Below the pieces are notes generated by a model. That model made no database searches. It was not told the DNA's origin and saw only the letters and a list, made by a program, of their open reading frames with translations. Both the position numbers and the translations under genes were made by a program. This document shows positions 1 to 64,000 of a stretch of DNA of 64,000 nt, piece after piece (the stretch's first letter is position 1; every line of letters begins with the position of its first letter). The stretch is from Pseudalkalibacillus salsuginis (GTDB lineage Bacteria > Bacillota > Bacilli > Bacillales > Fictibacillaceae): NCBI RefSeq assembly GCF_021646685.1, contig NZ_JAKJHW010000002.1, positions 744,001 through 808,000 on the forward strand, given 5' to 3'.

Positions 1-1
1 C

Positions 2-793
2 ATTACAAACTATAAATCATATCCTCGTTTGGTTGGGGAAACTGGTGGAAAAGACTTTGTATTTGCTCACGAAACTGCACAAGCAGATAAAGTAGCAGCT
101 GCCCTTGTTCGTGGTGCGTTTGAATACCAAGGTCAAAAATGTTCAGCAGCCTCTCGTGCTTACATCCCTGCAAGCATGTGGGAAGAAGTGAAGGCTGGGG
201 TAGTAGAAGAAACTGCTAAGCTTAAAGTAGGGGATATCCAAGACTTTACAAACTTCATGGGTGCTGTAATTGATAAAGCAGCTTTTGATTCAATCACAAG
301 CTACATCGACTATGCTGCCGCTTCTGAAGAAGCAGAAATCATTGCTGGTGGTACTTATGATGATTCTGTTGGATATTTCGTTCAACCGACAATCATTGTG
401 ACAACAAATCCAAACTTCAAAACAATGGTAGAAGAAATTTTTGGACCAGTATTAACGATTTATGTATATGAAAATGACAAATTAGAAGAAACATTGACTG
501 CAGTAGATACAGCGTCTATGTATGCATTAACAGGCGCGATCTTTGCACAAGATCGTGAAGCAATTATGCACTTAGAACGCCGCTTATCTGGTGCAGCTGG
601 AAACTTCTATATCAATGATAAACCAACTGGTGCGGTAATTAATCAACAACCATTTGGCGGTTCTCGTGGTTCTGGCACAAACGATAAAGCAGGTTCTGTA
701 TTTAACATGATTCGTTGGACAAGTCCTCGTATTATCAAAGAAAACTTTGCTCCAACGACAGAAATTGCATATCCATTTATGGATGAGGAATAA
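2..793 (+). CDS. rocA: L-glutamate gamma-semialdehyde (1-pyrroline-5-carboxylate) dehydrogenase, 5'-truncated by the window edge
   Basis: The open frame runs from base 2 with no start, so only the C-terminal half (about 263 residues) is in the window. The enzyme oxidises glutamate semialdehyde/P5C to glutamate with NAD+ in proline and arginine catabolism. The aldehyde dehydrogenase active site is visible: the general-base Glu in GETGGKD and the nucleophilic Cys in GQKCSAASR about 34 residues later, followed by EEIFGPV and the C-terminal PFGGSRGSGTNDKAG stretch typical of the RocA/PruA family. A strong terminator follows directly. A decayed duplicate of the missing N-terminal end of the same gene lies just downstream, and a PucR-type regulator comes next. 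The RocA rather than general ALDH assignment rests on this family resemblance and the context. Confidence 0.93.
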   Translation: MTNYKSYPRLVGETGGKDFVFAHETAQADKVAAALVRGAFEYQGQKCSAASRAYIPASMWEEVKAGVVEETAKLKVGDIQDFTNFMGAVIDKAAFDSITSYIDYAAASEEAEIIAGGTYDDSVGYFVQPTIIVTTNPNFKTMVEEIFGPVLTIYVYENDKLEETLTAVDTASMYALTGAIFAQDREAIMHLERRLSGAAGNFYINDKPTGAVINQQPFGGSRGSGTNDKAGSVFNMIRWTSPRIIKENFAPTTEIAYPFMDEE

Positions 794-803
794 TTTAAAA
801 TGT

Positions 804-844
804 AAAAAAGAGGTTGAAATGTTTTGTTTCAACCTCTTTTTTTT
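804..844 (+). terminator. Rho-independent terminator after rocA
   Basis: An AAAAAGAGGTTGAAA / TTTCAACCTCTTTTT hairpin with a short loop is followed by a run of eight T. It starts 11 bases after the rocA stop codon. Confidence 0.9.
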
Positions 845-875
845 ATAGATTTGTCCATCTCTTTCTGACAGGTGA

Positions 876-1168
876 ATAGGGAAACTTACAATACCTTATA
901 AGCACGAACCATTTCAATCGCAGAAAATAAAGGCATTACAACAAGTAAAGGCAGAATTAGGACAAAAACACGATCTTCTTGTCAACAATGAAAGGATTCG
1001 TACCGAAGAAGAGATCGCTCTCGCAATCAGGCAAACACAAAGCAAGTTGTCGGCTATCTCTCAAAAGCGTACCAAGGAATTGCCGATCAAGCTATAGAAG
1101 CAGTTGCAGAAGCCATTTCGTCGTATCTGCTTTCAGCTTCTCAGGAGACCATTTCCGAAAAATATTAA
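876..1168 (+). pseudogene. rocA: Decayed N-terminal fragment of a second rocA copy
   Basis: Conceptual translation gives IPYKHEPF, then VKAELGQ, LLVNNERIRTEEEIALAI and, after a frame change near base 1046, VVGYLSKAYQGIADQAIEA. These blocks occur in the same order and spacing as the first 90 or so residues of RocA-type P5C dehydrogenases (known start: PYKHEPF, an ELG block, then ING-E-I-T, then a VVG-SKA block). There is no usable start codon, the frame shifts once, a few residues are missing after HEPF, and the match ends at a stop at 1166. It sits behind the real rocA, so a tandem duplication that was then mostly deleted is the simplest reading. It is recognised from memory of the family, not from an alignment. 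Confidence 0.68.
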
Positions 1169-1198
1169 TTTGGATAGTGAATTCAAGCTATTTCTGAC

Positions 1199-1234
1199 AA
1201 AGCTCTCCCGACAAGGGGGAGCTTTTCCCTTTTC
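1199..1234 (+). terminator. Rho-independent terminator
   Basis: A perfect AAGCTCTCCC / GGGGGAGCTT stem with a 4-5 base loop and a T-rich tail. It follows the rocA remnant and may be the leftover terminator of the lost copy. Confidence 0.8.
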
Positions 1235-1296
1235 TTTTCGTAATAAAACGCTATAATAAGGGATAATAAAGCTCTCTCGGAAAGGTAAGGATTCCT

Positions 1297-2568
1297 ATGG
1301 AAGCAAAAGAATTGATCCTACAGGCAGAAGATATCCATAAAGCAACAGAATTGATCAGTTCAAAATTAGGCAACCCCGTGATTATTGAAAACAAAAATTT
1401 TGAATTGATTTCCTATAGTTCCACTTTCGATAAATTCGATCAAACACAGCAAAAGACGATCCTATCAAAAAAATGTCCGATCTTTATCATCGATCGACTC
1501 AAAAAAGAGGGCATTGTACACCGCCTGGAAAAACATTCTGATCCGATCCGGGTCCAACCTATGGAAGAGTTAGGGTTCCACCAGCGTGTCGTCATTGCAG
1601 CAAAGTACCTTGGGAATACCATGGGATATATTTGGATCCAGGAATCCAGACATCTTCTTCAAAATGAAGAGCTTGCTTTCCTTGAGGAAATCTCCCCTCA
1701 CCTTGGCAATTTGATCAATGATGCTTACGCAAGGGTCAATGTCAAAAAAGGCAAAAAAGAAGAAGTATTATGGCGGCTGCTTCAACATGAATATGGAAGT
1801 GAAAGTCAATTACGCCATGATGCATCCCTGGCTAAACTGACATTGCCGGAACGGTTCACAGTCGCAGTTTATTCGATAACATCCCCTCACTATAAGCCTA
1901 TACTCGATCATCTTGAGAGGCTGGTGCACGATTCCCGTCTCCATGCGAACATCTATACATTGAAAACGGAATATCAAATGATCCTCGTTCTATATGGGAA
2001 AGTAGACAAACCGTTTTCTACCCTTGAATTAGCCAGGAACCTGACTGAAAAGGTAAAAGAACAAACAGGAGAAGAACAATTTTATAACTTTTTGATCGGG
2101 GTGGGAAAGGAATATACCTCCTTGCATCAAATGAGAAAGAGCTTTTTAGAAGCGTTGGAGGTCATTGAGACGGCAAACTTCATCAGTCCGCGTCCCGAAT
2201 CGATGCCACGGGAATTTGCTCAATTGGGAATATATCGTTACTTGCCTACCCTCTATGAAAAAAATACATCAAAGGATTATTATAGCGATGACCTGTTGTC
2301 ATTGATCAAGAATGATGCTGCAAAACAGACAGATCTACTCCGGACACTTGAAGTGTTTCTGGCAAATGACGGAAAGGGTAAGCAGACTGCTAACGAATTG
2401 TTCATCCATCCGAACACGTTGAATTATCGAATAAAGAAGATACAAGAACTCACTTCGATCGATTTCAATGACTTCAATATGAAAGTCTACCTCTATACTG
2501 AATTACTGCTATTGAACAATGTTGATGCCTATTATCAACGGTATATAGATGCCTTGAAAGGAATTTGA
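1297..2568 (+). CDS. PucR-family transcriptional regulator (PutR-like)
   Basis: A 423-residue cytoplasmic regulator. The C-terminal 65 residues carry the PucR-type helix-turn-helix, with the signature GKQTANELFIHPNTLNYRIK around residues 365-385; the central part resembles the GGDEF-like/CdaR domain of this family. Start ATG at 1297 follows a GGTAAGG ribosome site. TATAAT at 1252-1257 is a possible -10. The known relative PutR of Bacillus subtilis activates proline-use genes in response to proline, and rocA ends just upstream here, so control of proline/P5C catabolism is the likely role (inference). A terminator closes the gene and the next gene converges on it. Confidence 0.85.
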   Translation: MEAKELILQAEDIHKATELISSKLGNPVIIENKNFELISYSSTFDKFDQTQQKTILSKKCPIFIIDRLKKEGIVHRLEKHSDPIRVQPMEELGFHQRVVIAAKYLGNTMGYIWIQESRHLLQNEELAFLEEISPHLGNLINDAYARVNVKKGKKEEVLWRLLQHEYGSESQLRHDASLAKLTLPERFTVAVYSITSPHYKPILDHLERLVHDSRLHANIYTLKTEYQMILVLYGKVDKPFSTLELARNLTEKVKEQTGEEQFYNFLIGVGKEYTSLHQMRKSFLEALEVIETANFISPRPESMPREFAQLGIYRYLPTLYEKNTSKDYYSDDLLSLIKNDAAKQTDLLRTLEVFLANDGKGKQTANELFIHPNTLNYRIKKIQELTSIDFNDFNMKVYLYTELLLLNNVDAYYQRYIDALKGI

Positions 2569-2583
2569 TCATTCTAACATTCA

Positions 2584-2616
2584 GGGCTGACCCTAGAGAA
2601 GGTGTCAGCCTTTTTG
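2584..2616 (+). terminator. Rho-independent terminator after the PucR-type regulator
   Basis: GGCTGACCC / GGTGTCAGCC stem with a TTTTTG tail, 15 bases after the stop codon. The reverse strand has no T tract, so it serves the plus strand. Confidence 0.85.
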
Positions 2617-2636
2617 AATGTATTCACTATTGCTGA

Positions 2637-4034
2637 TCAAAGATTGAGTACAAAAACTTTATCCCTCGTCATTGATTCGATGCTTCGTCGTACACCTTGT
2701 GCACCGAGACCGGATTTTTTGGTGCCGATAAATGGAAAGTGGTCTGGGCCTCGTTCTGTTTTAGCATTCAATTGTACTGATCCTACGTTTAACTTTGATC
2801 CCAATAAGATCGCTTTTTGAACATCTTTCGTAAAGATGCTTGCTTGTAAGCCGTACTCTGAATCGTTTGTATACTCGATCATCTCTTCCTCACTGTTTAG
2901 ACGGAGGATCGGTAATACTGGCCCAAACGGCTCCTCCCAGGCAATTCTCATATCAGAAGTAACATTATCCAGTAGAGTAGGATGCAACAGGTTCCCTTCC
3001 CGTTTGTTTCCAACAATCGGAGTAGCACCTTTTCTAATCGCATCATCAATTAATTCCTCAACAAAATTTGCTGCTTTAGTATCGATTAACGGAGTAATCG
3101 TTGCATCTTCTTCTGGCAGTCCAATTGACAACTGATCGATGTTCTCTTTTATGACCTTGACCAGATCATCTGCTACCTCATCGTGAACGAATACACGTTT
3201 AATAGCTGTACAGCGTTGCCCAGAATAAGAAAAAGCGCCGCTTACTATTTGTTTTGCAGCTAAGTCTAAATCTGCATCTTTTAAAACAATAGCTGGATCT
3301 TTACCGCCTAATTCTAAAACGAGCGGAATCATTTTGGATTTTAATGAAATGGCTTGTCCTGTTGCAGAACTTCCAGTGAAGGTAATCATGTCGATCTTTG
3401 GATGGGTAACCAAAAAATCTCCAATTTCAGATCCTTTCCCGGTAACAGTTTGAACGATTTCTGGCGGGATACCGGTTTCGAGCAGGGCTTCGATCATAAG
3501 TAAACCGCTTAAAGTGCCTTGAGAGGCAGGTTTGAACACTACAGCATTTCCACTAATAAGGGCTGGTGCAATCTTGGAAGCAGCGAGGTTTACCGGGTAA
3601 TTGAACGGTGAGATTGCAAGTATGACACCCAATGGCTCCTGATCAATCATTGCAATTTTTGAAGTGCTGCCTCCCTTGAAGGAATCCCCTTTCATCAGTT
3701 CCCCATGCATTCGGCAACCCTCTTCCGCAATATATCGGATCAAGTCTACTGTCCTAACAACCTCTTTATTAGCAGAAGTGATCCCTTTCCCTACTTCTTT
3801 GGAAATAGTCGCAGCGATTTTCTCCTGATTTTCCAACAATTGATCTGCCCATTCATGGAGAAATTCAGCCCTTTTATACAAATCAATGCTGTACCAATAA
3901 GGCTGAGCTTCTTTTGCTTCATTTATGACGTTTTCTACTTCTTCTTGATCCATTAAGCGAATGGTTCCAATTTGTTCTTCTCCAGTAACAGAATAAACTT
4001 CTTTTTCGTTAGTAAATGCGGTTATACTGATCAC
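2637..4034 (-). CDS. gapN: NADP-dependent glyceraldehyde-3-phosphate dehydrogenase (non-phosphorylating, GapN type)
   Basis: A 465-residue aldehyde dehydrogenase, close to the usual GapN length of about 475. Catalytic Glu241 lies in LELGGKDP and Cys275 in SGQRCTAIKR. The block ERGPDHFPFIGTKKSGLG near residues 430-447 is characteristic of GapN, where it contributes to phosphate binding, and separates it from succinate-semialdehyde and betaine-aldehyde dehydrogenases. The reaction is glyceraldehyde 3-phosphate + NADP+ to 3-phosphoglycerate + NADPH in the cytosol, supplying NADPH without ATP. Start is GTG at 4034 with GGAG six bases ahead. The gene is monocistronic and converges with the PucR-type regulator. 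Substrate is inferred from the motif only. Confidence 0.87.
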   Translation of the reverse strand: MISITAFTNEKEVYSVTGEEQIGTIRLMDQEEVENVINEAKEAQPYWYSIDLYKRAEFLHEWADQLLENQEKIAATISKEVGKGITSANKEVVRTVDLIRYIAEEGCRMHGELMKGDSFKGGSTSKIAMIDQEPLGVILAISPFNYPVNLAASKIAPALISGNAVVFKPASQGTLSGLLMIEALLETGIPPEIVQTVTGKGSEIGDFLVTHPKIDMITFTGSSATGQAISLKSKMIPLVLELGGKDPAIVLKDADLDLAAKQIVSGAFSYSGQRCTAIKRVFVHDEVADDLVKVIKENIDQLSIGLPEEDATITPLIDTKAANFVEELIDDAIRKGATPIVGNKREGNLLHPTLLDNVTSDMRIAWEEPFGPVLPILRLNSEEEMIEYTNDSEYGLQASIFTKDVQKAILLGSKLNVGSVQLNAKTERGPDHFPFIGTKKSGLGAQGVRRSIESMTRDKVFVLNL

Positions 4035-4216
4035 TAATCACTCCATCCATTAGATTTTGCAAGACTTTTCTGACTATTAATTATATTTGTTATATAAATA
4101 AAATCAAAATCTAATGTAAACGGTAACATCCTGTGATAAAACGCTATCATCCCTCCTATCCTCTAAAATAATAGAATATTCTTAAAATAGATGCCCGCTT
4201 CTTCCTTGAAACAAAA

Positions 4217-4326
4217 GTGGAAGCGACCCGCTTAGTCACGTAGGTCACTGGAAAACTGACGAGGAGGCTGTCGCCGCCGCAGGAAGTTTGAAGTGATCCA
4301 AGTGACTGGTCGCTGAGCTAGACATC
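4217..4326 (+). repeat. Dispersed structured repeat R1, short form (copy A)
   Basis: Intergenic copy of a family found five times in this window. The ends pair as AGCGACC (4222-4228) with GGTCGCT (4308-4314) and AGTCAC with GTGACT. Inside is the conserved core GACGAGGAGGCTGTCGCCG followed by CCGCAGGA. This copy lacks the two inner hairpin arms of the long form. It is not coding and not flanked by transposase. Confidence 0.75.
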
Positions 4327-4389
4327 AATTCTCTGAATTAACCTAATTCCGCACCCTCCCTACTTACACAGGATATGCTGGCTTCTAGC

Positions 4390-4545
4390 GTTTATAGAGC
4401 ACTTGCACTCGGATATTCGCACTCGAATGTCCGTATAGAGTGTTTATAGAGCACTTGCACCCGGTTTTTCACAATCGAATGTCCGTATAGAGTGTTTATA
4501 GAGTACTTGCACCCGGTTTTTCGTCCTCGAATGTCCGTATAGATG
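4390..4545. repeat. Three tandem 52-bp repeats
   Basis: Units begin at 4390, 4442 and 4494 with an exact 52-bp period, each starting GTTTATAGAG(C/T)ACTTGCAC and ending TCGAATGTCCGTATAGA. The first 18 and last 20 bases of the unit are nearly invariant and the middle dozen vary. No open frame or known operator is recognised. It lies between the R1 copy and the TPP riboswitch remnant. Confidence 0.9.
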
Positions 4546-4642
4546 ATGTTCACCAAAGGACATGGTAGGTTTTTAGTCGAAGATCCTTAAATTGTAGGTA
4601 CTGCGAGGCCTCGCCTGGCTCGCTTTTCCTGCTATTAATGTT

Positions 4643-4758
4643 TCTTGACCCTTTGGACCTGATCTGGTTCATACGAGCGTGTAGAAGTTAGATATAGCGT
4701 CATCATTGAGATGATACTTCTACATTGCCGGGTGCATCCTTTTGGATCCGGCTTTTTT
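4643..4758 (+). promoter_or_regulatory. Remnant of a TPP (thi-box) riboswitch with its terminator, no gene behind it
   Basis: GGACCTGATCTGGTTCATA followed by GAGCGTGTAG resembles the conserved 3' half of the TPP aptamer (consensus ACCTGATCTGGATAATGCCAGCG). An expression platform follows: a GTAGAAGT / ACTTCTAC hairpin (4681-4723), then a terminator stem GCCGG-ATCC / GGATCCGGC with a six-T tail (4727-4758). The 5' half (GGGGTGC and CTGAGA) is not found upstream, the CTGG-CCAG stem is mutated, and downstream lies a gene on the opposite strand. It looks like the leftover leader of a lost thiamin gene. It may still end plus-strand transcription. Confidence 0.7.
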
Positions 4759-4804
4759 ATGTCCCTCTTTTATCCCATGCCATTGTCTTGTTACATTACC
4801 TTCA

Positions 4805-5530
4805 TCACTGGAATATCATTTTTTTCTTATTATTGTCCTCTCCCATTACCAGCTCTACCGCAGTTTTTGCATGTATGCTTGTAGTATCAAACAGTTTCAT
4901 GCTTGTATCACTCTGTTGGATCAGGATTGAGATTTCAGTACAACCAAGTATCACAGCCTGGGCACCCCTCTCTCTTAACCGTTCGATCACCTCAAGATAT
5001 CGTTCCTTCGAGTGCTGAAGCGTTTTCCCCTGGCATAGTTCATTAAAAATGACGTTGTGAACCATTTCCTTATCCTCTTCGTCGGGTGTGATAACTTTAA
5101 TATCGTGCTTCATTTGGAAACGATCCTTATAAAAGTCCTTATCCATTGTATATTTTGTCCCTAATAGCCCTACACAGTCTAGACCAGCTTCTTTGATTTT
5201 GGAAGCAGTCGCATCTACGATATGCAATAAAGGAACAGATAGATTGCTCTGTACTTCTTCTGCCATCTTATGCATTGTATTGGTGCATATCAAAATCAGG
5301 TCAACGCCTGCTCTTTCTAACGTAACTGCTGCATTGACCATTTTTGCCGTAGCCATATCCCATGCTCCGGATTTTTGCAGTCGGACAATCTCCTCAAAAT
5401 CAAATGAATAGAGCAGACACTTCGCTGAGTGTACCCCTCCCAATTCCGATCTTACTTGTTCATTGATGATCCGATAATATTCCGAAGTAGACTCCCAGCT
5501 CAAACCGCCTATCAACCCTATTGTTTTCAT
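4805..5530 (-). CDS. Aspartate/glutamate racemase family protein (RacX/YgeA-like)
   Basis: A 241-residue cytosolic PLP-independent racemase. Both catalytic cysteines of the family are present: Cys82 in ICTNTMH and Cys197 in ILGCTEI; the N-terminus MKTIGLIGGLSWEST is the usual racemase/hydantoin-racemase-fold start. Start ATG at 5530 is preceded by GGAGG (5537-5541); longer in-frame starts reach back into the promoter and lack a ribosome site. Relatives interconvert L- and D-amino acids, often with broad substrate range, and the exact substrate cannot be read here. It is divergent from a MocR-type regulator 110 bases away, which probably controls it (inference). Confidence 0.85.
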   Translation of the reverse strand: MKTIGLIGGLSWESTSEYYRIINEQVRSELGGVHSAKCLLYSFDFEEIVRLQKSGAWDMATAKMVNAAVTLERAGVDLILICTNTMHKMAEEVQSNLSVPLLHIVDATASKIKEAGLDCVGLLGTKYTMDKDFYKDRFQMKHDIKVITPDEEDKEMVHNVIFNELCQGKTLQHSKERYLEVIERLRERGAQAVILGCTEISILIQQSDTSMKLFDTTSIHAKTAVELVMGEDNNKKKMIFQ

Positions 5531-5570
5531 CTTCTGACCTCCAATTGAATTTATGAGAAGGATAACATGA

Positions 5571-5617
5571 TATACTGGTATATAATAGAACCAATTAATC
5601 ATCATTTTCATAGTACC
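5571..5617. promoter_or_regulatory. Divergent promoter/operator region between the racemase and the MocR-type regulator
   Basis: The 110-base gap holds TATAAT at 5581-5586 (a plus-strand -10) and three copies of a TGGTA/TACCA-like element (ACTGGTA, GAACCA, GTACCA). MocR proteins typically bind repeated half-sites between themselves and a divergent target. The assignment is suggestive only. Confidence 0.35.
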
Positions 5618-5640
5618 AATTTTAACTAGGAGGACTTTCT

Positions 5641-7047
5641 TTGCTGAACTTTTCTGTCAATCGACCTTCTGATCGGACACTCCCCCAACAGGTCTATGAT
5701 CAAATAAGCAGCAGGATATTAAACAATGAGTTCCAAGCTGGAGAACGACTTCCTTCTTCCAGGGAGCTTGCAACGAATATCGGCGTGTCACGGAATGTTG
5801 TCTTAGAAGCATATGACCAATTGATGATTGAAGGATATATAGAAGTCCGGCCTGGTTCTGGAACTTATGTATCACAAGGTTCTTCCTTATTGGTTAAAAA
5901 ATCAGAGCAACCATCACTATCAGAAGATCAACATATTGTTTCGGATCCCTTACCATCGGTTGATTCAATAGACTTTAAAGCAAGCAACCCTGCCATGGAC
6001 TATTTTCCGAGAAGCATCTGGGGGAATCTTACCAGGGAAGTTTGTTTACAGTCAGAGGATCGATTATTCGGGTATAACCCTTCCCAAGGGATCACCGAGT
6101 TAAGAAATACTTTAAGACGTTATCTTTCAAGAGTTAGAGGCGTGAATTGCCATCCTGAACAAATCATCATTACATCAGGGGCCACACAAGGTCTTTATTT
6201 GATCACAAAGTTTCTGACGACTCAAAATAAAAAAGTGATCATCGAGGATCCAATCGCTGATGAGATGCTTCCTATCTTTAAAAACGCTGGAGCGGATGTA
6301 TTGCCAGCACCAGTAGATGAAAAAGGAATCGTAACCGAGTGTTTGCCAAAACAGCATGATCCCAGCTTTATATTCGTCGTTCCATCCCATCAATTTCCAT
6401 TGGGTGGCACCTTGCCTATCCAGAGAAGAATCCAATTGATTGAATACGCAAGGGAACATAACGCTTACATTGTAGAGGATGATTATGACAGCGAGTTCAC
6501 TTATGAGGGAATTCCTGTAGCTTCTATGCAAGGGTTGGATCCTGAAAATGTCATATATGTCGGTACATTCAGCAAGATCTTATCTCCTTCCCTCAGGATC
6601 GGGTATATGGTATTACCCTGGAATCTTGTGAAACAAATCCGTCAAAAGAAATGGTATTTGGATAGACATACTGGTACGATCGATCAGATGGTTTTAGCTC
6701 ATTTCATCAAAGAAGGCTATCTCGATCGATATGTAAGAAGGATGAAAAGTATTTATAAACAGAGAAGGAAGGCAATGGTCCGTTCGATCAGCAAACACTT
6801 CAGCCATTTCAAAATCCATGGAAAAGCAGCTGGAATGCATCTCGTATTGGAATTGGATGGAGTTGATTTCACTAAAAGCCTGGTCAATCGTTTGAAGGAA
6901 CAAGGAGTAATCGTCTACCCAATCGAACCATACGCCATTTCAAAAGGGGAACATAAAAATAAGATTGTTATGGGATACGGTAGTTTAACCGAAGATTTGA
7001 TAGAAGAAGGGGTTTCACGCATAAAGGCAGTTTTAGAGATGCATTAA
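5641..7047 (+). CDS. MocR-type (GntR/aminotransferase class I) transcriptional regulator
   Basis: A 468-residue two-domain protein. Residues 10-80 form a GntR winged helix (LPSSRELATNIGVSRNVV). Residues 110-465 form an aminotransferase-fold effector domain with the PLP-binding Lys312 in GTFSKILSPSLRIGY and an Asp in VEDDYDSEF. Start is TTG at 5641 with a strong AGGAGG at 5630-5635. Known relatives (GabR, PdxR, TauR) bind PLP or a PLP-amino acid adduct and act on a neighbouring promoter. The adjacent divergent racemase makes a D- or L-amino acid a plausible effector, which is inference. Confidence 0.9.
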   Translation: MLNFSVNRPSDRTLPQQVYDQISSRILNNEFQAGERLPSSRELATNIGVSRNVVLEAYDQLMIEGYIEVRPGSGTYVSQGSSLLVKKSEQPSLSEDQHIVSDPLPSVDSIDFKASNPAMDYFPRSIWGNLTREVCLQSEDRLFGYNPSQGITELRNTLRRYLSRVRGVNCHPEQIIITSGATQGLYLITKFLTTQNKKVIIEDPIADEMLPIFKNAGADVLPAPVDEKGIVTECLPKQHDPSFIFVVPSHQFPLGGTLPIQRRIQLIEYAREHNAYIVEDDYDSEFTYEGIPVASMQGLDPENVIYVGTFSKILSPSLRIGYMVLPWNLVKQIRQKKWYLDRHTGTIDQMVLAHFIKEGYLDRYVRRMKSIYKQRRKAMVRSISKHFSHFKIHGKAAGMHLVLELDGVDFTKSLVNRLKEQGVIVYPIEPYAISKGEHKNKIVMGYGSLTEDLIEEGVSRIKAVLEMH

Positions 7048-7091
7048 TGGAATGCAACTTTTTATCCAATGATGCTACCTCTACTGATTGC

Positions 7092-8201
7092 TCAAGTGTG
7101 TTTTTTCTGGTCCATTTTTTTTCGGAAAACAGCAACTCCTAACAGCAATAAGGGTAAAAATAACCCTACAGTCAAAGAATAAGCGTTTGCCGTTTTGGTA
7201 TCCCACTCCTGTTGATAAACAACATTGGGATAGACGATAACAGAAAGGACGATGGCAATCATCCCTAACGGTAAAGTGAAAGGCCGATAATCTTTTATCT
7301 CCAGAATTTGCGTAAACCCTAATACAGAGGCGTAAAAATAAAGGATCAACTTAAAATAGATGGTGATCATCCACATTCCGGCCATGATCGCATCAATTCG
7401 TGTCACAAAATCACCGAGATTAATCTCCTTGGTCAGATCATAGCCTGGATATACTTCTGTTGCTGAATAATAAGGACCAAGAACAAAGATCCCCAATAAA
7501 GTAATGATGATCATTACTAGTCCGCCAATCAAACTTCCGATCAAAAAAGATTTTTGAGCTTCCATCTGCTGATTGACATTGGCTGGAAAAATCATCAATA
7601 AAACAACCGCATTTACCGTTGATGTCACGACCAAAAAAATGCTTCCCCGAAGTAAAGGTTTGAACTCTACCTCAAACACAGGCTGTATGTTTTCAACTTC
7701 AATTTCGGGGGTGAGAGAAAAAACTAGGGTGATAAAAAGGAAAAAGAACAATAGGAAGAAAATCTCTGCGGATCGTGCAAAGGTTTCTAGACCATATCGG
7801 ACTGCCATCACCATTATGATACCCATAAGGATTACAAGGGACCCAAGTGGCGTTTCTGGCATGATTTCTGTAATAAAAAAGTTACCCGTATAAAATAAAA
7901 GGGCAGAAGCATACGTAAATGACAGTGAAAAAAATAAGAGGGAAGCCATTTTACCTAACCATTTACCTAAAATCTTTTGATTCATTTGGACAAAGGTCAT
8001 GTCTGGAAACATGAGGCCTAGTTTATTGTATAAAAGTATGACTAACAACCCCATACCCACACCGAGGATCGCTGCAATCCAAGCATCTTGTTTCGCCTCA
8101 AATGCCAGGGTTGCTGGAACAATCAAAATGGACGTGCCAATGGTAAATAAAATGACTAGTATCCTGAATTGACGAACCGATATTTTTTGGTTATCCAACA
8201 T
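7092..8201 (-). CDS. gerKB: Spore germinant receptor subunit B (GerAB/GerKB family permease)
   Basis: A 369-residue integral membrane protein with about ten hydrophobic segments, of the APC-superfamily GerAB type, located in the spore inner membrane. Family landmarks are the N-terminal ISVRQFRILVILFTIG helix, EAKQDAWIA, and the MPETPLGSL and RYGLETFARSAE blocks. Subunit B is thought to hold the germinant-binding pocket. It is the last gene of an A-D-C-B operon. ATG at 8201 follows GGGAGGG. The subfamily letter K is a guess from similarity; the germinant is unknown. Confidence 0.88.
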   Translation of the reverse strand: MLDNQKISVRQFRILVILFTIGTSILIVPATLAFEAKQDAWIAAILGVGMGLLVILLYNKLGLMFPDMTFVQMNQKILGKWLGKMASLLFFSLSFTYASALLFYTGNFFITEIMPETPLGSLVILMGIIMVMAVRYGLETFARSAEIFFLLFFFLFITLVFSLTPEIEVENIQPVFEVEFKPLLRGSIFLVVTSTVNAVVLLMIFPANVNQQMEAQKSFLIGSLIGGLVMIIITLLGIFVLGPYYSATEVYPGYDLTKEINLGDFVTRIDAIMAGMWMITIYFKLILYFYASVLGFTQILEIKDYRPFTLPLGMIAIVLSVIVYPNVVYQQEWDTKTANAYSLTVGLFLPLLLLGVAVFRKKMDQKKHT

Positions 8202-8281
8202 CGAATCAGCCCTCCCTTCCTCTTCCTAGCTTTAATAACTTTTATTTTTCCTTGTTTACTCTTTAAACTTGACCAGGGTAT

Positions 8282-9490
8282 CTAATCCTTTATTTTCTCA
8301 AGCGGTGAATTTCCAATTGTACCAAGCCGTCGAATCTCTACAACTGCTTCCACCTCTATTGGCATGTCTGTGAATTTTTCGTCCCAATCCTTCTCTGCCT
8401 TTTTCCAATAGTCAGGATTCGAACGATGAATCGCATCCCCAAAGCCAAAAAAATCGAGTTTAAATTCCTCCTGTGCTAACGTTATAGTCGATTCAATGAG
8501 CTTTTCGATTTTTTTTTCCGCTCTTTTTTCCAAATCATCGATTGTTTTCGTTTTTGTCAAGTCAAGCTTTTTGCATTGAACGTCGCCAACATTCCCTTCC
8601 ACCTGAATTTTTACCGTCCCCTTTGGCAAACCATCTTCAACCCTCCCTTTCAAATCAGCTTTTGTGCGAATGACCTCTATTGCAACTTTCCCTTTTTCTT
8701 CTGGACAAGGCACTTCTCCAAGTGTACTGATTACATTTTCTTGAACATAATTAACCGCTTTACTGCCCTCTTCGTCCAACCACCCGATTAGTTTATCTTC
8801 TTTAAACACGGCCATCCCGCTATATTTCAATTTAACATCAGGTTCAATTTCCTGGACATTTTCCAACCTTCCTCCTATTCTTCTATTTTCTCCTATAACT
8901 TGGATTCCTGTTAAATGAGGATGTTTTCCCTTAGTCACGATGTCCGTGGTCAGTTCATCTACTGTCACTGCCATTGTAGGGGCCCATGCTCTCTCAGAGG
9001 CTTCAAGAGATGAAAACAGCTTGTTTGCGGGAATATCTTCTAATCCTGTCATCACTTCCAATACGTTCTCCGCCCTTGTATCTTTCGCAACTATAATGTA
9101 AAAGTCTGTTCGCAATTCGTGTTCCCTCGATATAAAATCCAATGTTCTTCCAAGACCTTCTTCAGCTATCTCTTCACTTATTACAAAAATTCGTAGATGA
9201 GGAAAGAAAAGTTTTCTAGGTGAACGGGTAGTCATTCTTCTTATCGCTTCAAAGACCGTGCTTCCTTTCTCTTGATAGGTTGTAACCGGTGTTTTCTGGC
9301 CTCCTCCCTGTTTAGCTGCTACCTGGCCGGGATTGACGACCTGCGCAGTGACAAGAAACTCATCATCTGATTTATCGATAGCTAATCCGACCGTGATGGC
9401 AAGTTCATTCAGCTCCCGCCGGTTCCAACAACCAGTCAAAAGATTAAGTAAAAGGAACATAATGATGAATAAATGGATTGCTCTTTTCAT
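8282..9490 (-). CDS. gerKC: Spore germinant receptor lipoprotein subunit C (GerAC/GerKC family)
   Basis: A 402-residue lipoprotein. It has a short signal peptide with lipobox LLTGC at about residues 17-21, then WNRRELNELAITVGLAID, the conserved opening of Ger(x)C proteins, and the C-terminal three-domain fold ending RRLGTIGNS. The start ATG at 9490 has AAAGGTGG ahead; an upstream in-frame extension would bury the signal peptide and is rejected. It is anchored to the outer face of the spore inner membrane and works with subunits A and B. It lies between the small D gene and B. Confidence 0.9.
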   Translation of the reverse strand: MKRAIHLFIIMFLLLNLLTGCWNRRELNELAITVGLAIDKSDDEFLVTAQVVNPGQVAAKQGGGQKTPVTTYQEKGSTVFEAIRRMTTRSPRKLFFPHLRIFVISEEIAEEGLGRTLDFISREHELRTDFYIIVAKDTRAENVLEVMTGLEDIPANKLFSSLEASERAWAPTMAVTVDELTTDIVTKGKHPHLTGIQVIGENRRIGGRLENVQEIEPDVKLKYSGMAVFKEDKLIGWLDEEGSKAVNYVQENVISTLGEVPCPEEKGKVAIEVIRTKADLKGRVEDGLPKGTVKIQVEGNVGDVQCKKLDLTKTKTIDDLEKRAEKKIEKLIESTITLAQEEFKLDFFGFGDAIHRSNPDYWKKAEKDWDEKFTDMPIEVEAVVEIRRLGTIGNSPLEKIKD

Positions 9491-9522
9491 ACGTAATCCA
9501 CCTTTCTCTTTCTCAAGGATCT

Positions 9523-9756
9523 CTATTTCAATAACCACATCATAAAATCGCTTAACGGTTTGAATAGTAATGCAATCCAATCGAAAGGATTGGGAATATT
9601 CGCATCCAGACCAACCGCAATACTTAATCCTACCCCAATGAGAAGCAACAGTGAAAAAACCCATAACTCCTTCTTTTGTCTTTCCTTCCAAAGTGCAGGT
9701 ACTTCTATAATAATGATCAAAATTGCTACGAGAAGTATTCCCGTAATAACCCACAT
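9523..9756 (-). CDS. Small two-helix germinant receptor-associated protein (GerD-subunit-like)
   Basis: A 77-residue membrane protein with two hydrophobic segments (residues 2-20 and 27-47) and a conserved end NIPNPFDWIALLFKPLSDF. ATG at 9756 is chosen because AAAGGAG sits nine bases ahead; a longer frame has no ribosome site. Some gerA-type operons are known to carry a small fourth gene with two membrane helices that tunes receptor function, and this fits by size, topology and position between A and C. A same-length paralogue (IPNPMDWINVIYKPISDF end) occurs at 26636. Confidence 0.75.
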   Translation of the reverse strand: MWVITGILLVAILIIIIEVPALWKERQKKELWVFSLLLLIGVGLSIAVGLDANIPNPFDWIALLFKPLSDFMMWLLK

Positions 9757-9932
9757 ATCGTATGACTCCTTTAATTGTACGAACATTGGATTCTTATGCT
9801 TCAATTGACTGTGAGATCGGGTTCATTCATTTTCGATTCGTAGTCCTGAATTCGATCAAACAGGTCCGTTTCATTTTTACCTTGTATGTTTTCCATCAAA
9901 AATGGATATGGGTCAGCCCACTTTCCCGGATG

Positions 9933-11528
9933 CTATTTTCGCTTCTGAGATTCCGGCTTTGGTGAAGAAACATCTTCCCGCTTTAGATTTTTCTGGTTAA
10001 TGAGACGTGGACGTGAAAATAAAGCCCAGCGTGGAAACCGGATAAGCACATCTTTTTGCCCTTCCATATTGAAAGGAGCAAGTGGTGACATATAAGGTAC
10101 TCCGAATGAACGCAAACTGCATAAATGAAGAGTAAGAGCGAGCAGACCGATACTGATCCCAAATAAACCAAAAGAGGCAGCCAATCCCATAAAAACAAAA
10201 CGCAACATTCTTACGGAAATAGAAAGATTGAACGAACTGACAATAAAGCTTGAAATCGCCGTAATCGCTACAACAATAACCATTGCTGCGGAAACAATGC
10301 CGGCATCGACAGCTGCTGTTCCAATAACGAGTGTCCCGACAATTGAAACCGCCTGACCGATCGTCCTCGGCATTCGAACTCCGGCTTCCCGCAATATTTC
10401 AAATGTGACTTCCATCAATAGTGCTTCAATGAAGGCAGGAAATGGAACCCCTTCACGTTGAGCAGCCAGGTTAATAAGCAACGGTGTCGGCAGCATTTCC
10501 TGATGAAACGTCGTAATCGCGATGTATAAGGATGGACCAAGGAGCGCTATGAAAAATCCAATGAACCGAAGAATACGGAGCAGTGTAACAATATCTGCAC
10601 GTTGATAATAATCATCTGCTGTTTGGAAAAATTGAACGAACAGTGCCGGAACGATTAGACAATGAGGGGCTCCATCAACAAAAATAGCGATTCGTCCTTC
10701 TAAGAGATTGGCAGCTGTGACATCTGGACGCTCTGTAGTGAAAATAGTAGGGAAAGGTGTATATGTCTCATCCTGGATCAACTCTTCAATATAGCCGGTT
10801 TCCAGAATCCCATCGATTTCAATTCGATCAAGTCGCTGCCGAACTTCTTCTACCACCTTGTCATTGGCAATGTTTTTAATATAAGCAATTGAAACATCTG
10901 TTTTCGTAACCGTTCCAATTTTCTTCGTTTCTAACCAAAGGTTGCGATCGTTGACTTTGCGTCTTAACAGGGATGTATTGGTACGTAAACTTTCTGAATA
11001 AGCTTCCTTTGGACCACGGACCGTACTTTCAGTTGTTGCCTCTGACACACCGCGGACTTTTCCACCCTTCATTCCAATCGCAAAGCCTTGTGTATAACCG
11101 TCCAGCAAAAGAATCACATGACCTGATAACAGAGAGGTGAAGAGCGTGTTGTAATCGGTGATATCTTTTAAATCTCCGACTGCTAAAACAGAATCTTTCA
11201 ACTGTTGTAGCTGGTTTTCCTTAGAGGAAGGCTTTTTGTCCGTTTCGATATCCTGAATATCAAACATTAATGATTCCAGAATGAAATCTTGAATGGATCG
11301 ATTATCAATCAATCCATCGGTATAAATGAGTGCGGCATTCAGCTTTCTTTCTTTTCCAGTGCGTATTTCTCGGACGATGATATCATCACTGTTACCAGTT
11401 TCTTCTTTTACTTTTTGTATATTTTCTTTAAGATTCCCGGTTAAATGTTCTTTATTTTTAATTTCATCGTTTTGTGTAGGCAAGGATTGGCTCCGTCGAT
11501 TTTTCAACGATTTTTTTATACGTCTCAT
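9933..11528 (-). CDS. gerKA: Spore germinant receptor subunit A (GerAA/GerKA family)
   Basis: A 531-residue protein with a hydrophilic N-terminal domain (about 1-290) and a C-terminal membrane region with five or six helices. Family motifs include LLSGHVILLLDG, SLRTNTSLLRRK, EGRIAIFVDGAPHCLIVP, and PFPAFIEALLMEVTFEILREAG. Start ATG at 11528 has GGAGG eight bases ahead; an upstream in-frame start without such a site is rejected. It is the first gene of the operon; the order A-D-C-B differs from the common A-B-C. Expression in the forespore from a sigma-G promoter is expected, but no convincing one was found. Confidence 0.9.
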   Translation of the reverse strand: MRRIKKSLKNRRSQSLPTQNDEIKNKEHLTGNLKENIQKVKEETGNSDDIIVREIRTGKERKLNAALIYTDGLIDNRSIQDFILESLMFDIQDIETDKKPSSKENQLQQLKDSVLAVGDLKDITDYNTLFTSLLSGHVILLLDGYTQGFAIGMKGGKVRGVSEATTESTVRGPKEAYSESLRTNTSLLRRKVNDRNLWLETKKIGTVTKTDVSIAYIKNIANDKVVEEVRQRLDRIEIDGILETGYIEELIQDETYTPFPTIFTTERPDVTAANLLEGRIAIFVDGAPHCLIVPALFVQFFQTADDYYQRADIVTLLRILRFIGFFIALLGPSLYIAITTFHQEMLPTPLLINLAAQREGVPFPAFIEALLMEVTFEILREAGVRMPRTIGQAVSIVGTLVIGTAAVDAGIVSAAMVIVVAITAISSFIVSSFNLSISVRMLRFVFMGLAASFGLFGISIGLLALTLHLCSLRSFGVPYMSPLAPFNMEGQKDVLIRFPRWALFSRPRLINQKNLKREDVSSPKPESQKRK

Positions 11529-11983
11529 CTTCTTACCTCCTGCCACTTTTTCATTTATTATTTCCAAAATGGTCCATTGTAAACTTAGGGTGAAAAAACG
11601 TTTAAACCATTTTCGTCAACAAAATTTGCAGATCGTTTAAGCGTTTTGACGTATCGTAATATACCAGAAATTTCCGAAGATATATATACTATATTGTCGC
11701 GTCGTCATGCATTTTATTCCTTATGTATGGAGCGTCTGGAGATTTACGAGAATCAAGTGAAACTCTTTTTGTTGGACTATGATGAAACACAGGTGTCTGT
11801 GTTAAGCTCCATAATGAGGACTCTCGTGAGTTGAGCAGGGGAACTGTTAAGGTGGTTGTCTTTTGTTACACAGCTGTGATATGTAAGATTAATTTATTCA
11901 AAATGACAACAAATTAAAAGGTGACATTGATAAGTAATTGATATAAGTTTCCGTGTCGTATATCTATACTCAACAATAAAAAA

Positions 11984-12090
11984 GTGCTGTCCCATAAGTG
12001 TCTGACTCTCTCCGTTTCTTGCAACATTTAGTCTCAAAACTGAGACTAAATGTTGTGATGGAGGTCTGATACTTTCTTTTGGGACAGCCC
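11984..12090. repeat. Palindromic element R2 (diverged copy)
   Basis: Ends are GTGCTGTCCCA and TGGGACAGCCC as inverted repeats. The middle has a perfect 15-bp stem CAACATTTAGTCTCA / TGAGACTAAATGTTG around AAAC. Two near-identical relatives lie at 28285 and 50875. No coding capacity. It could be a MITE-like element and could also work as a bidirectional terminator between gerKA and the antiporter gene. The rest of the 635-base gap (11529-12163) shows no credible gene. Confidence 0.8.
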
Positions 12091-12163
12091 TTCATTATGA
12101 CTTATTTATTTTCAATGCCTCATCCTCATCTTTATTCTTTACATACAATTTTAACAGCCTGTT

Positions 12164-13561
12164 CTAAACAAAAATGACTCCTACGATCAGATAAAAAACA
12201 CATGCAACTGCAGCTACTGTCAAGGCATATGGAATCTGTGTTTTGACATGATCCATGTGATCGGAGGCTGCTCCAGTCGAGGCTAGAACGGTGGTATCTG
12301 ACAGGGGTGAACAATGGTCCCCGAATACACCCCCGCCTCCAACAGCTGCTATCGTAGCCAAAACAAGTGTCGTCACCTCATCACCTGTATAGTTAAAAGC
12401 AAGCGGGACGGCTAAAGGCATGACGATTGCAAAAGTACCCCAGGAGGAACCTGTCGCAAAAGCGATGATTGAAGCAATCATAAAGGTAGCAAACGGCAGC
12501 AGGCTTGGGCTCAACCAATTCCCGCTGGCGGAAACAATGTAATCGGCTGTCCCGATGTCTTCTGTCAATTTGTTCAATGCATAGGCAAACGCTAAAATGA
12601 TGATTGCAGGTAATACACCTTTCATCCCGGCAGTGGCTGTTTTCATAATCTCATTGAATGGAATACCCTGTAATCGCATGATAATACCTAAAATAACAGA
12701 CGCTGTCAAAAATGCTTCCATTGTTTTTGCTGAGTCCAATACGATAAACGTCCCTACCGCGATGGATATCACAATCAAGACAGGCAGGAAAAAGTTTAAG
12801 AAGATATTAGGTTTTATCCCCTCAAATGGCGGTGTTTCAGTCAATTCTTCCCCCATTAACGGTTCGGCTCCGTCACGCAACACCTTTCCTTCATTCAGTG
12901 CCCGTTCTTCTGCTTTTCTCATCGGGCCATAATCGGGGATGACCCGCATTGCAAGTAGACCGACAAAGAGAACCGATAATAAAGCATAGAAGTTAAAGGG
13001 TATAGCCTGGACGAACACTTTCATCGCCGAATCAGGACTTGCTATGGAACCCATACCGACTAATAAGCCTGAAATATATACCGCCCAACCTGTGATCGGA
13101 ACGATGACACTTACAGGTGCAGAAGTCGAATCTGCGATATAAGACAATTTTTCTCTCGATATTTTCGCTTTATCTGACAAATTTCGCATTGTAGATCCGA
13201 CAAATAACGGACTAAAGTAATCGCTGAAGAACACGAACATACCCAAAAACCAGGAAACCAGCTGTGTCTTGACCCTGCTTAAATTCTTGCGCTCCATGAC
13301 TAACGTAAATTGCTGAATGGCCCCAGTTCTTTGAAAGAAAGCAATTAATACCCCGATAAAAAGTTCAAGTAATAAAATCCATGAAAAACTCGTTGTCCCT
13401 AATGCTTCTTTAAGTAAGTCCGGGAATCCCAATAGCCCTTGACCCGCTAAAAGCACGCCGACAAAACAGGCAACAGCAAGCGAGAAAACTGTATTTCTTG
13501 TTACAAAGGCCAAGATGATCGCAACCGTTGCCGGTACAAGTGATAATATCCCTAATTCCAT
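12164..13561 (-). CDS. NhaC-family Na+/H+ antiporter-like transporter
   Basis: A 465-residue membrane protein with about eleven to twelve hydrophobic segments. The C-terminal block FGDHCSPLSDTTVLASTGAA is the hallmark of the NhaC/MleN superfamily, as is FFSDYFSPLFVGSTMR. Members exchange Na+/H+ or carry amino or organic acids coupled to Na+/H+. ATG at 13561 follows AAGGAGG. It is the second gene of a two-gene operon, 24 bases behind an alanine dehydrogenase-like gene under a sigma-54 promoter, so import or exchange of the dehydrogenase substrate or product is a reasonable inference. The true solute is unknown. Confidence 0.8.
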   Translation of the reverse strand: MELGILSLVPATVAIILAFVTRNTVFSLAVACFVGVLLAGQGLLGFPDLLKEALGTTSFSWILLLELFIGVLIAFFQRTGAIQQFTLVMERKNLSRVKTQLVSWFLGMFVFFSDYFSPLFVGSTMRNLSDKAKISREKLSYIADSTSAPVSVIVPITGWAVYISGLLVGMGSIASPDSAMKVFVQAIPFNFYALLSVLFVGLLAMRVIPDYGPMRKAEERALNEGKVLRDGAEPLMGEELTETPPFEGIKPNIFLNFFLPVLIVISIAVGTFIVLDSAKTMEAFLTASVILGIIMRLQGIPFNEIMKTATAGMKGVLPAIIILAFAYALNKLTEDIGTADYIVSASGNWLSPSLLPFATFMIASIIAFATGSSWGTFAIVMPLAVPLAFNYTGDEVTTLVLATIAAVGGGGVFGDHCSPLSDTTVLASTGAASDHMDHVKTQIPYALTVAAVACVFYLIVGVIFV

Positions 13562-13585
13562 ACGCTTCCTCCTTCTTATTAAAAC

Positions 13586-14683
13586 TCAGTTTAACAACTC
13601 TTCTGGTTTCACCCATTGTCGCTTTTGAATAAGACCTGTTTCTTCATGGGTCAGCTTGCCCTTGTATATAGTAAGTCCTCCCCGAAGATATTCATCATCA
13701 CGCAAGGCTTGTTCAACCCCTTTATCGGCAATCGATTGAATATACGGGAAAACAGAGGCAGCATACGCGATCGAAGCTGTGTTTGGAACAGCGCCTGGTA
13801 TATTGTCCACCCCAAAATGGATAACACCTTCTACCGTGTAAATCGGTTCTTCAAACGTTGTTGGTCGATAGGTTTCAATTGCTCCTCCGACGTCTGCACT
13901 GATATCTACAATCACAGATCCCTTTTGCATCGTATTGATCATTTCCCTTGTAATCAGATGGTCTGTTCGTTGTTTCGGCCATTTTACACAGTTGATGACA
14001 AGGTCCATGTTCGGCAAAATTTCCCTGATGGTTTCTTGATTCGAAAATCCAGTCGTCACATTCTTAGGAAAAAGAAATTGAGCTTCCCGCAAGACGCCGA
14101 TGTTAATGTCCAGTAACCTTACTTGTGCCCTCAATGAAGCGAGGACGTCAACCGCACTTTTTCCGACGATTCCTCCTCCTAGGACCAACGCATGGATTCC
14201 GGGAACACCTCCTATCCCCCCCACTAATTTTCCTGATCCACCGTTTGGCGTAAGAAGGTATTGAATTCCCATCAATGCACCCAGCTTCCCTGCCACCTCA
14301 CAATTTGGCGATCCGAAACGGTGAGTATCCTCTGCTGTGATCGCCACAACTTCCTTTTCAAGCAACGCATCAACCTCTTCCTTGTTTGCCGCAGGATGCA
14401 GACATGAGAAAACGATTTGCCCTGGTTGAAGAAGAGAATACTCTTCGGGGCTGACTTCTTTCACTTTTACAACAAGATCGGCTTGATCGAAAATCTCTTT
14501 TGCCCGCTGTACAATTTCTGCTCCTGCCTTCAGGTAAGATGGATCGGGAAATCCCGCCAGGAGTCCCGCATCTTTTTCCACCAATACAGAATGACCTTTA
14601 CGAGACAATTGCTTCACTTCGTTTGGTGTTAAAACGACTCGTGATTCTCCGCTTTTAACTTCCTTTAAAACTCCGATTTTCAC
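13586..14683 (-). CDS. Alanine dehydrogenase-like protein
   Basis: A 365-residue member of the AlaDH/PNT family. Residues equivalent to the catalytic set are in place: Arg15 (SRVVLTP), Lys75 (KVKEV), His96 (SCLHPAAN), an Asp in IVDISADVGG, and a Rossmann motif VLGGGIVGKSA. Canonical Ald converts L-alanine + NAD+ to pyruvate, ammonia and NADH. This sequence departs noticeably from typical Bacillus Ald (for example SCLHPAANKEEV instead of a YLHLAAE block), so another small amino acid is possible. GTG start at 14683 with GGGAGG nine bases ahead. A sigma-54 promoter lies 45-60 bases upstream. Confidence 0.82.
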   Translation of the reverse strand: MKIGVLKEVKSGESRVVLTPNEVKQLSRKGHSVLVEKDAGLLAGFPDPSYLKAGAEIVQRAKEIFDQADLVVKVKEVSPEEYSLLQPGQIVFSCLHPAANKEEVDALLEKEVVAITAEDTHRFGSPNCEVAGKLGALMGIQYLLTPNGGSGKLVGGIGGVPGIHALVLGGGIVGKSAVDVLASLRAQVRLLDINIGVLREAQFLFPKNVTTGFSNQETIREILPNMDLVINCVKWPKQRTDHLITREMINTMQKGSVIVDISADVGGAIETYRPTTFEEPIYTVEGVIHFGVDNIPGAVPNTASIAYAASVFPYIQSIADKGVEQALRDDEYLRGGLTIYKGKLTHEETGLIQKRQWVKPEELLN

Positions 14684-14726
14684 TGGTTTATTCCTCCCCG
14701 TCCTTTTTCTGACTTATATACTTAAC

Positions 14727-14744
14727 ATGCAAAACTCATGCCAA
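14727..14744 (-). promoter_or_regulatory. Sigma-54 (-24/-12) promoter of the alanine dehydrogenase-like operon
   Basis: Read on the minus strand the site is TTGGCATGAGTTTTGCAT. It matches TTGGCA-C/T at -24 and TTGCA-T at -12 with the required spacing. It lies 44 bases before the GTG start and next to a gene for a sigma-54 activator, which supports it. Confidence 0.85.
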
Positions 14745-14770
14745 TACAAAATTATGTGGGGAAATTGAAC

Positions 14771-14809
14771 AAAAAAGCAGGCAAAACCCCTTACAAAAGG
14801 ATCCTGCCT
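14771..14809 (-). terminator. Rho-independent terminator of the sigma-54 activator gene
   Basis: Minus-strand hairpin GGCAGGATCC...GGGTTTTGCCTGC followed by TTTTTTG. It separates the activator transcript from the sigma-54 promoter just beyond. Confidence 0.8.
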
Positions 14810-14888
14810 ACAAGTAAATCGGTTTAGAAGAATGAGAATTGTTATAAAACAGGCAATCAATCGTTAAGATTTCGGCACCTATCGCCCA

Positions 14889-16274
14889 TTAGTTGATTCG
14901 ATAGTGGTTCATTTTATTTTGTAACGTTTGTCTAGGAATCTCAAGCATCCTGGCGGCTTTTGATACATTCCCTCCGGTTAGAAGGATAGCTTGTTCAATT
15001 CTAGCCTTTTCCAAATTCGCAATCTCATCTTTCAACGGTTTGATTTTAGTAGACGAATACGATTGTTGGACATTCATCAAATGCTTGATTTGCTGTTCTA
15101 AATGATTGTATTGTAACGTATCTTCACAAGGATCAGCCTGGTTTAAAGCGTACTCGATCACATTTTCAAGCTCCCTGACATTTCCTGGCCATTCATATCC
15201 CAGCAGAACTTCAAGAGAACTTCTTGAAATATGAGCAATATTCTTGTCATGGCTTTTATTCAGTTTACTGACGAAGTAATCTACCAGCAGAGGTATGTCT
15301 TTTTTCCTTTCACGTAATGGAGGAATCGCCAGCGTCATAACTCCGAGCCGGAAATAAAGATCTTGACGTAAACTTCCGTCCCTTACGCATTGCGCTGGGT
15401 GTATATTAGATGCCGTAATGATCCGGACATCAACCTCCCTCAGCTTTGTGTCACCTAGCCTACGGACGTAACCATCCTCCAATACCCTTAGCAGTTTTGC
15501 CTGAAGGTGAATGGGCATTGAATTTATTTCGTCAAGGAACAGGGTTCCTCCGTCAGCCAGTTCAAACAAGCCCGGATTGTCCTCAGCACCTGTAAAACTT
15601 CCCCGTTTTGTGCCAAACAGGAGACTTTCAATTAAACTCTCAGGGAGTGCAGCGCAATTCTGTGTAATATATGGTTTTACAGATCGTCCACTCGCATTGT
15701 GTATTGCATGTGCAAACAATTCTTTGCCTGTCCCTGTTTCCCCGTATATAAAAACGGAAGAATCCCCACTAGCAAACTTCCTCGCAGATTCTTTCAATTG
15801 AGTCATCACTTCATCATTGGTCACGATATCTTCAAAAGAATAAACCGCTCTTTCAGGGTTAATCCTCTTTTTTAACTGTTTGCCATTAAATGAGCTTGAA
15901 TCAATTTCTATAACGGAACGGGGAAAATGTTCTGATTGGCTTATGTCCATTGAAAGTTCGATCGACCCGATAATTTTCCCATGGGCTTTTATCGGTAATG
16001 AAACATTTGTGGTTTCTTTTTCAATTCCTCTGAAATCAACAATACTTTGTTTAGCACGGAAAATCGGCTTCCCGGTTTTCATCACATTTAGGAGGGTGCT
16101 GGATCGTTCATCTAGCAAAGGAAAAGCAGAAAAAAGGTTTTGACCGATGATCTTCTCGTTTTCATCAATCTCCATGTGAAACCTCGGATTGAATTTAACG
16201 GTGAATAAAATCGTTCCTGATGTATCAATAATCGTAATGCCGTCTATATATTTTAACTGGTCCAGCATTTTCAC
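14889..16274 (-). CDS. Sigma-54-dependent transcriptional activator (PAS + AAA + Fis-type HTH)
   Basis: A 461-residue enhancer-binding protein. Residues 1-110 look like a PAS sensor. Residues 145-385 are the AAA+ domain with Walker A GETGTGKE, Walker B GGTLFLDEI and the sigma-54 contact loop as GSFTGA rather than the usual GAFTGA. The last 45 residues are a Fis-like helix-turn-helix (GNVSKAARMLEIPRQTLQ). It resembles RocR/BkdR-type activators of amino-acid catabolism. Its obvious target is the sigma-54 promoter downstream, driving the alanine dehydrogenase-like and NhaC-like genes. Start GTG at 16274 (ATG at 16268 is also possible). Confidence 0.9.
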   Translation of the reverse strand: MKMLDQLKYIDGITIIDTSGTILFTVKFNPRFHMEIDENEKIIGQNLFSAFPLLDERSSTLLNVMKTGKPIFRAKQSIVDFRGIEKETTNVSLPIKAHGKIIGSIELSMDISQSEHFPRSVIEIDSSSFNGKQLKKRINPERAVYSFEDIVTNDEVMTQLKESARKFASGDSSVFIYGETGTGKELFAHAIHNASGRSVKPYITQNCAALPESLIESLLFGTKRGSFTGAEDNPGLFELADGGTLFLDEINSMPIHLQAKLLRVLEDGYVRRLGDTKLREVDVRIITASNIHPAQCVRDGSLRQDLYFRLGVMTLAIPPLRERKKDIPLLVDYFVSKLNKSHDKNIAHISRSSLEVLLGYEWPGNVRELENVIEYALNQADPCEDTLQYNHLEQQIKHLMNVQQSYSSTKIKPLKDEIANLEKARIEQAILLTGGNVSKAARMLEIPRQTLQNKMNHYRIN

Positions 16275-16546
16275 TCATCCCCATTTTATGCACTTCTTTT
16301 GTCTACCATTTTACAGAACTTTCAGTTAAAAAGCATCTGCCCATATGTTTCGCCCTTAAAATACCTGCCGTGCCAAACATTAACTCCTTTTTATACAATC
16401 ATTTCGATAATTAGCTGACCTGAATTTATAACCGATTCCTTATAACCTGTTAACGCTATTTTTAACTAGGGAGTCTGAACAAGGGTAACATCCTATGACG
16501 ACTGTGATGGTGTAACGGATGGTCGAAAAATAAAATATAGGGAGAT

Positions 16547-16654
16547 ATGTACAAAGCTAAGAAAGTTATTGCGATGATCGTTATAATCGGAGGGGATTTT
16601 AAGGCAGCCAGCTTTACCTTGGCCATAGTCGTTTTTATTCGGGTACTTAAATAA
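16547..16654 (+). CDS. Possible small membrane peptide (35 aa)
   Basis: In the 485-base gap 16275-16759 a short frame starts ATG at 16547 just after GGGAG. It encodes a lysine-rich start, then two hydrophobic stretches (VIAMIVIIGG and ASFTLAIVVFIRV). The ribosome site is only two bases from the ATG, and no family is recognised. It may be a fragment. Nothing else in the gap is convincing. Confidence 0.25.
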   Translation: MYKAKKVIAMIVIIGGDFKAASFTLAIVVFIRVLK

Positions 16655-16759
16655 AGCCAGTTAATTAATGGCCGTCTAAATATGTTAAGTTAAAAAACAA
16701 CGCGTTTGTGCACAATAGCCCGTTTTTTATTATCCCGTATCGATCCATTTGTAAGATAA

Positions 16760-17734
16760 TCAATCATCCTCCCGTATGCTGTAAAAATCCACAATCGATT
16801 GGGCTGCTTCAAAAACTTTCTCTTGCAATTCTTTTGGTTCAATCACTTTTATCTGATTTCCAAATCCTAGTATATATCCTTTTGCCTCCTCTTCCGTATT
16901 GAAAGATAGCTTCACTGGGATCCAGCCCCTATTGTTCTCCCCTTCGACATCAACAAGTCGGACAAACCGGTCGGTGAATGTCAGTCTAGGCAGGATGGAA
17001 GGGGCTGCCTCTATCTGTACATCATAATTCGGCAGCCTCTCTATGAAAGTGTTTGTTGACTCGTTCCAGTACTGGCTAAGGTTGAAGTCTTCCGGTCTTT
17101 TAAACGTCTCTTCTAAGGGAAATGCGGATAGAATTCGTGAAGCCCTGTAGTTCCTGATTTCACCATTTTCCTTTGAAGCGATGAAATACCAGCGGCTCCC
17201 TTTCGCAACCAGTCCAAGAGGCTCGACAATACGGATGCTTACAGTTCCGTCCCCACTTCGATATTCCATTTTAATTTTGTGATTTTTCCATATCGCTTCT
17301 TTAAGGACATCAAAAGCACCGATCGTCTCCTTCTGTTTTCTCCATGTACCCGTATCGACATGGATCCGGTTCCAGATCTCCTCTCCATTATGACGATAAG
17401 ATTCAGGAAGTGAAGCCATCAGCTTATTCCTCGCTTCCTCTGATGTACGGGTCAAACCCAAATCTTTGAGCAACTGTGGAGATTGGGGGACAAACAGGGC
17501 ACGAATCTCTGATTCCTTCAATCCGGTCAGGTTGGTCCGATAATTCTCCAGTAAACGCCACCCACCGTTTTTCCCTTGATCTGCAATTACAGGGATACCT
17601 GTCCCACTAAGAGCATCCATATCCCGATAAATCGTTCGTTCAGAGACTTCCATTTTCTCTGCTAGTTGTTTTGCTGTCATTTTTCCATTGGCCTGTAATA
17701 ACAACAGAATCGATACAAGGCGATCTCCTCTCAT
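16760..17734 (-). CDS. HTH + WYL-domain transcriptional regulator (YafY/DeoR-like)
   Basis: A 324-residue regulator. Residues 1-60 form a winged helix (MTAKQLAEKMEVSERTIYRDM). Residues 135-230 form a WYL domain with VAKGSRWYFIASKENGEIRNYR, and a WCX-like C-terminal region ends the protein. WYL proteins sense nucleic-acid or nucleotide ligands and usually repress neighbouring genes. Start ATG at 17734 is chosen because AAGGAGG lies five bases ahead. The upstream same-strand gene is an alpha/beta hydrolase 36 bases away, so the two may be co-transcribed. Target genes unknown. Confidence 0.85.
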   Translation of the reverse strand: MRGDRLVSILLLLQANGKMTAKQLAEKMEVSERTIYRDMDALSGTGIPVIADQGKNGGWRLLENYRTNLTGLKESEIRALFVPQSPQLLKDLGLTRTSEEARNKLMASLPESYRHNGEEIWNRIHVDTGTWRKQKETIGAFDVLKEAIWKNHKIKMEYRSGDGTVSIRIVEPLGLVAKGSRWYFIASKENGEIRNYRASRILSAFPLEETFKRPEDFNLSQYWNESTNTFIERLPNYDVQIEAAPSILPRLTFTDRFVRLVDVEGENNRGWIPVKLSFNTEEEAKGYILGFGNQIKVIEPKELQEKVFEAAQSIVDFYSIREDD

Positions 17735-17770
17735 CAGATCCTCCTTCAAAGGTTTTCTAAAAGTTTGTTG

Positions 17771-18628
17771 CTATTGCAATGAGATACTTGTTTTGACAAA
17801 GTTATTGAATTCCTTTATGAAGAGATCTGCTTCCTCCAAGAAAGGATAGTGATTACTTCTATTAAAAACCAGTAGTGTGGAATGGGGGATTAATTCCTGC
17901 ATTTCTATTGAATAAGAAACGGGACATTGAACATCGTACTTTCCGCAAATAATTAGTGTTGGTGTAGAAATAAGACACAATTTCCTGGTTACATCGAATA
18001 CTTGTACTTCCCGGCTGAAATAATTTAAGCGTATTCCAGACATTCTTTTGTTTATGTTTTGTGAAAATAATTGCTCATACATATCTGGTTCAAGTAAGGA
18101 TAATTTAACTCTTTCAGCAGCCAATCGTTTTCTTTCTCTATCGTTTAAATGAGGGTTTTTCAACGTTTCATTAAGGTCCTGCATTATTTGAAATTTAGGA
18201 TGATCTGAATTGTAAGTGCATTCTTTTGAAAAAGTCATGTACTCTCTTGCTGCTGCCCCGACAGTAACATTAAATTTCAGGTGATCAGAAAAATAGATGC
18301 CATAAATGACCCCTAACATTCCACCTGTTGAATGTCCTGCAAAACCCCACTTATTAAATCCTAGCTTTTCACGTATTGCCTCCAAATCGAAAATTGTTTC
18401 AAGCATACTTAACTGATAAGGTTCTACTGCTTTTTCGGAGGCTCCAGTTTCCCTTAAATTCACTAAAAACACTTGATGGCTGGAAGTGAAGGTATTTGCA
18501 AAATAATCACCTGTTTCGTTAAACTCTGAGTAATGGTGGGTAACACATAATGGTTCTCCTTCCCCTTTAACAAATACTTCAAATTCCCCACGTGATGTAT
18601 GTATCATTTCTCTTTTCCAATTATGCAT
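17771..18628 (-). CDS. Alpha/beta-fold hydrolase
   Basis: A 285-residue hydrolase with nucleophile elbow GHSTGG, acid in CGKYDVQCP and histidine in RSNHYPFLEE, in the order Ser-Asp-His expected of the fold. The oxyanion region is THHYSEF rather than HG. It resembles proline iminopeptidase-like and lactonase-like members, with the substrate undetermined. ATG at 18628 has AAGGAGG five bases before it, so an upstream extension is rejected. It is likely the first gene of a pair with the WYL regulator. Confidence 0.8.
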   Translation of the reverse strand: MHNWKREMIHTSRGEFEVFVKGEGEPLCVTHHYSEFNETGDYFANTFTSSHQVFLVNLRETGASEKAVEPYQLSMLETIFDLEAIREKLGFNKWGFAGHSTGGMLGVIYGIYFSDHLKFNVTVGAAAREYMTFSKECTYNSDHPKFQIMQDLNETLKNPHLNDRERKRLAAERVKLSLLEPDMYEQLFSQNINKRMSGIRLNYFSREVQVFDVTRKLCLISTPTLIICGKYDVQCPVSYSIEMQELIPHSTLLVFNRSNHYPFLEEADLFIKEFNNFVKTSISLQ

Positions 18629-18750
18629 GAGATCCTCCTTAAGGAAGTTTATTAATATGTATTGGGAAGGAACAAGTTGAGACATCTCCTTCACAGGGAA
18701 CCCTTCCGATTACCGAAAGATTTACAGTATTACACTGGGTATCAAAAAAT

Positions 18751-18930
18751 TTATTTTTTCTCCTTTTCCATTATTTCTATTATTTTATCCAACTTCTTTC
18801 CGATTTCTATAAATTGGCTATTATTATTTGTTGAATTACCAAGGAACCTTTTTACAAATAGGGAAAACGAGATAATGAATAAAACAAGCAATCCAAAAAC
18901 AATAAATTGAAAAATGATATTCACTGTCAT
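18751..18930 (-). CDS. Small membrane protein, DUF4083-like (59 aa)
   Basis: ATG at 18930 follows a good GGAGG (18937-18941). The product has one N-terminal membrane helix (FQFIVFGLLVLFIISFSLFV), then RRF-type basic residues and a charged amphipathic tail IEIGKKLDKIIEIMEKEKK. This layout matches the short DUF4083 proteins common in Bacillus; function unknown. Confidence 0.65.
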   Translation of the reverse strand: MTVNIIFQFIVFGLLVLFIISFSLFVKRFLGNSTNNNSQFIEIGKKLDKIIEIMEKEKK

Positions 18931-18960
18931 AATCTACCTCCTTCTTCTTTAAATTACTAA

Positions 18961-19182
18961 TTAAAATAGTAACGCATAACTACCAATTACTTTATTATCG
19001 ATTTTCATCACATACACATATCTCAATCTGTTTTTCAAGCTAACCCCAATAAATAACTCGGTCGTAATTTCCTTATCCATATAATTTAAGACGTTGTCAT
19101 CTTGCATAATCCAAATCACATTATAAGGCTTTGAAAACAACGTTCCTCTGCTCAATGTATAAGTATGGATATCGCCTTTAGA
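18961..19182 (-). pseudogene. C-terminal fragment of an unidentified protein
   Basis: An open stretch of about 73 codons ends at 18961. It encodes sequences such as YTLSRGTLFSKPYNVIWIMQ and LRYVYVMKIDNKVIGSYALLF, which look like a natural protein end. An in-frame stop lies at 19183-19185, and the only starts are internal TTG/ATG codons without a ribosome site. It is probably the remnant of a longer gene, family not recognised. Confidence 0.35.
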
Positions 19183-19513
19183 CTAAATCATTAAGTAATT
19201 ATCTTCTCCAATTTTTTGTTACCTTAAATTACTTATTCTTTTAAACTGTTACTCGCTTAATACCAATTATTTCAAATTATCCAATCTAACTCAATCATTA
19301 ATTTCACAAAAAACCTCTGGAAAAAACATATCTCCTTCGAATTTCATGGATGAATTTTTGTGATGTACATTTTCTCAACATAAGATAAAAAACAAATTTC
19401 TTCTTCGTTTTTATATACCTCAAAAACGTCCAGTGATAAAAAAGGATTTAAGGCCTCCTTAGAAGAACATATCATAAGGAAAAAGATGCTCAAGTAATTT
19501 AGATGGAGGTAAT
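19183..19513. other. AT-rich intergenic stretch, nothing recognised
   Basis: No open frame with a ribosome site, no terminator-type hairpin and no repeat family member was seen. The only clear signal is the GGAGG before the DinB-type gene at its right end. Confidence 0.5.
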
Positions 19514-19990
19514 ATGCTGAAATTATTTGAATACAATTGGCAAGTCCGGGATGACTGGTTTACATGGTGTGAAACGGTTCCAGAAGAAGAATTATTGATA
19601 AAAAGAATAGGTGGAGTCGGCAGCATTCTATATACCCTGTTTCACATTGTGGATGTCGAATATAGTTGGATTTGCGGCCTACAAGGCAAACCAGAACCTC
19701 AGGAACCACCATTTAAAGCCTATGCAAGTTTATCCAAAGTACGGGACCTTTTAACCCAATATCATAGAGAAGTAGAGTCATTTGTGAAATCCTGGACGGA
19801 CGAAATGGAAGGATTAAAACTCACAGAAACAGATTCTAATGGCATTGCGTACACCTTTAGATACGGGGAAATCATGCGGCATGTCATCGCTCACGAAATT
19901 CACCACATCGGTCAATTATCTGTATGGTCACGTGAAATAGGACGAGAGCCTATAACGACGAATCTCATTAACAGAGGATTATTTGAATAA
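19514..19990 (+). CDS. DinB/YfiT-family putative metal-dependent protein
   Basis: A 158-residue four-helix-bundle protein. The three histidines that bind metal in this family are visible: LFHIVDVEYSW near residue 43 and HVIAHEIHHIGQLS near residues 122-136. Members include bacillithiol transferases and damage-inducible proteins; the reaction cannot be assigned here. ATG at 19514 follows TGGAGG. It stands alone in front of an SRPBCC-domain gene on the same strand. Confidence 0.83.
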   Translation: MLKLFEYNWQVRDDWFTWCETVPEEELLIKRIGGVGSILYTLFHIVDVEYSWICGLQGKPEPQEPPFKAYASLSKVRDLLTQYHREVESFVKSWTDEMEGLKLTETDSNGIAYTFRYGEIMRHVIAHEIHHIGQLSVWSREIGREPITTNLINRGLFE

Positions 19991-20121
19991 AGATAATGAT
20001 TTAATCTAAGAATATGGCGCTTTAATAAGAAGAATAAGCAACCCCATTAAACATCAGATTATAAATGAAGTGAACCAAGACAAAGCAGTAAATGTAAAAT
20101 AATATTTGGGGGAATGAAATT

Positions 20122-20583
20122 ATGGCAAATGGCCAAACATCAGTAAAAGATAGGGAACTCATTATCAATCGTATTTTTAATGCTTCACGTGAGCTCGTCT
20201 TTAATTCCTGGACGGATCCAGAGCACTTACAGAAATGGTGGGGACCTAGTGGATTTACCATCATGATTCAAGAAATAGACGTGAGGCCAGGCGGTGTATG
20301 GCAGTACGTCATGCACGGGCCCGACGGTGTCGACTATGACAATAAGATCGTCTACATTGAGGTCATAAGTCCTGAACGACTCGTATACTCTCATGGAGAC
20401 GGAGAAGAAGAACATTTTCGAGTGACGGTGACCTTTAACGAGCAAGGAGATAAGACCGAACTTACCATGCAAATGCTCTTCAAGTCAGTGGCGGAGCTAG
20501 ATAAAGCGGTTAAAGAATACGGCGCAATTGAAGGGGCAAAATCGACACTTAATCGTCTTGAGGAACAACTGGCGACAGTTTAA
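20122..20583 (+). CDS. SRPBCC (AHSA1-like) domain protein
   Basis: A 153-residue START/AHSA1-fold protein. Typical marks are the opening IINRIFNASRELVFNSWTDP, HLQKWWGPSGFT, and an amphipathic C-terminal helix (GAKSTLNRLEEQL). Such proteins bind small hydrophobic ligands in a helix-grip pocket and are common in Bacillus as stand-alone genes with unknown ligand. ATG at 20122 with GGGGGAAT-type spacing. It may share a transcript with the DinB-type gene. A terminator follows about 100 bases on. Confidence 0.8.
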   Translation: MANGQTSVKDRELIINRIFNASRELVFNSWTDPEHLQKWWGPSGFTIMIQEIDVRPGGVWQYVMHGPDGVDYDNKIVYIEVISPERLVYSHGDGEEEHFRVTVTFNEQGDKTELTMQMLFKSVAELDKAVKEYGAIEGAKSTLNRLEEQLATV

Positions 20584-20680
20584 GGAAATGTTTTCCATTA
20601 TAGAAAACATAAAGCAGTTTTACTGAATCATGCGGAAAAACTTGACACAAGTGAAATACCAGGAAGCTTAATGCGCGTTT

Positions 20681-20713
20681 AAGAAAGACACCGACTACGG
20701 GTGTTTTTCTTTT
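20681..20713 (+). terminator. Rho-independent terminator
   Basis: AAGAAAGACACC / GGGTGTTTTTCTT hairpin with T-rich end, about 100 bases past the SRPBCC gene. Confidence 0.7.
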
Positions 20714-20867
20714 GGATGCCCCGTATATAATCCACACTCCATGTCCGCCTCTTACTTATAGCGATAAGAAATTAAAGGGAAACGGAATTTATTTCTTTAA
20801 ATATGACACAGGTTGTCAGGTATTATCAATTAAACTGAAGATATTCTTTACAAGGGGGACTGAGACT

Positions 20868-21701
20868 ATGAAACCATTAAAAGGGAAAATTGCATTGGTT
20901 ACCGGGGGAAGCAGAGGCGCGGGTCGTGGCATCGCTTTGGAACTAGGAAAAGCTGGCGCTACGGTATACGTCACCGGTCGAAGTGTGAAAGGAAAATCGA
21001 CGAATGATTGGCCGGGAACGATCGATGATACTGTCGCACAGATCGAAGCTTCAGGTGGCAAGGGTATTGCCGTCCAATGTGACCATACGAAAGACAAGGA
21101 AACGGAATCCGTGATTGACCAACTCCATGAAGAACAAGGCAAACTTGACATTCTCGTCAATAACGTATGGGGAGCACATGATCTCTCTATTGAACCAGCC
21201 CCATTCTGGGATTTGCCGTTACAACATTGGGATACGATGTTCACAGCAGGGGTACGGGCACAATTGGCGACCAATCACTTTGCTGTACCGCTGCTTCGGA
21301 AAAATGAGAAAGCACTCATTATCCATACAACCTTTTGGGACGATTATAAATACACTGGCCATTTTTACTACGATCTTGCGAAAAATGCATTGACCAGGAT
21401 GGCTTTTGGATTATCGACTGAACTGAAACAAGACAATATCGCTGTTCTTGCTGTATCACCTGGATGGATGAGGACAGAGCTTGTGCTTAAGCATCATGAC
21501 ACTGATGAGGAGCACTGGCATGAATCTGACGGGTTGGAAAAAACTGAATCACCTTTATATATCGGTCGAGGAATAGTGGCATTGGCAAGCGATCCGAATG
21601 TCATGGAGAAAAACGGAAAAGTGCTGAGAATAGGCGACCTTGCAAAAGAGTATCAATTCACAGATATTGACGGTCGTTGGATTCCGCCCTTTAAGATTTG
21701 A
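20868..21701 (+). CDS. SDR-family oxidoreductase (DHRS1-like)
   Basis: A 277-residue classical short-chain dehydrogenase. The nucleotide-binding TGGSRGAGRG is at residues 12-21, then NNVWG, and the YDLAK active-site Tyr/Lys pair near residue 168; the catalytic Ser position is Thr (IHTTF). It is probably NADP(H)-dependent, substrate unknown. ATG at 20868 follows AGGGGGA; a longer frame starts upstream but has no ribosome site. A long R1 repeat copy starts four bases after its stop codon, followed by a terminator. Confidence 0.85.
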   Translation: MKPLKGKIALVTGGSRGAGRGIALELGKAGATVYVTGRSVKGKSTNDWPGTIDDTVAQIEASGGKGIAVQCDHTKDKETESVIDQLHEEQGKLDILVNNVWGAHDLSIEPAPFWDLPLQHWDTMFTAGVRAQLATNHFAVPLLRKNEKALIIHTTFWDDYKYTGHFYYDLAKNALTRMAFGLSTELKQDNIAVLAVSPGWMRTELVLKHHDTDEEHWHESDGLEKTESPLYIGRGIVALASDPNVMEKNGKVLRIGDLAKEYQFTDIDGRWIPPFKI

Positions 21702-21705
21702 TGAT

Positions 21706-21886
21706 AAGAAAAGCGCAAACGCCCTGATCAACCACGAAAGTCACTGGAAGTCCGACGAGGAGCTCGAACCAAATAAAGTTCGGTTCTGCGTGGGTAAATC
21801 CTTCGATCAAAAATCAATGTGTCGACCGCCGCAGGAGGACTGAAGTGAGCTAACTGGCAGGGCATTGGAGCTAGATATTTCTTCGT
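21706..21886 (+). repeat. Dispersed structured repeat R1, long form (copy B)
   Basis: It starts right after the SDR stop codon. Outer ends pair (GCCCTG with CAGGGC), then TCACTGGAAGTCC with GGACTGAAGTGA. Two inner hairpin arms are present: CGAACC...GGTTC-type (TCGAACCAAATAAAGTTCGG) and a second ending GTGTCGACCG. The spurious peptides it could encode recur in the other long copies, which shows repeat origin rather than coding. Confidence 0.85.
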
Positions 21887-21910
21887 TGAAACAAAACTAC
21901 TTATCTTTTT

Positions 21911-21951
21911 AAAAAGGCGTCCTCTCCTTCAAGAAGAGATGCGCCTTTTTC
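21911..21951 (+). terminator. Rho-independent terminator
   Basis: AAAAAGGCGTCCTCTCC / GAAGAGATGCGCCTTTTT hairpin. Symmetrical A and T flanks allow use from either strand. Confidence 0.75.
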
Positions 21952-21965
21952 TACTGCCCATCTAA

Positions 21966-22139
21966 TCACCGCAGTTAATCGCGCTTGTTCTTGTGCCGAT
22001 CTATCGTCTCGCTGATCGATTGTATAAACCTTTTAAACGTCTTAAATTTAGAGTTAAAGTGTTGTTATCGAATCCAGCATTTTTGCTAGCGATCATTTTG
22101 GTCGGATTGGTTTCGAGCGAATTGATATCTAGTCCCTAA
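21966..22139 (+). pseudogene. Possible remnant of a membrane protein gene
   Basis: An open stretch without a start encodes QLIALVLVPIYRLADRLYKP and a second hydrophobic run AFLLAIILVGLVSS before a stop. It looks like two membrane helices with a basic loop. No family is recognised and no ribosome site is present. Confidence 0.25.
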
Positions 22140-22314
22140 CGCGATAAAGTTTTCGTTCTACAAATATGTATTCCTCTTTTGCCAATCCTTTATCATTCCA
22201 TTCCACCACATCTGCCTGATGGACTTTAGGAGAATTCAATGAACAACCAGCTAATAACGATAATCGTATAAATACTGAAGTGATATAAACCCTTTCAAAT
22301 TGACTTCCCCTCAC
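22129..22314 (-). CDS. Possible small lipoprotein or lipoprotein remnant (61 aa)
   Basis: The frame reads through YITSVFIRLSLLAGCSLNS, which looks like a lipoprotein signal peptide with lipobox LAGC, then about 38 polar residues. The only start is a GTG two bases behind GGGAG, and an arginine interrupts the hydrophobic core, so it may be degenerate. It overlaps the remnant on the other strand by 11 bases. Confidence 0.33.
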   Translation of the reverse strand: MRGSQFERVYITSVFIRLSLLAGCSLNSPKVHQADVVEWNDKGLAKEEYIFVERKLYRVRD

Positions 22315-22354
22315 AACTCCCTATTATTCAGCACCTTATAATCCATCCTTGTTT

Positions 22355-22828
22355 TTAAAATAATCTTTTTACAAATAGGACCCTATCATTACCAGCACCA
22401 TCGTAATCAGCAAATACGGAGACTCCATCCACTTCTGTGTCCCCTTTTTCGATTTCAAACCCCATTTTCGTATGATAGGCGATCGAACCTTTGTTCACCG
22501 GTGAGGTAATGGCACGGATGGTGTTCCTTCCATGCTCTTTCACAACTTCAAAAAAACGATGGTAAAGTGTTCTGCCAATCGCATATTTCCTGTAATCCGG
22601 ATCGACCCCGACAAAATGGATATAGGCTTCTTCTGGAGACGATTGGGACAGAAACCCTATTAGGAAGCCGACAATTTTACCATCCTGTTCAGCTATGAAA
22701 CTAGTATTGTTGAAATGGTTGAAGAATAGTTTGGGTACCATACCTGACATCTGCCTTCCACCCCACCACTCATCAAGCAATGGCGATACGATTTCGTAAT
22801 CTGTTTTCTTCATTTGACGAATTTCCAT
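22355..22828 (-). CDS. GNAT-family N-acetyltransferase
   Basis: A 157-residue acetyltransferase. Motif A is seen as IHFVGVDPDYRKYAIGRTLY around residues 69-88, the acetyl-CoA loop being R-K-Y-A-I-G instead of the usual Q/R-x-x-G-x-G/A. Motif B is AYHTKMGFEIEKGD. The acceptor substrate is unknown. ATG at 22828 with GGAGG ahead. It stands alone between gene remnants. Confidence 0.85.
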   Translation of the reverse strand: MEIRQMKKTDYEIVSPLLDEWWGGRQMSGMVPKLFFNHFNNTSFIAEQDGKIVGFLIGFLSQSSPEEAYIHFVGVDPDYRKYAIGRTLYHRFFEVVKEHGRNTIRAITSPVNKGSIAYHTKMGFEIEKGDTEVDGVSVFADYDGAGNDRVLFVKRLF

Positions 22829-22925
22829 TTTAAACCCTCCTCTGGTTTAATCTTGACTCAGCAAGAACGATATCGCAACGTTTATTCTTTATGAGAAGCG
22901 GAAAAGAAATTTATCGGTAAGGGTG

Positions 22926-23024
22926 GTGAAAGGATTGGATTATCAGGTGATGATCGTCGGTGGCGGGTTTGCAGGATTGACCTTGTACATCTGTACTTAT
23001 CGAATCACTACCCTCACTTTATGA
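22926..23024 (+). pseudogene. N-terminal stub of an FAD/NAD-binding oxidoreductase
   Basis: GTG at 22926 opens a 32-codon frame that encodes DYQVMIVGGGFAGLTL, a textbook beta-alpha-beta dinucleotide-binding start (GxGxxG) of flavoprotein monooxygenases or dehydrogenases. It then runs into unrelated residues and a TGA. The rest of the gene is absent, so this is a deletion remnant. Its last bases overlap the end of a small opposite-strand gene. Confidence 0.6.
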
Positions 23025-23187
23025 GGCGAGTATTTTTCCAATCTTCATAAAACGATCGTATTGTTTTATTGATTTCTCTTAAGGTGAATATGACAAGGTA
23101 AAGCATCATAAATGTAACGATTTCTCCAGTAAAAACAGATATAATAGCGATGACGACCATCCACAAGTTAAATATCTTTTGATCCAT
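23014..23187 (-). CDS. Small membrane protein of unknown function (57 aa)
   Basis: ATG at 23187 is preceded by AGAAAGGAAGG at good spacing. The product is MDQKIFNLWM followed by a long hydrophobic region (VVIAIISVFTGEIVTFMMLY) and a charged tail REINKTIRSFYEDWKN. Layout resembles the DUF4083-like gene at 18751 (helix plus charged tail) but the sequence differs. No family is recognised. The following 270 bases up to 23457 hold only a weak hairpin. Confidence 0.5.
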   Translation of the reverse strand: MDQKIFNLWMVVIAIISVFTGEIVTFMMLYLVIFTLREINKTIRSFYEDWKNTRLIK

Positions 23188-23457
23188 CTAAACCTTCCTT
23201 TCTGCTGTTCCGTTCAGGGAGAGTGTTTCATTTCAATTTTAGCATAAAATTCCAGATCGTAATTTTAAAATTTTGGATAAAGAAAACTCGGGCTTTGCCA
23301 AGCCTTTGGCGAAGGCTGAGCCTTAGCAGCTCTTATACTTCGTTCATACACTTTTCTGCTACGTCGGTTAACTGCATCGCTGAAAAGTTATACTTTCTTA
23401 ATGGACAAACAAAGTGCAGAAAAACACTTGGTTTCTCTACACTCTGTGATCTTTTTC

Positions 23458-24078
23458 TTATGTTTCCGCTCGAAACGTCTTACCTAATTGATCACCTAGT
23501 CCGAAGTAGTGGCGGAAATTATAAATGAGTGGGCTCCATTTTTCTGGATCTATATGATTCCCCTCTTTGATGATATTTTCATGTGCATGAACATGGACAG
23601 ACTGCGTTTCCACAATCGCGATTCCTTGTTGATATTCTGGGACTCTTATATTCAGAACTTTCGCTTCAATTTGGATCGGGCATTCAAGTATACGTGTCGG
23701 TCTAACACTTTCCGATTGGACTGGAGTCAAATTGCTGATTTCATATTTTTCTTTTTTATATGCAAACCCGATCGATTGCTTTGATACTGGGACAGGATCT
23801 TTCCCCGTAAACGGAGCCAGACATTCGACATGTTCCCAAAGGGCAGGACCCGGAATATTAATAACACACTCTGCATGACGATTCAAATTATCATAAGCCT
23901 TCCCTTCGACACCAATCCCCAGGACAAGAATATCCCCCAAAGCCCAGGAAGAGGACATAGGACTGATATTGACGGTTTCATCCTCATTAAGTGTCACCAA
24001 TAAAATTACCGGTGTTCCGTAATAAAGGATTTTAGGATGGATGGTCCTGGTTTCACAGAATTCAGCTATTTGGTTCAT
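23458..24078 (-). CDS. Flavin reductase family protein
   Basis: A 206-residue protein of the FMN-binding split-barrel flavin reductase type. Seen are VILLVTLNEDETVNISPMSS, the flavin-contact SSSWALGDILVLGIG, HAECVINIPGP and a C-terminal YFGLGDQLGKTF. Members reduce FMN or FAD with NAD(P)H for partner oxygenases. ATG at 24078 is set by AAGGAGG nine bases ahead; in-frame extensions are rejected. It is divergent from an ArsR-type regulator 87 bases away, the likely regulator. Confidence 0.82.
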   Translation of the reverse strand: MNQIAEFCETRTIHPKILYYGTPVILLVTLNEDETVNISPMSSSWALGDILVLGIGVEGKAYDNLNRHAECVINIPGPALWEHVECLAPFTGKDPVPVSKQSIGFAYKKEKYEISNLTPVQSESVRPTRILECPIQIEAKVLNIRVPEYQQGIAIVETQSVHVHAHENIIKEGNHIDPEKWSPLIYNFRHYFGLGDQLGKTFRAET

Positions 24079-24165
24079 ATAAATGCCTCCTTTTTGTATA
24101 TCCCTATTGTAAAACATAGATGTTTCCATTATCATCGAAATATGGATTACATAGGAGGGATCATT

Positions 24166-24852
24166 ATGAATGCTGGCCCAAATATAGCAGCAGTCGCAAA
24201 GCTGATCAGCGAACCATCCCGTGCTGTCATACTGACCGCATTGCTGGATGGCAGGTTTCATCCCGCCAGCAGCCTTGCTTATACCGCTGGAATCAAACCC
24301 CAAACGGCAAGTTTCCATCTGAAGAAGATGATTGAGGCAAATGTCGTTCGTGTAGAAAAACATGGTAGACACAGATACTACGGTCTTGAAAACTATGAAG
24401 TTGCAGAAGTGTTGGAATCACTTTTGTCTTTAGCTCCAAAAGTTGAAGTGAAATCATTCAAGCAGGCGACAAATGATAAAGCCATTCGGTATGCACGAAC
24501 CTGTTATGATCATCTTGCCGGGCAGTTAGGTGTCAAAATGACAGATTCATTGCTTGATCATGGTTTCCTCGAACATAAGGATAATACCTTCAACCTGACT
24601 CCTGAAGGGGAAACATTCTTCCATGATTTTGAAATCGATCTGGAACAGGTTAGAAAGAAGCGTCGTACCTATATTCATAAGTGTTTGGACTGGAGTGAAA
24701 GGCGTCACCACATCGCAGGGGCTGTCGGAAATGCCCTTTTAGAAAGACTTATTGATTTAAAATGGATCGAACGGGTGCCGACCATTCGAGCTGTCAAAGT
24801 CACCACAACAGGAAAGACAGGTCTTCAGGAAGTGTTTAACATTGAAATGTAG
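24166..24852 (+). CDS. ArsR-family winged-helix transcriptional regulator
   Basis: A 228-residue regulator. Residues 5-80 form the ArsR winged helix (EPSRAVILTALLDG, then GIKPQTASFHLKKM and EKHGRHRYYGL). The C-terminal 140 residues are an effector/dimer domain with RHHIAGAVGNALLERLIDLKWIE typical of longer Bacillus ArsR-like regulators. No metal-binding CxC is present, so it is not a classic metal sensor. ATG at 24166 follows AGGAGGG. Likely represses the divergent flavin reductase gene (inference). Confidence 0.83.
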   Translation: MNAGPNIAAVAKLISEPSRAVILTALLDGRFHPASSLAYTAGIKPQTASFHLKKMIEANVVRVEKHGRHRYYGLENYEVAEVLESLLSLAPKVEVKSFKQATNDKAIRYARTCYDHLAGQLGVKMTDSLLDHGFLEHKDNTFNLTPEGETFFHDFEIDLEQVRKKRRTYIHKCLDWSERRHHIAGAVGNALLERLIDLKWIERVPTIRAVKVTTTGKTGLQEVFNIEM

Positions 24853-24865
24853 ATGTATAATGCAA

Positions 24866-24896
24866 AAGCCACAGACGGATCGATTGCCTGTGGCTT
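24866..24896. terminator. Shared terminator hairpin between convergent genes
   Basis: A perfect 9-bp stem AAGCCACAG / CTGTGGCTT lies between the convergent ArsR gene and the oxidoreductase gene, with short T runs on both sides. Confidence 0.65.
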
Positions 24897-24906
24897 ACTT
24901 GTTTCA

Positions 24907-25845
24907 TTATGCTTTTATCGGTATCACGATTTTTCCTCTTGCATGGTGTGATTCGCTGAGTTCGTGAGCTTTTCGCAGGCCTTCTTCAGAGAATTCAAAC
25001 GTATGGCCGACATGCGGTTTGACTTTACCTTCCTCAATCAATTTCCTTATTTGATCGAGTTGTTCTCCATTAGGTTCCAACCATACAAAGCCTGCTTTGA
25101 CGCCTTTCAGTTTAGCAAGATCTTCGTTCGGGGGAGCGACGATCGAGGCAAGTCTGCCCCCATTTTTCAAGACCTCGAAGCTTTTTTCCTGTATATCTCC
25201 CCCGAGGGAATCCAAAACGAAATCATAGTCATGCAGTATATCTTTAAAGTCTGTTTCTTTGTAATTGATGACTTCATCAGCCCCTAGTGATTCCAGGAAC
25301 TCGATGTTTCTTTCACTTGCGGTAGTCGCGACATACGCTCCAGCATTCTTGGCCAGTTGGATCGCTATCGTTCCGACCCCTCCAGAACCAGCATGGATCA
25401 GCACCTTATCGCCTTCTTTTACTCCGCCAAAATCAAATAGGCACTGCCATGCCGTCAAACCGGTGAGAGGCACAGATGCAGCCTCGCCATATTCCAGATT
25501 TTCCGGCATTTTCGTGACTAATGACTCCTCGGCTATGACATATTCGGCATAAGTCCCCTTATTTGTGGTCGCCGGCCTTGAGAATACTTTATCCCCTTTT
25601 TTAAAGCGGGAAACATTAGAGCCGATCTCTTTTACAGTTCCGGCAGCATCCCAACCCAGAATGATCGGGAATTCGAAAGGAAGCATCTCTTTCAAATACC
25701 CTTCTCGCAGCTTCCAATCAATCGGGTTTATGGACGTTGCGTGCATTTCAATCAGGATTTGGCCATCACCCGGAGTGGGAGTCGTAACTTCCTTTTCGAT
25801 GAGCTGATCTTTTCCGCCGTATTGTTCTATAACGATTGCTTTCAT
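24907..25845 (-). CDS. NADP-dependent quinone oxidoreductase-like MDR protein
   Basis: A 312-residue medium-chain reductase without structural zinc cysteines. The GroES-like domain shows SINPIDWKLREG and GWDAAGTVKEIG. The Rossmann domain shows HAGSGGVGTIAIQLAK at about residues 150-165. Family members reduce quinones or alkenals with NADPH and often protect against electrophiles. ATG at 25845. It is transcribed alone; the far end has the shared terminator. Confidence 0.85.
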   Translation of the reverse strand: MKAIVIEQYGGKDQLIEKEVTTPTPGDGQILIEMHATSINPIDWKLREGYLKEMLPFEFPIILGWDAAGTVKEIGSNVSRFKKGDKVFSRPATTNKGTYAEYVIAEESLVTKMPENLEYGEAASVPLTGLTAWQCLFDFGGVKEGDKVLIHAGSGGVGTIAIQLAKNAGAYVATTASERNIEFLESLGADEVINYKETDFKDILHDYDFVLDSLGGDIQEKSFEVLKNGGRLASIVAPPNEDLAKLKGVKAGFVWLEPNGEQLDQIRKLIEEGKVKPHVGHTFEFSEEGLRKAHELSESHHARGKIVIPIKA

Positions 25846-25928
25846 TCCATTTCACTCCATCTCTATGTTTTTTCCAAAGCAAAACCCCCAGTCCAGGAGG
25901 TTTCACTTAGTTTCTTTTTCTCTTAAAG

Positions 25929-26084
25929 TTAACTTACCGTATCATACCATTGTGCTGCCATGTTCTCCAACTCACTCAAATCACTAGCAAACGGATAATT
26001 CTGTTGAACATTCTTCTTTTCACTTTCATCTAATTTCTCATAGGTTTGAACTAATTCTGTCCAATCCCGTGTTATTTGATTCAG
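25929..26084 (-). CDS. Small protein of unknown function, apparent CTG start (51 aa)
   Basis: The frame NQITRDWTELVQTYEKLDE through NYPFASDLSELENMAAQWYD is charged, helical and protein-like, and ends in TAA. There is no ATG, GTG or TTG at its head. CTG at 26084 lies five bases after a clear AAAGGAG, so either CTG is used or an ATG has mutated. No family is named with confidence. It could be a recent pseudogene. Confidence 0.45.
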   Translation of the reverse strand: MNQITRDWTELVQTYEKLDESEKKNVQQNYPFASDLSELENMAAQWYDTVS

Positions 26085-26192
26085 CGCAAAACTCCTTTAC
26101 TAATCGATTTCAACTCAACTCTATATAAAAATCTACCCTTTATAGATGAGAGAAAAACATGAAGTGGAGGCAAAAAAGATACGTTACTGATT

Positions 26193-26325
26193 TGAACAGA
26201 ATAATGGCAAAAGTGAACAGATTATTTCGAAAAATGAACAGATTACCTCGGAGAGTGATCAGATTAAGTCCAGAAGTGAACAGATAATTCCGAAAAGTGA
26301 ACAGTTTAATAGTCAGAGTGAAGCT
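26193..26325. repeat. 21-bp phased array 1 (TGAACAG units)
   Basis: TGAACAG or a close variant begins at 26193, 26214, 26235, 26256, 26277, 26298 and 26319, an exact 21-bp period over seven units. Spacers between the 7-mers differ. It is intergenic, upstream of the second ger gene pair. Confidence 0.9.
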
Positions 26326-26330
26326 AGACT

Positions 26331-26635
26331 AAAAAACGGACACGGAAAATTGGAAGATGAGAATAGAATAAATCTCAAAAATAAGTGTTACACTATACTA
26401 ATGTAAAATTTCTCAATTAAGAAAAAACATTCCAATAACCTCATTTTTGGTTTGAAAGCGATAATATTGAAGAGTTGATTCAGGATGAAACACACTCCTC
26501 TTCCTATCATAAATAACACCAAACGACCGTATTCAGGAATTTGTGAAATTTCCCGTACAGGTGAGGTAGATGTCAAATACGACGAGTAGGTACAATGGGC
26601 AATCCTTCCTAGAAGAAGGAAAGGGGTAAATCTGT
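26331..26635. other. AT-rich intergenic stretch before the second ger pair
   Basis: No credible gene was found. A 34-codon frame ending at 26585 lacks a ribosome site. The promoter of the following gene should lie here, but no confident sigma-G site was identified. AAGGAAAGGGG at 26618-26628 is the ribosome site of the next gene. Confidence 0.4.
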
Positions 26636-26869
26636 ATGATTGTAATCTTAGGAACTCTTTTAGTAGTTATTGTGATTGTGCTTATCGAAGCTCCTTCCCT
26701 GTTGAAAAAAGGATTAAAAAAGGAATTATGGGTATTTGGGATCCTGCTCCTTTTTGGGACAGGGTTAAATATAGCTCAGGGATTGCAGGTCGTTATCCCG
26801 AATCCTATGGATTGGATCAATGTTATTTATAAGCCAATCAGTGATTTTATTTTCGGTATATTAAGGTAG
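26636..26869 (+). CDS. Small two-helix germinant receptor-associated protein, second copy
   Basis: A 77-residue membrane protein, the same length as the D-type gene at 9523. It shares the pattern of an N-terminal helix, LKKELWVFGILLLFGTGLNI and the ending IPNPMDWINVIYKPISDF. Start ATG at 26636 follows AAAGGGG. It heads a two-gene unit with a B-type permease 20 bases downstream. Subunits A and C are not next to it. Confidence 0.72.
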   Translation: MIVILGTLLVVIVIVLIEAPSLLKKGLKKELWVFGILLLFGTGLNIAQGLQVVIPNPMDWINVIYKPISDFIFGILR

Positions 26870-26889
26870 AAAGGAAAGTAGGGAAAGAG

Positions 26890-27978
26890 ATGCTCGAAAG
26901 CGGTAAAATCGACGGTAAGCAATTTACAGTATTGGTGTTTATGTTTACGACTGGAAGCTCTTTCATATTGGCCCCCTCCATGCTTGCTTCCGAAGCCAAA
27001 CAGGATGCTTGGTTAGCTGCAATTCTTGGAGTGGTAGTAGGGGTTTTATTAGCATGGTTATATCATTCTCTAGGAAATTTATATTCCGATATGACTTTGG
27101 TTGAATATAGTGAAAAAATACTTGGAAAATGGATCGGAAAAGTCATCTCTTTTTTGTTTTTTACTTTCTCATTTCTCCTGGCAGCACTCGTTCTTCGCAA
27201 TATGGGGGATTTCATTACAACGCAATTCATGCCGGAAACGCCGATCAAATCCATCCATATCCTATTTCTCCTGATTGTTCTTATGGGTACACGCCTTGGG
27301 CTCGAAACTTTGGCGCGCTCGGCAGAACTTTTTTTTCCGTGGTTTATCGTTCTTTTCCTATTGCTTGTCATCTTTATTTCTCCTCAAATCGAGCTGGAAA
27401 AAATGCAGCCGATTCTTGAAGAGGGAATAAATCCCGTACTACGTAGTTCCTTTCTAATTATCGGTTTTCCTTTCCTTGAGCTGGTTCTTTTCTTGATGAT
27501 CTTCCCCTATGTGAATAGACCAAAAGAAGCTGGAAAGGCTCTTCTCATGGGAACTTGGATGGGGGGAGTGATTTTAATCGTGCTGACGGCTCTGACTATC
27601 CTGGTTATTGGTGCAGATCAAACGACGAGAAATTTATACCCCAGCTATTATCTGGCCCAAAAAATAAATATAGGTGATTTTTTGCAAAGGATAGAAGCCA
27701 TCGTAGCAATCGTGTGGTTTATTTCTATCTTTTATAAACTGACCATTTGCTTTTTTGTATCTACTTTAAGTCTTGCCCAAATTTTAAACCTAAAAGAGTA
27801 CCGGATGCTTGTATTCCCTTTAGGGATGATTCTTATTGTTCTTTCCCTTGTAAGCAGTCCCAATATCGTCTATTTAGCTAGCGTTGTTCTCTATGTATGG
27901 CCATCTTACGCTTTAACATTCGGGCTTTTTATTCCACTGCTTTTGTTAGGGATAGCTGCAGTTCGAAGGTACGTTTAA
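26890..27978 (+). CDS. Spore germinant receptor subunit B, second copy (GerAB family)
   Basis: A 362-residue ten-helix permease. It is clearly related to the protein at 7092: both have EAKQDAW-AAILGV, MPETP and RLGLETLARSAE (RYGLETFARSAE there), and IGDFLQRIEAIVA in place of LGDFVTRIDAIMA. ATG at 26890. It is an orphan D-B pair; the product may replace B in the complete receptor or act with A and C subunits encoded elsewhere. Confidence 0.86.
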   Translation: MLESGKIDGKQFTVLVFMFTTGSSFILAPSMLASEAKQDAWLAAILGVVVGVLLAWLYHSLGNLYSDMTLVEYSEKILGKWIGKVISFLFFTFSFLLAALVLRNMGDFITTQFMPETPIKSIHILFLLIVLMGTRLGLETLARSAELFFPWFIVLFLLLVIFISPQIELEKMQPILEEGINPVLRSSFLIIGFPFLELVLFLMIFPYVNRPKEAGKALLMGTWMGGVILIVLTALTILVIGADQTTRNLYPSYYLAQKINIGDFLQRIEAIVAIVWFISIFYKLTICFFVSTLSLAQILNLKEYRMLVFPLGMILIVLSLVSSPNIVYLASVVLYVWPSYALTFGLFIPLLLLGIAAVRRYV

Positions 27979-28062
27979 CTTATAAGTGATGTGATTGAAG
28001 GACAAGAAAGAAAGCTGAAAATCGTATTCATTTATACAGATAGGAGGTGGACCTAGACATTA

Positions 28063-28247
28063 AAAAAAGCGTAAACGCCCTGATCAGCCACGAAGGTCAC
28101 TGGAAGTCCGACGAGTAGGCTCGAACCAAACAAAGTTCGGTTCTGCGTGGGCAAACACTTCGAACTAAATCAATGTGTCGACCGCCGCAGGAGGACTGAA
28201 GTGATCCAAGTGGTTGGGCGGTGGAGCCAGACATCTCTTCACCGCAA
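28063..28247 (+). repeat. Dispersed structured repeat R1, long form (copy C)
   Basis: Pairing is especially clear: CGCCC...AGCCAC with GTGG-TTGGGCG on the outside, GGTCACTGGAAGTCC with GGACTGAAGTGATCC next, and two inner arms (CGAACCAAACAAAGTTCG and ACACTTCG...TGTGTCG). Over 85 percent of positions look identical to copies B and E by eye. It lies after the second ger pair and is followed by R2. Confidence 0.85.
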
Positions 28248-28284
28248 CCAAAATTTTTATGCTTTCTTATCCTTTAAAGCAAAA

Positions 28285-28402
28285 GGGGCTGTCCCAAAAC
28301 AATTGTGTCAGACACCACCACACAACATTTTGTTTCAAAAACACACTTTTTCTCAAAATGTTGCTAGGGACGGTGAGAGTCAGACACTAATGGGACAGCC
28401 CC
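28285..28402. repeat. Palindromic element R2
   Basis: Ends GGGGCTGTCCCA / TGGGACAGCCCC. Inner pairs are GTGTCAGACACC with GTCAGACAC, and CAACATTTTG with CAAAATGTTG. The internal sequence is almost base-for-base that of the copy at 50875. It has no coding capacity. Located between convergent transcripts (ger pair and ABC permease), so it may stop both. Confidence 0.85.
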
Positions 28403-28496
28403 TTCCTAAGTGTGATTTATAGTCATGCACCCTATAATCGGTACCCTTCACGGTTTTCTCCGTTGGTTTCTTTTTTTAATAAGCTAATGGATCGTT

Positions 28497-29543
28497 CTAT
28501 ATTTTAAAATCTGCTGCTTTTTTCTGATAAAAGGTGAAGGCTAGTGCTGCGACAAGGATGGTTCCTTTGACGATATCCTGGGCGTAGTAAGGTACATTCA
28601 TCATCGTCAGCCCATTGAGCAGGATCCCGATCAAGACAGCTCCGATGAATGTGCCGAACGGATTCGGTTTCCCCTGTCCGAGGACGGAATAACCGATCAA
28701 TGCTGCTGCGACCCCGTCCATAAGGAGTGGTGCTCCGGCAGAGATCTGGCCAGTGCCGATTCTTGAAGCGAGTACGATTCCAGCGATGGATGCGAACAAT
28801 CCGCTCAACACATAAGCATACATCCGGTACCGTTCGACAGGAACTCCAGAAAGGCGGGCTGCTTCCCGATTCGCACCCGTCACATATAACAGTCTCCCCG
28901 CTTTTGTGTACGATAAAAACAAATGGACGATGATAACGAAGAAAATCATCAGAATGGCAGGGAACGGAATCGAAAACAGTTTACCTTGCCCGATGAACAG
29001 GAAGGAAGGTATGAACACGCCAGGAGCTGTTCCTCCATCGGCCATCGGCATGTTGTTGTATATCGAGAATCCCTTCGTATAGGTTAGCTGGATCCCGTTG
29101 ACGATGTACATGACTGCAAGTGTTGCAAGTAGATCGGGTATTTTTATTTTGACCACGATGAAGGAATTGATCAAGCCGACCACGAGCCCCAATAATAACG
29201 GAATCAGAAGGGCGATCAGCAATTCCTGGCGATACCAGACAAGTGCTGCAGCGCTTCCGATCGTCGCCAAACTCACCGTCGATCCAACAGACAAGTCGAA
29301 TCCACCGACGATCAAAGTGAAGGTGACACCAAGCGCCACCAACGTAACAATGGAAATCGATCGTAAAATATCGGTGAAATTGCTGTAGGTCAAAAACCGT
29401 TCGTTCGTGACGCTGAAAAATAAAATCAACAGGGCGATGACTAGAAGTGTTCCATATCTGAAAAGAAAATGGACGAGTTTTTCCTTGATAACGAAATTCG
29501 CTCCTGGAGAATATTGCCCTTTGACTTCAACTGTTTGTTTCAC
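28497..29543 (-). CDS. Ribose-type ABC transporter permease in the methylthioribose salvage operon
   Basis: A 348-residue membrane protein of the RbsC/AraH/BPD_transp_2 family with about nine to ten helices. Marks are VGGFDLSVGSTVSLA near residues 80-95 and the EAARLSGVPVERYR coupling loop. Start is GTG at 29543 with GGAGG ahead, overlapping the ATPase stop by 17 bases, so the two are translationally coupled. It is the last gene of an S-box-controlled operon with mtnK and mtnA, so the substrate is most likely methylthioribose (inference). Confidence 0.88.
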   Translation of the reverse strand: MKQTVEVKGQYSPGANFVIKEKLVHFLFRYGTLLVIALLILFFSVTNERFLTYSNFTDILRSISIVTLVALGVTFTLIVGGFDLSVGSTVSLATIGSAAALVWYRQELLIALLIPLLLGLVVGLINSFIVVKIKIPDLLATLAVMYIVNGIQLTYTKGFSIYNNMPMADGGTAPGVFIPSFLFIGQGKLFSIPFPAILMIFFVIIVHLFLSYTKAGRLLYVTGANREAARLSGVPVERYRMYAYVLSGLFASIAGIVLASRIGTGQISAGAPLLMDGVAAALIGYSVLGQGKPNPFGTFIGAVLIGILLNGLTMMNVPYYAQDIVKGTILVAALAFTFYQKKAADFKI

Positions 29544-31035
29544 TTAGCTTCCCTCCAGTAGCTGCTTGCATGATATTTTCACGTGTAGCTTCTGCACCAG
29601 TGAATGACGATGTTATCTCCCCGTCATACATGACAAGGATCCGGTCTGCAATCAGGAGCAGTTCCTCTATTTCACTTGTAAAATAAACGATTCCTTTCCC
29701 CTGGCCGGCAAGTAAATCGATCAATTGGAAGATCTCCCTTTTCGCATTGACATCGATCCCTTTAGTCGGTTCATCGAAAAGGAAGACATTCCGGTCCTGT
29801 GAAATCCATTTACCGATCGCAACCTTCTGCTGGTTCCCGCCGCTCAAATTCTTTAAAAGGCTTTCTTCGGACGGTGCGACAATTCCAAGTTGCTTTATTT
29901 TATCCTTGGAAAAAACCTTTTCTTTTTTCAATTGGAGCCAGCCGAATTTCGTGAAGGATTTTAAGGATGGAAGCGATAGATTGTGAGCAACGCTGTGTCC
30001 AGTCACGATCCCTTCCTTCCTGCGTTCCTCAGGTACGAGGCTCAGCCCATGTTTGAGGGCATCATAGGGTGAAACTATTTTCCTGTCTTTCCCGTTGATG
30101 ATCCAGGATCCCTTCGCACTTCCTGCTCCGAACAGCGCTTTCGCTGTTTCACTTTTCCCTGCCCCGACCAAACCTGCAATCCCGACGATTTCCCCTTCAT
30201 GGACTTTAAGGGTGATTTCTTTACCTGTGTCAGGAACGTGGAGCTTTTTCACTTCAAGAAGTGTGTTGGGCGAGATCGGTTTCGGTTGTCGTTTTACGTT
30301 CTGAAGCGATTTCCCGAGCATCTGTCGGATGATCTGCCCTGTCGTCGTATTCTTTATTTCTTCAGTTGTGATCAGTTTACCGTCTCTTAAAACCGTGAAT
30401 CGGTCACTGATCCTTTTAATTTCAGGCATACGATGGGAGATGTAGATGATACCGACGCCTTTTTCACGAAGCTTTTTGATCAACCTGAAGAGGGTCTCCG
30501 TTTCGTTTTCGCTCAAAGGAGCAGTCGGTTCATCAAGGATCAAGTAACGTACATTGCCTGCTATTGCACGGGCAATTAGGATCATTTGTTTTTCAGACAA
30601 GCTGCAATCTGCCACCTGTTTATTGACATCCAGCAGGATGTTCATCTCTGTTAAAATCGCCTCAGCCTGTTTTCGGATCGACCTCCACGATAACCTCGAG
30701 AGTTTGAAACCGCTCGTGTAATCATCAATGACGAGGTTTTCAGCTATCGATAAAGTCGGGAAAAGGGCGGTATCCACTTCCTGAACAACGATCCCGATTC
30801 CGTGCCGTTTAGCATCCGACGGGGAGCCGATCGCGATTTCCTTTCCATCCATCTCGATCGTCCCTCCATCCTTTTCATAATCACCGGCAAGGATTTTCAT
30901 CAATGTACTTTTGCCAGCACCATTCACACCTAATAGCGCATGGACTTCACCAGCCTTGACCGAAAATGTAACGTTCTTGAGGACCTCCATCTTGTCGAAT
31001 CGTTTATTGATGTTCCGCATGATCAACTGGCTCAT
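29527..31035 (-). CDS. Ribose-type ABC transporter ATP-binding protein (two ABC domains)
   Basis: A 502-residue protein of RbsA type. The N-terminal ABC domain has Walker A GVNGAGKS and Walker B YLILDEPTAP with a degenerate signature SLSEKQ. The second domain has GLVGAGKSE, a full LSGGNQQKVAIGKW signature and VFLFDEPTKGID. It energises sugar-like uptake at the inner face of the membrane. It starts one base after the substrate-binding protein gene ends. Specificity is inferred from the mtnK/mtnA operon. Confidence 0.9.
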   Translation of the reverse strand: MSQLIMRNINKRFDKMEVLKNVTFSVKAGEVHALLGVNGAGKSTLMKILAGDYEKDGGTIEMDGKEIAIGSPSDAKRHGIGIVVQEVDTALFPTLSIAENLVIDDYTSGFKLSRLSWRSIRKQAEAILTEMNILLDVNKQVADCSLSEKQMILIARAIAGNVRYLILDEPTAPLSENETETLFRLIKKLREKGVGIIYISHRMPEIKRISDRFTVLRDGKLITTEEIKNTTTGQIIRQMLGKSLQNVKRQPKPISPNTLLEVKKLHVPDTGKEITLKVHEGEIVGIAGLVGAGKSETAKALFGAGSAKGSWIINGKDRKIVSPYDALKHGLSLVPEERRKEGIVTGHSVAHNLSLPSLKSFTKFGWLQLKKEKVFSKDKIKQLGIVAPSEESLLKNLSGGNQQKVAIGKWISQDRNVFLFDEPTKGIDVNAKREIFQLIDLLAGQGKGIVYFTSEIEELLLIADRILVMYDGEITSSFTGAEATRENIMQAATGGKLSETNS

Positions 31036-31036
31036 A

Positions 31037-32176
31037 TTATTTGGCCTTTTCCTCTAATGATTTCATCCATGGGGATACACCTGCATCAGAACTCCCCCAT
31101 CCGTTGACATACTCACCGATTTCACCCATGGAGATCGTTTGATCAGGAAGTTCAGATTGTTTGACGAGATGCGGGTCCAATGAATAGATGGATGGTGTTT
31201 CTTCTCCAGCTGCCTTCTGGTATAGAAAGCGGACTTGAGCCCGGCCGACTTCAGCTGGATCGGTGGCTGCGGTCGCTACCCAAGGGCTGTTTTCCTTCTG
31301 GATGATCTGAAGGTCTTCGTCACTCAAGTCAATTCCATACACTTTGATTTCTGTACGTCCAGCCTGCTCCAGTGCCCGGGTTACACCTTTCGCGAATTCA
31401 TCCCATGGAGCGAATACCGCATCGATATCCCCTTCATCCGGGTATTTTTTCAGGATCGCTTCCATCTGGTTCTGCGTATCAAGCGCTGTGTTTGCAGTCG
31501 CATTTCCAAACTTCGCGACTTCTTTAATGTTCGGATATCGTTCTTTAAAGGCTTTATAGATCGTATTACGGCGCTCCATCGGGGCGAATCCGCCGACCCA
31601 GACGTAGACGATCTCCCCTTCCCCGTTCAAATCCTGGGCGAGGGTTTTCAATGAACTCCAGGCTAGGCTGTAGTCGTCCTGGTCGATGACCGTCACACCT
31701 GGCAGGTTCAGATCACTATCAAAGGCTACGACTGGAATCCCTTTATCCAGTGCTTCTTTTACCCCGCTTTCAAGTGCGTCTGCACGGCCATGATCGATCA
31801 AGATTCCGTCGACACCCTGGTTGATTGCCGTTTCAAGGTGTGTCGCCATTTTCGAAAGATCATTGTCGGCATTATAGATCTGCACTTCGCCACCGAATGC
31901 TTCGACCTGTTCTTTTACTCCTTGTACATATTGCGAGGAGAATGTCCCGATCGACATTTGCATGATCGCTGCGATTTTCAAAGGTTCTTGTACGCCTTCA
32001 GGAATATCTGCTGAAACATCACCAGAAGAGGTGCTCTCCTTTTCCTCTGTTGATTTGTCATTGTTTTCCGCCTTCGCCGTATCTTGTGGTGCTACAGTAT
32101 CTTGCTCATTTGTACAAGCCGACAGGATCAAGGTAAATAGTATAAGAAAGATGAATGCTGTTTTAAATGGTTTCAA
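31037..32176 (-). CDS. Sugar-type ABC transporter substrate-binding lipoprotein
   Basis: A 379-residue lipoprotein. The signal peptide ends in lipobox LILSAC (Cys near residue 21), then a 45-residue acidic linker and a periplasmic-binding type I fold (IAAIMQMSIGTFSSQYVQGV, then YNADNDLSKMATHLETAINQ, VDGILIDHGRA, VVAFDSDL). It captures the solute for the permease/ATPase downstream. The position behind mtnA and under the same SAM riboswitch points to methylthioribose. A short R1 repeat copy separates it from mtnA. Confidence 0.88.
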   Translation of the reverse strand: MKPFKTAFIFLILFTLILSACTNEQDTVAPQDTAKAENNDKSTEEKESTSSGDVSADIPEGVQEPLKIAAIMQMSIGTFSSQYVQGVKEQVEAFGGEVQIYNADNDLSKMATHLETAINQGVDGILIDHGRADALESGVKEALDKGIPVVAFDSDLNLPGVTVIDQDDYSLAWSSLKTLAQDLNGEGEIVYVWVGGFAPMERRNTIYKAFKERYPNIKEVAKFGNATANTALDTQNQMEAILKKYPDEGDIDAVFAPWDEFAKGVTRALEQAGRTEIKVYGIDLSDEDLQIIQKENSPWVATAATDPAEVGRAQVRFLYQKAAGEETPSIYSLDPHLVKQSELPDQTISMGEIGEYVNGWGSSDAGVSPWMKSLEEKAK

Positions 32177-32262
32177 TGGTTTTCCCCCTCATTATTCTCC
32201 GTTTTTTCATCGGAATACTTGGTTAAAAAAGTGTAAAGCCCTGTTTCGGTGGAGCTGGACAT

Positions 32263-32386
32263 CAAGAAAAGCGGAATCGCCCTGTTCAGTCACGAAGGTC
32301 TCCGACGAGGAGGCTGTCGCCGTCGCAGGAGAAACTTTAGTGAGCCAAGTGGTTTGGACCGTGGAGCTGGACATTTCTTCACCGCA
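32263..32386 (+). repeat. Dispersed structured repeat R1, short form (copy D)
   Basis: A short copy without inner arms: GAAAAGCGG start, core GACGAGGAGGCTGTCGCCGT, then CGCAGGAG and the end CGTGGAGCTGGACATTTCTTC. Just before it, at 32232-32262, a second 3' end (GGTGGAGCTGGACATC) suggests two copies once stood in tandem. It lies inside the mtnA-to-lipoprotein gap of an operon. Confidence 0.75.
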
Positions 32387-32440
32387 AAATATCTTATCCT
32401 ATTAAAAGTGACAGGAAGCTGCGGATTGCATCTCCTCCTT

Positions 32441-33487
32441 TTATGACGTTTTCACTTTAAACAACCCCTCTTTCAAGTTCCCTGTTATGATGCCCTTTTC
32501 GGTAATGATTCCTGTCACATATTCGTGCGGCGTCACGTCAAATGCAGGGTTGTAGATGTTGACTCCCTCGGCCGCTACACGTGTGCCGTTCCAGTGAGTC
32601 ACTTCATCTCCGTTTCGTTCCTCGATCGGAATTTCTTCCCCGGATAAAACGGTCAAATCGATCGTCGATAAAGGTGAAGCAACGTAGAATGGGATATTGA
32701 ACGCTTTTGCAAGCACGGCAAGTCCAAGTGTCCCAATTTTATTGGCGACATCCCCATTTGCTGCAATCCGGTCTGTACCGACGATTACGGCTGAGATGAC
32801 CTTGTTTTTCAATACGTGTGCTGCCATGTTGTCCGTGATCAGGGTGACATCCACTCCGATTTCATGTAGCTCCCAGGCTGTCAGGCGTGCCCCTTGCAAG
32901 ACGGGCCGTGTTTCTGTCGCATAAACGGAAAGGTTGATACCCTGTTCTTTCGCGAGATAAAAAGGTGCAAGAGCTGTTCCGTATTTGGCAGTCGCAATCC
33001 CGCCAGCGTTGCAGTGCGTCAGGACGGTATCCCCTTGTTGAAGCAGTGATAAGCCATATTCACCAATCTTTCTGCACACTGCTTCATCCTCGGTTTGGAT
33101 TTTAAGGGCTTCTGCCAGGACAATCTGTTTTCCCTCATCGATGGTATTCGCCAGGGATGCAGCTGCAACCACCCGATCGATCGCCCAGAATAGGTTGACC
33201 GCTGTCGGCCGGGAACCTGCAAGGTAATCCCGCTGTATCTGGAGACCTGTTTTGAAATCTTCAATCGAATGACCCGGAAACTTGTTCGCCCAGAGTGCAA
33301 GACCGAATGCCGCAGCAATTCCGATCGCTGGAGCTCCCCTCACTTTCAATGAATGGATGCTTTCCCACACGCCCTCTATATCATCAAGGTGGATGTATTC
33401 GGTTTTGAGAGGCAGCTTTTGTTGGTCGAGCAGCACGACTCGATCGTTTTCCCAGCTGACTGATCGGATGAATTTTGTTTCTATCAT
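32441..33487 (-). CDS. mtnA: S-methyl-5-thioribose-1-phosphate isomerase
   Basis: A 348-residue eIF2B-alpha-like isomerase, full length for MtnA. Key blocks are the [16 protein letters not shown] loop, HCNAGGIAT with the catalytic Cys, [15 protein letters not shown], and [17 protein letters not shown] with the catalytic Asp. It converts methylthioribose-1-phosphate to methylthioribulose-1-phosphate in the methionine salvage pathway. ATG at 33487, four bases after the mtnK stop, with AAAGGAG ahead. Regulated by the SAM riboswitch at 34848-34982. Confidence 0.95.
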
Positions 33488-33491
33488 TCTG

Positions 33492-34700
33492 TCAAACTCC
33501 TTTTATAAGGTTGATGAGGTCTTCGATGGTATTTACATTACGTCGGTTAAGGATCAAGTGCCTACCGGTCTTGAGTGCCTCTCGTTGGACATTCAACCGT
33601 TTTTCCGGGTCTTCGATGCCATGGACGTCCTCTACATGTGAGAGGCCGATCGTCCGCCTGATGATCTTGTTACCGGAAAATCCTACCGTATCCTGAAGGA
33701 TGTCATCCAATACAGCATCGAGATAGCCAGGTACGGAAAGGAACGGATCTATCCCTTTTTCAACCCATAACCTCGTAAACTCTGCCGTAAAGACGTTCCA
33801 GGTTTCTTTGATGACATCGAGCAGATAGCCTTGGAAATCACGACGAACAGTTTCATCTTCAATCCGAGCTTCCTGGGCAAGGCTGTTCAGGATCAGATTG
33901 GCGATAAAGGCACCTACATCGAATCCGATCGGACCGAAAAAGCTGAACTCAGGATCGATCACTTTCGTGGAGTCTTCGGTGGCAAAAATGCTTCCGGAAT
34001 GCAGATCGCCATGGATCAGCGCTTCCCCTTTCGTAAGAAACAGATGTTTAAGCTTGGCTGCTTCAAGCTTCAGTTCATCATCCTCCCATAAGGCTTCGAC
34101 CTCGGGATGTAATTCCTCAGGAAAATCATTGGTGTCATGATCGAAGAATGGATCTGTAAATACGAGATCCTCCGTGATTTTACAGAGTTCAGGATTCACG
34201 AATCTCGTCGCAAGAAGCTTTTTCTCAGATGGTTCCAACCCGAAATCGGATGAATGGAACAAGGTATGGGCGATGAATGTCCCGATATCTTTAGCCAGTT
34301 TCGGATACTTTCTTCCTTCAATCAGCCCATTTCTCAATATGGTATAGTCTGATAAATCCTCCATGATCGTAGCAGCATATACCTCATCTGTCCCATAAAC
34401 CTGTGGAACAAGATCGGGTACATATTTTGCTGCCTCTTTCAAGGATTCACTTTCGATCCGTGCCCGGTCCAGCGTTAGTGGCCAGGATTCGCCAACCACT
34501 TTTGCGTATGGAAGGGCCTGTTTGACAATCAACGACTTTCCGGTATCCTCTTCTTTTACGTGAAAAACATAATTGAGATTTCCATCTCCGATCTCTTTAC
34601 ATGTCACCGGACTGCCCTTAGAAATGTAATTTCCTTCTTTTAAGTACTCCACGACCTTCCCCGTTGTGAAAGGCTCATAGGTTGATTGCTTCGTTAACAT
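33492..34700 (-). CDS. mtnK: S-methyl-5-thioribose kinase
   Basis: A 402-residue kinase of APH-like fold. Typical MtnK sites are [11 protein letters not shown] near residue 38, IVKQALPY, the catalytic [10 protein letters not shown], and [15 protein letters not shown] for metal binding. It phosphorylates methylthioribose with ATP, the first step in free methylthioribose reuse. It is the first gene of the minus-strand salvage operon, behind an S-box leader. ATG at 34700 with AGGAGG nine bases ahead. Confidence 0.95.
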
Positions 34701-34800
34701 ATGGGATAACCTCCTGATTCTGAATATATAGAAAACTTGGCGATGGCTGAGCAGCTGTACTTATACTTCTTAGGAAAGGTGTTATACTTCCTTATAGTGC

Positions 34801-34829
34801 AAAAAAACCTCTTTCTGATGAAAGAGGTT
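34801..34829 (-). terminator. Riboswitch-controlled terminator before mtnK
   Basis: Minus-strand AACCTCTTTCATCAGAAAGAGGTTTTTTT: a 9-bp stem with seven T. It forms the expression platform of the S-box just upstream. Confidence 0.92.
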
Positions 34830-34847
34830 GAAGGTATGTAGTCTTCA

Positions 34848-34982
34848 TCCCTCTCATCTGCCAGAATGAATAATATCATCCTGTTGGAAGTAGCACCGTG
34901 CCTTTTATTGGAACATAGATCAAAAAGGTCGGTTGCTGGGCGTCATAGGGCCAATTCCCTCAGCCTGCTCTTGATAAGAGAT
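34848..34982 (-). promoter_or_regulatory. SAM-I (S-box) riboswitch controlling mtnK-mtnA-ABC
   Basis: Minus-strand reading gives CTCTTATCAAGAGCAGGCTGA, then GACGCCCAGCAACC, AAGGCACGGTGCTA, TTCCAACAG and GCAGATGAGAGG. These are all conserved S-box segments in the right order. High SAM should favour the terminator at 34801-34829 and turn the operon off. Confidence 0.95.
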
Positions 34983-35009
34983 ATAAATTTTTGGATAACT
35001 TTGAAATGA

Positions 35010-35038
35010 ATATTACAGAACACCTTCTGAACTGTCAA
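35010..35038 (-). promoter_or_regulatory. Sigma-A promoter of the mtnK operon
   Basis: Minus strand TTGACA, 17-bp spacer, TAATAT. The -10 lies about 30 bases before the S-box. Confidence 0.8.
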
Positions 35039-35116
35039 CAGGTTTTTCCAAAGAAAAGAAAAATATTTGAACATAGGCTTTTCAATTGCATCGTGGAAAA
35101 AATTCAAATCAAGGAA

Positions 35117-35144
35117 TTGACATGAATGACTTTCCATGTAATAA
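35117..35144 (+). promoter_or_regulatory. Sigma-A promoter of the mtnW operon
   Basis: TTGACA, 16-bp spacer, TAATAA, about 40 bases ahead of the plus-strand S-box. TATAAA at 35152-35157 is an alternative -10. Confidence 0.65.
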
Positions 35145-35185
35145 TCCGTGGTATAAATCTATTTGACTGGAAATTCAATTGCATG

Positions 35186-35300
35186 ACTCTTATCAAGAGA
35201 GGTGGAGGGACGAGCCCGAAGAAGCCCGGCAACCGACTTTTAACTGTTGTTAAAAACAAGGTGCTAATTCTCGCAGCATAGAGCTGACAGATGAGAGGAC
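35186..35300 (+). promoter_or_regulatory. SAM-I (S-box) riboswitch controlling mtnW-mtnX-mtnB-mtnD
   Basis: CTCTTATCAAGAGAGGTGGAG, then CCCGAAGAAGCCCGGCAACC, AAGGTGCTAATTC, GCAGC and CAGATGAGAGG: the S-box consensus in full. It is head-to-head with the second S-box, with 203 bases between the two aptamers. Confidence 0.96.
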
Positions 35301-35316
35301 GGAGCCGAGATCATTC

Positions 35317-35347
35317 GACCTCTTCCTCTTGTGGGAAGAGGTTTTTC
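35317..35347 (+). terminator. Riboswitch-controlled terminator before mtnW
   Basis: ACCTCTTCC / GGAAGAGGT stem with TTTTTC, right after the S-box aptamer. Confidence 0.92.
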
Positions 35348-35518
35348 ATATGGGTTATCGAATTTATAACCTGCGAATTTCTGTGTTACCCGGTTTTGTA
35401 TGACCTTCAACGTACAGGAGTACGAGTACCAGCTCAGTCATAGAAGTGATGCTTTTAGCCAGTGCCGGTTCTAATAAACTTTAAAGTCTATAGTTGATTA
35501 CTTGAAAGGATGAAAGTC

Positions 35519-36763
35519 ATGAGTGAAATCATTGCAACCTATCTGCTGCATGACAAAAAGGAAAGTCTCGAGAAAAAAGCGGAATCGATCGCACTCGGGT
35601 TGACCGTCGGATCATGGACGAACCTGCCTGTTTTGGAACAAAAGCAGTTGAGCATACATAAAGGGAGGGTGGTTGGCGTCACCTACCTTCCTGAAGATGA
35701 AAAGGCTGATCGCTTTTTTGGGGAAAAACGGACGAAAGGGATCATCAAGATCGCCTATCCTTCCGCTAATTTCAGCAACGATATCCCTGCCATCTTGACC
35801 ACGATCTTCGGTAAGCTTTCATTGGATGGGGAAATCAAGCTGATCGATATCGAGCTGTCGGATTCATTGGTTTCAAAATATCCTGGTCCGCAATATGGAA
35901 TTTCCGGTATCCGCAAACAACTGGGTGTTTTTAACCGTCCGTTGCTGATGAGCATTTTCAAAGGCGTGATCGGCAAGGAGCAACAGGACCTTGACAAGCA
36001 AATGCGTCTTCAGTCACTTGGCGGTGTCGATCTCGTCAAGGATGACGAAATCCTCTTCGAAAACGACAGGACGCCTTTCGAATCAAGGATCAAGTCCGGA
36101 CTGCAGGTTTTGCAGGAAGTTTATGAAGAAACTGGCCACCGCACATTGTATGCCGTCAATTTGACTGGACGCACCTTTGATTTGAAGGATAAAGCGAAGC
36201 GTGCAGTGGAACTTGGCGCCAACTCTCTGTTGTTCAATGTATTCGCCTATGGGTTGGATACCCTGCAGGCTTTGGCGGAAGACCCTGAAATCAATGTGCC
36301 GATCATGGCGCATCCCGCATTCAGCGGTGCGATTACCCCTTCCCCCTTCTACGGTGTTTCGAATAAAGTCCTGCTCGGAAAACTGTTACGCCTGGCTGGT
36401 GCAGATTATGTACTGTTCCCCTCACCTTATGGAAGTGTAGCGCTGGATAAGGGAGAGACCCAAGAAATTGCTGAAGCGTTGACAATAGATGAAAGTCCTT
36501 TGAAAAAAGCCTTCCCTGTCCCATCTGCCGGCATACACCCGGGACTGACACAATTGCTCATCAATGACTTCGGTATCGACAGCATCATCAACGCAGGCGG
36601 GGGAATCCACGGTCATCCGGACGGAGCTGACGCTGGGGGCCGGGCATTCCGTGATGCGATTGATGGTGTGTTGGACGGCCGATCATTGGAGCAGGTGGCT
36701 GAAGGAAGTGATCCACTGAAAAAAGCGCTTGATCTATGGGGTCCTGCGAAGGTGAAATCATGA
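35519..36763 (+). CDS. mtnW: 2,3-diketo-5-methylthiopentyl-1-phosphate enolase (RuBisCO-like protein)
   Basis: A 414-residue RuBisCO-like protein, the exact length of the Bacillus subtilis enzyme. It has the RLP landmarks [31 protein letters not shown] (metal and carbamylation loop region), [12 protein letters not shown] and [20 protein letters not shown]. It enolises diketo-methylthiopentyl-phosphate in methionine salvage. Start ATG at 35519 is preferred over the in-frame ATG at 35510 because GAAAGGA sits eight bases ahead. Stop overlaps the mtnX start as ATGA. Confidence 0.95.
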
Positions 36764-37428
36764 GCAGACAACCGATCATCTTTTGTGATTTTGACGGTAC
36801 AATTACGAAAAGCGACAATATCATTGCCATCATGAAAAAGTTTGCACCACCTGAATGGGAGGAACTAAAGGATGCGATTTTAGCTCAGCGGATTTCAATC
36901 CGTGAAGGTGTCGGAAAGATGTTTTCCCTCCTTCCGGCCTAGTTGAAAAATGATATCAAAGAATACGCAATCCGGCAGGCGGAATTCCGGCCAGGTTTTG
37001 AAGACTTTGTAGCGTTTACGAAAGAACAGAACAGCAAACTGCTTATTGTCAGCGGAGGCATCGATTTTTTCGTCTATCGATTGCTTGAGCCTTTTGACAT
37101 TGCGCGCGAGGATATTTACTGCAACGGCAGTGATTTCTCAGGCGAGAGGATTAGGATTACCTGGCCGCATCCGTGTGATCGGTTTTGCAACAATGACTGT
37201 GGCTGCTGCAAGCCTTCGATTTTAAGAAACTATGATCCTGAAAAATCTGACAGGATCGTGATCGGGGATTCAATTACAGACTTGCAAGCTGCGAAACTGG
37301 CAGATCAGGTGATCGCAAGGGGCTTTTTAACCGAGAAATGCCGTGAATTGGACCTGGTCTATAAACCATTCGAAACCTTCTATGACGTCATCGGAATACT
37401 GAAACAAAGACAGGAGGAGCTAGTATGA
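36760..37428 (+). pseudogene. mtnX: 2-hydroxy-3-keto-5-methylthiopentenyl-1-phosphate phosphatase with an in-frame amber codon
   Basis: Both halves are in one frame: residues 1-60 with the HAD nucleophile motif FCDFDGTIT, then TAG at 36940-36942, then residues 62-222 with IVSGGIDFFVY, the Cys-rich WPHPCDRFCNNDCGCCKP and the acidic motif GDSITDLQAAK. The whole reading frame has normal MtnX length (about 222 codons) and no other defect. In the Bacillus subtilis protein the stop position is a serine (LLPSSLK against LLPA-stop-LK), so a single TCG to TAG change would explain it. Start overlaps mtnW and end overlaps mtnB, both as ATGA. It is either a point-mutated gene, a sequencing error or a readthrough case. 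Confidence 0.88.
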
Positions 37429-38051
37429 GTAAATCGAATGAGTGCTGGAATGAGCTTGCTGATGTAAAAGATGAACTTGCTGCCCGCGACTGGTTCCCTG
37501 GCACAAGCGGAAACCTATCAATCAAAGTCCAGTCCGACCCACTCCAGTTCCTTGTGACAGCAAGCGGGAAAGATAAACGGAAAAGGACAGCAGAAGATTT
37601 CGTCCTTGTGGATGAAAACTGTGTACCGGTTGAGGAAACATTATTGCGTCCTTCAGCAGAAACGCTTATCCATAAGGAAATCTATCAGCGGACGGATGCA
37701 AGTTGCTGTCTGCATGTGCACACCGTCGACAACAATGTCATTTCAGAGCTTTACGGCGATGAAAAGCGTGTCGTGTTTACAGGACAGGAGCTGATCAAAG
37801 CCTTCGGACTATGGGATGAGGATGCAGAAATCATGGTTCCGATCGTGGAAAACCATGCGGATATTCCGACATTGACAGAGGAGTTGACGGCAAACCTGGG
37901 TGAAGGGGTTCATGGGATTCTGATCCGGAACCACGGGATCACTGTCTGGGGAAAAAGCGCATTTGAGGCAAAGAAATTCTTGGAGGCATTCGAATTTTTA
38001 TTTTCCTATCACCTGAAAATCAAATCATATAAAAGCTTAAGTCTTTCATAA
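37425..38051 (+). CDS. mtnB: Methylthioribulose-1-phosphate dehydratase
   Basis: A 208-residue class II aldolase-fold zinc enzyme. It has [13 protein letters not shown], the zinc-ligand pair LHVHTVDNN and the third ligand RNHGITVWG, with PSAETLIH supplying the catalytic acid region. It dehydrates methylthioribulose-1-phosphate to the diketo compound used by MtnW. ATG at 37425 overlaps the mtnX stop, with AGGAGG ahead, so translation could reinitiate even if mtnX terminates early. Confidence 0.94.
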
Positions 38052-38071
38052 TTTTAAGGAGGAGATTGAAA

Positions 38072-38620
38072 ATGGCAGTCATCAAAATCAGGAATACGAA
38101 CGAAGTGATCGATGGCGACAAGGCAGTCGGCGAATTTTTAGAGAAGCAAGGTGTCCTTTACGAAAAATGGGATACCAGCAAGCTCCCGGACGAATTGAAA
38201 GGAAACTGCAAGATCAATGATGAACAGAAGCAGCAGACACTCGATATATTCGATGAAGAGATCCGTTCACTTGCTCAACGGAATGGCTATGTAAGCTGGG
38301 ATGTCGTCGCGCTATCTGAAGATACTCCAGATCTCGAAGCTTTATTGAAGAAGTTCGAGCAAGTCCATGTGCATACAGAAGATGAAGTCCGTGCAATCAC
38401 AGCTGGCCACGGTATTTTTATCATCAAGGGGCAAGATGACCTCGGGTATTTCGATGTCGAATTGGAAGCTGGAGATGTCATTTCCGTACCGGTTGAGACG
38501 CCGCATTTCTTCACCTTGATGGATGATCGCCAGGTGGTCGCTGTCCGCTTATTCATCGATCCATCCGGCTGGGTAGCTCATCCTTACAAGGACCCTGAAT
38601 TCCAGGAACAGAAAGCGTAA
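38072..38620 (+). CDS. mtnD: Acireductone dioxygenase
   Basis: A 182-residue cupin. Metal ligands are in VHVHTEDEVR (two His and Glu) and PHFFTLMDD (His), matching the ARD family. Depending on bound metal (Fe or Ni) ARD yields the keto-acid precursor of methionine or an off-pathway product with CO. Start ATG at 38072 follows AAGGAGGAG; an in-frame TTG six bases earlier is less likely. It is the last gene of the plus-strand salvage operon and is followed by a terminator. Confidence 0.93.
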   Translation: MAVIKIRNTNEVIDGDKAVGEFLEKQGVLYEKWDTSKLPDELKGNCKINDEQKQQTLDIFDEEIRSLAQRNGYVSWDVVALSEDTPDLEALLKKFEQVHVHTEDEVRAITAGHGIFIIKGQDDLGYFDVELEAGDVISVPVETPHFFTLMDDRQVVAVRLFIDPSGWVAHPYKDPEFQEQKA

Positions 38621-38677
38621 CCGGAAAAGATTTAAGAGCTTGTGCAATGCAAAAATACATTAACGAATTACAAGAAC

Positions 38678-38704
38678 AGAGCTTGGATTCCAAGCTCTTT
38701 TTTG
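38678..38704 (+). terminator. Rho-independent terminator of the mtnWXBD operon
   Basis: AGAGCTTGG-ATT-CCAAGCTCTTTTTTG: a perfect 9-bp stem and six T. Confidence 0.92.
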
Positions 38705-38769
38705 TGTTTCTGGGACGAACCTGGTTTACCAAATAAATTGTTAAAAGTACATAGAGCCTTGTTTTGCAG

Positions 38770-38923
38770 TGAACAGATTATTACGAGAAGTGCACAGAAT
38801 ATTCGCGAAAGTGAACAGAATGTCCCGGGAAGTGAACAGAATGTCCCGGGAAGTGAACAGATTATTTGCGAAAGTGAACAGAATGTCCAGGAAAGTGAAC
38901 AGAATGTCCTAAATAGTACATGA
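38770..38923. repeat. 21-bp phased array 2 (TGAACAG units)
   Basis: TGAACAG (or TGCACAG) begins at 38770, 38791, 38812, 38833, 38854, 38875 and 38896, plus a degenerate unit at 38917: an exact 21-bp period. The unit consensus is AGTGAACAGAATGTCCCGGGA, the same 7-mer as array 1 with other spacers. Because 21 is divisible by three, it reads as a heptad repeat (SEQNVPG) in one frame, but there is no start or ribosome site. Confidence 0.92.
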
Positions 38924-39009
38924 TAACAATCAGTGTTATGAACCGATAATGTAGGTTTATGTTAATTTGTTACTTACCTTGGCATTTGAAATTCATCAGA
39001 AATCCCCAA

Positions 39010-39044
39010 AAGAAAAACCCGAACACCAATAGTGTCAAGGGTTA
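39010..39044 (-). terminator. Terminator of the nitrate assimilation operon
   Basis: Minus strand AACCCTTGACAC / GGTGTTCGGGTTTTTC hairpin, about 20 bases past the nasC stop. Confidence 0.75.
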
Positions 39045-39061
39045 TAACAAACTTCCCACGA

Positions 39062-41200
39062 TTAATTTATACTCAGGTCTGTAACCGGGCTAACGTTCAC
39101 GGCACAAACTTTAAAGCCAGGCATTTTACAGGTTGGATCTAGTGCTTCATGTGTAATCCGGTTCACATTTTGGTCATCGCCCCAATGGAAGGGAACAAAA
39201 ATGGTATCCTCCCTTATTTTATCCGTATATTTGCTTCTCACCGTGATCTGTCCTCTTTTGGATGTAATTTTCACCAATACCTGGTTTTCAATTTTATATT
39301 TCTTTGCAGTAGTCGGGTGAATTTCCAGAAACGATTCAACATTCCGAGACTTCAATGTAGGACTGTTCCTTGTTTGCACACCTGTCAAATAGTGGGATAT
39401 GACTCTTCCCGTCGTAAGGTAAAGAGGAAATTCTCCGTCGGGACGTTCTTTTGGAAAGTTGTTTTGAACAGATACTAATCTTCCCTTTCCATCTGGATGG
39501 GTGAACGTTTTCGTGAAAAGACGACTTTCTCCAGGATGGTCTAGTTCAGGGCATGGCCAATAGACGCGTTCATTCTTTAAACGATCATAAGTGATCCCAT
39601 AGTAATCCGCTACCCCTCCACGACTTGCCTCCCTAAGCTCATTAAAAATATCTTCCGATGAAGCGTATGGGAAAAACTCACTTTTTCCAAGGACGGCTGC
39701 CAACTCACAAATGATTTTCCAGTCCTGCTTTGCTTCACCAGGACATTTCCGGGTTGCTCGCCTTAGCGTCACACGTCCTTCTAAATTCGTCATTGTCCCT
39801 TCATTTTCCAGGTAAGAGGCTGACGGCAGGATCAAGTCTGCCAATTTTGCAGTTTCAGAAGCGAATAAATCAACAACGACAAGACATGATAGTTTTTTTA
39901 GTGATTGCTCAACAAAGTTCGCATTGGGATTCGAAACCAAAGGATTTGATCCCATTACGAATAGGCCTTGGATTTCACCAGCATCGATTTTTTCCATCAT
40001 TTCATAAGCTGAAACGCCCTTTCGAGGTAAATCTGTTTCCTCAATTCCCCAAACCTTTGAAATATAGTGGCGATGCTCTTCATTTTCTAAATGACGGTAC
40101 CCAGGAAGCTGGTCTGCCTTTTGGCCGTGTTCCCTACCTCCCTGACCATTTCCTTGGCCTGTTATAGCCCCATAACCACAACCAATCTTCCCTATTTTCC
40201 CTGTTACTAATATAAGGTTCAAAAAATTTCTGACTGCCATATAACCATCTGTTTGTTGTTCGACTCCCCTGGCCGTGAAGATCATCCCTGTTGAGTTTGC
40301 AGCGTAGTTTACGGCTGCAGATCGAATCAATTCAACTGGAATTCCGGTGATTGTCGAAATATCCTCTAAACAGATGGTGCCAATATGTTCTTTCAGTTCT
40401 TGAAATCCGTTTGTTTTTTCATTTATGAACGACTCATCGGCCAGTCCCTCATTCATGATCACTTTAAGGAAACCATTGACTAATGCTGCATCCGTGCCCG
40501 GTTTAATTTTTAGATGTAAATCCGCAATTTCTGTAGTGGCTGTTTCCCTCGGATCGATCGCAATGATAAATGAACCATTTTCCTTTGCCTTCGTAAAATA
40601 CGGCATTAATGTCGGTTGGCATTCAGCAATGTTCGTTCCCGCAAGAATAATGCACCGGGCAAAGGGGATTTCCGATAATTTGTTTGTAAACCCTCGATCG
40701 ATACCGAAAGCTTCATTAGCTGCTGAAGCAGCGGCTGACATGCAAAATCGACCGTTATAATCGATATACTTTGTTTTAAGTGCCACACGAGCGAATTTCC
40801 CAAGTAGATAAGCCGATTCATTTGTAAGTGACCCTCCCCCATAAACCCCTATACCGTCAAAGCCAGTTTTCTGTTGGATATCAGAAAACTTATCCTTTAT
40901 ATACGCCAATGCTTCTTGCCATGAAATCCGTTCGAACACTCCGTTCTTTTTTAACAAAGGATAATGGATCCGTTCTTTATGCAGTGCGTGTTGGTGGGCA
41001 TGTAACCCCTTTATGCATAATCTGCCCTCTGAAGTAGGATTATCCTTCGGGATAACTTTGTAATTTTCACGGCCGACAATACGTTGTTCAACGAGTTGCA
41101 TCGTACATTGTACACTGCAGTAAGGGCATTGTGTATCCGAAACTTTTTCGGTATCCGTTTCTTTCTCTTTTTGACGGTAGTAACTTAGAAAATCATTCAT
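39062..41200 (-). CDS. nasC: Assimilatory nitrate reductase catalytic subunit
   Basis: A 712-residue molybdopterin enzyme counted from ATG at 41200, which has AGGTGG ahead. Cys25, Cys28, Cys32 and Cys62 (TQCPYCSVQC and GRLCIKG) bind a 4Fe-4S cluster. The Mo-bisMGD domain shows RFCMSAAASAANEAFGIDRG, GTNIAECQPT and VMGSNPLVSNPN, and the C-terminal molydop-binding domain shows LYLTTGRVISHYLTG. It reduces nitrate to nitrite in the cytosol. The frame is open upstream without a stop through a Rieske domain (41201-41467), so a fusion product is also possible. No NasB-type electron carrier gene is beside it. Confidence 0.92.
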   Translation of the reverse strand: MNDFLSYYRQKEKETDTEKVSDTQCPYCSVQCTMQLVEQRIVGRENYKVIPKDNPTSEGRLCIKGLHAHQHALHKERIHYPLLKKNGVFERISWQEALAYIKDKFSDIQQKTGFDGIGVYGGGSLTNESAYLLGKFARVALKTKYIDYNGRFCMSAAASAANEAFGIDRGFTNKLSEIPFARCIILAGTNIAECQPTLMPYFTKAKENGSFIIAIDPRETATTEIADLHLKIKPGTDAALVNGFLKVIMNEGLADESFINEKTNGFQELKEHIGTICLEDISTITGIPVELIRSAAVNYAANSTGMIFTARGVEQQTDGYMAVRNFLNLILVTGKIGKIGCGYGAITGQGNGQGGREHGQKADQLPGYRHLENEEHRHYISKVWGIEETDLPRKGVSAYEMMEKIDAGEIQGLFVMGSNPLVSNPNANFVEQSLKKLSCLVVVDLFASETAKLADLILPSASYLENEGTMTNLEGRVTLRRATRKCPGEAKQDWKIICELAAVLGKSEFFPYASSEDIFNELREASRGGVADYYGITYDRLKNERVYWPCPELDHPGESRLFTKTFTHPDGKGRLVSVQNNFPKERPDGEFPLYLTTGRVISHYLTGVQTRNSPTLKSRNVESFLEIHPTTAKKYKIENQVLVKITSKRGQITVRSKYTDKIREDTIFVPFHWGDDQNVNRITHEALDPTCKMPGFKVCAVNVSPVTDLSIN

Positions 41201-41467
41201 AACTGGTCCACCTTTTGATTGCTCTGTTATACATACACATATACGTTCTTTCATACAAATTTTCCAATCGTGTAATGGACAAAATACATAGTCACCGCTG
41301 ACGAGCCCCTGAGAAAGCATACCTCCATTGTGAGGACACTTGTTTTCAACCGCCCGTATATTTCCATTCGATAGCTTAAATAAAGCTAAGTCGAAGTTTC
41401 CAATTTTCATAGATTTACCTATCTTTTCTGGCAGATCACGAACATTGGCTACTTGTATTCGCTCCAT
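41201..41467 (-). CDS. nirD: NirD-like Rieske [2Fe-2S] domain, truncated and in frame with nasC
   Basis: ATG at 41467 with a GGAGGA site opens an 89-codon segment that has no stop before the nasC ATG. It reads MERIQVANVRDLPEKIG, then the intact Rieske pair CPHNGG and CPLHDW. Normal NirD proteins (about 105 residues) continue with roughly 30 more residues (GEVQAPD..GCV.TY...); here that end is replaced by KICMKERICVCITEQSKGG leading straight into nasC. A small deletion or frameshift that removed the nirD stop would explain it. Products could be a NirD-NasC fusion, or NasC alone by internal start. Confidence 0.75.
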
Positions 41468-41511
41468 CCGTCTTTTCCTCCTTAGACACACTCAATGCAG
41501 TGAACACATAT

Positions 41512-43917
41512 TTATAAATTTTGGAATAACTTTTCTTGTTTCTCTTGGTTTTCTGTGATTTCTTTCCAAGGGTCTCTTGTATGCGTCAATGCTTCATCCA
41601 TCCGCTCGATCAACCGTTTTCTGTGTTCCTCTTCAAATATTACCTCTCGGATTTGCTCGATCCCCATACGGTTCACCCACTTCGATGTTCTTTCCAAGTA
41701 ATTTGCCGTTTCACGGTAATATTGGAGGAAAGATGCAGTGATATCGAAGACCTCTTGTTCCGTCTTCACTGTGCATAATAAATCTCCACCACGCAAATGA
41801 GTTCCGCCGTTTCCACCTACATAAATTTCAAAACCGCCTTCAACCCCTACGATTCCTACATCTTTAATTCCTGATTCCGCACAATTTCTTGGGCAAGCGG
41901 ACACGGACATTTTTACTTTATGTGGCGTATTAAGACGTTCAAATTTCTTTTCTAAGTCGATGCCAAGCTGAGTGGAATCCTGGGTTCCAAAACGACAGAA
42001 TTGGCTGCCAACACATGTTTTTACGGTTCTTAATGCCTTCCCATACGCATATCCCGATGGCATGTCCAGGTCAGCCCATACTTTGGGAAGATCCTCTTTC
42101 TTGATTCCCAAAAGATCAATACGTTGTCCACCAGTCAATTTGATCATAGGAACTTGATATTTATCGGCTACATCTGCAATTTTTCTTAAATCATTGGCAT
42201 TGGTCACACCGCCATACATCCTCGGAACGACAGAATAGGTTCCATCTGCCTGGATATTGGCATGCAAACGTTCATTGACGAACCGGGATTCTTCTTCATC
42301 GTCATAGTCGGAAGGATTTAGCATTCCTAAGTAGTAATTGAGTGCGGGTCTGCATTTTGAGCACCCCTCATCGTTCTTCCATTCGAGGACATTCATGATC
42401 TCTTTGACAAACTTTAAGTTTTTATCCTTGATCTCTTCAATTACTTCTTCACGGCTTAATGTGGTGCATCCACAAATTGCTTCCTTCATTTCACTTTGGT
42501 CAAACTCGTCACCCAATGTGTATTCTAAAAGATCCTGAACAAGTGGTTTACATCCCCCGCAGGATCGTGAGGCATTTGTATGATCCTTTACTTGATCAGC
42601 TGTGGTCAGCCCGTTTTCCACAATGGATTCACAGATTTCACCCTTTGTGACCCCATTGCATCCGCAAATAACTTCACTGTTATCCATCGAAACAACTGCA
42701 CTCTCAGTTGATTCAGCACCCGAGTCCTGAAGGAACGAAACCTTAGGAAGTTCTGAAATATCAGTGCCGTTATTGATCATACTCAATAGTTTTGGCCCTT
42801 CTTTAATTTCACCGAATAATACAGCCCCAATAACCTTGTTCCCACTGATTACAACCTTTTTATATGTCCCATCAAAATCGTCATACACTTTGATGGAATT
42901 CGTATCATCGCTATCCAAAAAGTGACCTGCAGAGAAAACATCCACCCCTGATACTTTCAATTGTGTCGAAACCACTGAACCTTCGTACTTCTTCCCTTCC
43001 ACACCGCAGATTTTCTCTGCTAAAATTTTACCTTGATCATAAAGAGGTGCTACCAAGCCGTAAACAATTTCCCGGTGTTCTGCACACTCCCCAACTGCAT
43101 AAATATTAGGGTTATCCGTCTGCATATAATCATCCACAACAATTCCTCGATTGACCTGGATACCGCTGTTCTTAGCTAACTGTACGTCTGGTCTGATTCC
43201 GACAGCCATGACAACCAAATCAGCAGAGACTTTTGATCCATCTTTAAAACGCAAACCCTTCACGCGCTCTTTTCCGAGGATCTTTTCAGTCTGTTTGTTC
43301 AGGAGAAAGTTCATTCCTTGTGACTCAAGTTCTTTTTGAAGCATTTTAGAAGCAGTTGGATCAAGCTGTCTTTCCATCAGATAGTCGCATATATGGACGA
43401 CATCCACTTCCATGCCAAGATTGAGCAATCCCCTGGCAGCTTCTAATCCTAAGAGTCCTCCACCAATGACTACGGCCTTTTCATACTGCCGGGACGTTTC
43501 GATCATGGTTTGACAATCTTTTATGTCCCGAAAAGCTGTTACACCTTCCTTGTCTGCACCTGGTAACGGAAGCATGAATGGTAAGGAACCTGTCGCAAGG
43601 ATCAATTCATCGTATTGTACTTGCTTCCCTTTGTCTGTATGCACTTGTTTGCTGTCTTTATCAATCTTTATCACAGATTCTCCTGTGTAGAGTTGGATGT
43701 TATTCTTTGCATACCAATCTCTTTCGTTGAGCGTGATGTCATCTATAGAGGTGTCCCCTTGAAGTACGGTCGATAAAAGGATACGGTTATAGTTTGGATG
43801 CGGTTCACGGCCGAAAATCGTAATATCGAATGCTTCTGGATCGATTTTCAAAATTTCTTCAATACAACGAACCCCTGCCATTCCATTTCCAACTAATACT
43901 AATTTTTTCTTCTCCAT
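41512..43917 (-). CDS. nirB: Nitrite reductase [NAD(P)H] large subunit
   Basis: An 801-residue assimilatory nitrite reductase. FAD and NAD(P)H domains are at 1-300 (VLVGNGMAGVRCIEE, VIGGGLLGLEAARGL). Two BFD-like [2Fe-2S] regions follow at about 415-535 (CGCNGVTKGEI, SCGGCKP, then CGCTTLSREEV and CSKCRPAL). The ferredoxin-like/siroheme domain has CVGSQFCRFG and CPRNCAES, the four Cys of the siroheme-4Fe-4S centre. It reduces nitrite to ammonium. It lies between the transporter (17 bases upstream) and the nirD segment (44 bases downstream). All cofactor residues expected for activity appear intact. Confidence 0.95.
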   Translation of the reverse strand: MEKKKLVLVGNGMAGVRCIEEILKIDPEAFDITIFGREPHPNYNRILLSTVLQGDTSIDDITLNERDWYAKNNIQLYTGESVIKIDKDSKQVHTDKGKQVQYDELILATGSLPFMLPLPGADKEGVTAFRDIKDCQTMIETSRQYEKAVVIGGGLLGLEAARGLLNLGMEVDVVHICDYLMERQLDPTASKMLQKELESQGMNFLLNKQTEKILGKERVKGLRFKDGSKVSADLVVMAVGIRPDVQLAKNSGIQVNRGIVVDDYMQTDNPNIYAVGECAEHREIVYGLVAPLYDQGKILAEKICGVEGKKYEGSVVSTQLKVSGVDVFSAGHFLDSDDTNSIKVYDDFDGTYKKVVISGNKVIGAVLFGEIKEGPKLLSMINNGTDISELPKVSFLQDSGAESTESAVVSMDNSEVICGCNGVTKGEICESIVENGLTTADQVKDHTNASRSCGGCKPLVQDLLEYTLGDEFDQSEMKEAICGCTTLSREEVIEEIKDKNLKFVKEIMNVLEWKNDEGCSKCRPALNYYLGMLNPSDYDDEEESRFVNERLHANIQADGTYSVVPRMYGGVTNANDLRKIADVADKYQVPMIKLTGGQRIDLLGIKKEDLPKVWADLDMPSGYAYGKALRTVKTCVGSQFCRFGTQDSTQLGIDLEKKFERLNTPHKVKMSVSACPRNCAESGIKDVGIVGVEGGFEIYVGGNGGTHLRGGDLLCTVKTEQEVFDITASFLQYYRETANYLERTSKWVNRMGIEQIREVIFEEEHRKRLIERMDEALTHTRDPWKEITENQEKQEKLFQNL

Positions 43918-43933
43918 TTATGTTCCCTCCGTT

Positions 43934-45127
43934 TTAGTGAATAGATGGTAGAGCTTTGACATTTTTCTTCTGTTTACTTGTTTCTCCATCTCTGATCATA
44001 TGTTTTAATCCCACCAGACATATGATGGCATTGATCGAAAAAAGCCCGAATCCCAGTGTGTAACTCCCTGTCAGCTCTTTTGTGAATCCAAGAATCAATG
44101 GCAAGACGAACCCTCCGATCCCCCCGATTGCGCCAATGATTCCGGATGATGCTCCTGTTTGTCCAGGTGCAACATCGGGAACAAGTTTAAATACTGCACC
44201 ATTTCCTGCTCCCAGAAAAGCACCCATCAATAAGAATCCCATGCTGAATACTATAAAATTTCCTACTGCGAAAGGAATCAAAATCGAAGTACCTACCATA
44301 CCGATAAACAGAATCGTTAATAGCTTTATAGCTCCAAAACGATCAGCAAGGTATCCTCCTAAAGGTCTTACGAATGTAGCAACCACCACAAATCCTGCGG
44401 TTTTTACCCCTACGTCGATTAAAGAAACGTCGTAAAGTCCTTTTAATAATGTTGGTAAATAAAGACTGAACGCTACGAACCCTCCAAAGGTAAGAAAGTA
44501 GAATAGAGATAATATCCATAGCGATTGATATTTCATAACAGATAACTGTTCTTTCACTGTTGTTTTTTTATGGGTAAGAGGTGCCTCTTTTGTACACAGC
44601 CAAAAAATGATGCTCATCAAGCCCATTAATAGGGCACCTCCCCAAAAAGTCCATGATAAGCCGAACTTCGAAACCACAGTAGGGACAGTGAAGGCTGAAA
44701 CAGCAGTTCCGATATTCCCTAATCCTACAATCCCTAATACATACCCCTGGCTTTTCGATGAATACCATTGAGAAACGTAAGTAACGGCAATCGCAAATGT
44801 AGCCCCGCCTAGTCCTATCAAAAAAGCCCAAAATAACAGCATTTCAAAGGATGTTGAGAACCCTGCCCCTATTAAAGGAAGGATCAGAGTAAGCATTGTC
44901 AACGTATAGACCTTCCTCCCGCCAAAACGGTCAGCGGCAATACCTAGTGGAATCCGCATCACTGAACCTAAAAGGACAGGTATCGCGATAAGCAGGCTGA
45001 GTTTCGTATCGCTTAAGTGGTACATGCTCTGTATCATGGGCGCAGCCTGGGCAATCAACGACCAAACAGTAAACGATAGTATCATTGCGATGGTTGAAAT
45101 CCATAAAGCAGCTTTTTGGTCCTTCAC
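43934..45127 (-). CDS. nasA: MFS nitrate/nitrite transporter (NarK/NasA type)
   Basis: A 397-residue, twelve-helix major facilitator. The nitrate signature glycine runs are visible as GLGGATFAIAVTYVSQWY (helix 4) and GAFLGAGNGAVFKLVPDV (helix 10), and the MFS loop as GIAADRFGGRK. It imports nitrate for the reductases downstream. GTG at 45127; GAGGAGG is 12 bases ahead, a little far. It is the first large gene of the operon; a 25-codon frame with a better ribosome site precedes it. The narK/nasA choice of name is by context. Confidence 0.9.
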   Translation of the reverse strand: MKDQKAALWISTIAMILSFTVWSLIAQAAPMIQSMYHLSDTKLSLLIAIPVLLGSVMRIPLGIAADRFGGRKVYTLTMLTLILPLIGAGFSTSFEMLLFWAFLIGLGGATFAIAVTYVSQWYSSKSQGYVLGIVGLGNIGTAVSAFTVPTVVSKFGLSWTFWGGALLMGLMSIIFWLCTKEAPLTHKKTTVKEQLSVMKYQSLWILSLFYFLTFGGFVAFSLYLPTLLKGLYDVSLIDVGVKTAGFVVVATFVRPLGGYLADRFGAIKLLTILFIGMVGTSILIPFAVGNFIVFSMGFLLMGAFLGAGNGAVFKLVPDVAPGQTGASSGIIGAIGGIGGFVLPLILGFTKELTGSYTLGFGLFSINAIICLVGLKHMIRDGETSKQKKNVKALPSIH

Positions 45128-45157
45128 TATGAATGAATGCCTCCTCTTACGGTTGAA

Positions 45158-45235
45158 TTAAAATCTCTGGAACCAGACTTGAATGGCTAAAATCAAAAAG
45201 CTTAGTACACCAATATCCCTCGTTTTTCGGATCAT
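45158..45235 (-). CDS. Possible 25-aa membrane peptide at the head of the nitrate operon
   Basis: ATG at 45235 follows AGGAGGG at ideal spacing, better than that of the transporter gene. The peptide is MIRKTRDIGVLSFLILAIQVW plus RF: basic start, one hydrophobic helix. The stop lies 30 bases before the transporter GTG. It could be a small protein or a translated leader; no family recognised. Confidence 0.45.
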   Translation of the reverse strand: MIRKTRDIGVLSFLILAIQVWFQRF

Positions 45236-45499
45236 TGTATTCCCTCCTATCCATCAAAAGAATGAAAGACATTTGTTCAATGAACGCTTTAAATTGTTAA
45301 AGCATAATTGTCGACCTGTTTTTTTTCAGGCCATTGGCCGTAAACTATTGCTTCGCAGACAATAATGCTTGGGTTTTAATCATCTGGTTAGATCGATTAC
45401 TAACTAAATATATTTTTCCCCCTCAGCTTCTCGCTTTAGTTAAGCTGTCGAAGTATTGGATAAAAGTATTTCATATTTTTTCTGTTACGAACATAATGA

Positions 45500-45516
45500 T
45501 GTAAGAATATCTAACA
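45500..45516. promoter_or_regulatory. TnrA/GlnR box 1 of the nitrate operon
   Basis: TGTAAGAATATCTAACA fits the consensus TGTNANAWWWTMTNACA at every defined position. It lies upstream of the minus-strand nitrate operon. Activation by TnrA under nitrogen limitation is the known mode for Bacillus nas genes. Confidence 0.85.
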
Positions 45517-45551
45517 TGGTTTTTACTTTTAACTTTACATCTTTCTTTGTT

Positions 45552-45568
45552 TGTAAAGATACCTAACA
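45552..45568. promoter_or_regulatory. TnrA/GlnR box 2 (weaker)
   Basis: TGTAAAGATACCTAACA matches the same consensus with two mismatches and starts exactly 52 bp from box 1, about five helical turns. The rest of 45236-45815 shows no gene. Confidence 0.6.
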
Positions 45569-45815
45569 TCTTCTTTTCGTGCTTGTTGAGTGCAAACTCT
45601 ATCATGTGGTCATAAGGAGACTGTGCATAGGAATACAAAGAAAGAATCGGAAGTGATGGATGAAGGATTGAAAGCGATGGATGAAAAACTGGTGGGCATT
45701 TCATTTAATCGTACAAGTTCGCCAATACGAAGCTCTTTTTAATTCATATAAAGGTATTTCCTATTTTTGTTAGAATAGGCTATTATAAGGGAATTTTAAC
45801 AGGAAGGTGGATACT

Positions 45816-46262
45816 ATGAGAGGTCTTTTTGTAATAAGCATGATCGCTTTTCTTGTTATCCTTAGCGGATGCGGGACTACGATGTCCGAGGAAAGTGGCA
45901 TGTTTACATTTGAAACGGAAGATGATATCTATGAAAAGATTACCATGGACGAAAAAAACGGATGGTCCCTTCAAAAAAATGACAAAGAAGTCGCCACCCT
46001 TCAATACATCAAGACAGAAGAATTTGATACTGAAATCATCCCTGATTTTGAAGGGGGACTTCATGGCGATGAAATTAAATCAGACTGGTACTATAACAAT
46101 ACCCGATTTGTGTTAGAGCATGTCAAGAGCATGGAAGTTACCCAACGTTTTCATTTTCTCTTTCCAGTCGATGATGAACATTCGTATCTATTGACTTCAA
46201 CCACCCCTGCTTTGGAAAGACACCAGATAGAAGAACTCGCTAAATCGTTTCGATATGATTGA
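45816..46262 (+). CDS. Lipoprotein of unknown function
   Basis: A 148-residue protein with a signal peptide and lipobox LVILSGC (Cys near residue 19). The mature part is acidic, without recognised domain (FTFETEDDIYEKITMDEKNG, then YLLTSTTPALERHQIEELAK). ATG at 45816 is set by AGGAAGGTGG. It is exported and anchored outside the membrane. Monocistronic by position; the next gene converges. The family is not recognised. Confidence 0.75.
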   Translation: MRGLFVISMIAFLVILSGCGTTMSEESGMFTFETEDDIYEKITMDEKNGWSLQKNDKEVATLQYIKTEEFDTEIIPDFEGGLHGDEIKSDWYYNNTRFVLEHVKSMEVTQRFHFLFPVDDEHSYLLTSTTPALERHQIEELAKSFRYD

Positions 46263-46305
46263 TACTTTATTGTCATTTCCCTAATGGGAGGTCTCAAATT
46301 TCAGA

Positions 46306-47130
46306 TTAAGAAATTTTTTTGTTCAACCAATGGCTTGGCTTATCCAGATGACCTGGAATTCTAGTATTAGTGTTCCCGGTTGCTGAATTGATTTGCGATT
46401 GTGTAAGAAAAAGAGCCTTTGTCAGGTCAGCACCTCTCAAATCTGCACCTCTAAGATCAGCCCCAATAAAATCTGCCTTTCTCAAATCACTCTGGCTTAA
46501 ATTTGCTGCTATCATCAGTTTTCCGCGAAAGTCTTCACCTTGTAAATTTAGCCCTTTTAAATTTGCGCCAATGTAGTCTAAACCTTTCTTTATTCTCTTC
46601 TTTTTACCTTTTTTAACGATATCAGCTCGGTACACTTTACTTGTCGCTTTTAATAGATCGTTGACACAGTTTCTATGTGCGACAATATCTATTTCCAAAA
46701 TCTCTTTTGGCTTTTTTTCGGTTAGTTCAACGGTTTCTTCGTACATTTTTTGAAGACCTGCATGAAACGATTGAGTTTCTTTTAAGGTAAGCGCTTGTTT
46801 GAGATACCAGAGCATTTCAAAAAGTTGTTGCACAAGAGGAAATACGGTAAACATCTCTTCAGCATGTTCAAGATCCTCACGCCAGTCTTCACCTTTATAA
46901 ATAGACTGTGAAACATGCTGACCTGCACCGAAGCACTCATAAGATACACAACCATGAAAGCCTCTTCCCCTCAATTGATCATGTATAGAACACAAATTAT
47001 TTGAACACAAATGTCGGCAAGGTTCTCCACCATCTTTGTTGAATGGAAAATCTGCTGATTCCGCATAAGGCAATGCAACACAGCACAACCCAAAGCAATT
47101 CTTGCAATCTGATTTTAAATGATTAAACAT
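46306..47130 (-). CDS. Pentapeptide-repeat protein with Cys-rich N-terminus
   Basis: A 274-residue protein. The N-terminal 65 residues hold many Cys (CKNCFGLCCVALPY, CRHLCSNNLCSIH, GCVSYECFG) that could bind a metal or cluster. Residues 110-180 are helical. Residues 187-240 have A(D/N)LxX pentapeptide repeats (ANLKGLNLQGEDF, ANLSQSDLRKADFIGADL, DLRGADLRGADL), expected to form a short right-handed beta-helix. Function unknown; similar proteins are annotated only by the repeat. ATG at 47130 with weak GGAAG. Confidence 0.75.
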   Translation of the reverse strand: MFNHLKSDCKNCFGLCCVALPYAESADFPFNKDGGEPCRHLCSNNLCSIHDQLRGRGFHGCVSYECFGAGQHVSQSIYKGEDWREDLEHAEEMFTVFPLVQQLFEMLWYLKQALTLKETQSFHAGLQKMYEETVELTEKKPKEILEIDIVAHRNCVNDLLKATSKVYRADIVKKGKKKRIKKGLDYIGANLKGLNLQGEDFRGKLMIAANLSQSDLRKADFIGADLRGADLRGADLTKALFLTQSQINSATGNTNTRIPGHLDKPSHWLNKKIS

Positions 47131-47379
47131 TATTAAACACTTCCAGTAGTTTACAAAGGATATTTAAAGTATAAACGAAAGGACAAACAGTTAATAGTTG
47201 CAATTTCACCCACTCAATCCGAATAAACCGGCAATCTTACACACTCCTAAATGTCCAGTTATTTTATAAGGACTTACTGATTAGCCTATTTCAAGAAATT
47301 AATTTTCCAAATTTTAATAAAAAAGGAATTGTATGAGCTAAAATAAAGCTAACGCCATTCGTTTATTGGAGGAAAGAAA

Positions 47380-48093
47380 ATGAAGGTAATCAAAGAGAAT
47401 GAAGTATATCAGTTAGCTTTCATGCCACGTTTATTCCCTATTAATTGCTATCTTGTTGAGGAAGAGTATTACATCACCATCGTGGATACAGGAATGCCGT
47501 TCTGTAAAAATGGAATTATTAAAACAGCTGAGTCGATCGGTAAACCAATTCAGAAGATAGTATTAACCCATGCCCATAGTGATCATGTTGGAGCACTTGA
47601 TGAACTAAAAGAGCAGATCCCCAATGCAGAGGTTCTTTTACCAAAACGAGAGGAAAAAATTTTGGCTGGGGATGTTTCACTTGAAGAAGGAGAAGGCTTT
47701 AAATCTATTAGAGGTGGAATCCCGAAAAATGTGAAGACAAAACCAGATACTTTACTAGAAGATGGAGACCGGATCGGCTCTTTACTAGCAATTCACTCTC
47801 CAGGACACACTCCTGGAATGATGTCTTTTTTGGATACACGAAGCAACACCCTGATAGCAGGTGATGCATTTCAAACCAAAGGCGGATTAGCGGTTTCAGG
47901 AGATATACGTTGGTCCTTCCCTTTTCCTGCATTAGCTACATGGGATAAAGATATAGCCATACGATCAGCAGAAAAGCTTTTAGACTACGACCCTAGTGTT
48001 CTAATGGTAGGACACGGAAGAATGCTTCATAACCCATCGAATCAAATCAAAGAAGCAATTATTTCCGCAAAAAACAATAGAGTGAGCAAATAA
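47380..48093 (+). CDS. MBL-fold metallo-hydrolase
   Basis: A 237-residue metallo-beta-lactamase-fold enzyme. Metal ligands are in THAHSDHVGALDEL (HxHxDH), HSPGHTPGMMSF, AGDAFQ and MVGHGRM. This is the general hydrolase layout of the YflN/glyoxalase II-like group; substrate unknown. ATG at 47380 follows TTGGAGG. It stands alone; a hairpin terminator lies 105 bases downstream. Confidence 0.85.
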   Translation: MKVIKENEVYQLAFMPRLFPINCYLVEEEYYITIVDTGMPFCKNGIIKTAESIGKPIQKIVLTHAHSDHVGALDELKEQIPNAEVLLPKREEKILAGDVSLEEGEGFKSIRGGIPKNVKTKPDTLLEDGDRIGSLLAIHSPGHTPGMMSFLDTRSNTLIAGDAFQTKGGLAVSGDIRWSFPFPALATWDKDIAIRSAEKLLDYDPSVLMVGHGRMLHNPSNQIKEAIISAKNNRVSK

Positions 48094-48197
48094 TTACGGT
48101 GTCAAAACCAGGATCAAACCTAGATAATCCTTAAAACTCTTATAGATGCAGTCCAGGCTGTTAAAAGAAATGTATAGTAATTGGCAGGATATTAAAA

Positions 48198-48234
48198 GGG
48201 ACGCGTTATATGGAAACGCGTCTGATTGCTTTTT
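48198..48234. terminator. Terminator hairpin between convergent genes
   Basis: GGACGCGTT-ATATGG-AAACGCGTC stem followed on the plus strand by GATTGCTTTTTTC. It ends the MBL gene transcript and possibly the beta-lactamase gene. Confidence 0.75.
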
Positions 48235-48235
48235 T

Positions 48236-49030
48236 CTAGTTAATTATGTTCTTCTTTTTTAGAGTCTCTAGTGTAATATTTTTCGCTTGGGTTCCGCTGC
48301 CATCAATGTTAACTGCATAAACCCATGTCGTATTTCCTGTCTCGACAAACCCGACAAACCATCCAAGACCAAAGTCTGACAGCCTTGTCCCTGTTTTCCC
48401 ATAGAGGGTATATTCATCCTGCTCATCCTGGATCATCATACGTTTAACGGTTTTTTGATGTCTTTCTTCAAAAGGAAGCTCTTCCTCCACCAGCTTTTCA
48501 ATAAAATCCGCTTGTTCCAAAGCTGAGATTTCCATGCTGCTGTCCAGCCAAAAAGAATCAATTCCACCGCTTATATCCTGGTTTCCATACTGTATAAGAT
48601 CAACATGACTCTGCATTTGTTCTTCACCAATATCACGTGCCATGTCTTGATAATACCAGATAACCGAATGTCTCATACCTGAAGCTAAAGTATGATCTCT
48701 ATTCCAATCTGCAAATTGCCTGGTGACCCCATCCCAGCGTTTTACTTCATATTCATCCCTGACCGCCAAGGTTTCCAATCCGATCAATGCATTCGGAACT
48801 TTAAAAGTGGATTCAGGTGTGAAGCTTTCCATGCTTCTCTCTTTATTGTATACATACACCTGATCGTTCTGGAGATTTTTCAATACCATTGTCCCTTCTT
48901 TATCATTAAAAAACTCCCCGATTTCCAAGTCCTTCGGCTTTTGGTGCTCGGCACCTGTTACTGTACCCAATCCCATAAATACAAACAAAGCAGAAAATAC
49001 AAGTAAGGCGGCAGTCCTCAACATCTTCAT
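48236..49030 (-). CDS. Class D beta-lactamase (OXA/BPU-like)
   Basis: A 264-residue exported serine enzyme with a signal peptide (MKMLRTAALLVFSALFVF...). All class D motifs are in order: Ser74-Thr-Phe-Lys77 (ESTFKVPNALIG), Ser122-Val-Ile124 (the S-x-V position, with Ile), Tyr148-Gly-Asn150, and Lys212-Thr-Gly214 (YGKTGTRL). Gram-positive class D enzymes of this type are known in bacilli and can hydrolyse penicillins weakly or strongly. Start ATG at 49030 with AAGGAGG; a longer frame would mask the signal. Activity and spectrum are not predictable here. Confidence 0.88.
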   Translation of the reverse strand: MKMLRTAALLVFSALFVFMGLGTVTGAEHQKPKDLEIGEFFNDKEGTMVLKNLQNDQVYVYNKERSMESFTPESTFKVPNALIGLETLAVRDEYEVKRWDGVTRQFADWNRDHTLASGMRHSVIWYYQDMARDIGEEQMQSHVDLIQYGNQDISGGIDSFWLDSSMEISALEQADFIEKLVEEELPFEERHQKTVKRMMIQDEQDEYTLYGKTGTRLSDFGLGWFVGFVETGNTTWVYAVNIDGSGTQAKNITLETLKKKNIIN

Positions 49031-49129
49031 TTTACATCCTCCTTCTTTTGATAGGTATTTCTCAATGATCAACAAGCTTGTGATATCATTAACTATACGT
49101 AACATGATTTATGTCTAAAAGGTTCATTT

Positions 49130-49157
49130 TTTCGATCTGTACCCATACAGATCGAAA
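49130..49157. promoter_or_regulatory. Perfect 12-bp palindrome before the MocR-type gene (probable operator)
   Basis: TTTCGATCTGTA-CCCA-TACAGATCGAAA ends directly against the GGGGAGG ribosome site of the regulator gene, between it and the divergent beta-lactamase gene. It could be an autoregulatory operator or an mRNA hairpin. Confidence 0.6.
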
Positions 49158-49171
49158 GGGGAGGATCCTGA

Positions 49172-50512
49172 TTGTCTACGAAATATGAACAAATCATAAA
49201 GGAAATCGAGGTCAGGATGGGGGATGGCCGCCTGAAACCCGGTTCACGACTTCCCTCGGTCCGTGCTTTTTCGAAAGAGCTTCAATGCAGTATCAATTCG
49301 GTCATCAAAGCCTATAATGAACTAGAAAAAGGACACAGGATTTACTCTGTCCCAAAAAGCGGTTATTTCCTTGTCGGCAGGAATAAGACAGATGGTGACA
49401 TCGTACAAGGATTGATCGATTTCTGCTCTGCAGGTCCTGACCCCAGCAAGATGCCTTATCGGGATTATCAACATTGCATGAATCAAGCGATCGACCTTTA
49501 CAAGGAGGAAATGTTTCATTACTCGGAGCCTTTAGGGTTGACCTCACTGCGCCACCAGCTTTCAAAACAGCTGCAGGATCTCCAGGTTTTTACTCCTCCA
49601 GAGAGGATTTGTATTGTTTCAGGATCACAACAAGCACTTGATCTCCTTGTTTCTCTTCCCTTTCCAAACGGAAAAGCTGAAATCTGTGTTGAACAGCCGA
49701 CACATTTCAGCTTTATCGAATCCTTATCCACTCGTGGTTTGAAAGCAATTGGAATTGAAATGACCAACAGCGGGATCGACTTGGACCATCTAGAGGAAAC
49801 CTTCAAGGAAGGAAACATCAAATTTTTTTACACCGTATCACGATTTCAGAATCCAACAGGTTACAGCTATTCGAACGAGGAAAAACGAAAAATCGTGGAG
49901 CTGGCCCAGAAATATGACGTATATATCATTGAAGACGATTATATGGGAGACCTGGACACACGGAGAAAGGCAGACCCGATGTTTGCCTATGATCCATCCG
50001 GCAGGATCATCTATACAAAAAGCTTCTCCAAAGTGCTGTTGCCAGGTCTAAGGTTAGGATTAGCGGTGTTGCCAGAGGCGCTGCTTGAAAGCTTTACCAA
50101 AGCCAAATTTGCGGCAGATGTCCATACCCCAGTCCTCACCCAGGGGGCCCTAGAAATTTATTTGCAGAGCGGGATGTTCATGTCGCATATCGATAAACTT
50201 AGAAAGCAATATAAGAAAAAGGGTACTATCCTTAAGCAGTCCTATCTTCAGTACCTTCCACCCGAAGCTGAATTTACAGGAGGAGACTCCGGTTTTTATT
50301 CAACGATTAAGGTGCCAGGACGATTAAAGGCAAGGCACCTTGTCGATCATTTGAAGAAAAAGAATGTCCTCGTCCAAGACGCGACGAATATGTATCTGCC
50401 AGACTATCGGAAGGAAAACCGGATCCGGCTGAGCGTATCGCAAGTACCCGATGCCAAAATAAAAATCGGTGTTGAAAAAATAGGAAAAGGTATTCGCGAG
50501 ATTTTTGTGTGA
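49172..50512 (+). CDS. MocR-type (GntR/aminotransferase) transcriptional regulator
   Basis: A 446-residue two-domain regulator. Residues 5-70 are a GntR winged helix (KPGSRLPSVRAFSKELQCSINSV). Residues 85-445 are aminotransferase-like with VEQPTHFSF, IIEDDYMGDL and the PLP lysine Lys287 in TKSFSKVLLPGLRLGL. TTG start at 49172 with GGGGAGG. It is only distantly like the MocR protein at 5641. It is divergent from the class D beta-lactamase gene, with a perfect palindrome between. Effector and target unknown. Confidence 0.87.
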   Translation: MSTKYEQIIKEIEVRMGDGRLKPGSRLPSVRAFSKELQCSINSVIKAYNELEKGHRIYSVPKSGYFLVGRNKTDGDIVQGLIDFCSAGPDPSKMPYRDYQHCMNQAIDLYKEEMFHYSEPLGLTSLRHQLSKQLQDLQVFTPPERICIVSGSQQALDLLVSLPFPNGKAEICVEQPTHFSFIESLSTRGLKAIGIEMTNSGIDLDHLEETFKEGNIKFFYTVSRFQNPTGYSYSNEEKRKIVELAQKYDVYIIEDDYMGDLDTRRKADPMFAYDPSGRIIYTKSFSKVLLPGLRLGLAVLPEALLESFTKAKFAADVHTPVLTQGALEIYLQSGMFMSHIDKLRKQYKKKGTILKQSYLQYLPPEAEFTGGDSGFYSTIKVPGRLKARHLVDHLKKKNVLVQDATNMYLPDYRKENRIRLSVSQVPDAKIKIGVEKIGKGIREIFV

Positions 50513-50623
50513 TAAGTTACATCAAAAGCGGTGGTCGAGATGTAGAGACAGAAACAGCGTACAAGTTGAAGTTTTTTGCTAAAAAAGACTGCCATCCAAT
50601 CGTTTTTCACTTTTATGATCGTT

Positions 50624-50650
50624 AAAATCGGTGAGAGACCGATTTTTTTC
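50624..50650 (+). terminator. Rho-independent terminator of the MocR-type gene
   Basis: AAAATCGGT-GAGAG-ACCGATTTT with further T, about 110 bases after the stop codon. Confidence 0.85.
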
Positions 50651-50677
50651 ATCTATTGGAACGTGCAGACCTCTTAA

Positions 50678-50830
50678 TTGCACCGTTTTCGGAGACGATT
50701 GCACCGTTTTCAAAAACAATTGCTCTGTTTTAAAATTAATTGCACTATTTCAAAAATGCATTGCATCATTTTCAAAAAATTGCACAGCTCCTTAGATAAT
50801 AGAATTACCGGGCAAGGAATTGCACGGCCC
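50678..50830. repeat. 21-bp phased array 3 (TTGCACxg units)
   Basis: TGCACCG-like units begin at 50679, 50700, 50721, 50741, 50762, 50781 and again at about 50821, so spacing is 21, 21, 20, 21, 19 and then 40. The unit is TTGCACCGTTTTCAAAAACAA, unrelated to the TGAACAG unit of arrays 1 and 2. Intergenic. Confidence 0.85.
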
Positions 50831-50874
50831 TGTACATTAATGAACCAGCATTTTGTACTTAAACCATAAAAGTA

Positions 50875-50990
50875 GGGCTGTCCCAAAACAATAGTGTCAG
50901 ACACCACCACACAACATTTTGTTTCAAAAACACACTTTTTCTCAAAATGTTGCTAGGGACGGTGAGAGTCAGACACTAATGGGACAGCCC
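50875..50990. repeat. Palindromic element R2
   Basis: GGGCTGTCCCA / TGGGACAGCCC ends. The interior is nearly identical to the copy at 28285 over about 115 bases. It lies between array 3 and the end of a minus-strand hydrolase gene, where it could stop transcription from either side. Confidence 0.85.
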
Positions 50991-50999
50991 CTTATCCTT

Positions 51000-51806
51000 T
51001 TATAATGATTGTACGAACTCTGTTACGACCTCGTTGAACACTTCAGCTTCCTCTAGGAATGGACAGTGACAGCTGTCTTCGAATACGACCAGATGGGAAT
51101 TTTCGATGTGTTCATTCAAAAACACACCTGCTTCGACAGGAATCAGTTTTTCCGCTCTCCCGAAACAGAGCAGGGTCGGCACCTTGATGTTTTTAAACTG
51201 ATCGCGATAATCGACCACCGTCTGATCGAACAGGATTGCACTTGCGACAGACTCCGGAAGCTTCGTAGTTTCCTCCAGCATCCAATTGAAATCTTTTGGA
51301 TCAAGCTCTTCCTTGAACATGAGCGGTATGAACTCGGTCAGGAAGCCTACCCGATTATTCTGCACTTCCCGCATCAGATGGATCAATGTCGGGAAATCGA
51401 AAGTACCACTCGGAAAATCTTCCCACTTGAAGTCGGAGGCCAATTCATCGACAATGACCGTTCCTTTGACATTGTCATCACCGAACTGCTGCAAATAATC
51501 CCATACGACGAATGCTCCCATCGACCAGCCGACAAGGACAACATTCTTCAGCTCCATTTTTTCAATGAAACTGTGCAGATCCCTCGCATAATTCGCCACA
51601 GTATGGCCATGGTGTACTTTCGCCGATTGACCGTGCCCCCGCATATCCAAAAGGATGATACGGTGATCCTTCCTGAAGTGCTCGGTTTGATTCTTGAAGA
51701 AGCGGCTGCTCATCCACACCCCATGGATGAATAGGACTGGTACCCCTTCCCCCACATCTTCATAGTACAATTCCACCTGATCTTCTTCTACACTGATATA
51801 TGGCAT
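51000..51806 (-). CDS. Alpha/beta-fold hydrolase at the end of the TOMM cluster
   Basis: A 268-residue hydrolase with HGVWMSS oxyanion region, nucleophile VGWSMGAF and catalytic His in SCHCPFLEE. The acid position after FGRAEKLIP is less clear (Glu rather than Asp). ATG at 51806 has GGGGG ahead. It follows the SagB-type dehydrogenase gene by 67 bases on the same strand, so it probably belongs to the peptide operon. It could trim or release the modified peptide or be a plain esterase; no direct evidence. Confidence 0.8.
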   Translation of the reverse strand: MPYISVEEDQVELYYEDVGEGVPVLFIHGVWMSSRFFKNQTEHFRKDHRIILLDMRGHGQSAKVHHGHTVANYARDLHSFIEKMELKNVVLVGWSMGAFVVWDYLQQFGDDNVKGTVIVDELASDFKWEDFPSGTFDFPTLIHLMREVQNNRVGFLTEFIPLMFKEELDPKDFNWMLEETTKLPESVASAILFDQTVVDYRDQFKNIKVPTLLCFGRAEKLIPVEAGVFLNEHIENSHLVVFEDSCHCPFLEEAEVFNEVVTEFVQSL

Positions 51807-51873
51807 CAAGTAACCCCCTTCATTTTAAATTCCATCATTCCATTCTATTAGTCCAAGCTGGTCAAATATGCGT

Positions 51874-53406
51874 TCAAATCAATATCCCTTTCAGCCAGGG
51901 GCGTGGTTGGTGGGTTCCAATCGGGATCTGGATAAGACTCGATTTTTTCCCTTCGAATCCATATAAAGTATCGGACATTGCCACATCGAATCCGAGTAAT
52001 GGATGTCCTCCCATATCGAGTGCAGAGGCTGCTAAGAGTAAGCGCTGAATGAGCATTCCGGCTTTCATCTGTTGGATACGGTAGCCTCGATAACCCAAGT
52101 CCTCTTTCAAATGATCTACTGAACCGACGATATGCAGGCAAATCGGTACTTGATAGAGGTTCACGTTATGGGCGGTCATCCCTGACTGCAAGCGAAGGCG
52201 TAAATCGCCCGACCGGATCAGCTCTAGAGAGTGAGCTGAGGAATTGTAGCGATATGCCCCATCCGGAATATCTTCAACATTGTAAAAACAGCCATATAGT
52301 TCGATCTTGTCGCCAGAATCACCCAAATCGTTCTGGTTGATAAAGTTTTTTGCGACCTCTTGCAGGAGGATTGATAATTCCCGTTGAGTCACCTTTTTCA
52401 TGGCAAAGTCCATATCAGGCGAGTAACGTTTCCGGCAAACGGTCGTAAAATCGTATTCTAGGCGGTCGTGTTGGGGCAGAAAGATGGTTTCCCCCTCTTC
52501 TTTTACAGTTTCCGTGGTTTTGTTCGGAGAAAAGCATCCTATCGAGTCGAACATCGCTGCTTCATTCATTTTCGTAATCATCGGATAATCCAGGATATTT
52601 TTCGAACGGATGAAATAGTCAGTTTCCAATTCCGGCATGAGATTGATCAGTCTATCAGCTGAAATGTCACCCTTTCCTCCCGACAACAACCCGAATTCCG
52701 GTTTATGGGATAGCGGGATGACAGCATAGATACTTTCCTCTTCCTCTTTCAATCCAAGCAGGTGGTTGACGGCACGGTCGAGAAACTGGAAAAACACATA
52801 GGATGAATACCCGAAGCGTTTCCCCAATTCAAGGATCTGGCCGATTAACGCACCAGCATCGAGCCCTTGTAATCGATAGGCGAAATGATTGTACTTGAAA
52901 AAGTTTTTCCAGAACATCGTCGTCACGAAAACCGCTCCGAAACAATTTTCAATGTTACAACGCCAACCGAGCGCTTGAGTAAGATAGCTGTCGAAACTGC
53001 CTTCCCTGAGCATTCCAAGCCTGTGATGGGCCGCATCATAATGATAGACGCCATCCGCCAACCCTTCTACTTTTAAATAGACGTACACTTCGTTCGGATA
53101 CAATCCTCCTCCCGAGGGAACGAAGCGTCGCAACTGTTGCAGAAGGTCTGGCGAGTCCATGTAGATCGACTCCGAGAATTGGGTAATTCCATAAGCGTGC
53201 CAGAGGAAAGTGCCGATCGTTTCGAGTGAAGCCATTGGTTTCCTGCCAGACGCTTTCAATGGAAGTTGGGTAGAAAGAGGGATAGTTGGCAGATCCCGAT
53301 AAAGTTTATACGGCAAGGGTGCATCCTCCCAATCGATCTCAAAATCCGGAGGTTTCACCTGATCGATGTCATAATGGAGATTATGGAGAAACTCATCAAG
53401 GTTCAC
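51874..53406 (-). CDS. sagB: SagB-type thiazole/oxazole dehydrogenase of the TOMM cluster
   Basis: A 510-residue FMN oxidoreductase with two nitroreductase-like halves. The first has RRFVPSGGGLYPNEVYVYL, YHYDAAHHRLG and an AGALIGQILELGKRFGY segment. The second repeats the pattern with YRYNSSAHSLELIRSG and QMKAGMLIQRLLLAASALDMGG. SagB enzymes oxidise thiazolines/oxazolines to thiazoles/oxazoles. GTG start at 53406 with AAAGGAGG. The YcaO gene ends 21 bases upstream. The large size agrees with the SagB-type enzymes of heterocycloanthracin-like loci. Confidence 0.86.
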   Translation of the reverse strand: MNLDEFLHNLHYDIDQVKPPDFEIDWEDAPLPYKLYRDLPTIPLSTQLPLKASGRKPMASLETIGTFLWHAYGITQFSESIYMDSPDLLQQLRRFVPSGGGLYPNEVYVYLKVEGLADGVYHYDAAHHRLGMLREGSFDSYLTQALGWRCNIENCFGAVFVTTMFWKNFFKYNHFAYRLQGLDAGALIGQILELGKRFGYSSYVFFQFLDRAVNHLLGLKEEEESIYAVIPLSHKPEFGLLSGGKGDISADRLINLMPELETDYFIRSKNILDYPMITKMNEAAMFDSIGCFSPNKTTETVKEEGETIFLPQHDRLEYDFTTVCRKRYSPDMDFAMKKVTQRELSILLQEVAKNFINQNDLGDSGDKIELYGCFYNVEDIPDGAYRYNSSAHSLELIRSGDLRLRLQSGMTAHNVNLYQVPICLHIVGSVDHLKEDLGYRGYRIQQMKAGMLIQRLLLAASALDMGGHPLLGFDVAMSDTLYGFEGKKSSLIQIPIGTHQPRPWLKGILI

Positions 53407-53427
53407 CCTTCACCCTCCTTTCGCTGG

Positions 53428-55374
53428 TCATGGGAATGGATGTGGATGTGGATTAAGCTGGTCGTACGTCAGCGGTCGATCATAATAGCCGAGCTCTGCT
53501 GGTACGGTTAGAACGCGTTTCAGCCCTTTCACCCGGGTAAGGTCATGACCGAAAGTCATCGGCAGCATGCCTGGGATCAATACTTTTACGCAATGCAATC
53601 CATTCCGCCTAATTTCAGCTGTCGTCTGATCCACAACGATCACATCAAGCCCCAAATTCTTGAATGCGTCTAGGACTTTCTTCAGGTCTTCTGTCAGATC
53701 ACGGTGATGGGTTTCCCAGTGGAAGGCTTCAGCAAATGACTGTACCTGGCGATCTTCATCGAGTAAAAACTGGAGCCTTCCTTCAGCCTCTTTCAATCCA
53801 TAAAGCATGCCGTGATCATCCATCGTATTAACTTGCGAAGAATCCTGATACAATTTCACATAGTTACTTTTATGGGACTCGAATTTATCTTCAAGCGACA
53901 TCACCATTCCTGCCAGTTCGTAAACCGCACTCTTCACCGCTCTTATCGGATCAAGGTGGGCACCCGCTGCACAGAGGAGGTTCATCCCTTTTTGCTTCCG
54001 GTTTTTGACCAGCGCCCAAACACTCGGGATCCCATGCTCCATCGTGGCATTATACAGGTGAAAGTCGTACCCGCCGATTTCCTTCATCCGTCCGATCATC
54101 AAGTGCAATTCCTTGTCGTCAGCAGAATAAGGGTCCAGACGTGGAAGATTCAGCTGGGCATACCAGGTCATCAGGAAGGCATCACGCTCGATAACTTCCA
54201 TGATCCCATGAAAGACCGCTTCCTCAAGACTACCACCGAGCGCGCACCCATTCGATGTTTCATAGACGAACCCATCCCCGCATCCCAAACTGTAATAGGC
54301 AAGCCGTTCAGGAACAAGGATCTGGCGGTCTTGTAAAAACGAATGGCCCCATACCCAGTTCATTTTTCGATCAGGATTGAACTTCTGGTAAGGGAAATCT
54401 GGCTTGTCATAATGTTCATCCTCATGAACCCCGACCTCCAACGGATCCAACGCATGGTGTCCAAGATGCCGATAACTGTCAAAAACCACGGTCCTCTTCC
54501 CGCGGGCACCGATTCCACAGGATCGTTCCAATGCTTCTAAAATCCCTGTCATTTCACTCAGCTTATAGGAATACGTCCTCCCACCTGTCCCCTCACTTCT
54601 GCTGAAAAGCGGGAGGTTCACGATGACATCGGCGAACACCGTCACAGAATCATACATCTTATGATTCGTTATCCCTGTCCGGGTATTGAGGTAATCGTGT
54701 TCCAAAACCTTCTCCAGATCATCCATCGACCTTGTTCGGAAACTGCCCGGACTCACTTTCGGACTAGGCTTCAGTGTAATACGTGCACTTTGTTCAGCAT
54801 CCTCCGGGAGATTGCTGCAAACCGGACACACGGCTTCTGGCAAGATAAAGCGCCATGATCCCTCCAATGTTTTCATGTTCATCAAATAAATGTGATCGGC
54901 AGATTGTGGGTCGTCTCCCTCGAGCGCCTTTTTCGCTTCCCCTGCAATCAGGTAAGCAAGCTGTAAGAGGCCTGTATTAGAGGACCAGGGATCTGGGGAG
55001 AGACTGTCTTCGTGTGCCATCCTTTGTTCCCTCAACCCCCACATCTCCGGTGTCTCACGACCAGCAACCAATAATCTGGTGTCAGCACAATAAGAGCATC
55101 CTTCCTTATCGGGTTGGACGAGTGGGCCGATCACACCTTCCCCGAATGAAAGGAACCCTCTCAACCATGGAATACGCAGATGCCGGAACACATTTTCTGC
55201 CTGCTGATGTACAGAGGGGACCCATGTATCGTGGAGAACGAGGACCAATTCGGTCATTTCCGGTATATCTTCTTCGATTGAGGCACGACGTATGACTTTA
55301 AAATCTATATCCAGCCTTTCACAGACTTTGTCAACGAGCATGCCGTATCCAACTACCAGCACTATGTCCCTCAC
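53428..55374 (-). CDS. Fused E1-like/YcaO cyclodehydratase of the TOMM cluster
   Basis: A 648-residue protein. The N-terminal cyclodehydratase (E1-like) region carries the zinc tetrathiolate pairs Cys93/Cys96 (CSYC) and Cys183/Cys186 (CPVC). The YcaO domain begins near 225 and shows the ATP/Mg motif SNGCALGGSLEEAVFHGIME VIERDAF around 374-400. It ends with the proline-rich tail NPHPHPFP (the PxPxP end needed for activity in azoline-forming YcaO). It uses ATP to cyclise Cys (and possibly Ser/Thr) of the precursor to azolines. GTG start at 55374 overlaps the upstream stop. Confidence 0.9.
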   Translation of the reverse strand: MRDIVLVVGYGMLVDKVCERLDIDFKVIRRASIEEDIPEMTELVLVLHDTWVPSVHQQAENVFRHLRIPWLRGFLSFGEGVIGPLVQPDKEGCSYCADTRLLVAGRETPEMWGLREQRMAHEDSLSPDPWSSNTGLLQLAYLIAGEAKKALEGDDPQSADHIYLMNMKTLEGSWRFILPEAVCPVCSNLPEDAEQSARITLKPSPKVSPGSFRTRSMDDLEKVLEHDYLNTRTGITNHKMYDSVTVFADVIVNLPLFSRSEGTGGRTYSYKLSEMTGILEALERSCGIGARGKRTVVFDSYRHLGHHALDPLEVGVHEDEHYDKPDFPYQKFNPDRKMNWVWGHSFLQDRQILVPERLAYYSLGCGDGFVYETSNGCALGGSLEEAVFHGIMEVIERDAFLMTWYAQLNLPRLDPYSADDKELHLMIGRMKEIGGYDFHLYNATMEHGIPSVWALVKNRKQKGMNLLCAAGAHLDPIRAVKSAVYELAGMVMSLEDKFESHKSNYVKLYQDSSQVNTMDDHGMLYGLKEAEGRLQFLLDEDRQVQSFAEAFHWETHHRDLTEDLKKVLDAFKNLGLDVIVVDQTTAEIRRNGLHCVKVLIPGMLPMTFGHDLTRVKGLKRVLTVPAELGYYDRPLTYDQLNPHPHPFP

Positions 55375-57275
55375 AGTAATGGGGCCTCCTTCCTTAGCAT
55401 GACACCGAGTAAGACCGCCTGTTCTTTTTTCAGCAATGGTTCCATCGGTAACGCAAATACATTGAGCGTTCTCCTGCTTTTACTTAATACCTCCTTTGCA
55501 TCCTGAAGACTTTCATCCACATCTGACTGCACAACCTCAAACTCTGCCAGATTCTTTTCATTCACAGCGATGGAAGGATGTTCAATCACCAACGTATGGA
55601 TATTGGTTTGTTTGTTCTGCCCTTTCATGACTGCATGTTTAAGTACATTGCGGAGGGCAGTCGTACGATCTAGACCGACACTTCCGTACCAACGGTCTCT
55701 TACCTCAATCCATATGACTGGAAAACCAGCCACTTCTCTTCCAGCAAAGATTCCCGGTTCTTTTCCCATCGTTTTCAAGGACTGTAAAAGAAAGCTGCAA
55801 TGGTCATCCTTGATCGCCTTTACATGGACCGGGATAACCGGGAACTGATGATTCTCTGCTTGGGTCCGCAGCTCCTTAAGAAGACATTTTTGCAGGCCAC
55901 GGTACACACCCTCCGAATTCGTTTCTCCTGCTCCAATTCCGATCAATGTGTCAGAATCACTCGGCTGCTGTAATTCCTCCAATAACCTTTCGCCATAGGT
56001 CTCTAAACCGATCAATCCTGCCTCCCGCCGGGCCTCTTCATGAGTGAGGCCGCCGCAAATTTCGGCTGGTAAAAGTTCAGCCGGGCCGTCTGAGCGGGGA
56101 TCAATTACCTGGATTTCACATTGTGACAACGGGATTTGATTTAAATCACCTTCCTCCCAGCGATGGAAGACCCCTGAAACATCAGAAGTCATTTGGGTGA
56201 GAGCCATGAACAAATTACCCGGTTTTCCTTTCGACCCTTCCAATAACTGTTCTTCCTCCAACCATTTAACAGGTTCAAGCTTACGCGGTTTCGGTATAAA
56301 AGTATGCCACTTTCCTTCCAGAGTATAAGGATCCAGCAGGTAGAATTGCAGGCGGTCCCTACCAGCAACATCTGTCAGGCTTTTGAACATTTCAAAGGAA
56401 CATAGATTGGTGAGCATCGCTCCAGCAGTAGTGGAATAGGACTCTGATACCCGTTCTTTTTCAAATACGGTTTTGTGGATGCTTTGCCATACAGACGACC
56501 AACATCCTTCTGAACCAGGTTGGATGACTGGACCAGCAACACCAAGTCCCTCTATAAATACAGCGGGGATGAACATCTTTCTCCCTTTTTGACAAGCGGA
56601 TTCAACTGTACGCAGTTCCTCCAATTCGCCCTGTTGGGAGACGTACAATATACAATCAAAGGGCTCGATGACATCGTTCCAGGAGTTCCCGCTCTCTGCC
56701 TGAGAGATGATTTGGATCGCTACGTCGGGATCTGTTTTCCGTGCATGCGTTACCAGTTCGGACAATCGCTTTCGATTCGTCTGCATCGTATCAGTGATCA
56801 AAAGGTGGAATTTCGGCAACCCGGACTCAAGCAATGACGAAACCAATGAATGGAAGATTGGTCCGGAACCGATTGCAAGAACTTTTGCTTTCCGGTATTC
56901 CTGGAAACGATAAGCCCCTGAGCCTCTGAAACTGTTCAGAAACTCGATTTGATGAGCATACTTTTTCAAGATTTCCTCTTCCAATTGATGAGGGCTGTCT
57001 TGACTCAAATCCCGTAAGAATCCATTCTTGTACAAGGTTTCTGTAATCTCAAAAACCCGATCCCTGTATGGCCCGGGCAATCCTTCCGTCATCTGTTCCA
57101 ATGTAAAATCACCGTTGTACATCGGCAGCAATTTTTCTACCCACTGATCGATTGACTTACCTTCCATCTGAAACGAACCCGCGTTGTTCCTGAAATACAC
57201 ACTGCCTTTTGGATCAGGCAGAAAGAAAGTATCCCTGTTCATTTTCATACGCATCGAAGGGCTTAATCTCATCAT
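55371..57275 (-). CDS. Thiazole-containing bacteriocin maturation protein (leader-binding/E1-like)
   Basis: A 634-residue protein. Residues 10-95 look like a winged-helix RRE leader-recognition domain (YFRNNAGSFQMEGKSIDQWV, then MYNGDFTLEQM and TLYKNGFLRD). Residues 125-300 are ThiF/E1-like (VLAIGSGPIFHSLVSSLLES) without CxxC zinc sites. The C-terminal part is family-specific. This is the layout of the putative maturation proteins that partner YcaO in heterocycloanthracin-like clusters; it should bind the leader and present the core to the cyclodehydratase. ATG at 57275 with AAAGGAGGAG. It is the first enzyme gene after the precursor. Confidence 0.82.
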   Translation of the reverse strand: MMRLSPSMRMKMNRDTFFLPDPKGSVYFRNNAGSFQMEGKSIDQWVEKLLPMYNGDFTLEQMTEGLPGPYRDRVFEITETLYKNGFLRDLSQDSPHQLEEEILKKYAHQIEFLNSFRGSGAYRFQEYRKAKVLAIGSGPIFHSLVSSLLESGLPKFHLLITDTMQTNRKRLSELVTHARKTDPDVAIQIISQAESGNSWNDVIEPFDCILYVSQQGELEELRTVESACQKGRKMFIPAVFIEGLGVAGPVIQPGSEGCWSSVWQSIHKTVFEKERVSESYSTTAGAMLTNLCSFEMFKSLTDVAGRDRLQFYLLDPYTLEGKWHTFIPKPRKLEPVKWLEEEQLLEGSKGKPGNLFMALTQMTSDVSGVFHRWEEGDLNQIPLSQCEIQVIDPRSDGPAELLPAEICGGLTHEEARREAGLIGLETYGERLLEELQQPSDSDTLIGIGAGETNSEGVYRGLQKCLLKELRTQAENHQFPVIPVHVKAIKDDHCSFLLQSLKTMGKEPGIFAGREVAGFPVIWIEVRDRWYGSVGLDRTTALRNVLKHAVMKGQNKQTNIHTLVIEHPSIAVNEKNLAEFEVVQSDVDESLQDAKEVLSKSRRTLNVFALPMEPLLKKEQAVLLGVMLRKEAPLL

Positions 57276-57357
57276 TCCGCTCCTCCTTTACCCGAGAGCT
57301 GTTCTGAATGCTTCATATGAGTTTATGTAGGTCAATTTGTCTTATATGCTTGATAGA

Positions 57358-57394
57358 CGAAAAGAACCCCAGCGTTGAAACTGGGATTCTTCTT
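57358..57394 (-). terminator. Terminator or attenuator between precursor and maturation genes
   Basis: Minus strand AAGAATCCCAG / CTGGGGTTCTTTTC, 17 bases after the precursor stop. Partial readthrough would give more precursor mRNA than enzyme mRNA, as is common in peptide loci. Confidence 0.7.
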
Positions 57395-57410
57395 AAACGT
57401 TGACCAATTA

Positions 57411-57695
57411 TCAGCCGCCGCACGGACCACCGCATCTGCCACCGCATCTGCCACCACATCTTCCACCACAATGGCCGAAACATCTGCTGCACGGGCCGAA
57501 GCATCTTCCGCATGGACCGAAACACCTGCCACACGGACCAAAGCAAGAACCAAAGCATGGCCCGAAACAAGGGCCTACGAATACACACAAGCGTGACTCA
57601 TCTTCGTACTCTTCATAATAATCACTCGGGACAAAGTCATTCGCATTATAATCGCCAATGTCCAGCCCTTGAAGATCTTGTCGGAACTCTTTCAT
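57411..57695 (-). CDS. TOMM precursor peptide, heterocycloanthracin/sonorensin type
   Basis: A 94-residue precursor. The leader (1-36) reads MKEFRQDLQGLDIGDYNAND and on to an acidic Tyr-rich end YYEEYEDESRL; the MxxFxQxLQ-L-x-DY-A start resembles known family leaders. The core (37-94) has 15 Cys, first as CFGP/CFGS units, then CGR-CFGP alternation, finally four CGGR/CGGP units; only two Ser and no Thr. ATG at 57695 has GGGGGAAAGG ahead. It lies at the head of the TOMM operon and is the predicted substrate of the YcaO/SagB enzymes, giving many thiazoles. No transporter or immunity gene is adjacent. Confidence 0.88.
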   Translation of the reverse strand: MKEFRQDLQGLDIGDYNANDFVPSDYYEEYEDESRLCVFVGPCFGPCFGSCFGPCGRCFGPCGRCFGPCSRCFGHCGGRCGGRCGGRCGGPCGG

Positions 57696-57899
57696 TGCCT
57701 TTCCCCCTATCCTTCATTACTGGAGTTGAGTGTAAAATAAAAACAAGAGATTGAGCTTTTACTCTCTTCAACACAGTATGATGGAGGGGTGGGCGTTGTT
57801 ACTGATCAACCTGTCTCTATTTAATAAAGATTTTCAGGAAGATAAGGACAATTGATGGCTCTACGATTAGATTTTGGACTTCCGACCTAAAGCCCTTAT

Positions 57900-58083
57900 A
57901 AAAGCTCCAACACCCAGATCAGCCACGAAGGTCACTGGAAGTCCGACGGGGAGGCTCGAACCAAACAAAGTTCGGTTCTGCGTGGGTAAACATTTCGACC
58001 TAAATCAATGTGTCGACCGCCGCAGGAGGACTGAAGTGATCCGAGTGGTTGGGCGTTGGAGCTAGATATTTCTTCACCGCAAG
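57900..58083 (+). repeat. Dispersed structured repeat R1, long form (copy E)
   Basis: Outer pair around CCAGATCAGCCAC / GTGGTTGGGCG, inner TCACTGGAAGTCC / GGACTGAAGTGA and both hairpin arms, nearly identical to copy C. It lies upstream of the TOMM precursor, on the other side of its promoter region. The start (AAAGCTCCAACACC) is the most diverged part. Confidence 0.85.
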
Positions 58084-58282
58084 AAAATTTTTTATACTCT
58101 CTTATCCTTTAAGAAAAATCCAAGGAGAAAATGAAAATCTCCAAGGGTTTATCGTTCTTATGTTTTTTCTGAAACATGCGGTCCTATCCTCAGGATTTAC
58201 AGGACAATTTACCCTCATTTGTGACAAAAAGAGTGGACATCTATACCGCTATTTTGGTAAAAGGAGGCTGATTTTTAGTTTC

Positions 58283-58366
58283 CCCGATAAATGTACAGTT
58301 AACGTCGTTAAAAGTAGTTTTTCCGTCGTTAAACTCCTCAATTTCGTCGTTAAACTCTGAATTTCA
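58283..58366. repeat. 21-bp phased array 4 (GTCGTTAAA units)
   Basis: GTCGTTAAA begins at 58304, 58325 and 58346 (exact 21-bp steps), with weaker units at about 58283 and 58367. The stretch 58084-58433 otherwise holds no gene with a ribosome site. Confidence 0.75.
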
Positions 58367-58433
58367 TCCAATAAGGTATCTGGTGTCCTCTATTTTTTGT
58401 AAAGCATGGGGTTTTGAGCCACCATTAACTTGC

Positions 58434-59609
58434 TTATTGTGTTACAGCGTTTGCTGCGTTTACCCGTCCATTTTGGAAAAGTATGCATGTACCAGTCACC
58501 TCAACTGCTGTTTCCTCAAGGGCTGTACGGATTTGTTCGGCGCTTTTACCCTGGGCTGCAAGCAAACCTGCTACACCTGCTACGAGGGGTGAAGCCATCG
58601 ATGTACCTGAATAGGTGGCATACCCACCGTTTGGAATCGTTGAATGGATGTCGACACCAGGAGCTGCGATATCCACCCATAATCCGTAGTTGGAGAAGTA
58701 AGCAATCGCATCATTTTCATCAGTCGCTGCTACCGCTATGGCGTTTTCGTAATATGCCGGATAGCTGGGAAGCGGTGTACTTTCGTTCCCAGCAGCAGCC
58801 ACTACGACAGAGCCTTGTTCCCATGCATAGTTGACGGCTGCTTCCAACGTCTTGGATCCGATTTTTCCGCCAAGGCTCAGGTTGATCACTTGAGCACCCT
58901 GATCGGCAGCATAGCGGATACCTTGTGCGACGTCATCCATCGTACCGCTGCCATCCGCATCCAGCACACGTACTGGGAGAATAGAGGCTTTAGGTGCCAT
59001 TCCGGCAATCCCCTCACCATTATCCGTATTCGCTGCTGCAATCCCGGCAACATGAGTGCCATGTTCATTCTCATCGATCGCATCGTTATCATCATCCACG
59101 AAATCATAGCCTTGCAGTACTTTTCCGTCCAAATCTGGATGATTGTAGTCAACTCCAGTATCTATGACGGCAATCTTAACCGATGGATCGCTCAGGGTAA
59201 CATCCCAGGCTTCTTCTGCACCGACTTTTTGTGGGGCATATTGGAGCGAATGATAGGCAGGATCGTCAGGTATATAGCTTGCATGGAGTTCGACGTTTGG
59301 TTCAGCAAACGTTACAGCATCAAGAGCTTCGAGTGCCTCGACTGCTTCTGAGACATTGCCATTTACTTTTACAACGAAAAACTCATCGGTAGCATCAACG
59401 ATTTCACCATCAATTCCAGAGATGACTTTCTTTGCGACTGAAGTGATACTTGAGTCTTTCGTATGGACGATAATCTCTTGTGGTGCTGACTGCTCAGTAT
59501 TAGAGGTAAAAGAAGGTGCTTTTTCACCAGAACCTTCAGCAGACACTGGTATTGCCATGGATGCGACAAGGGATATGGATGCCGCAAAAGCCACGAAACG
59601 CTTTAACAT
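58434..59609 (-). CDS. Secreted subtilisin-like serine protease (S8)
   Basis: A 391-residue pre-pro-protease. Signal peptide 1-24 (ending VSA), an I9-type propeptide to about 112, then a catalytic domain with Asp150 (AVIDTGVDYNHPDL), His183 (NEHGTHVAG), oxyanion Asn275 (AAAGNES) and Ser337 (SGTSMASP). It acts outside the cell on proteins. The end TGTCILFQNGRVNAANAV keeps the usual subtilisin pattern except for one Cys. ATG at 59609 follows GGGAG. Transcribed alone, next to the TOMM cluster but separated from its precursor by repeats. Confidence 0.93.
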   Translation of the reverse strand: MLKRFVAFAASISLVASMAIPVSAEGSGEKAPSFTSNTEQSAPQEIIVHTKDSSITSVAKKVISGIDGEIVDATDEFFVVKVNGNVSEAVEALEALDAVTFAEPNVELHASYIPDDPAYHSLQYAPQKVGAEEAWDVTLSDPSVKIAVIDTGVDYNHPDLDGKVLQGYDFVDDDNDAIDENEHGTHVAGIAAANTDNGEGIAGMAPKASILPVRVLDADGSGTMDDVAQGIRYAADQGAQVINLSLGGKIGSKTLEAAVNYAWEQGSVVVAAAGNESTPLPSYPAYYENAIAVAATDENDAIAYFSNYGLWVDIAAPGVDIHSTIPNGGYATYSGTSMASPLVAGVAGLLAAQGKSAEQIRTALEETAVEVTGTCILFQNGRVNAANAVTQ

Positions 59610-59927
59610 AGAATCACTCCCATATGTATTGACCTATAAAGTTGTAAGGTATAGCGAGTGGATTCTACAGAAATCTGCCTATTCCTTTAAAGTTATTCTG
59701 AAATAATGATATCCTCCTACATGAAGAAATCAACATCTTAATCTTTGAGTAGAAATGACTATTCCCACCCACGAGTAAACCGTCATTTTCTGACTACAAA
59801 ACAGGGAGTATATTCTTTTTCTGAAATTAAAAGGAGAATGTGTTGATTCGTACCCCGAAACATTTCTTTTGACTACCTGTTTTGATAGGAGTAACATACA
59901 CTTATCATTCGAACAGACAGGAAAGAG
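59610..59927. other. Divergent promoter gap between the protease and the transporter genes
   Basis: A 318-base gap. It must hold both promoters, but no confident -35/-10 pair was found. No hairpin terminator, repeat or small gene was seen. Confidence 0.45.
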
Positions 59928-60869
59928 ATGAGGGCTTTGTCTAAACCAGCAACCTATATCCTATTACTCTTGCTTATGATGATCTGGGGATTCAATGTCA
60001 TAGCCATCAAACTGGTCGTCGAGTACTTTGAACCGGTCACAATAACCGCTTTCCGTATATTGACGGCTGGGATCGTGGTCCTGATTTTTTTAGCTTCCAA
60101 AAAGGAATTCCGCAAAATGACACGTCAGCAGCTTGTCTATGTTACGATCGGCTCTTTGACAGGGATTACTGGTCATCACTACTTTCTCTCGATGGGCCTG
60201 ACGATGACAACAGCTTCGAATACGGGTCTTATCATCGCCCTGGTTCCGTTGATGACTTCTCTCCTCGCGATCGTGTTCCTTGGTGATCGGTTGACGCTCT
60301 TAAGGTTCATCGGTATATTCCTCGGCTTTATCGGGGTTTCTTTTATCGTATTGAATGGTGCAGGAGAACTTTCAAGCATCTCTCGAGGGGATTTTTATAT
60401 TTTCCTTTGTGTGCTCGCTCAGGCTGTCAGTTTCATCTATATCAAAAAAGCGACGGAAACGATGGATGCGAGACTCATCACATTTTGGATGCAAATCATA
60501 GGGGCCGCCTTCTTGTTCCTTATCAGCCTGAAAGTTGAACCTCAAGGTCTTGAAAGCCTGACGACAGGTAAGCCTTGGATCTGGGCTGTGTTCGCTTCAT
60601 CTGCCATCTTAGCGACTGGAATCGGCCATATGTTTTATAATCGTGCCATCCATCAGCTAGGTGCAGGTGAAACGGCTATCTTCATCAATCTTACACCGTT
60701 CTTCTCGTTGACTGGATCGTATCTATTTCTAGACGAAACGATTGCGGCCGCCCAGCTCTTCGGATTCATATTCATCGTTTCAGGAGTTGTTTTGGGGACA
60801 GGTGTGTTAGAACATAGAAACTATTATCAAGTGCGGAAAATAAAAGAAAAACAAAGTGACCTTTCATGA
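59928..60869 (+). CDS. EamA/DMT-family transporter
   Basis: A 313-residue membrane protein with ten helices in two EamA repeats. The first starts LLLLMMIWGFNVIAIKLVVE and the second near residue 150 (GDFYIFLCVLAQAVSFIYIK), ending LFLDETIAAAQLFGFIFIVSG. Members export amino acids or other metabolites; substrate unknown. ATG at 59928 has AGGAAAG ahead. Confidence 0.88.
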   Translation: MRALSKPATYILLLLLMMIWGFNVIAIKLVVEYFEPVTITAFRILTAGIVVLIFLASKKEFRKMTRQQLVYVTIGSLTGITGHHYFLSMGLTMTTASNTGLIIALVPLMTSLLAIVFLGDRLTLLRFIGIFLGFIGVSFIVLNGAGELSSISRGDFYIFLCVLAQAVSFIYIKKATETMDARLITFWMQIIGAAFLFLISLKVEPQGLESLTTGKPWIWAVFASSAILATGIGHMFYNRAIHQLGAGETAIFINLTPFFSLTGSYLFLDETIAAAQLFGFIFIVSGVVLGTGVLEHRNYYQVRKIKEKQSDLS

Positions 60870-60897
60870 TTGAATGAATTGTCACATAATTTTAAAA

Positions 60898-60911
60898 ATT
60901 ATCATGATTAT
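60898..60911. promoter_or_regulatory. Fur-box-like half-sites before fbpB
   Basis: ATTATCATGATTAT is a near-perfect dyad built of ATTATCA and TGATTAT, the half-sites of the Fur consensus TGATAATNATTATCA but placed back to back. TACAAT at 60929-60934 could be the -10 of the same promoter. Known fbpB is Fur-repressed. Confidence 0.45.
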
Positions 60912-60956
60912 TAAAAAGGAATAGGTGGTACAATAGCATTGAAGGAGTTGATGACA

Positions 60957-61085
60957 ATGCGTAAGCGTAAAACCTCATTTAAACAACTAGTCATAGAAAA
61001 TAGAAACAACTTGATCAATAATCCACAAGAGATGGAAAAGATCGAGATAAAGCTTGAGAAGAAGCAATTGAACAAGACATCCTAG
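60957..61085 (+). CDS. fbpB: FbpB-family small basic protein (42 aa)
   Basis: A 42-residue protein beginning MRKRKTSFKQLVIENRNNLI with a lysine/glutamate-rich helical tail (EKIEIKLEKK). This matches the short Fur-regulated basic proteins FbpB of Bacillus, which assist the iron-sparing small RNA FsrA. ATG at 60957 lies nine bases after GGAG; the ATG at 60951 is too close. Followed at once by a terminator. Confidence 0.75.
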   Translation: MRKRKTSFKQLVIENRNNLINNPQEMEKIEIKLEKKQLNKTS

Positions 61086-61091
61086 AAACGT

Positions 61092-61132
61092 AAAAAGGGG
61101 CTGGCCACGAGTACGAGGCAGCTCCTTTTTTG
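61092..61132 (+). terminator. Rho-independent terminator of fbpB
   Basis: AAAAAGGGGCTG...CAGCTCCTTTTTT hairpin, seven bases after the fbpB stop. Confidence 0.85.
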
Positions 61133-61147
61133 TATACGTTTTATAAA

Positions 61148-61296
61148 TTAGCATGTCATATCAGACCTTACACTGTCGAGAGCAGCATCCCAATTCGGAA
61201 AATAATACAATGCGTATTTCATCAGTTCTGGGTTGGACTTCTTGACCTGTTTCTTTCGGAGGGGCTCCACTCTTCAATGCTCATACTAGATCCCAT
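61148..61296 (-). pseudogene. Small gene with an apparent frameshift
   Basis: ATG at 61296 follows GGGGAGG. The first frame reads MGSSMSIEEWSPSER. One base later the next frame reads KKSNPELMKYALYYFPNWDA then LDSVRSDMTC and a stop at 61148. The two halves join naturally near 61253 if one base is lost or gained, giving a soluble protein of about 49 residues. No family is recognised. The rest of 61133-61467 has no other gene. Confidence 0.45.
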
Positions 61297-61467
61297 TATA
61301 TTCCTCCCCTGATTGTTTCCTCCCATTCTGCTCTGCTCAACACCTATAATCAACGGCCTTGCTGCCAAATTTTTTGGCCTATCATTTTTTACACTTCTGT
61401 AATAGAAGTTGAACCTTCTATTAAAATTTGCTTGCTAATCTTAATAAGTGATAAGGAGGTTAAAAGA

Positions 61468-63075
61468 ATGATAGATTTCAGAAAAATAATACCCGCTTTC
61501 CTATTATCGTTTTCGTTGGCTTGTACATCTGTATTCGCCGGCACTCCAGAAAAAAAGCCTTTAGGCCCTAGTGAAGAAAACAAGTATATTCCCGTACAGC
61601 TTTTAGGTATCAATGACTTTCACGGTCAGATCGATGTTTATCAAAATATCAATGGACGGAAAGCTGGTGGAGCTGAATACTTGGCAGCTTACATAAAAAA
61701 GCATGAGAAAGACAATAAAAATACTTTGCTTGTCCATGCTGGTGATGTTGTTGGTGCAAGTTCTCCTGTATCTTCCCTTCTTCAGGACGAACCTACGATC
61801 GAAATTTTGAATGAAATCGGTTTTGATGTCGGTACAGTCGGTAATCATGAATTCGATGAAGGCGTCGATGAAATGAAGAGACTGATCAATGGCGGTTCCC
61901 ATGAGGTTACCGGAGATTTTGAAGGAGCTGACTTCCCGTATACTGTCGCTAATGTCAAAGATAAGATTACCGGGGAACCGATTCTCCCTCCTTATGTCAT
62001 TGAAAGGGTAAATGGAATACAGATCGGTTTCATCGGAGTCGTCACTACCGATACGGAAAACATCGTCCTTCCAAGTGGAATTGAAAATGTGGAATTCACA
62101 GATGAAGGTGAAGCGATCAATGAGGCTGCTGAAGAATTAAAAGAAAAGGGTGTAAAATCCATCGTTGTACTTGGACATGTGCCAGCATCCTCGAACACGG
62201 ACGGGACAAATCCTTCTGGGGAATTGGCAGAACTAGCCCCTGAGATCGATGATGAAGTTGATGTCATTTTCGGCGGCCACAACCATGCTTATTCCAATGC
62301 TCTAGTTGACGGTAAATTGATTGTCCAGTCTTATTCTTATGGCACGGCTTTTTCAGATGTCGATTTGATGATCGATCCGACAACGAAAGACATTGTTAAA
62401 AAGCAGGCTGAAATCGTGACCACTTACCATGACAGCATTACTCCGGATGCAAAAGTGAAAGGAATGGTCGATCACTATAAAGAAGAAGTCGGACCACTGA
62501 TCAACGAGATAATCGGTCAAACATCAGAGCCCATTACAAGGAAATCAGATGAAAGCGGTGAATCACCACTCGGAAATCTAGTAGCTGATTCCCAACGTGC
62601 CGCTATGGAAACGGACTTTGCTTTCATGAACCCTGGCGGTATACGATCCGACCTCGATCAAGGAGAAACCACATGGGGCGAGTTGTATACAATGCTCCCA
62701 TTTGGCAACAACCTTGTGAAAATGACATTGACTGGTGATCAAATCAAGAAATTATTAGAACAGCAATGGAATGGTGAAACCAAACGAATCCTCCAAATTT
62801 CCGGCTTGAAATATACGTGGGACAAGTCTGCTCCCGAGGGTGCAAAAGTTCTTGAAATCACAGATTCAGAAGGAAATCCGGTCGATCCGCAAAAACAATA
62901 TACAGTAACCGTCAATAATTATATTGCTACTGGCGGGGACGGTTTTACGATATTGAAACAAGGAGCTAACCAGGAAACAGGACCTCTTACCTTAGATGCA
63001 ATGATTGACTATGTGGAAAATCAGGGCAATCCTATTGAAGCTCCCGTTACAGATCGCATTCAAGTAAAAGAATAA
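61468..63075 (+). CDS. Secreted 5'-nucleotidase/2',3'-cyclic phosphodiesterase-type protein
   Basis: A 535-residue exported protein. A signal peptide covers residues 1-25. The metallophosphatase domain (about 40-290) has GINDFHGQ, HAGDVVGAS, VGNHEFDEG, VLGHVPAS and FGGHNHAY, the full set of dimetal ligands. The 5_nucleotid_C domain (about 330-500) has GNLVADSQR, FMNPGGIRSDL, and the substrate stacking YIATGGDGF. It cleaves extracellular nucleotides for phosphate and nucleoside. No LPxTG or membrane anchor at the end, so likely released. ATG at 61468 with AAGGAGG. Confidence 0.92.
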   Translation: MIDFRKIIPAFLLSFSLACTSVFAGTPEKKPLGPSEENKYIPVQLLGINDFHGQIDVYQNINGRKAGGAEYLAAYIKKHEKDNKNTLLVHAGDVVGASSPVSSLLQDEPTIEILNEIGFDVGTVGNHEFDEGVDEMKRLINGGSHEVTGDFEGADFPYTVANVKDKITGEPILPPYVIERVNGIQIGFIGVVTTDTENIVLPSGIENVEFTDEGEAINEAAEELKEKGVKSIVVLGHVPASSNTDGTNPSGELAELAPEIDDEVDVIFGGHNHAYSNALVDGKLIVQSYSYGTAFSDVDLMIDPTTKDIVKKQAEIVTTYHDSITPDAKVKGMVDHYKEEVGPLINEIIGQTSEPITRKSDESGESPLGNLVADSQRAAMETDFAFMNPGGIRSDLDQGETTWGELYTMLPFGNNLVKMTLTGDQIKKLLEQQWNGETKRILQISGLKYTWDKSAPEGAKVLEITDSEGNPVDPQKQYTVTVNNYIATGGDGFTILKQGANQETGPLTLDAMIDYVENQGNPIEAPVTDRIQVKE

Positions 63076-63080
63076 ATACG

Positions 63081-63119
63081 AGTGTCTGTTTCCCATTTCT
63101 TTGGGACAGGCACTTTTTC
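63081..63119. terminator. Terminator between convergent genes
   Basis: AGTGTCTGTTTCCC / TGGGACAGGCACTTTTTC hairpin right after the nucleotidase stop. It can also serve the minus-strand S66 gene, which ends 27 bases further on. Confidence 0.85.
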
Positions 63120-63145
63120 ATTTCCAGGAAGTTTTTGCGTTCCAC

Positions 63146-64000
63146 TCAAGGCATGACTGTCGGTTCTACGACGGTCAATGTACGGTTGATCGTGTCCATA
63201 AGCACCTTAGCCCCGATCGGAATTGCAGCTTTAAACATCCCATGGCCAGAAGCGAGATTGGTCATAAGCGGCTTCCCGAGTGGTACCAGGAAGTCATTGA
63301 TCAGATCTTCGTATGTCTTCCCATACGCTACCGGACATTCAGTACATTCACCCATAATGATGCCAGTACAGTCATCGAATTTCCCTGCCAATCGTAAGTG
63401 TTCAAGATAACGGTATACGGTATTGACCGGTTCATGCGTGTCTTCCAAGAAAAGGATTTTACCCCTCGTATCGATTTCAGCCGGTGTTCCGAGCAAGCCG
63501 ACAAAAGCTGTAAGGTTCCCACCGACGATCCTTCCCGATACAATGCCAGGAACCCTTCCCACCAATTGCATGCCAGGGGGGTTCGTTATTTGCCGTACTG
63601 GTGAAAAAGTCGAGGTCATAGTATAGAACTGGTTGATATTATACGGTGGAGTTTCCGGCGTGAAATCAATCAGCATCAAGCTATGAAAGGTTAATAGATC
63701 TGCAAACTGGTATAGGACATTCAGCAGGACAGTGATATCACTATATCCTGTAACAATCTTAGGATTCTGTTTGATAAGATTATAATCGAGATACGGAAGG
63801 ATGCCTGCTACACCGACTCCACCCCGTGTTGGTAAAATCATTTTCACTTGCGGGTTCTGGAACATGCTCATCAAATCGGATGCCCGCTCTTGCGGGGAGC
63901 CGGCAAGAAAGCCGTCAACATCGTAAACATGATTACCGACGATGACATTGAACCCCATGTTTCTTAACGTACTGATCCTGGCATCGATCACTTCTCTTGC
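63146..64000 (-). CDS. S66-family LD-carboxypeptidase-like protein, 5'-truncated by the window edge
   Basis: About 285 residues of a roughly 310-residue protein; the N-terminus lies beyond base 64000. S66 marks are ILPTRGGVGVAGILPYLDY, the nucleophile Ser in TGYSDITVL, GGNLTAFVGLLGTP, the catalytic Glu in LFLEDTHEP and His in ASGHGMFKAAIPIGA. Members cut tetrapeptides of recycled murein (LdcA) or inactivate microcin C-like compounds (MccF); the choice between them is not settled by the visible part. The first in-frame GTG at 63991 is internal. Confidence 0.85.
   Translation of the reverse strand, partial: AREVIDARISTLRNMGFNVIVGNHVYDVDGFLAGSPQERASDLMSMFQNPQVKMILPTRGGVGVAGILPYLDYNLIKQNPKIVTGYSDITVLLNVLYQFADLLTFHSLMLIDFTPETPPYNINQFYTMTSTFSPVRQITNPPGMQLVGRVPGIVSGRIVGGNLTAFVGLLGTPAEIDTRGKILFLEDTHEPVNTVYRYLEHLRLAGKFDDCTGIIMGECTECPVAYGKTYEDLINDFLVPLGKPLMTNLASGHGMFKAAIPIGAKVLMDTINRTLTVVEPTVMP

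Follow-up and report, generated by a model that had tools for sequence, protein, structure and literature searches.

A heterocycloanthracin-type operon preceded by a sigma-K-like promoter element in Pseudalkalibacillus salsuginis

In a 64,000-nucleotide stretch of Pseudalkalibacillus salsuginis DNA (the window), a short cysteine-rich peptide is encoded at the head of a gene cluster, which raises the questions of whether it gives rise to a new natural product and of when the cell would make it. A preliminary description had taken the locus for a heterocycloanthracin (HCA)/sonorensin-type TOMM cluster with an unusual precursor. The features of the region are as follows.

57790-57794, minus strand: GCCCA, a GerE-like half site (RCCYA) within the promoter spacer, found by pattern match
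57772-57802, minus strand: sigma-K-like promoter, with a GTAAC -35 element (57802-57798), a 17-nt spacer after AC and a CATACTGTG -10 element (57780-57772)
57703-57708, minus strand: AGGGGG, RBS-like, ahead of the precursor
57411-57695, minus strand: precursor gene, 94 amino acids (36-residue leader and 58-residue core)
57588-57695, minus strand: 36-residue precursor leader peptide, within the TIGR03601 match (precursor residues 1-82)
57411-57587, minus strand: 58-residue precursor core with 15 Cys, plus stop codon, from the reading frame and a composition count
57360-57393, minus strand: terminator- or attenuator-like hairpin (14-bp stem, 6-nt loop) between the precursor and F genes
55371-57275, minus strand: F protein, leader-binding RRE and ThiF-like domain (TIGR03693, ocin-ThiF-like, 673.6 bits, cut-off 561.9)
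53428-55374, minus strand: fused E1-like (C) and YcaO (D) cyclodehydratase (TIGR03604, 422.7 bits, cut-off 219.25; TIGR03882, 139.9 bits, cut-off 36.9)
51874-53406, minus strand: SagB-type FMN dehydrogenase of two nitroreductase-like halves (TIGR03605, 213 bits, cut-off 78.4, in two stretches)
51000-51809: alpha/beta hydrolase, a chromosomal neighbour outside the cluster
58434-59609: subtilase with an apparent signal peptide
59928-60869, opposite strand to the operon: EamA-type transporter gene

The precursor scores 42.4 bits against TIGR03601, the curated heterocycloanthracin/sonorensin model (cut-off 35; 40.9 bits in the genome search), and therefore belongs to a known family. A Pfam match to male-specific sperm protein was rejected as its identity, the scores lying under the cut-off in low-complexity sequence. 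With F, C/D and SagB also above their curated cut-offs, the assignment to this type stands, and the order described earlier, in which the precursor heads the F, fused E1-YcaO and SagB genes on one strand, is confirmed; all four genes are open. Of the 77 precursors followed by 5 kb or more of available sequence, 75 likewise have F, C/D and SagB downstream and in the same orientation. Residues 13-88 of the F protein match the solved PbtF chain (structure 8t19; E 3e-7). Within the 648 residues of C/D, which ends in NPHPHPFP, TIGR03882 begins at residue 68 and TIGR03604 spans residues 265-648; judged from this length and these matches, the short C part appears to have no leader-binding domain of its own, the RRE match falling in F instead. 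C/D aligns with TruD and MusD, with LynD among the matches listed, and has SxxxExxER, SNG...EExxERD and a Pro-rich tail in common with TruD. In SagB, FFKYNHFAYR aligned to the FWKY stretch of CyaGox. No known RNA family was found in 50500-59700 at E values up to 0.5.

The cluster had been said to begin at 51000, which has to be corrected, as the hydrolase at 51000-51809 is present in 8/8 genus genomes, including G002, which has no F match, and G006, in which the cluster lies elsewhere. When window genes from 40000 on were compared with 20-kb stretches of G002 and G006, only this hydrolase matched, and no clean empty site was found. The cluster is not present in every relative (F matches in 28 of 34 family genomes, E up to 1e-20). 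Spread by plasmid or phage was considered and rejected, with partial F matches in 3 of 72,556 plasmid records and none in phage records.

The core contains 15 Cys, 19 Gly, 7 Phe, 6 Pro, 6 Arg, 2 Ser and no Thr, which agrees with the earlier statement that Cys is almost its sole cyclisable residue. Its units read, in order, CVFVGP / CFGP / CFGS / CFGP / CGR / CFGP / CGR / CFGP / CSR / CFGH / CGGR (three times) / CGGP / CGG. Ten of the 14 Cys intervals are four residues long and three are Cys-Xaa-Xaa, and Pro precedes 6 of the 15 Cys. The comparison set consisted of the 107 distinct precursors found by extraction, the window's included, in genomes sampled from larger groups (397 for the order search, 299 for the class search). 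The extraction left out some family-search matches (e.g. L008, L012, L016-L018, L020, L034, L035, L039, L044, L046, L091, L113, L147 and L159) and in some cases began at an internal start codon, which makes distances to the start approximate. The family search and core comparison that had been proposed, run on this set, gave family membership and a mixed answer on how unusual the core is. Its Cys number, its few Ser/Thr and its Phe-first block order are typical of the 107 precursors (in 81 of the 90 cores with at least three of each, the average position of Phe units is ahead of that of non-Phe units), whereas CFGP, Pro before Cys and the four-residue spacing are lineage-specific. CFGP occurs in 3 of the 107, all in one supported clade (SH-aLRT 99; tree rows L001, which is the window's row without the precursor in it, L022 and L023). 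Cys-Xaa-Xaa accounts for 1052 of the 1439 intervals in the other 106 precursors versus 3 of 14 in the window's; another family member, L031, has four-residue spacing in 15 of 15 intervals.

Compared with its nearest relative, the precursor shows seven synonymous and no amino-acid differences over 90 aligned codons, next to unit-sized indels, and the chance of all seven being synonymous is about 2e-5. The pattern is more than chance and the core is under constraint, which bears out the patterned 15-Cys precursor described before. Two relatives retain the RBS stretch of the precursor gene; in G007 one base close by is different. Between species, core sequences diverge fast, and this core was not met in the excerpted literature on the family, in which the core sequence itself did not serve as a query. 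Family members mostly have their own cores, and in that sense the window core is a fair candidate for a new product; this part of the earlier proposal is favored by the restriction of CFGP to one clade, but not by the block pattern, which is common family property.

Like the HCAs of the B. cereus group (Haft 2009, PMC2674419; TIGR03601), the window combines the leader family and a Cys-rich repetitive core with unit indels, and it has the same F, fused C/D and SagB enzymes. The B. cereus group precursors differ in having a Cys-Xaa-Xaa repeat in place of the four-residue, Pro-preceded pattern, and in lying far from the enzyme genes, whereas the window precursor heads the operon (PMC2674419). According to the excerpted text of PMC4603692, the HCA cyclodehydratase has been reconstituted in vitro and is F-dependent, and F, C/D and B are the only genes common to all clusters compared there. 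F-protein-dependent thiopeptide clusters (PMC4603692, in excerpt; PbtF, 8t19) also pair an RRE-ThiF leader-binding protein with a truncated E1-YcaO; they differ from the window in that the genes covered here (48236-59609) include no thiopeptide macrocycle-forming gene. Sonorensin of B. sonorensis MT93, which belongs to the same family and curated model, is reported in the part of PMC4544038 covered here as a bacteriocin that was isolated from its producer and kills bacteria, and so differs from the window peptide in being a reported antimicrobial. Neither an established HCA structure nor a role beyond the sonorensin reports was met in the excerpted literature.

Directly behind the precursor, the DNA at 57340-57410 folds with -23.8 kcal/mol (z -5.7), and hairpins of -15 kcal/mol or lower follow 98 of the 107 precursors versus 15 of 321 dinucleotide shuffles.

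The upstream element, which the preliminary description had not mentioned, changes the likely biology of the locus. We defined the strict sigma-K form as AC-N16/17-CATANNNT[AG]. Its copy in the window is ACAACGCCCACCCCTCCATCATACTGTG (57772-57799, match at 57799 on the minus strand), with G as last base, and the element has the -35 AC, the gap of 16-17 nt and the -10 CATANNNTA (TG tolerated) of a sigma-K promoter. Both strands of the 64 kb hold two strict matches; the other, at 27238 on the plus strand, lies inside an ORF and was set aside as probably due to chance. The strict form stands ahead of 93 of the 107 precursors; among Markov controls it was found in 30 of 2140, and among the other ORFs at these loci in 11 of 619. 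The spacer is N17 in 88 of the 93, and all 19 families show at least one match each, as do the named loci. Since the aligned set was selected for them, its AC, CATA and T[AG] columns are invariant by construction. G007 encodes a second precursor, with a separate AAC-N17-CATATTATA upstream of it. Where F does not directly follow the precursor (G003, G005; G207, G298, G394), no strict copy was found ahead of F. As control served dpaA, picked before its upstream DNA was inspected, with 30 genomes then chosen among those with an HCA match: the strict form precedes dpaA in 30/30 (25 ending in TG, 5 in TA) and yabG in 15/29, both of which we take to be sigma-K-dependent. Within the window's order, only 2 of the 8 in family f30 show the strict form. 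For held-out precursors of other orders it was found in 5 of 26 (controls 16/1040); a looser form chosen after inspection, AAC-N15-19-TCATA, was found in 14 of 26 versus 28/1040. This looser count includes L263 at an incorrect offset, caused by the early start of its contig; the strict count has it corrected. In L270 a stop follows shortly after the start.

Over half of the aligned promoters also carry GerE-like boxes at fixed offsets. RCCYA occurs in the spacer of 55/93 (Markov controls 94/1860) and TRGGY, which we take as the GerE consensus, near 59/93 (controls 104/1860), with a TRGGY-like site at offset -37 in 54/93. The window has one RCCYA box, and its upstream box is imperfect (CAGGT versus TRGGY).

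In the excerpted sources, the B. subtilis sigma-K consensus is KCACM / GCATANNNTA (PMC3416734) with a gap of 14-16 nt (PMC517825), and the B. thuringiensis bclA promoter is CAC-N16-CATATGTTA, with transcripts starting 120 and 150 nt ahead of bclA and bclB (PMC4750369). The window's form, AC-N16/17-CATANNNT(A/G), is shared by dpaA and, as far as that excerpt goes, bclA, and the long untranslated leaders of bclA and bclB are comparable with those ahead of HCA precursors. The sigma-K genes dpaA, bclA, bclB and cotB encode spore parts or dipicolinate synthesis, whereas the window operon encodes a modified peptide. A limited search of literature excerpts (including PMC7470986, PMC7136475, PMC9781867, PMC5595907, PMC4363619 and PMC10745906) found no link between HCAs and sigma-K.

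Taken together, we consider it quite probable that the region is an HCA operon, ordered promoter, precursor, hairpin, F, C/D and SagB, whose thiazole peptide is timed by sigma-K and GerE to the late mother cell. The RRE of the F protein would bind the acidic leader, and F would deliver the precursor to the truncated E1-YcaO. At the expense of ATP, this enzyme would cyclise Cys side chains with the carbonyl before them, at -18 Da for every ring; oxidation of the thiazolines by SagB would then yield thiazoles, for a total of -20 Da per ring. The predicted product is a linear cationic peptide of up to 15 thiazoles with an unusual Pro-thiazole backbone, its leader presumably removed by cleavage close to the conserved Arg where leader and core meet, and the putative attenuator would let more precursor than enzyme be made. 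Judged from the DNA, expression of the operon probably falls in the late mother cell, and its promoter-like upstream region suggests that the peptide is made during spore building rather than growth: transcription from a sigma-K promoter with GerE-type input would have the mother cell synthesise the peptide during the final hours of sporulation. The operon contains no exporter gene, and the peptide could be laid onto the spore or freed at mother-cell lysis; an export route may also exist because of the nearby EamA-type transporter gene.

The upstream element might be another conserved promoter or regulator site that merely resembles sigma-K, the product being a classical bacteriocin secreted in vegetative or stationary phase, as the family name and the sonorensin reports would suggest and as would fit the absence of the strict form from 21 of the 26 precursors of other orders. 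We regard this as rather unlikely, as -35, spacing and -10 are all those of sigma-K and the element matches what was found ahead of dpaA in all 30 genomes. Neither of the other sigma factors scanned for offers a substitute: the sigma-E-type pattern shows no excess (2/107; Markov 44/2140), and the sigma-70 scan gave no minus-strand site between 57696 and 58500 and a regional total near chance (14 versus 11.4 expected). Decay or silencing of the locus, which its absence from some relatives might indicate, is highly improbable given four open genes, enzyme dN/dS values of 0.16-0.25 and aligned precursor codons free of amino-acid change.

With late mother-cell expression as the preferred reading, the peptide could still be structural or protective material of the spore surface, a Cys-rich coat-like peptide hardened by thiazoles, and not an antimicrobial. 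We entertain this tentatively: a sigma-K/GerE-type element also serves exosporium genes (excerpt of PMC4750369), and C/D, F and B alone recurred in every cluster of the published survey (PMC4603692, in part), but the fast core divergence between species and the unit indels are as expected of weapons, and sonorensin is reported to kill bacteria (PMC4544038, in part). That the subtilase at 58434-59609 belongs to the system and removes the leader is doubtful. An orthologue of at least 67% identity lies on the precursor's side in the six genus members with the cluster at this place, and the best match is only 53-56% in G002 and G006; however, it was not found at the cut used in other loci, many of which cover only 1.5-5 kb on that side, and about 5-6 kb with other genes separate it from the precursor in G001, G003 and G005.

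For the window's order as a whole, we see about even chances that HCAs, although listed as secreted bacteriocins, are terminal mother-cell products of sigma-K and GerE, thiazole-hardened and fast-evolving, which serve the spore as armament or coating or are set free together with it when the mother cell lyses, with a drifted form of this promoter architecture reaching other orders of Bacilli. While the HCA chemistry is of a known kind, the promoter link to late spore formation is the unexpected result, and it points to sporulating cultures, spores and lysates as the place and time to look for the product. The Pro-Cys core of the CFGP clade provides a natural test of the substrates that these cyclodehydratases accept. 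If true, a modified-peptide pathway would be run by the terminal mother-cell programme, and the question of its function would pass to direct experiments.

The precursor, F, E1-YcaO and SagB genes follow one another in this order on one strand:

57411-57695, minus strand: precursor ORF, 94 aa, passing the heterocycloanthracin (HCA)/sonorensin model TIGR03601
55371-57275, minus strand: leader-binding F protein, above the curated NCBIfam cut-off
53428-55374, minus strand: fused E1-YcaO cyclodehydratase (C/D), above the curated NCBIfam cut-off
51874-53406, minus strand: SagB dehydrogenase, above the curated NCBIfam cut-off

Hereby, the precursor comprises an acidic leader of 36 aa and a core of 58 aa with 15 Cys. 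In alignments to solved structures, the YcaO domain groups with TruD, MusD and LynD and contains SxxxExxER and EExxERD segments and a Pro-rich C-terminus common to TruD, SagB aligns with CyaGox, McbC and the putative nitroreductase 3eo7, and the N-terminus of F aligns with PbtF. The four genes named in the preliminary description are thus confirmed, while its outer segment (51000-51809) encodes a separate hydrolase. This gene is found in all eight genus genomes searched, including one without an F match and one with the cluster elsewhere, and is therefore ruled out as a cluster member.

To place the core within its family, we collected 107 distinct precursors, including that of the window, from precursor-family searches (E up to 0.001; matches in 6/8 genomes of the genus, 17/34 of the family and 94/397 of the order), an F search (E up to 1e-20; 28/34 genomes) and one search of named genomes. 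The precursors contain 9 to 28 Cys, at most two Ser+Thr are present in 80/107 cores, and Phe-bearing units lie on average ahead of other units in 81 of the 90 cores with at least three of each; the window core shares all three properties. Hence, the Cys number and Phe-first order that had been considered unusual are common to the family. What does set the core apart is Pro before 6 of its 15 Cys (24/1545 Cys for the remaining 106 precursors, with 14 of the 24 from the window's two sisters), four-residue Cys intervals (10/14 vs 213/1439) and CFGP, found in 3/107 precursors. The C/D proteins of these three group in a single clade (SH-aLRT 99), whose sister group is formed by three genus members with mostly three-residue cores. 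This confinement, together with Pro-Cys and four-residue spacing, identifies the window core as a local variant: judged by sequence, the family is known and the core variant is new. Other architectures were also observed. At L128 (genome G007, 11618, minus strand) and L023, the CFGP precursor and F are separated by a second precursor (171 aa, 28 Cys, CGGQ/CGGP repeats) that has its own upstream AAC-N17-CATATTATA. The precursor at L141 (G025, 9447) has 25 Cys in a long CSCSCS run followed by CGGR repeats; family f68, from another order, has CS runs as well.

Compared to the nearest relative (G004), the enzymes show dN/dS values of 0.16-0.25, and the precursor shows no amino-acid and seven synonymous differences over 90 aligned codons, of which 54 belong to the core (probability about 2e-5 for changes indifferent to coding). 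The two cores differ by one four-residue unit and nine terminal residues repeating existing units. The product sequence is thus under constraint inside each unit, whereas the number of units varies.

Comparison of the window with two relatives revealed conserved blocks 5' of the ribosome-binding site, and a common element, in which TRGGY, ATCAGTAACAA, RCCYA, CATANNNT(G/A) and TTG..GAGAGT follow in order, was found upstream of the collected precursors. By its sequence, the arrangement AC, 16-17 nt, CATANNNT[AG] has the sigma-K promoter form, for which the literature gives the consensus KCACM / GCATANNNTA (PMC3416734), a 14-16 nt gap separating the blocks (PMC517825) and examples (PMC4750369). 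This strict pattern occurs within 300 nt upstream of 93/107 precursors vs 30/2140 first-order Markov controls, with a 17-nt spacer in 88 of the 93 and at least one match in each of 19 families and in the named-loci set. It precedes 11/619 other ORFs (at least 150 aa) of the same loci and is found within 250 nt of 4/154 F genes. In the window, one match lies before the precursor and the single further match inside an ORF:

57799-57772, minus strand: sigma-K-like element

As positive control served dpaA, a sigma-K gene; here the pattern is present in 30/30 genomes, the window's own included (ending TG in 25), and before yabG in 15/29. A sigma-E-type pattern is not in excess (2/107 precursors vs 44/2140 controls). 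TRGGY, presumably a GerE half site, is found 5' of the -35 in 59/93 promoters vs 104/1860 controls, 54 of the sites being at offset -37; the spacer contains RCCYA in 55/93 vs 94/1860.

A class-level search of other orders matched 52/299 genomes (E up to 1e-4) and provided 26 new, held-out precursors. The strict pattern precedes 5 of them (controls 16/1040), namely 4/4 in family f58, 1/1 in f65 and 0/21 elsewhere, and is therefore not universal. A looser pattern, made after inspecting the held-out upstream regions, matches 14/26 vs 28/1040 controls. By eye, other orders keep the upstream architecture in drifted form, e.g. TGGGC ... GGAAC ... ACCCA ... TTCATAAATCTA in f68. Most of nine f68 loci (L251, L253, L256, L257, L261, L262, L265, L267, L269) carry the block TGGGC...GGAAC...ACCCA...TTCATAAATCTAGAGTAG upstream, near the start codon. 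Our confident claim of sigma-K control is limited to the order of the window. On a Paenibacillus larvae plasmid (L250, NZ_CP019653.1), an HCA-type precursor is preceded by TAGGT ... GTAACAA ... CATAAAGTG, and F is matched in part (residues 1-288) beside an IS256-family transposase gene.

Among 77 precursors whose available downstream sequence spans 5 kb or more, 75 are followed by F, C/D and SagB on the same strand; according to a published survey, these are the only genes common to all clusters (PMC4603692). Precursors without the three genes close downstream occur at L112 (G207) and L157 (G298), with a same-strand F about 10 kb and 7 kb off, respectively. The second HCA-type cluster of G004 (L133, G004:C81) has F and C/D, no SagB match within the 20 kb examined, and a His/Cys-rich precursor (CHHCHGQSHHCHTHC...) whose reading includes an unknown stretch. 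A strong hairpin (-23.8 kcal/mol, z -5.7) lies 3' of the window precursor, and hairpins of -15 kcal/mol or below occur within 140 nt past the stop in 98/107 precursors vs 15/321 shuffles, which fits an attenuator or terminator that favours precursor over enzyme output. None of the eight window genes tested between 48236 and 59609 was recognised as a transporter. Three neighbours were observed:

58434-59609, minus strand: subtilase with apparent signal peptide, adjoining the cluster; close orthologues (67% or more) in the six genus members that carry the cluster at this site, absent in the other two
59928-60869, plus strand: EamA-type transporter beyond the subtilase (150.8 bits, cut-off 28.2), also in G004 and G007
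48236-49105, minus strand: class D beta-lactamase-like gene (269.5 bits, cut-off 250, general class D model), beside the cluster in G004 too

Most likely, transcription of the precursor would take place in the mother cell at a late stage; F would then bind the precursor, C/D would cyclise it and SagB oxidise it. Leader cleavage would occur near the Arg at the border to the core (104/107 precursors have an Arg close to the core start), and the product would be released with or onto the spore. We infer ring formation on the window core from family biochemistry, since PMC4603692 describes in vitro reconstitution of the HCA cyclodehydratase. A literature search, with most subscription journals outside its coverage, found no link of heterocycloanthracin to sigma-K. 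The product may serve as armour of the spore or as an antimicrobial, either carried by the spore or acting in the lysate, and the upstream element offers a new, testable reading of when the HCA family is made.
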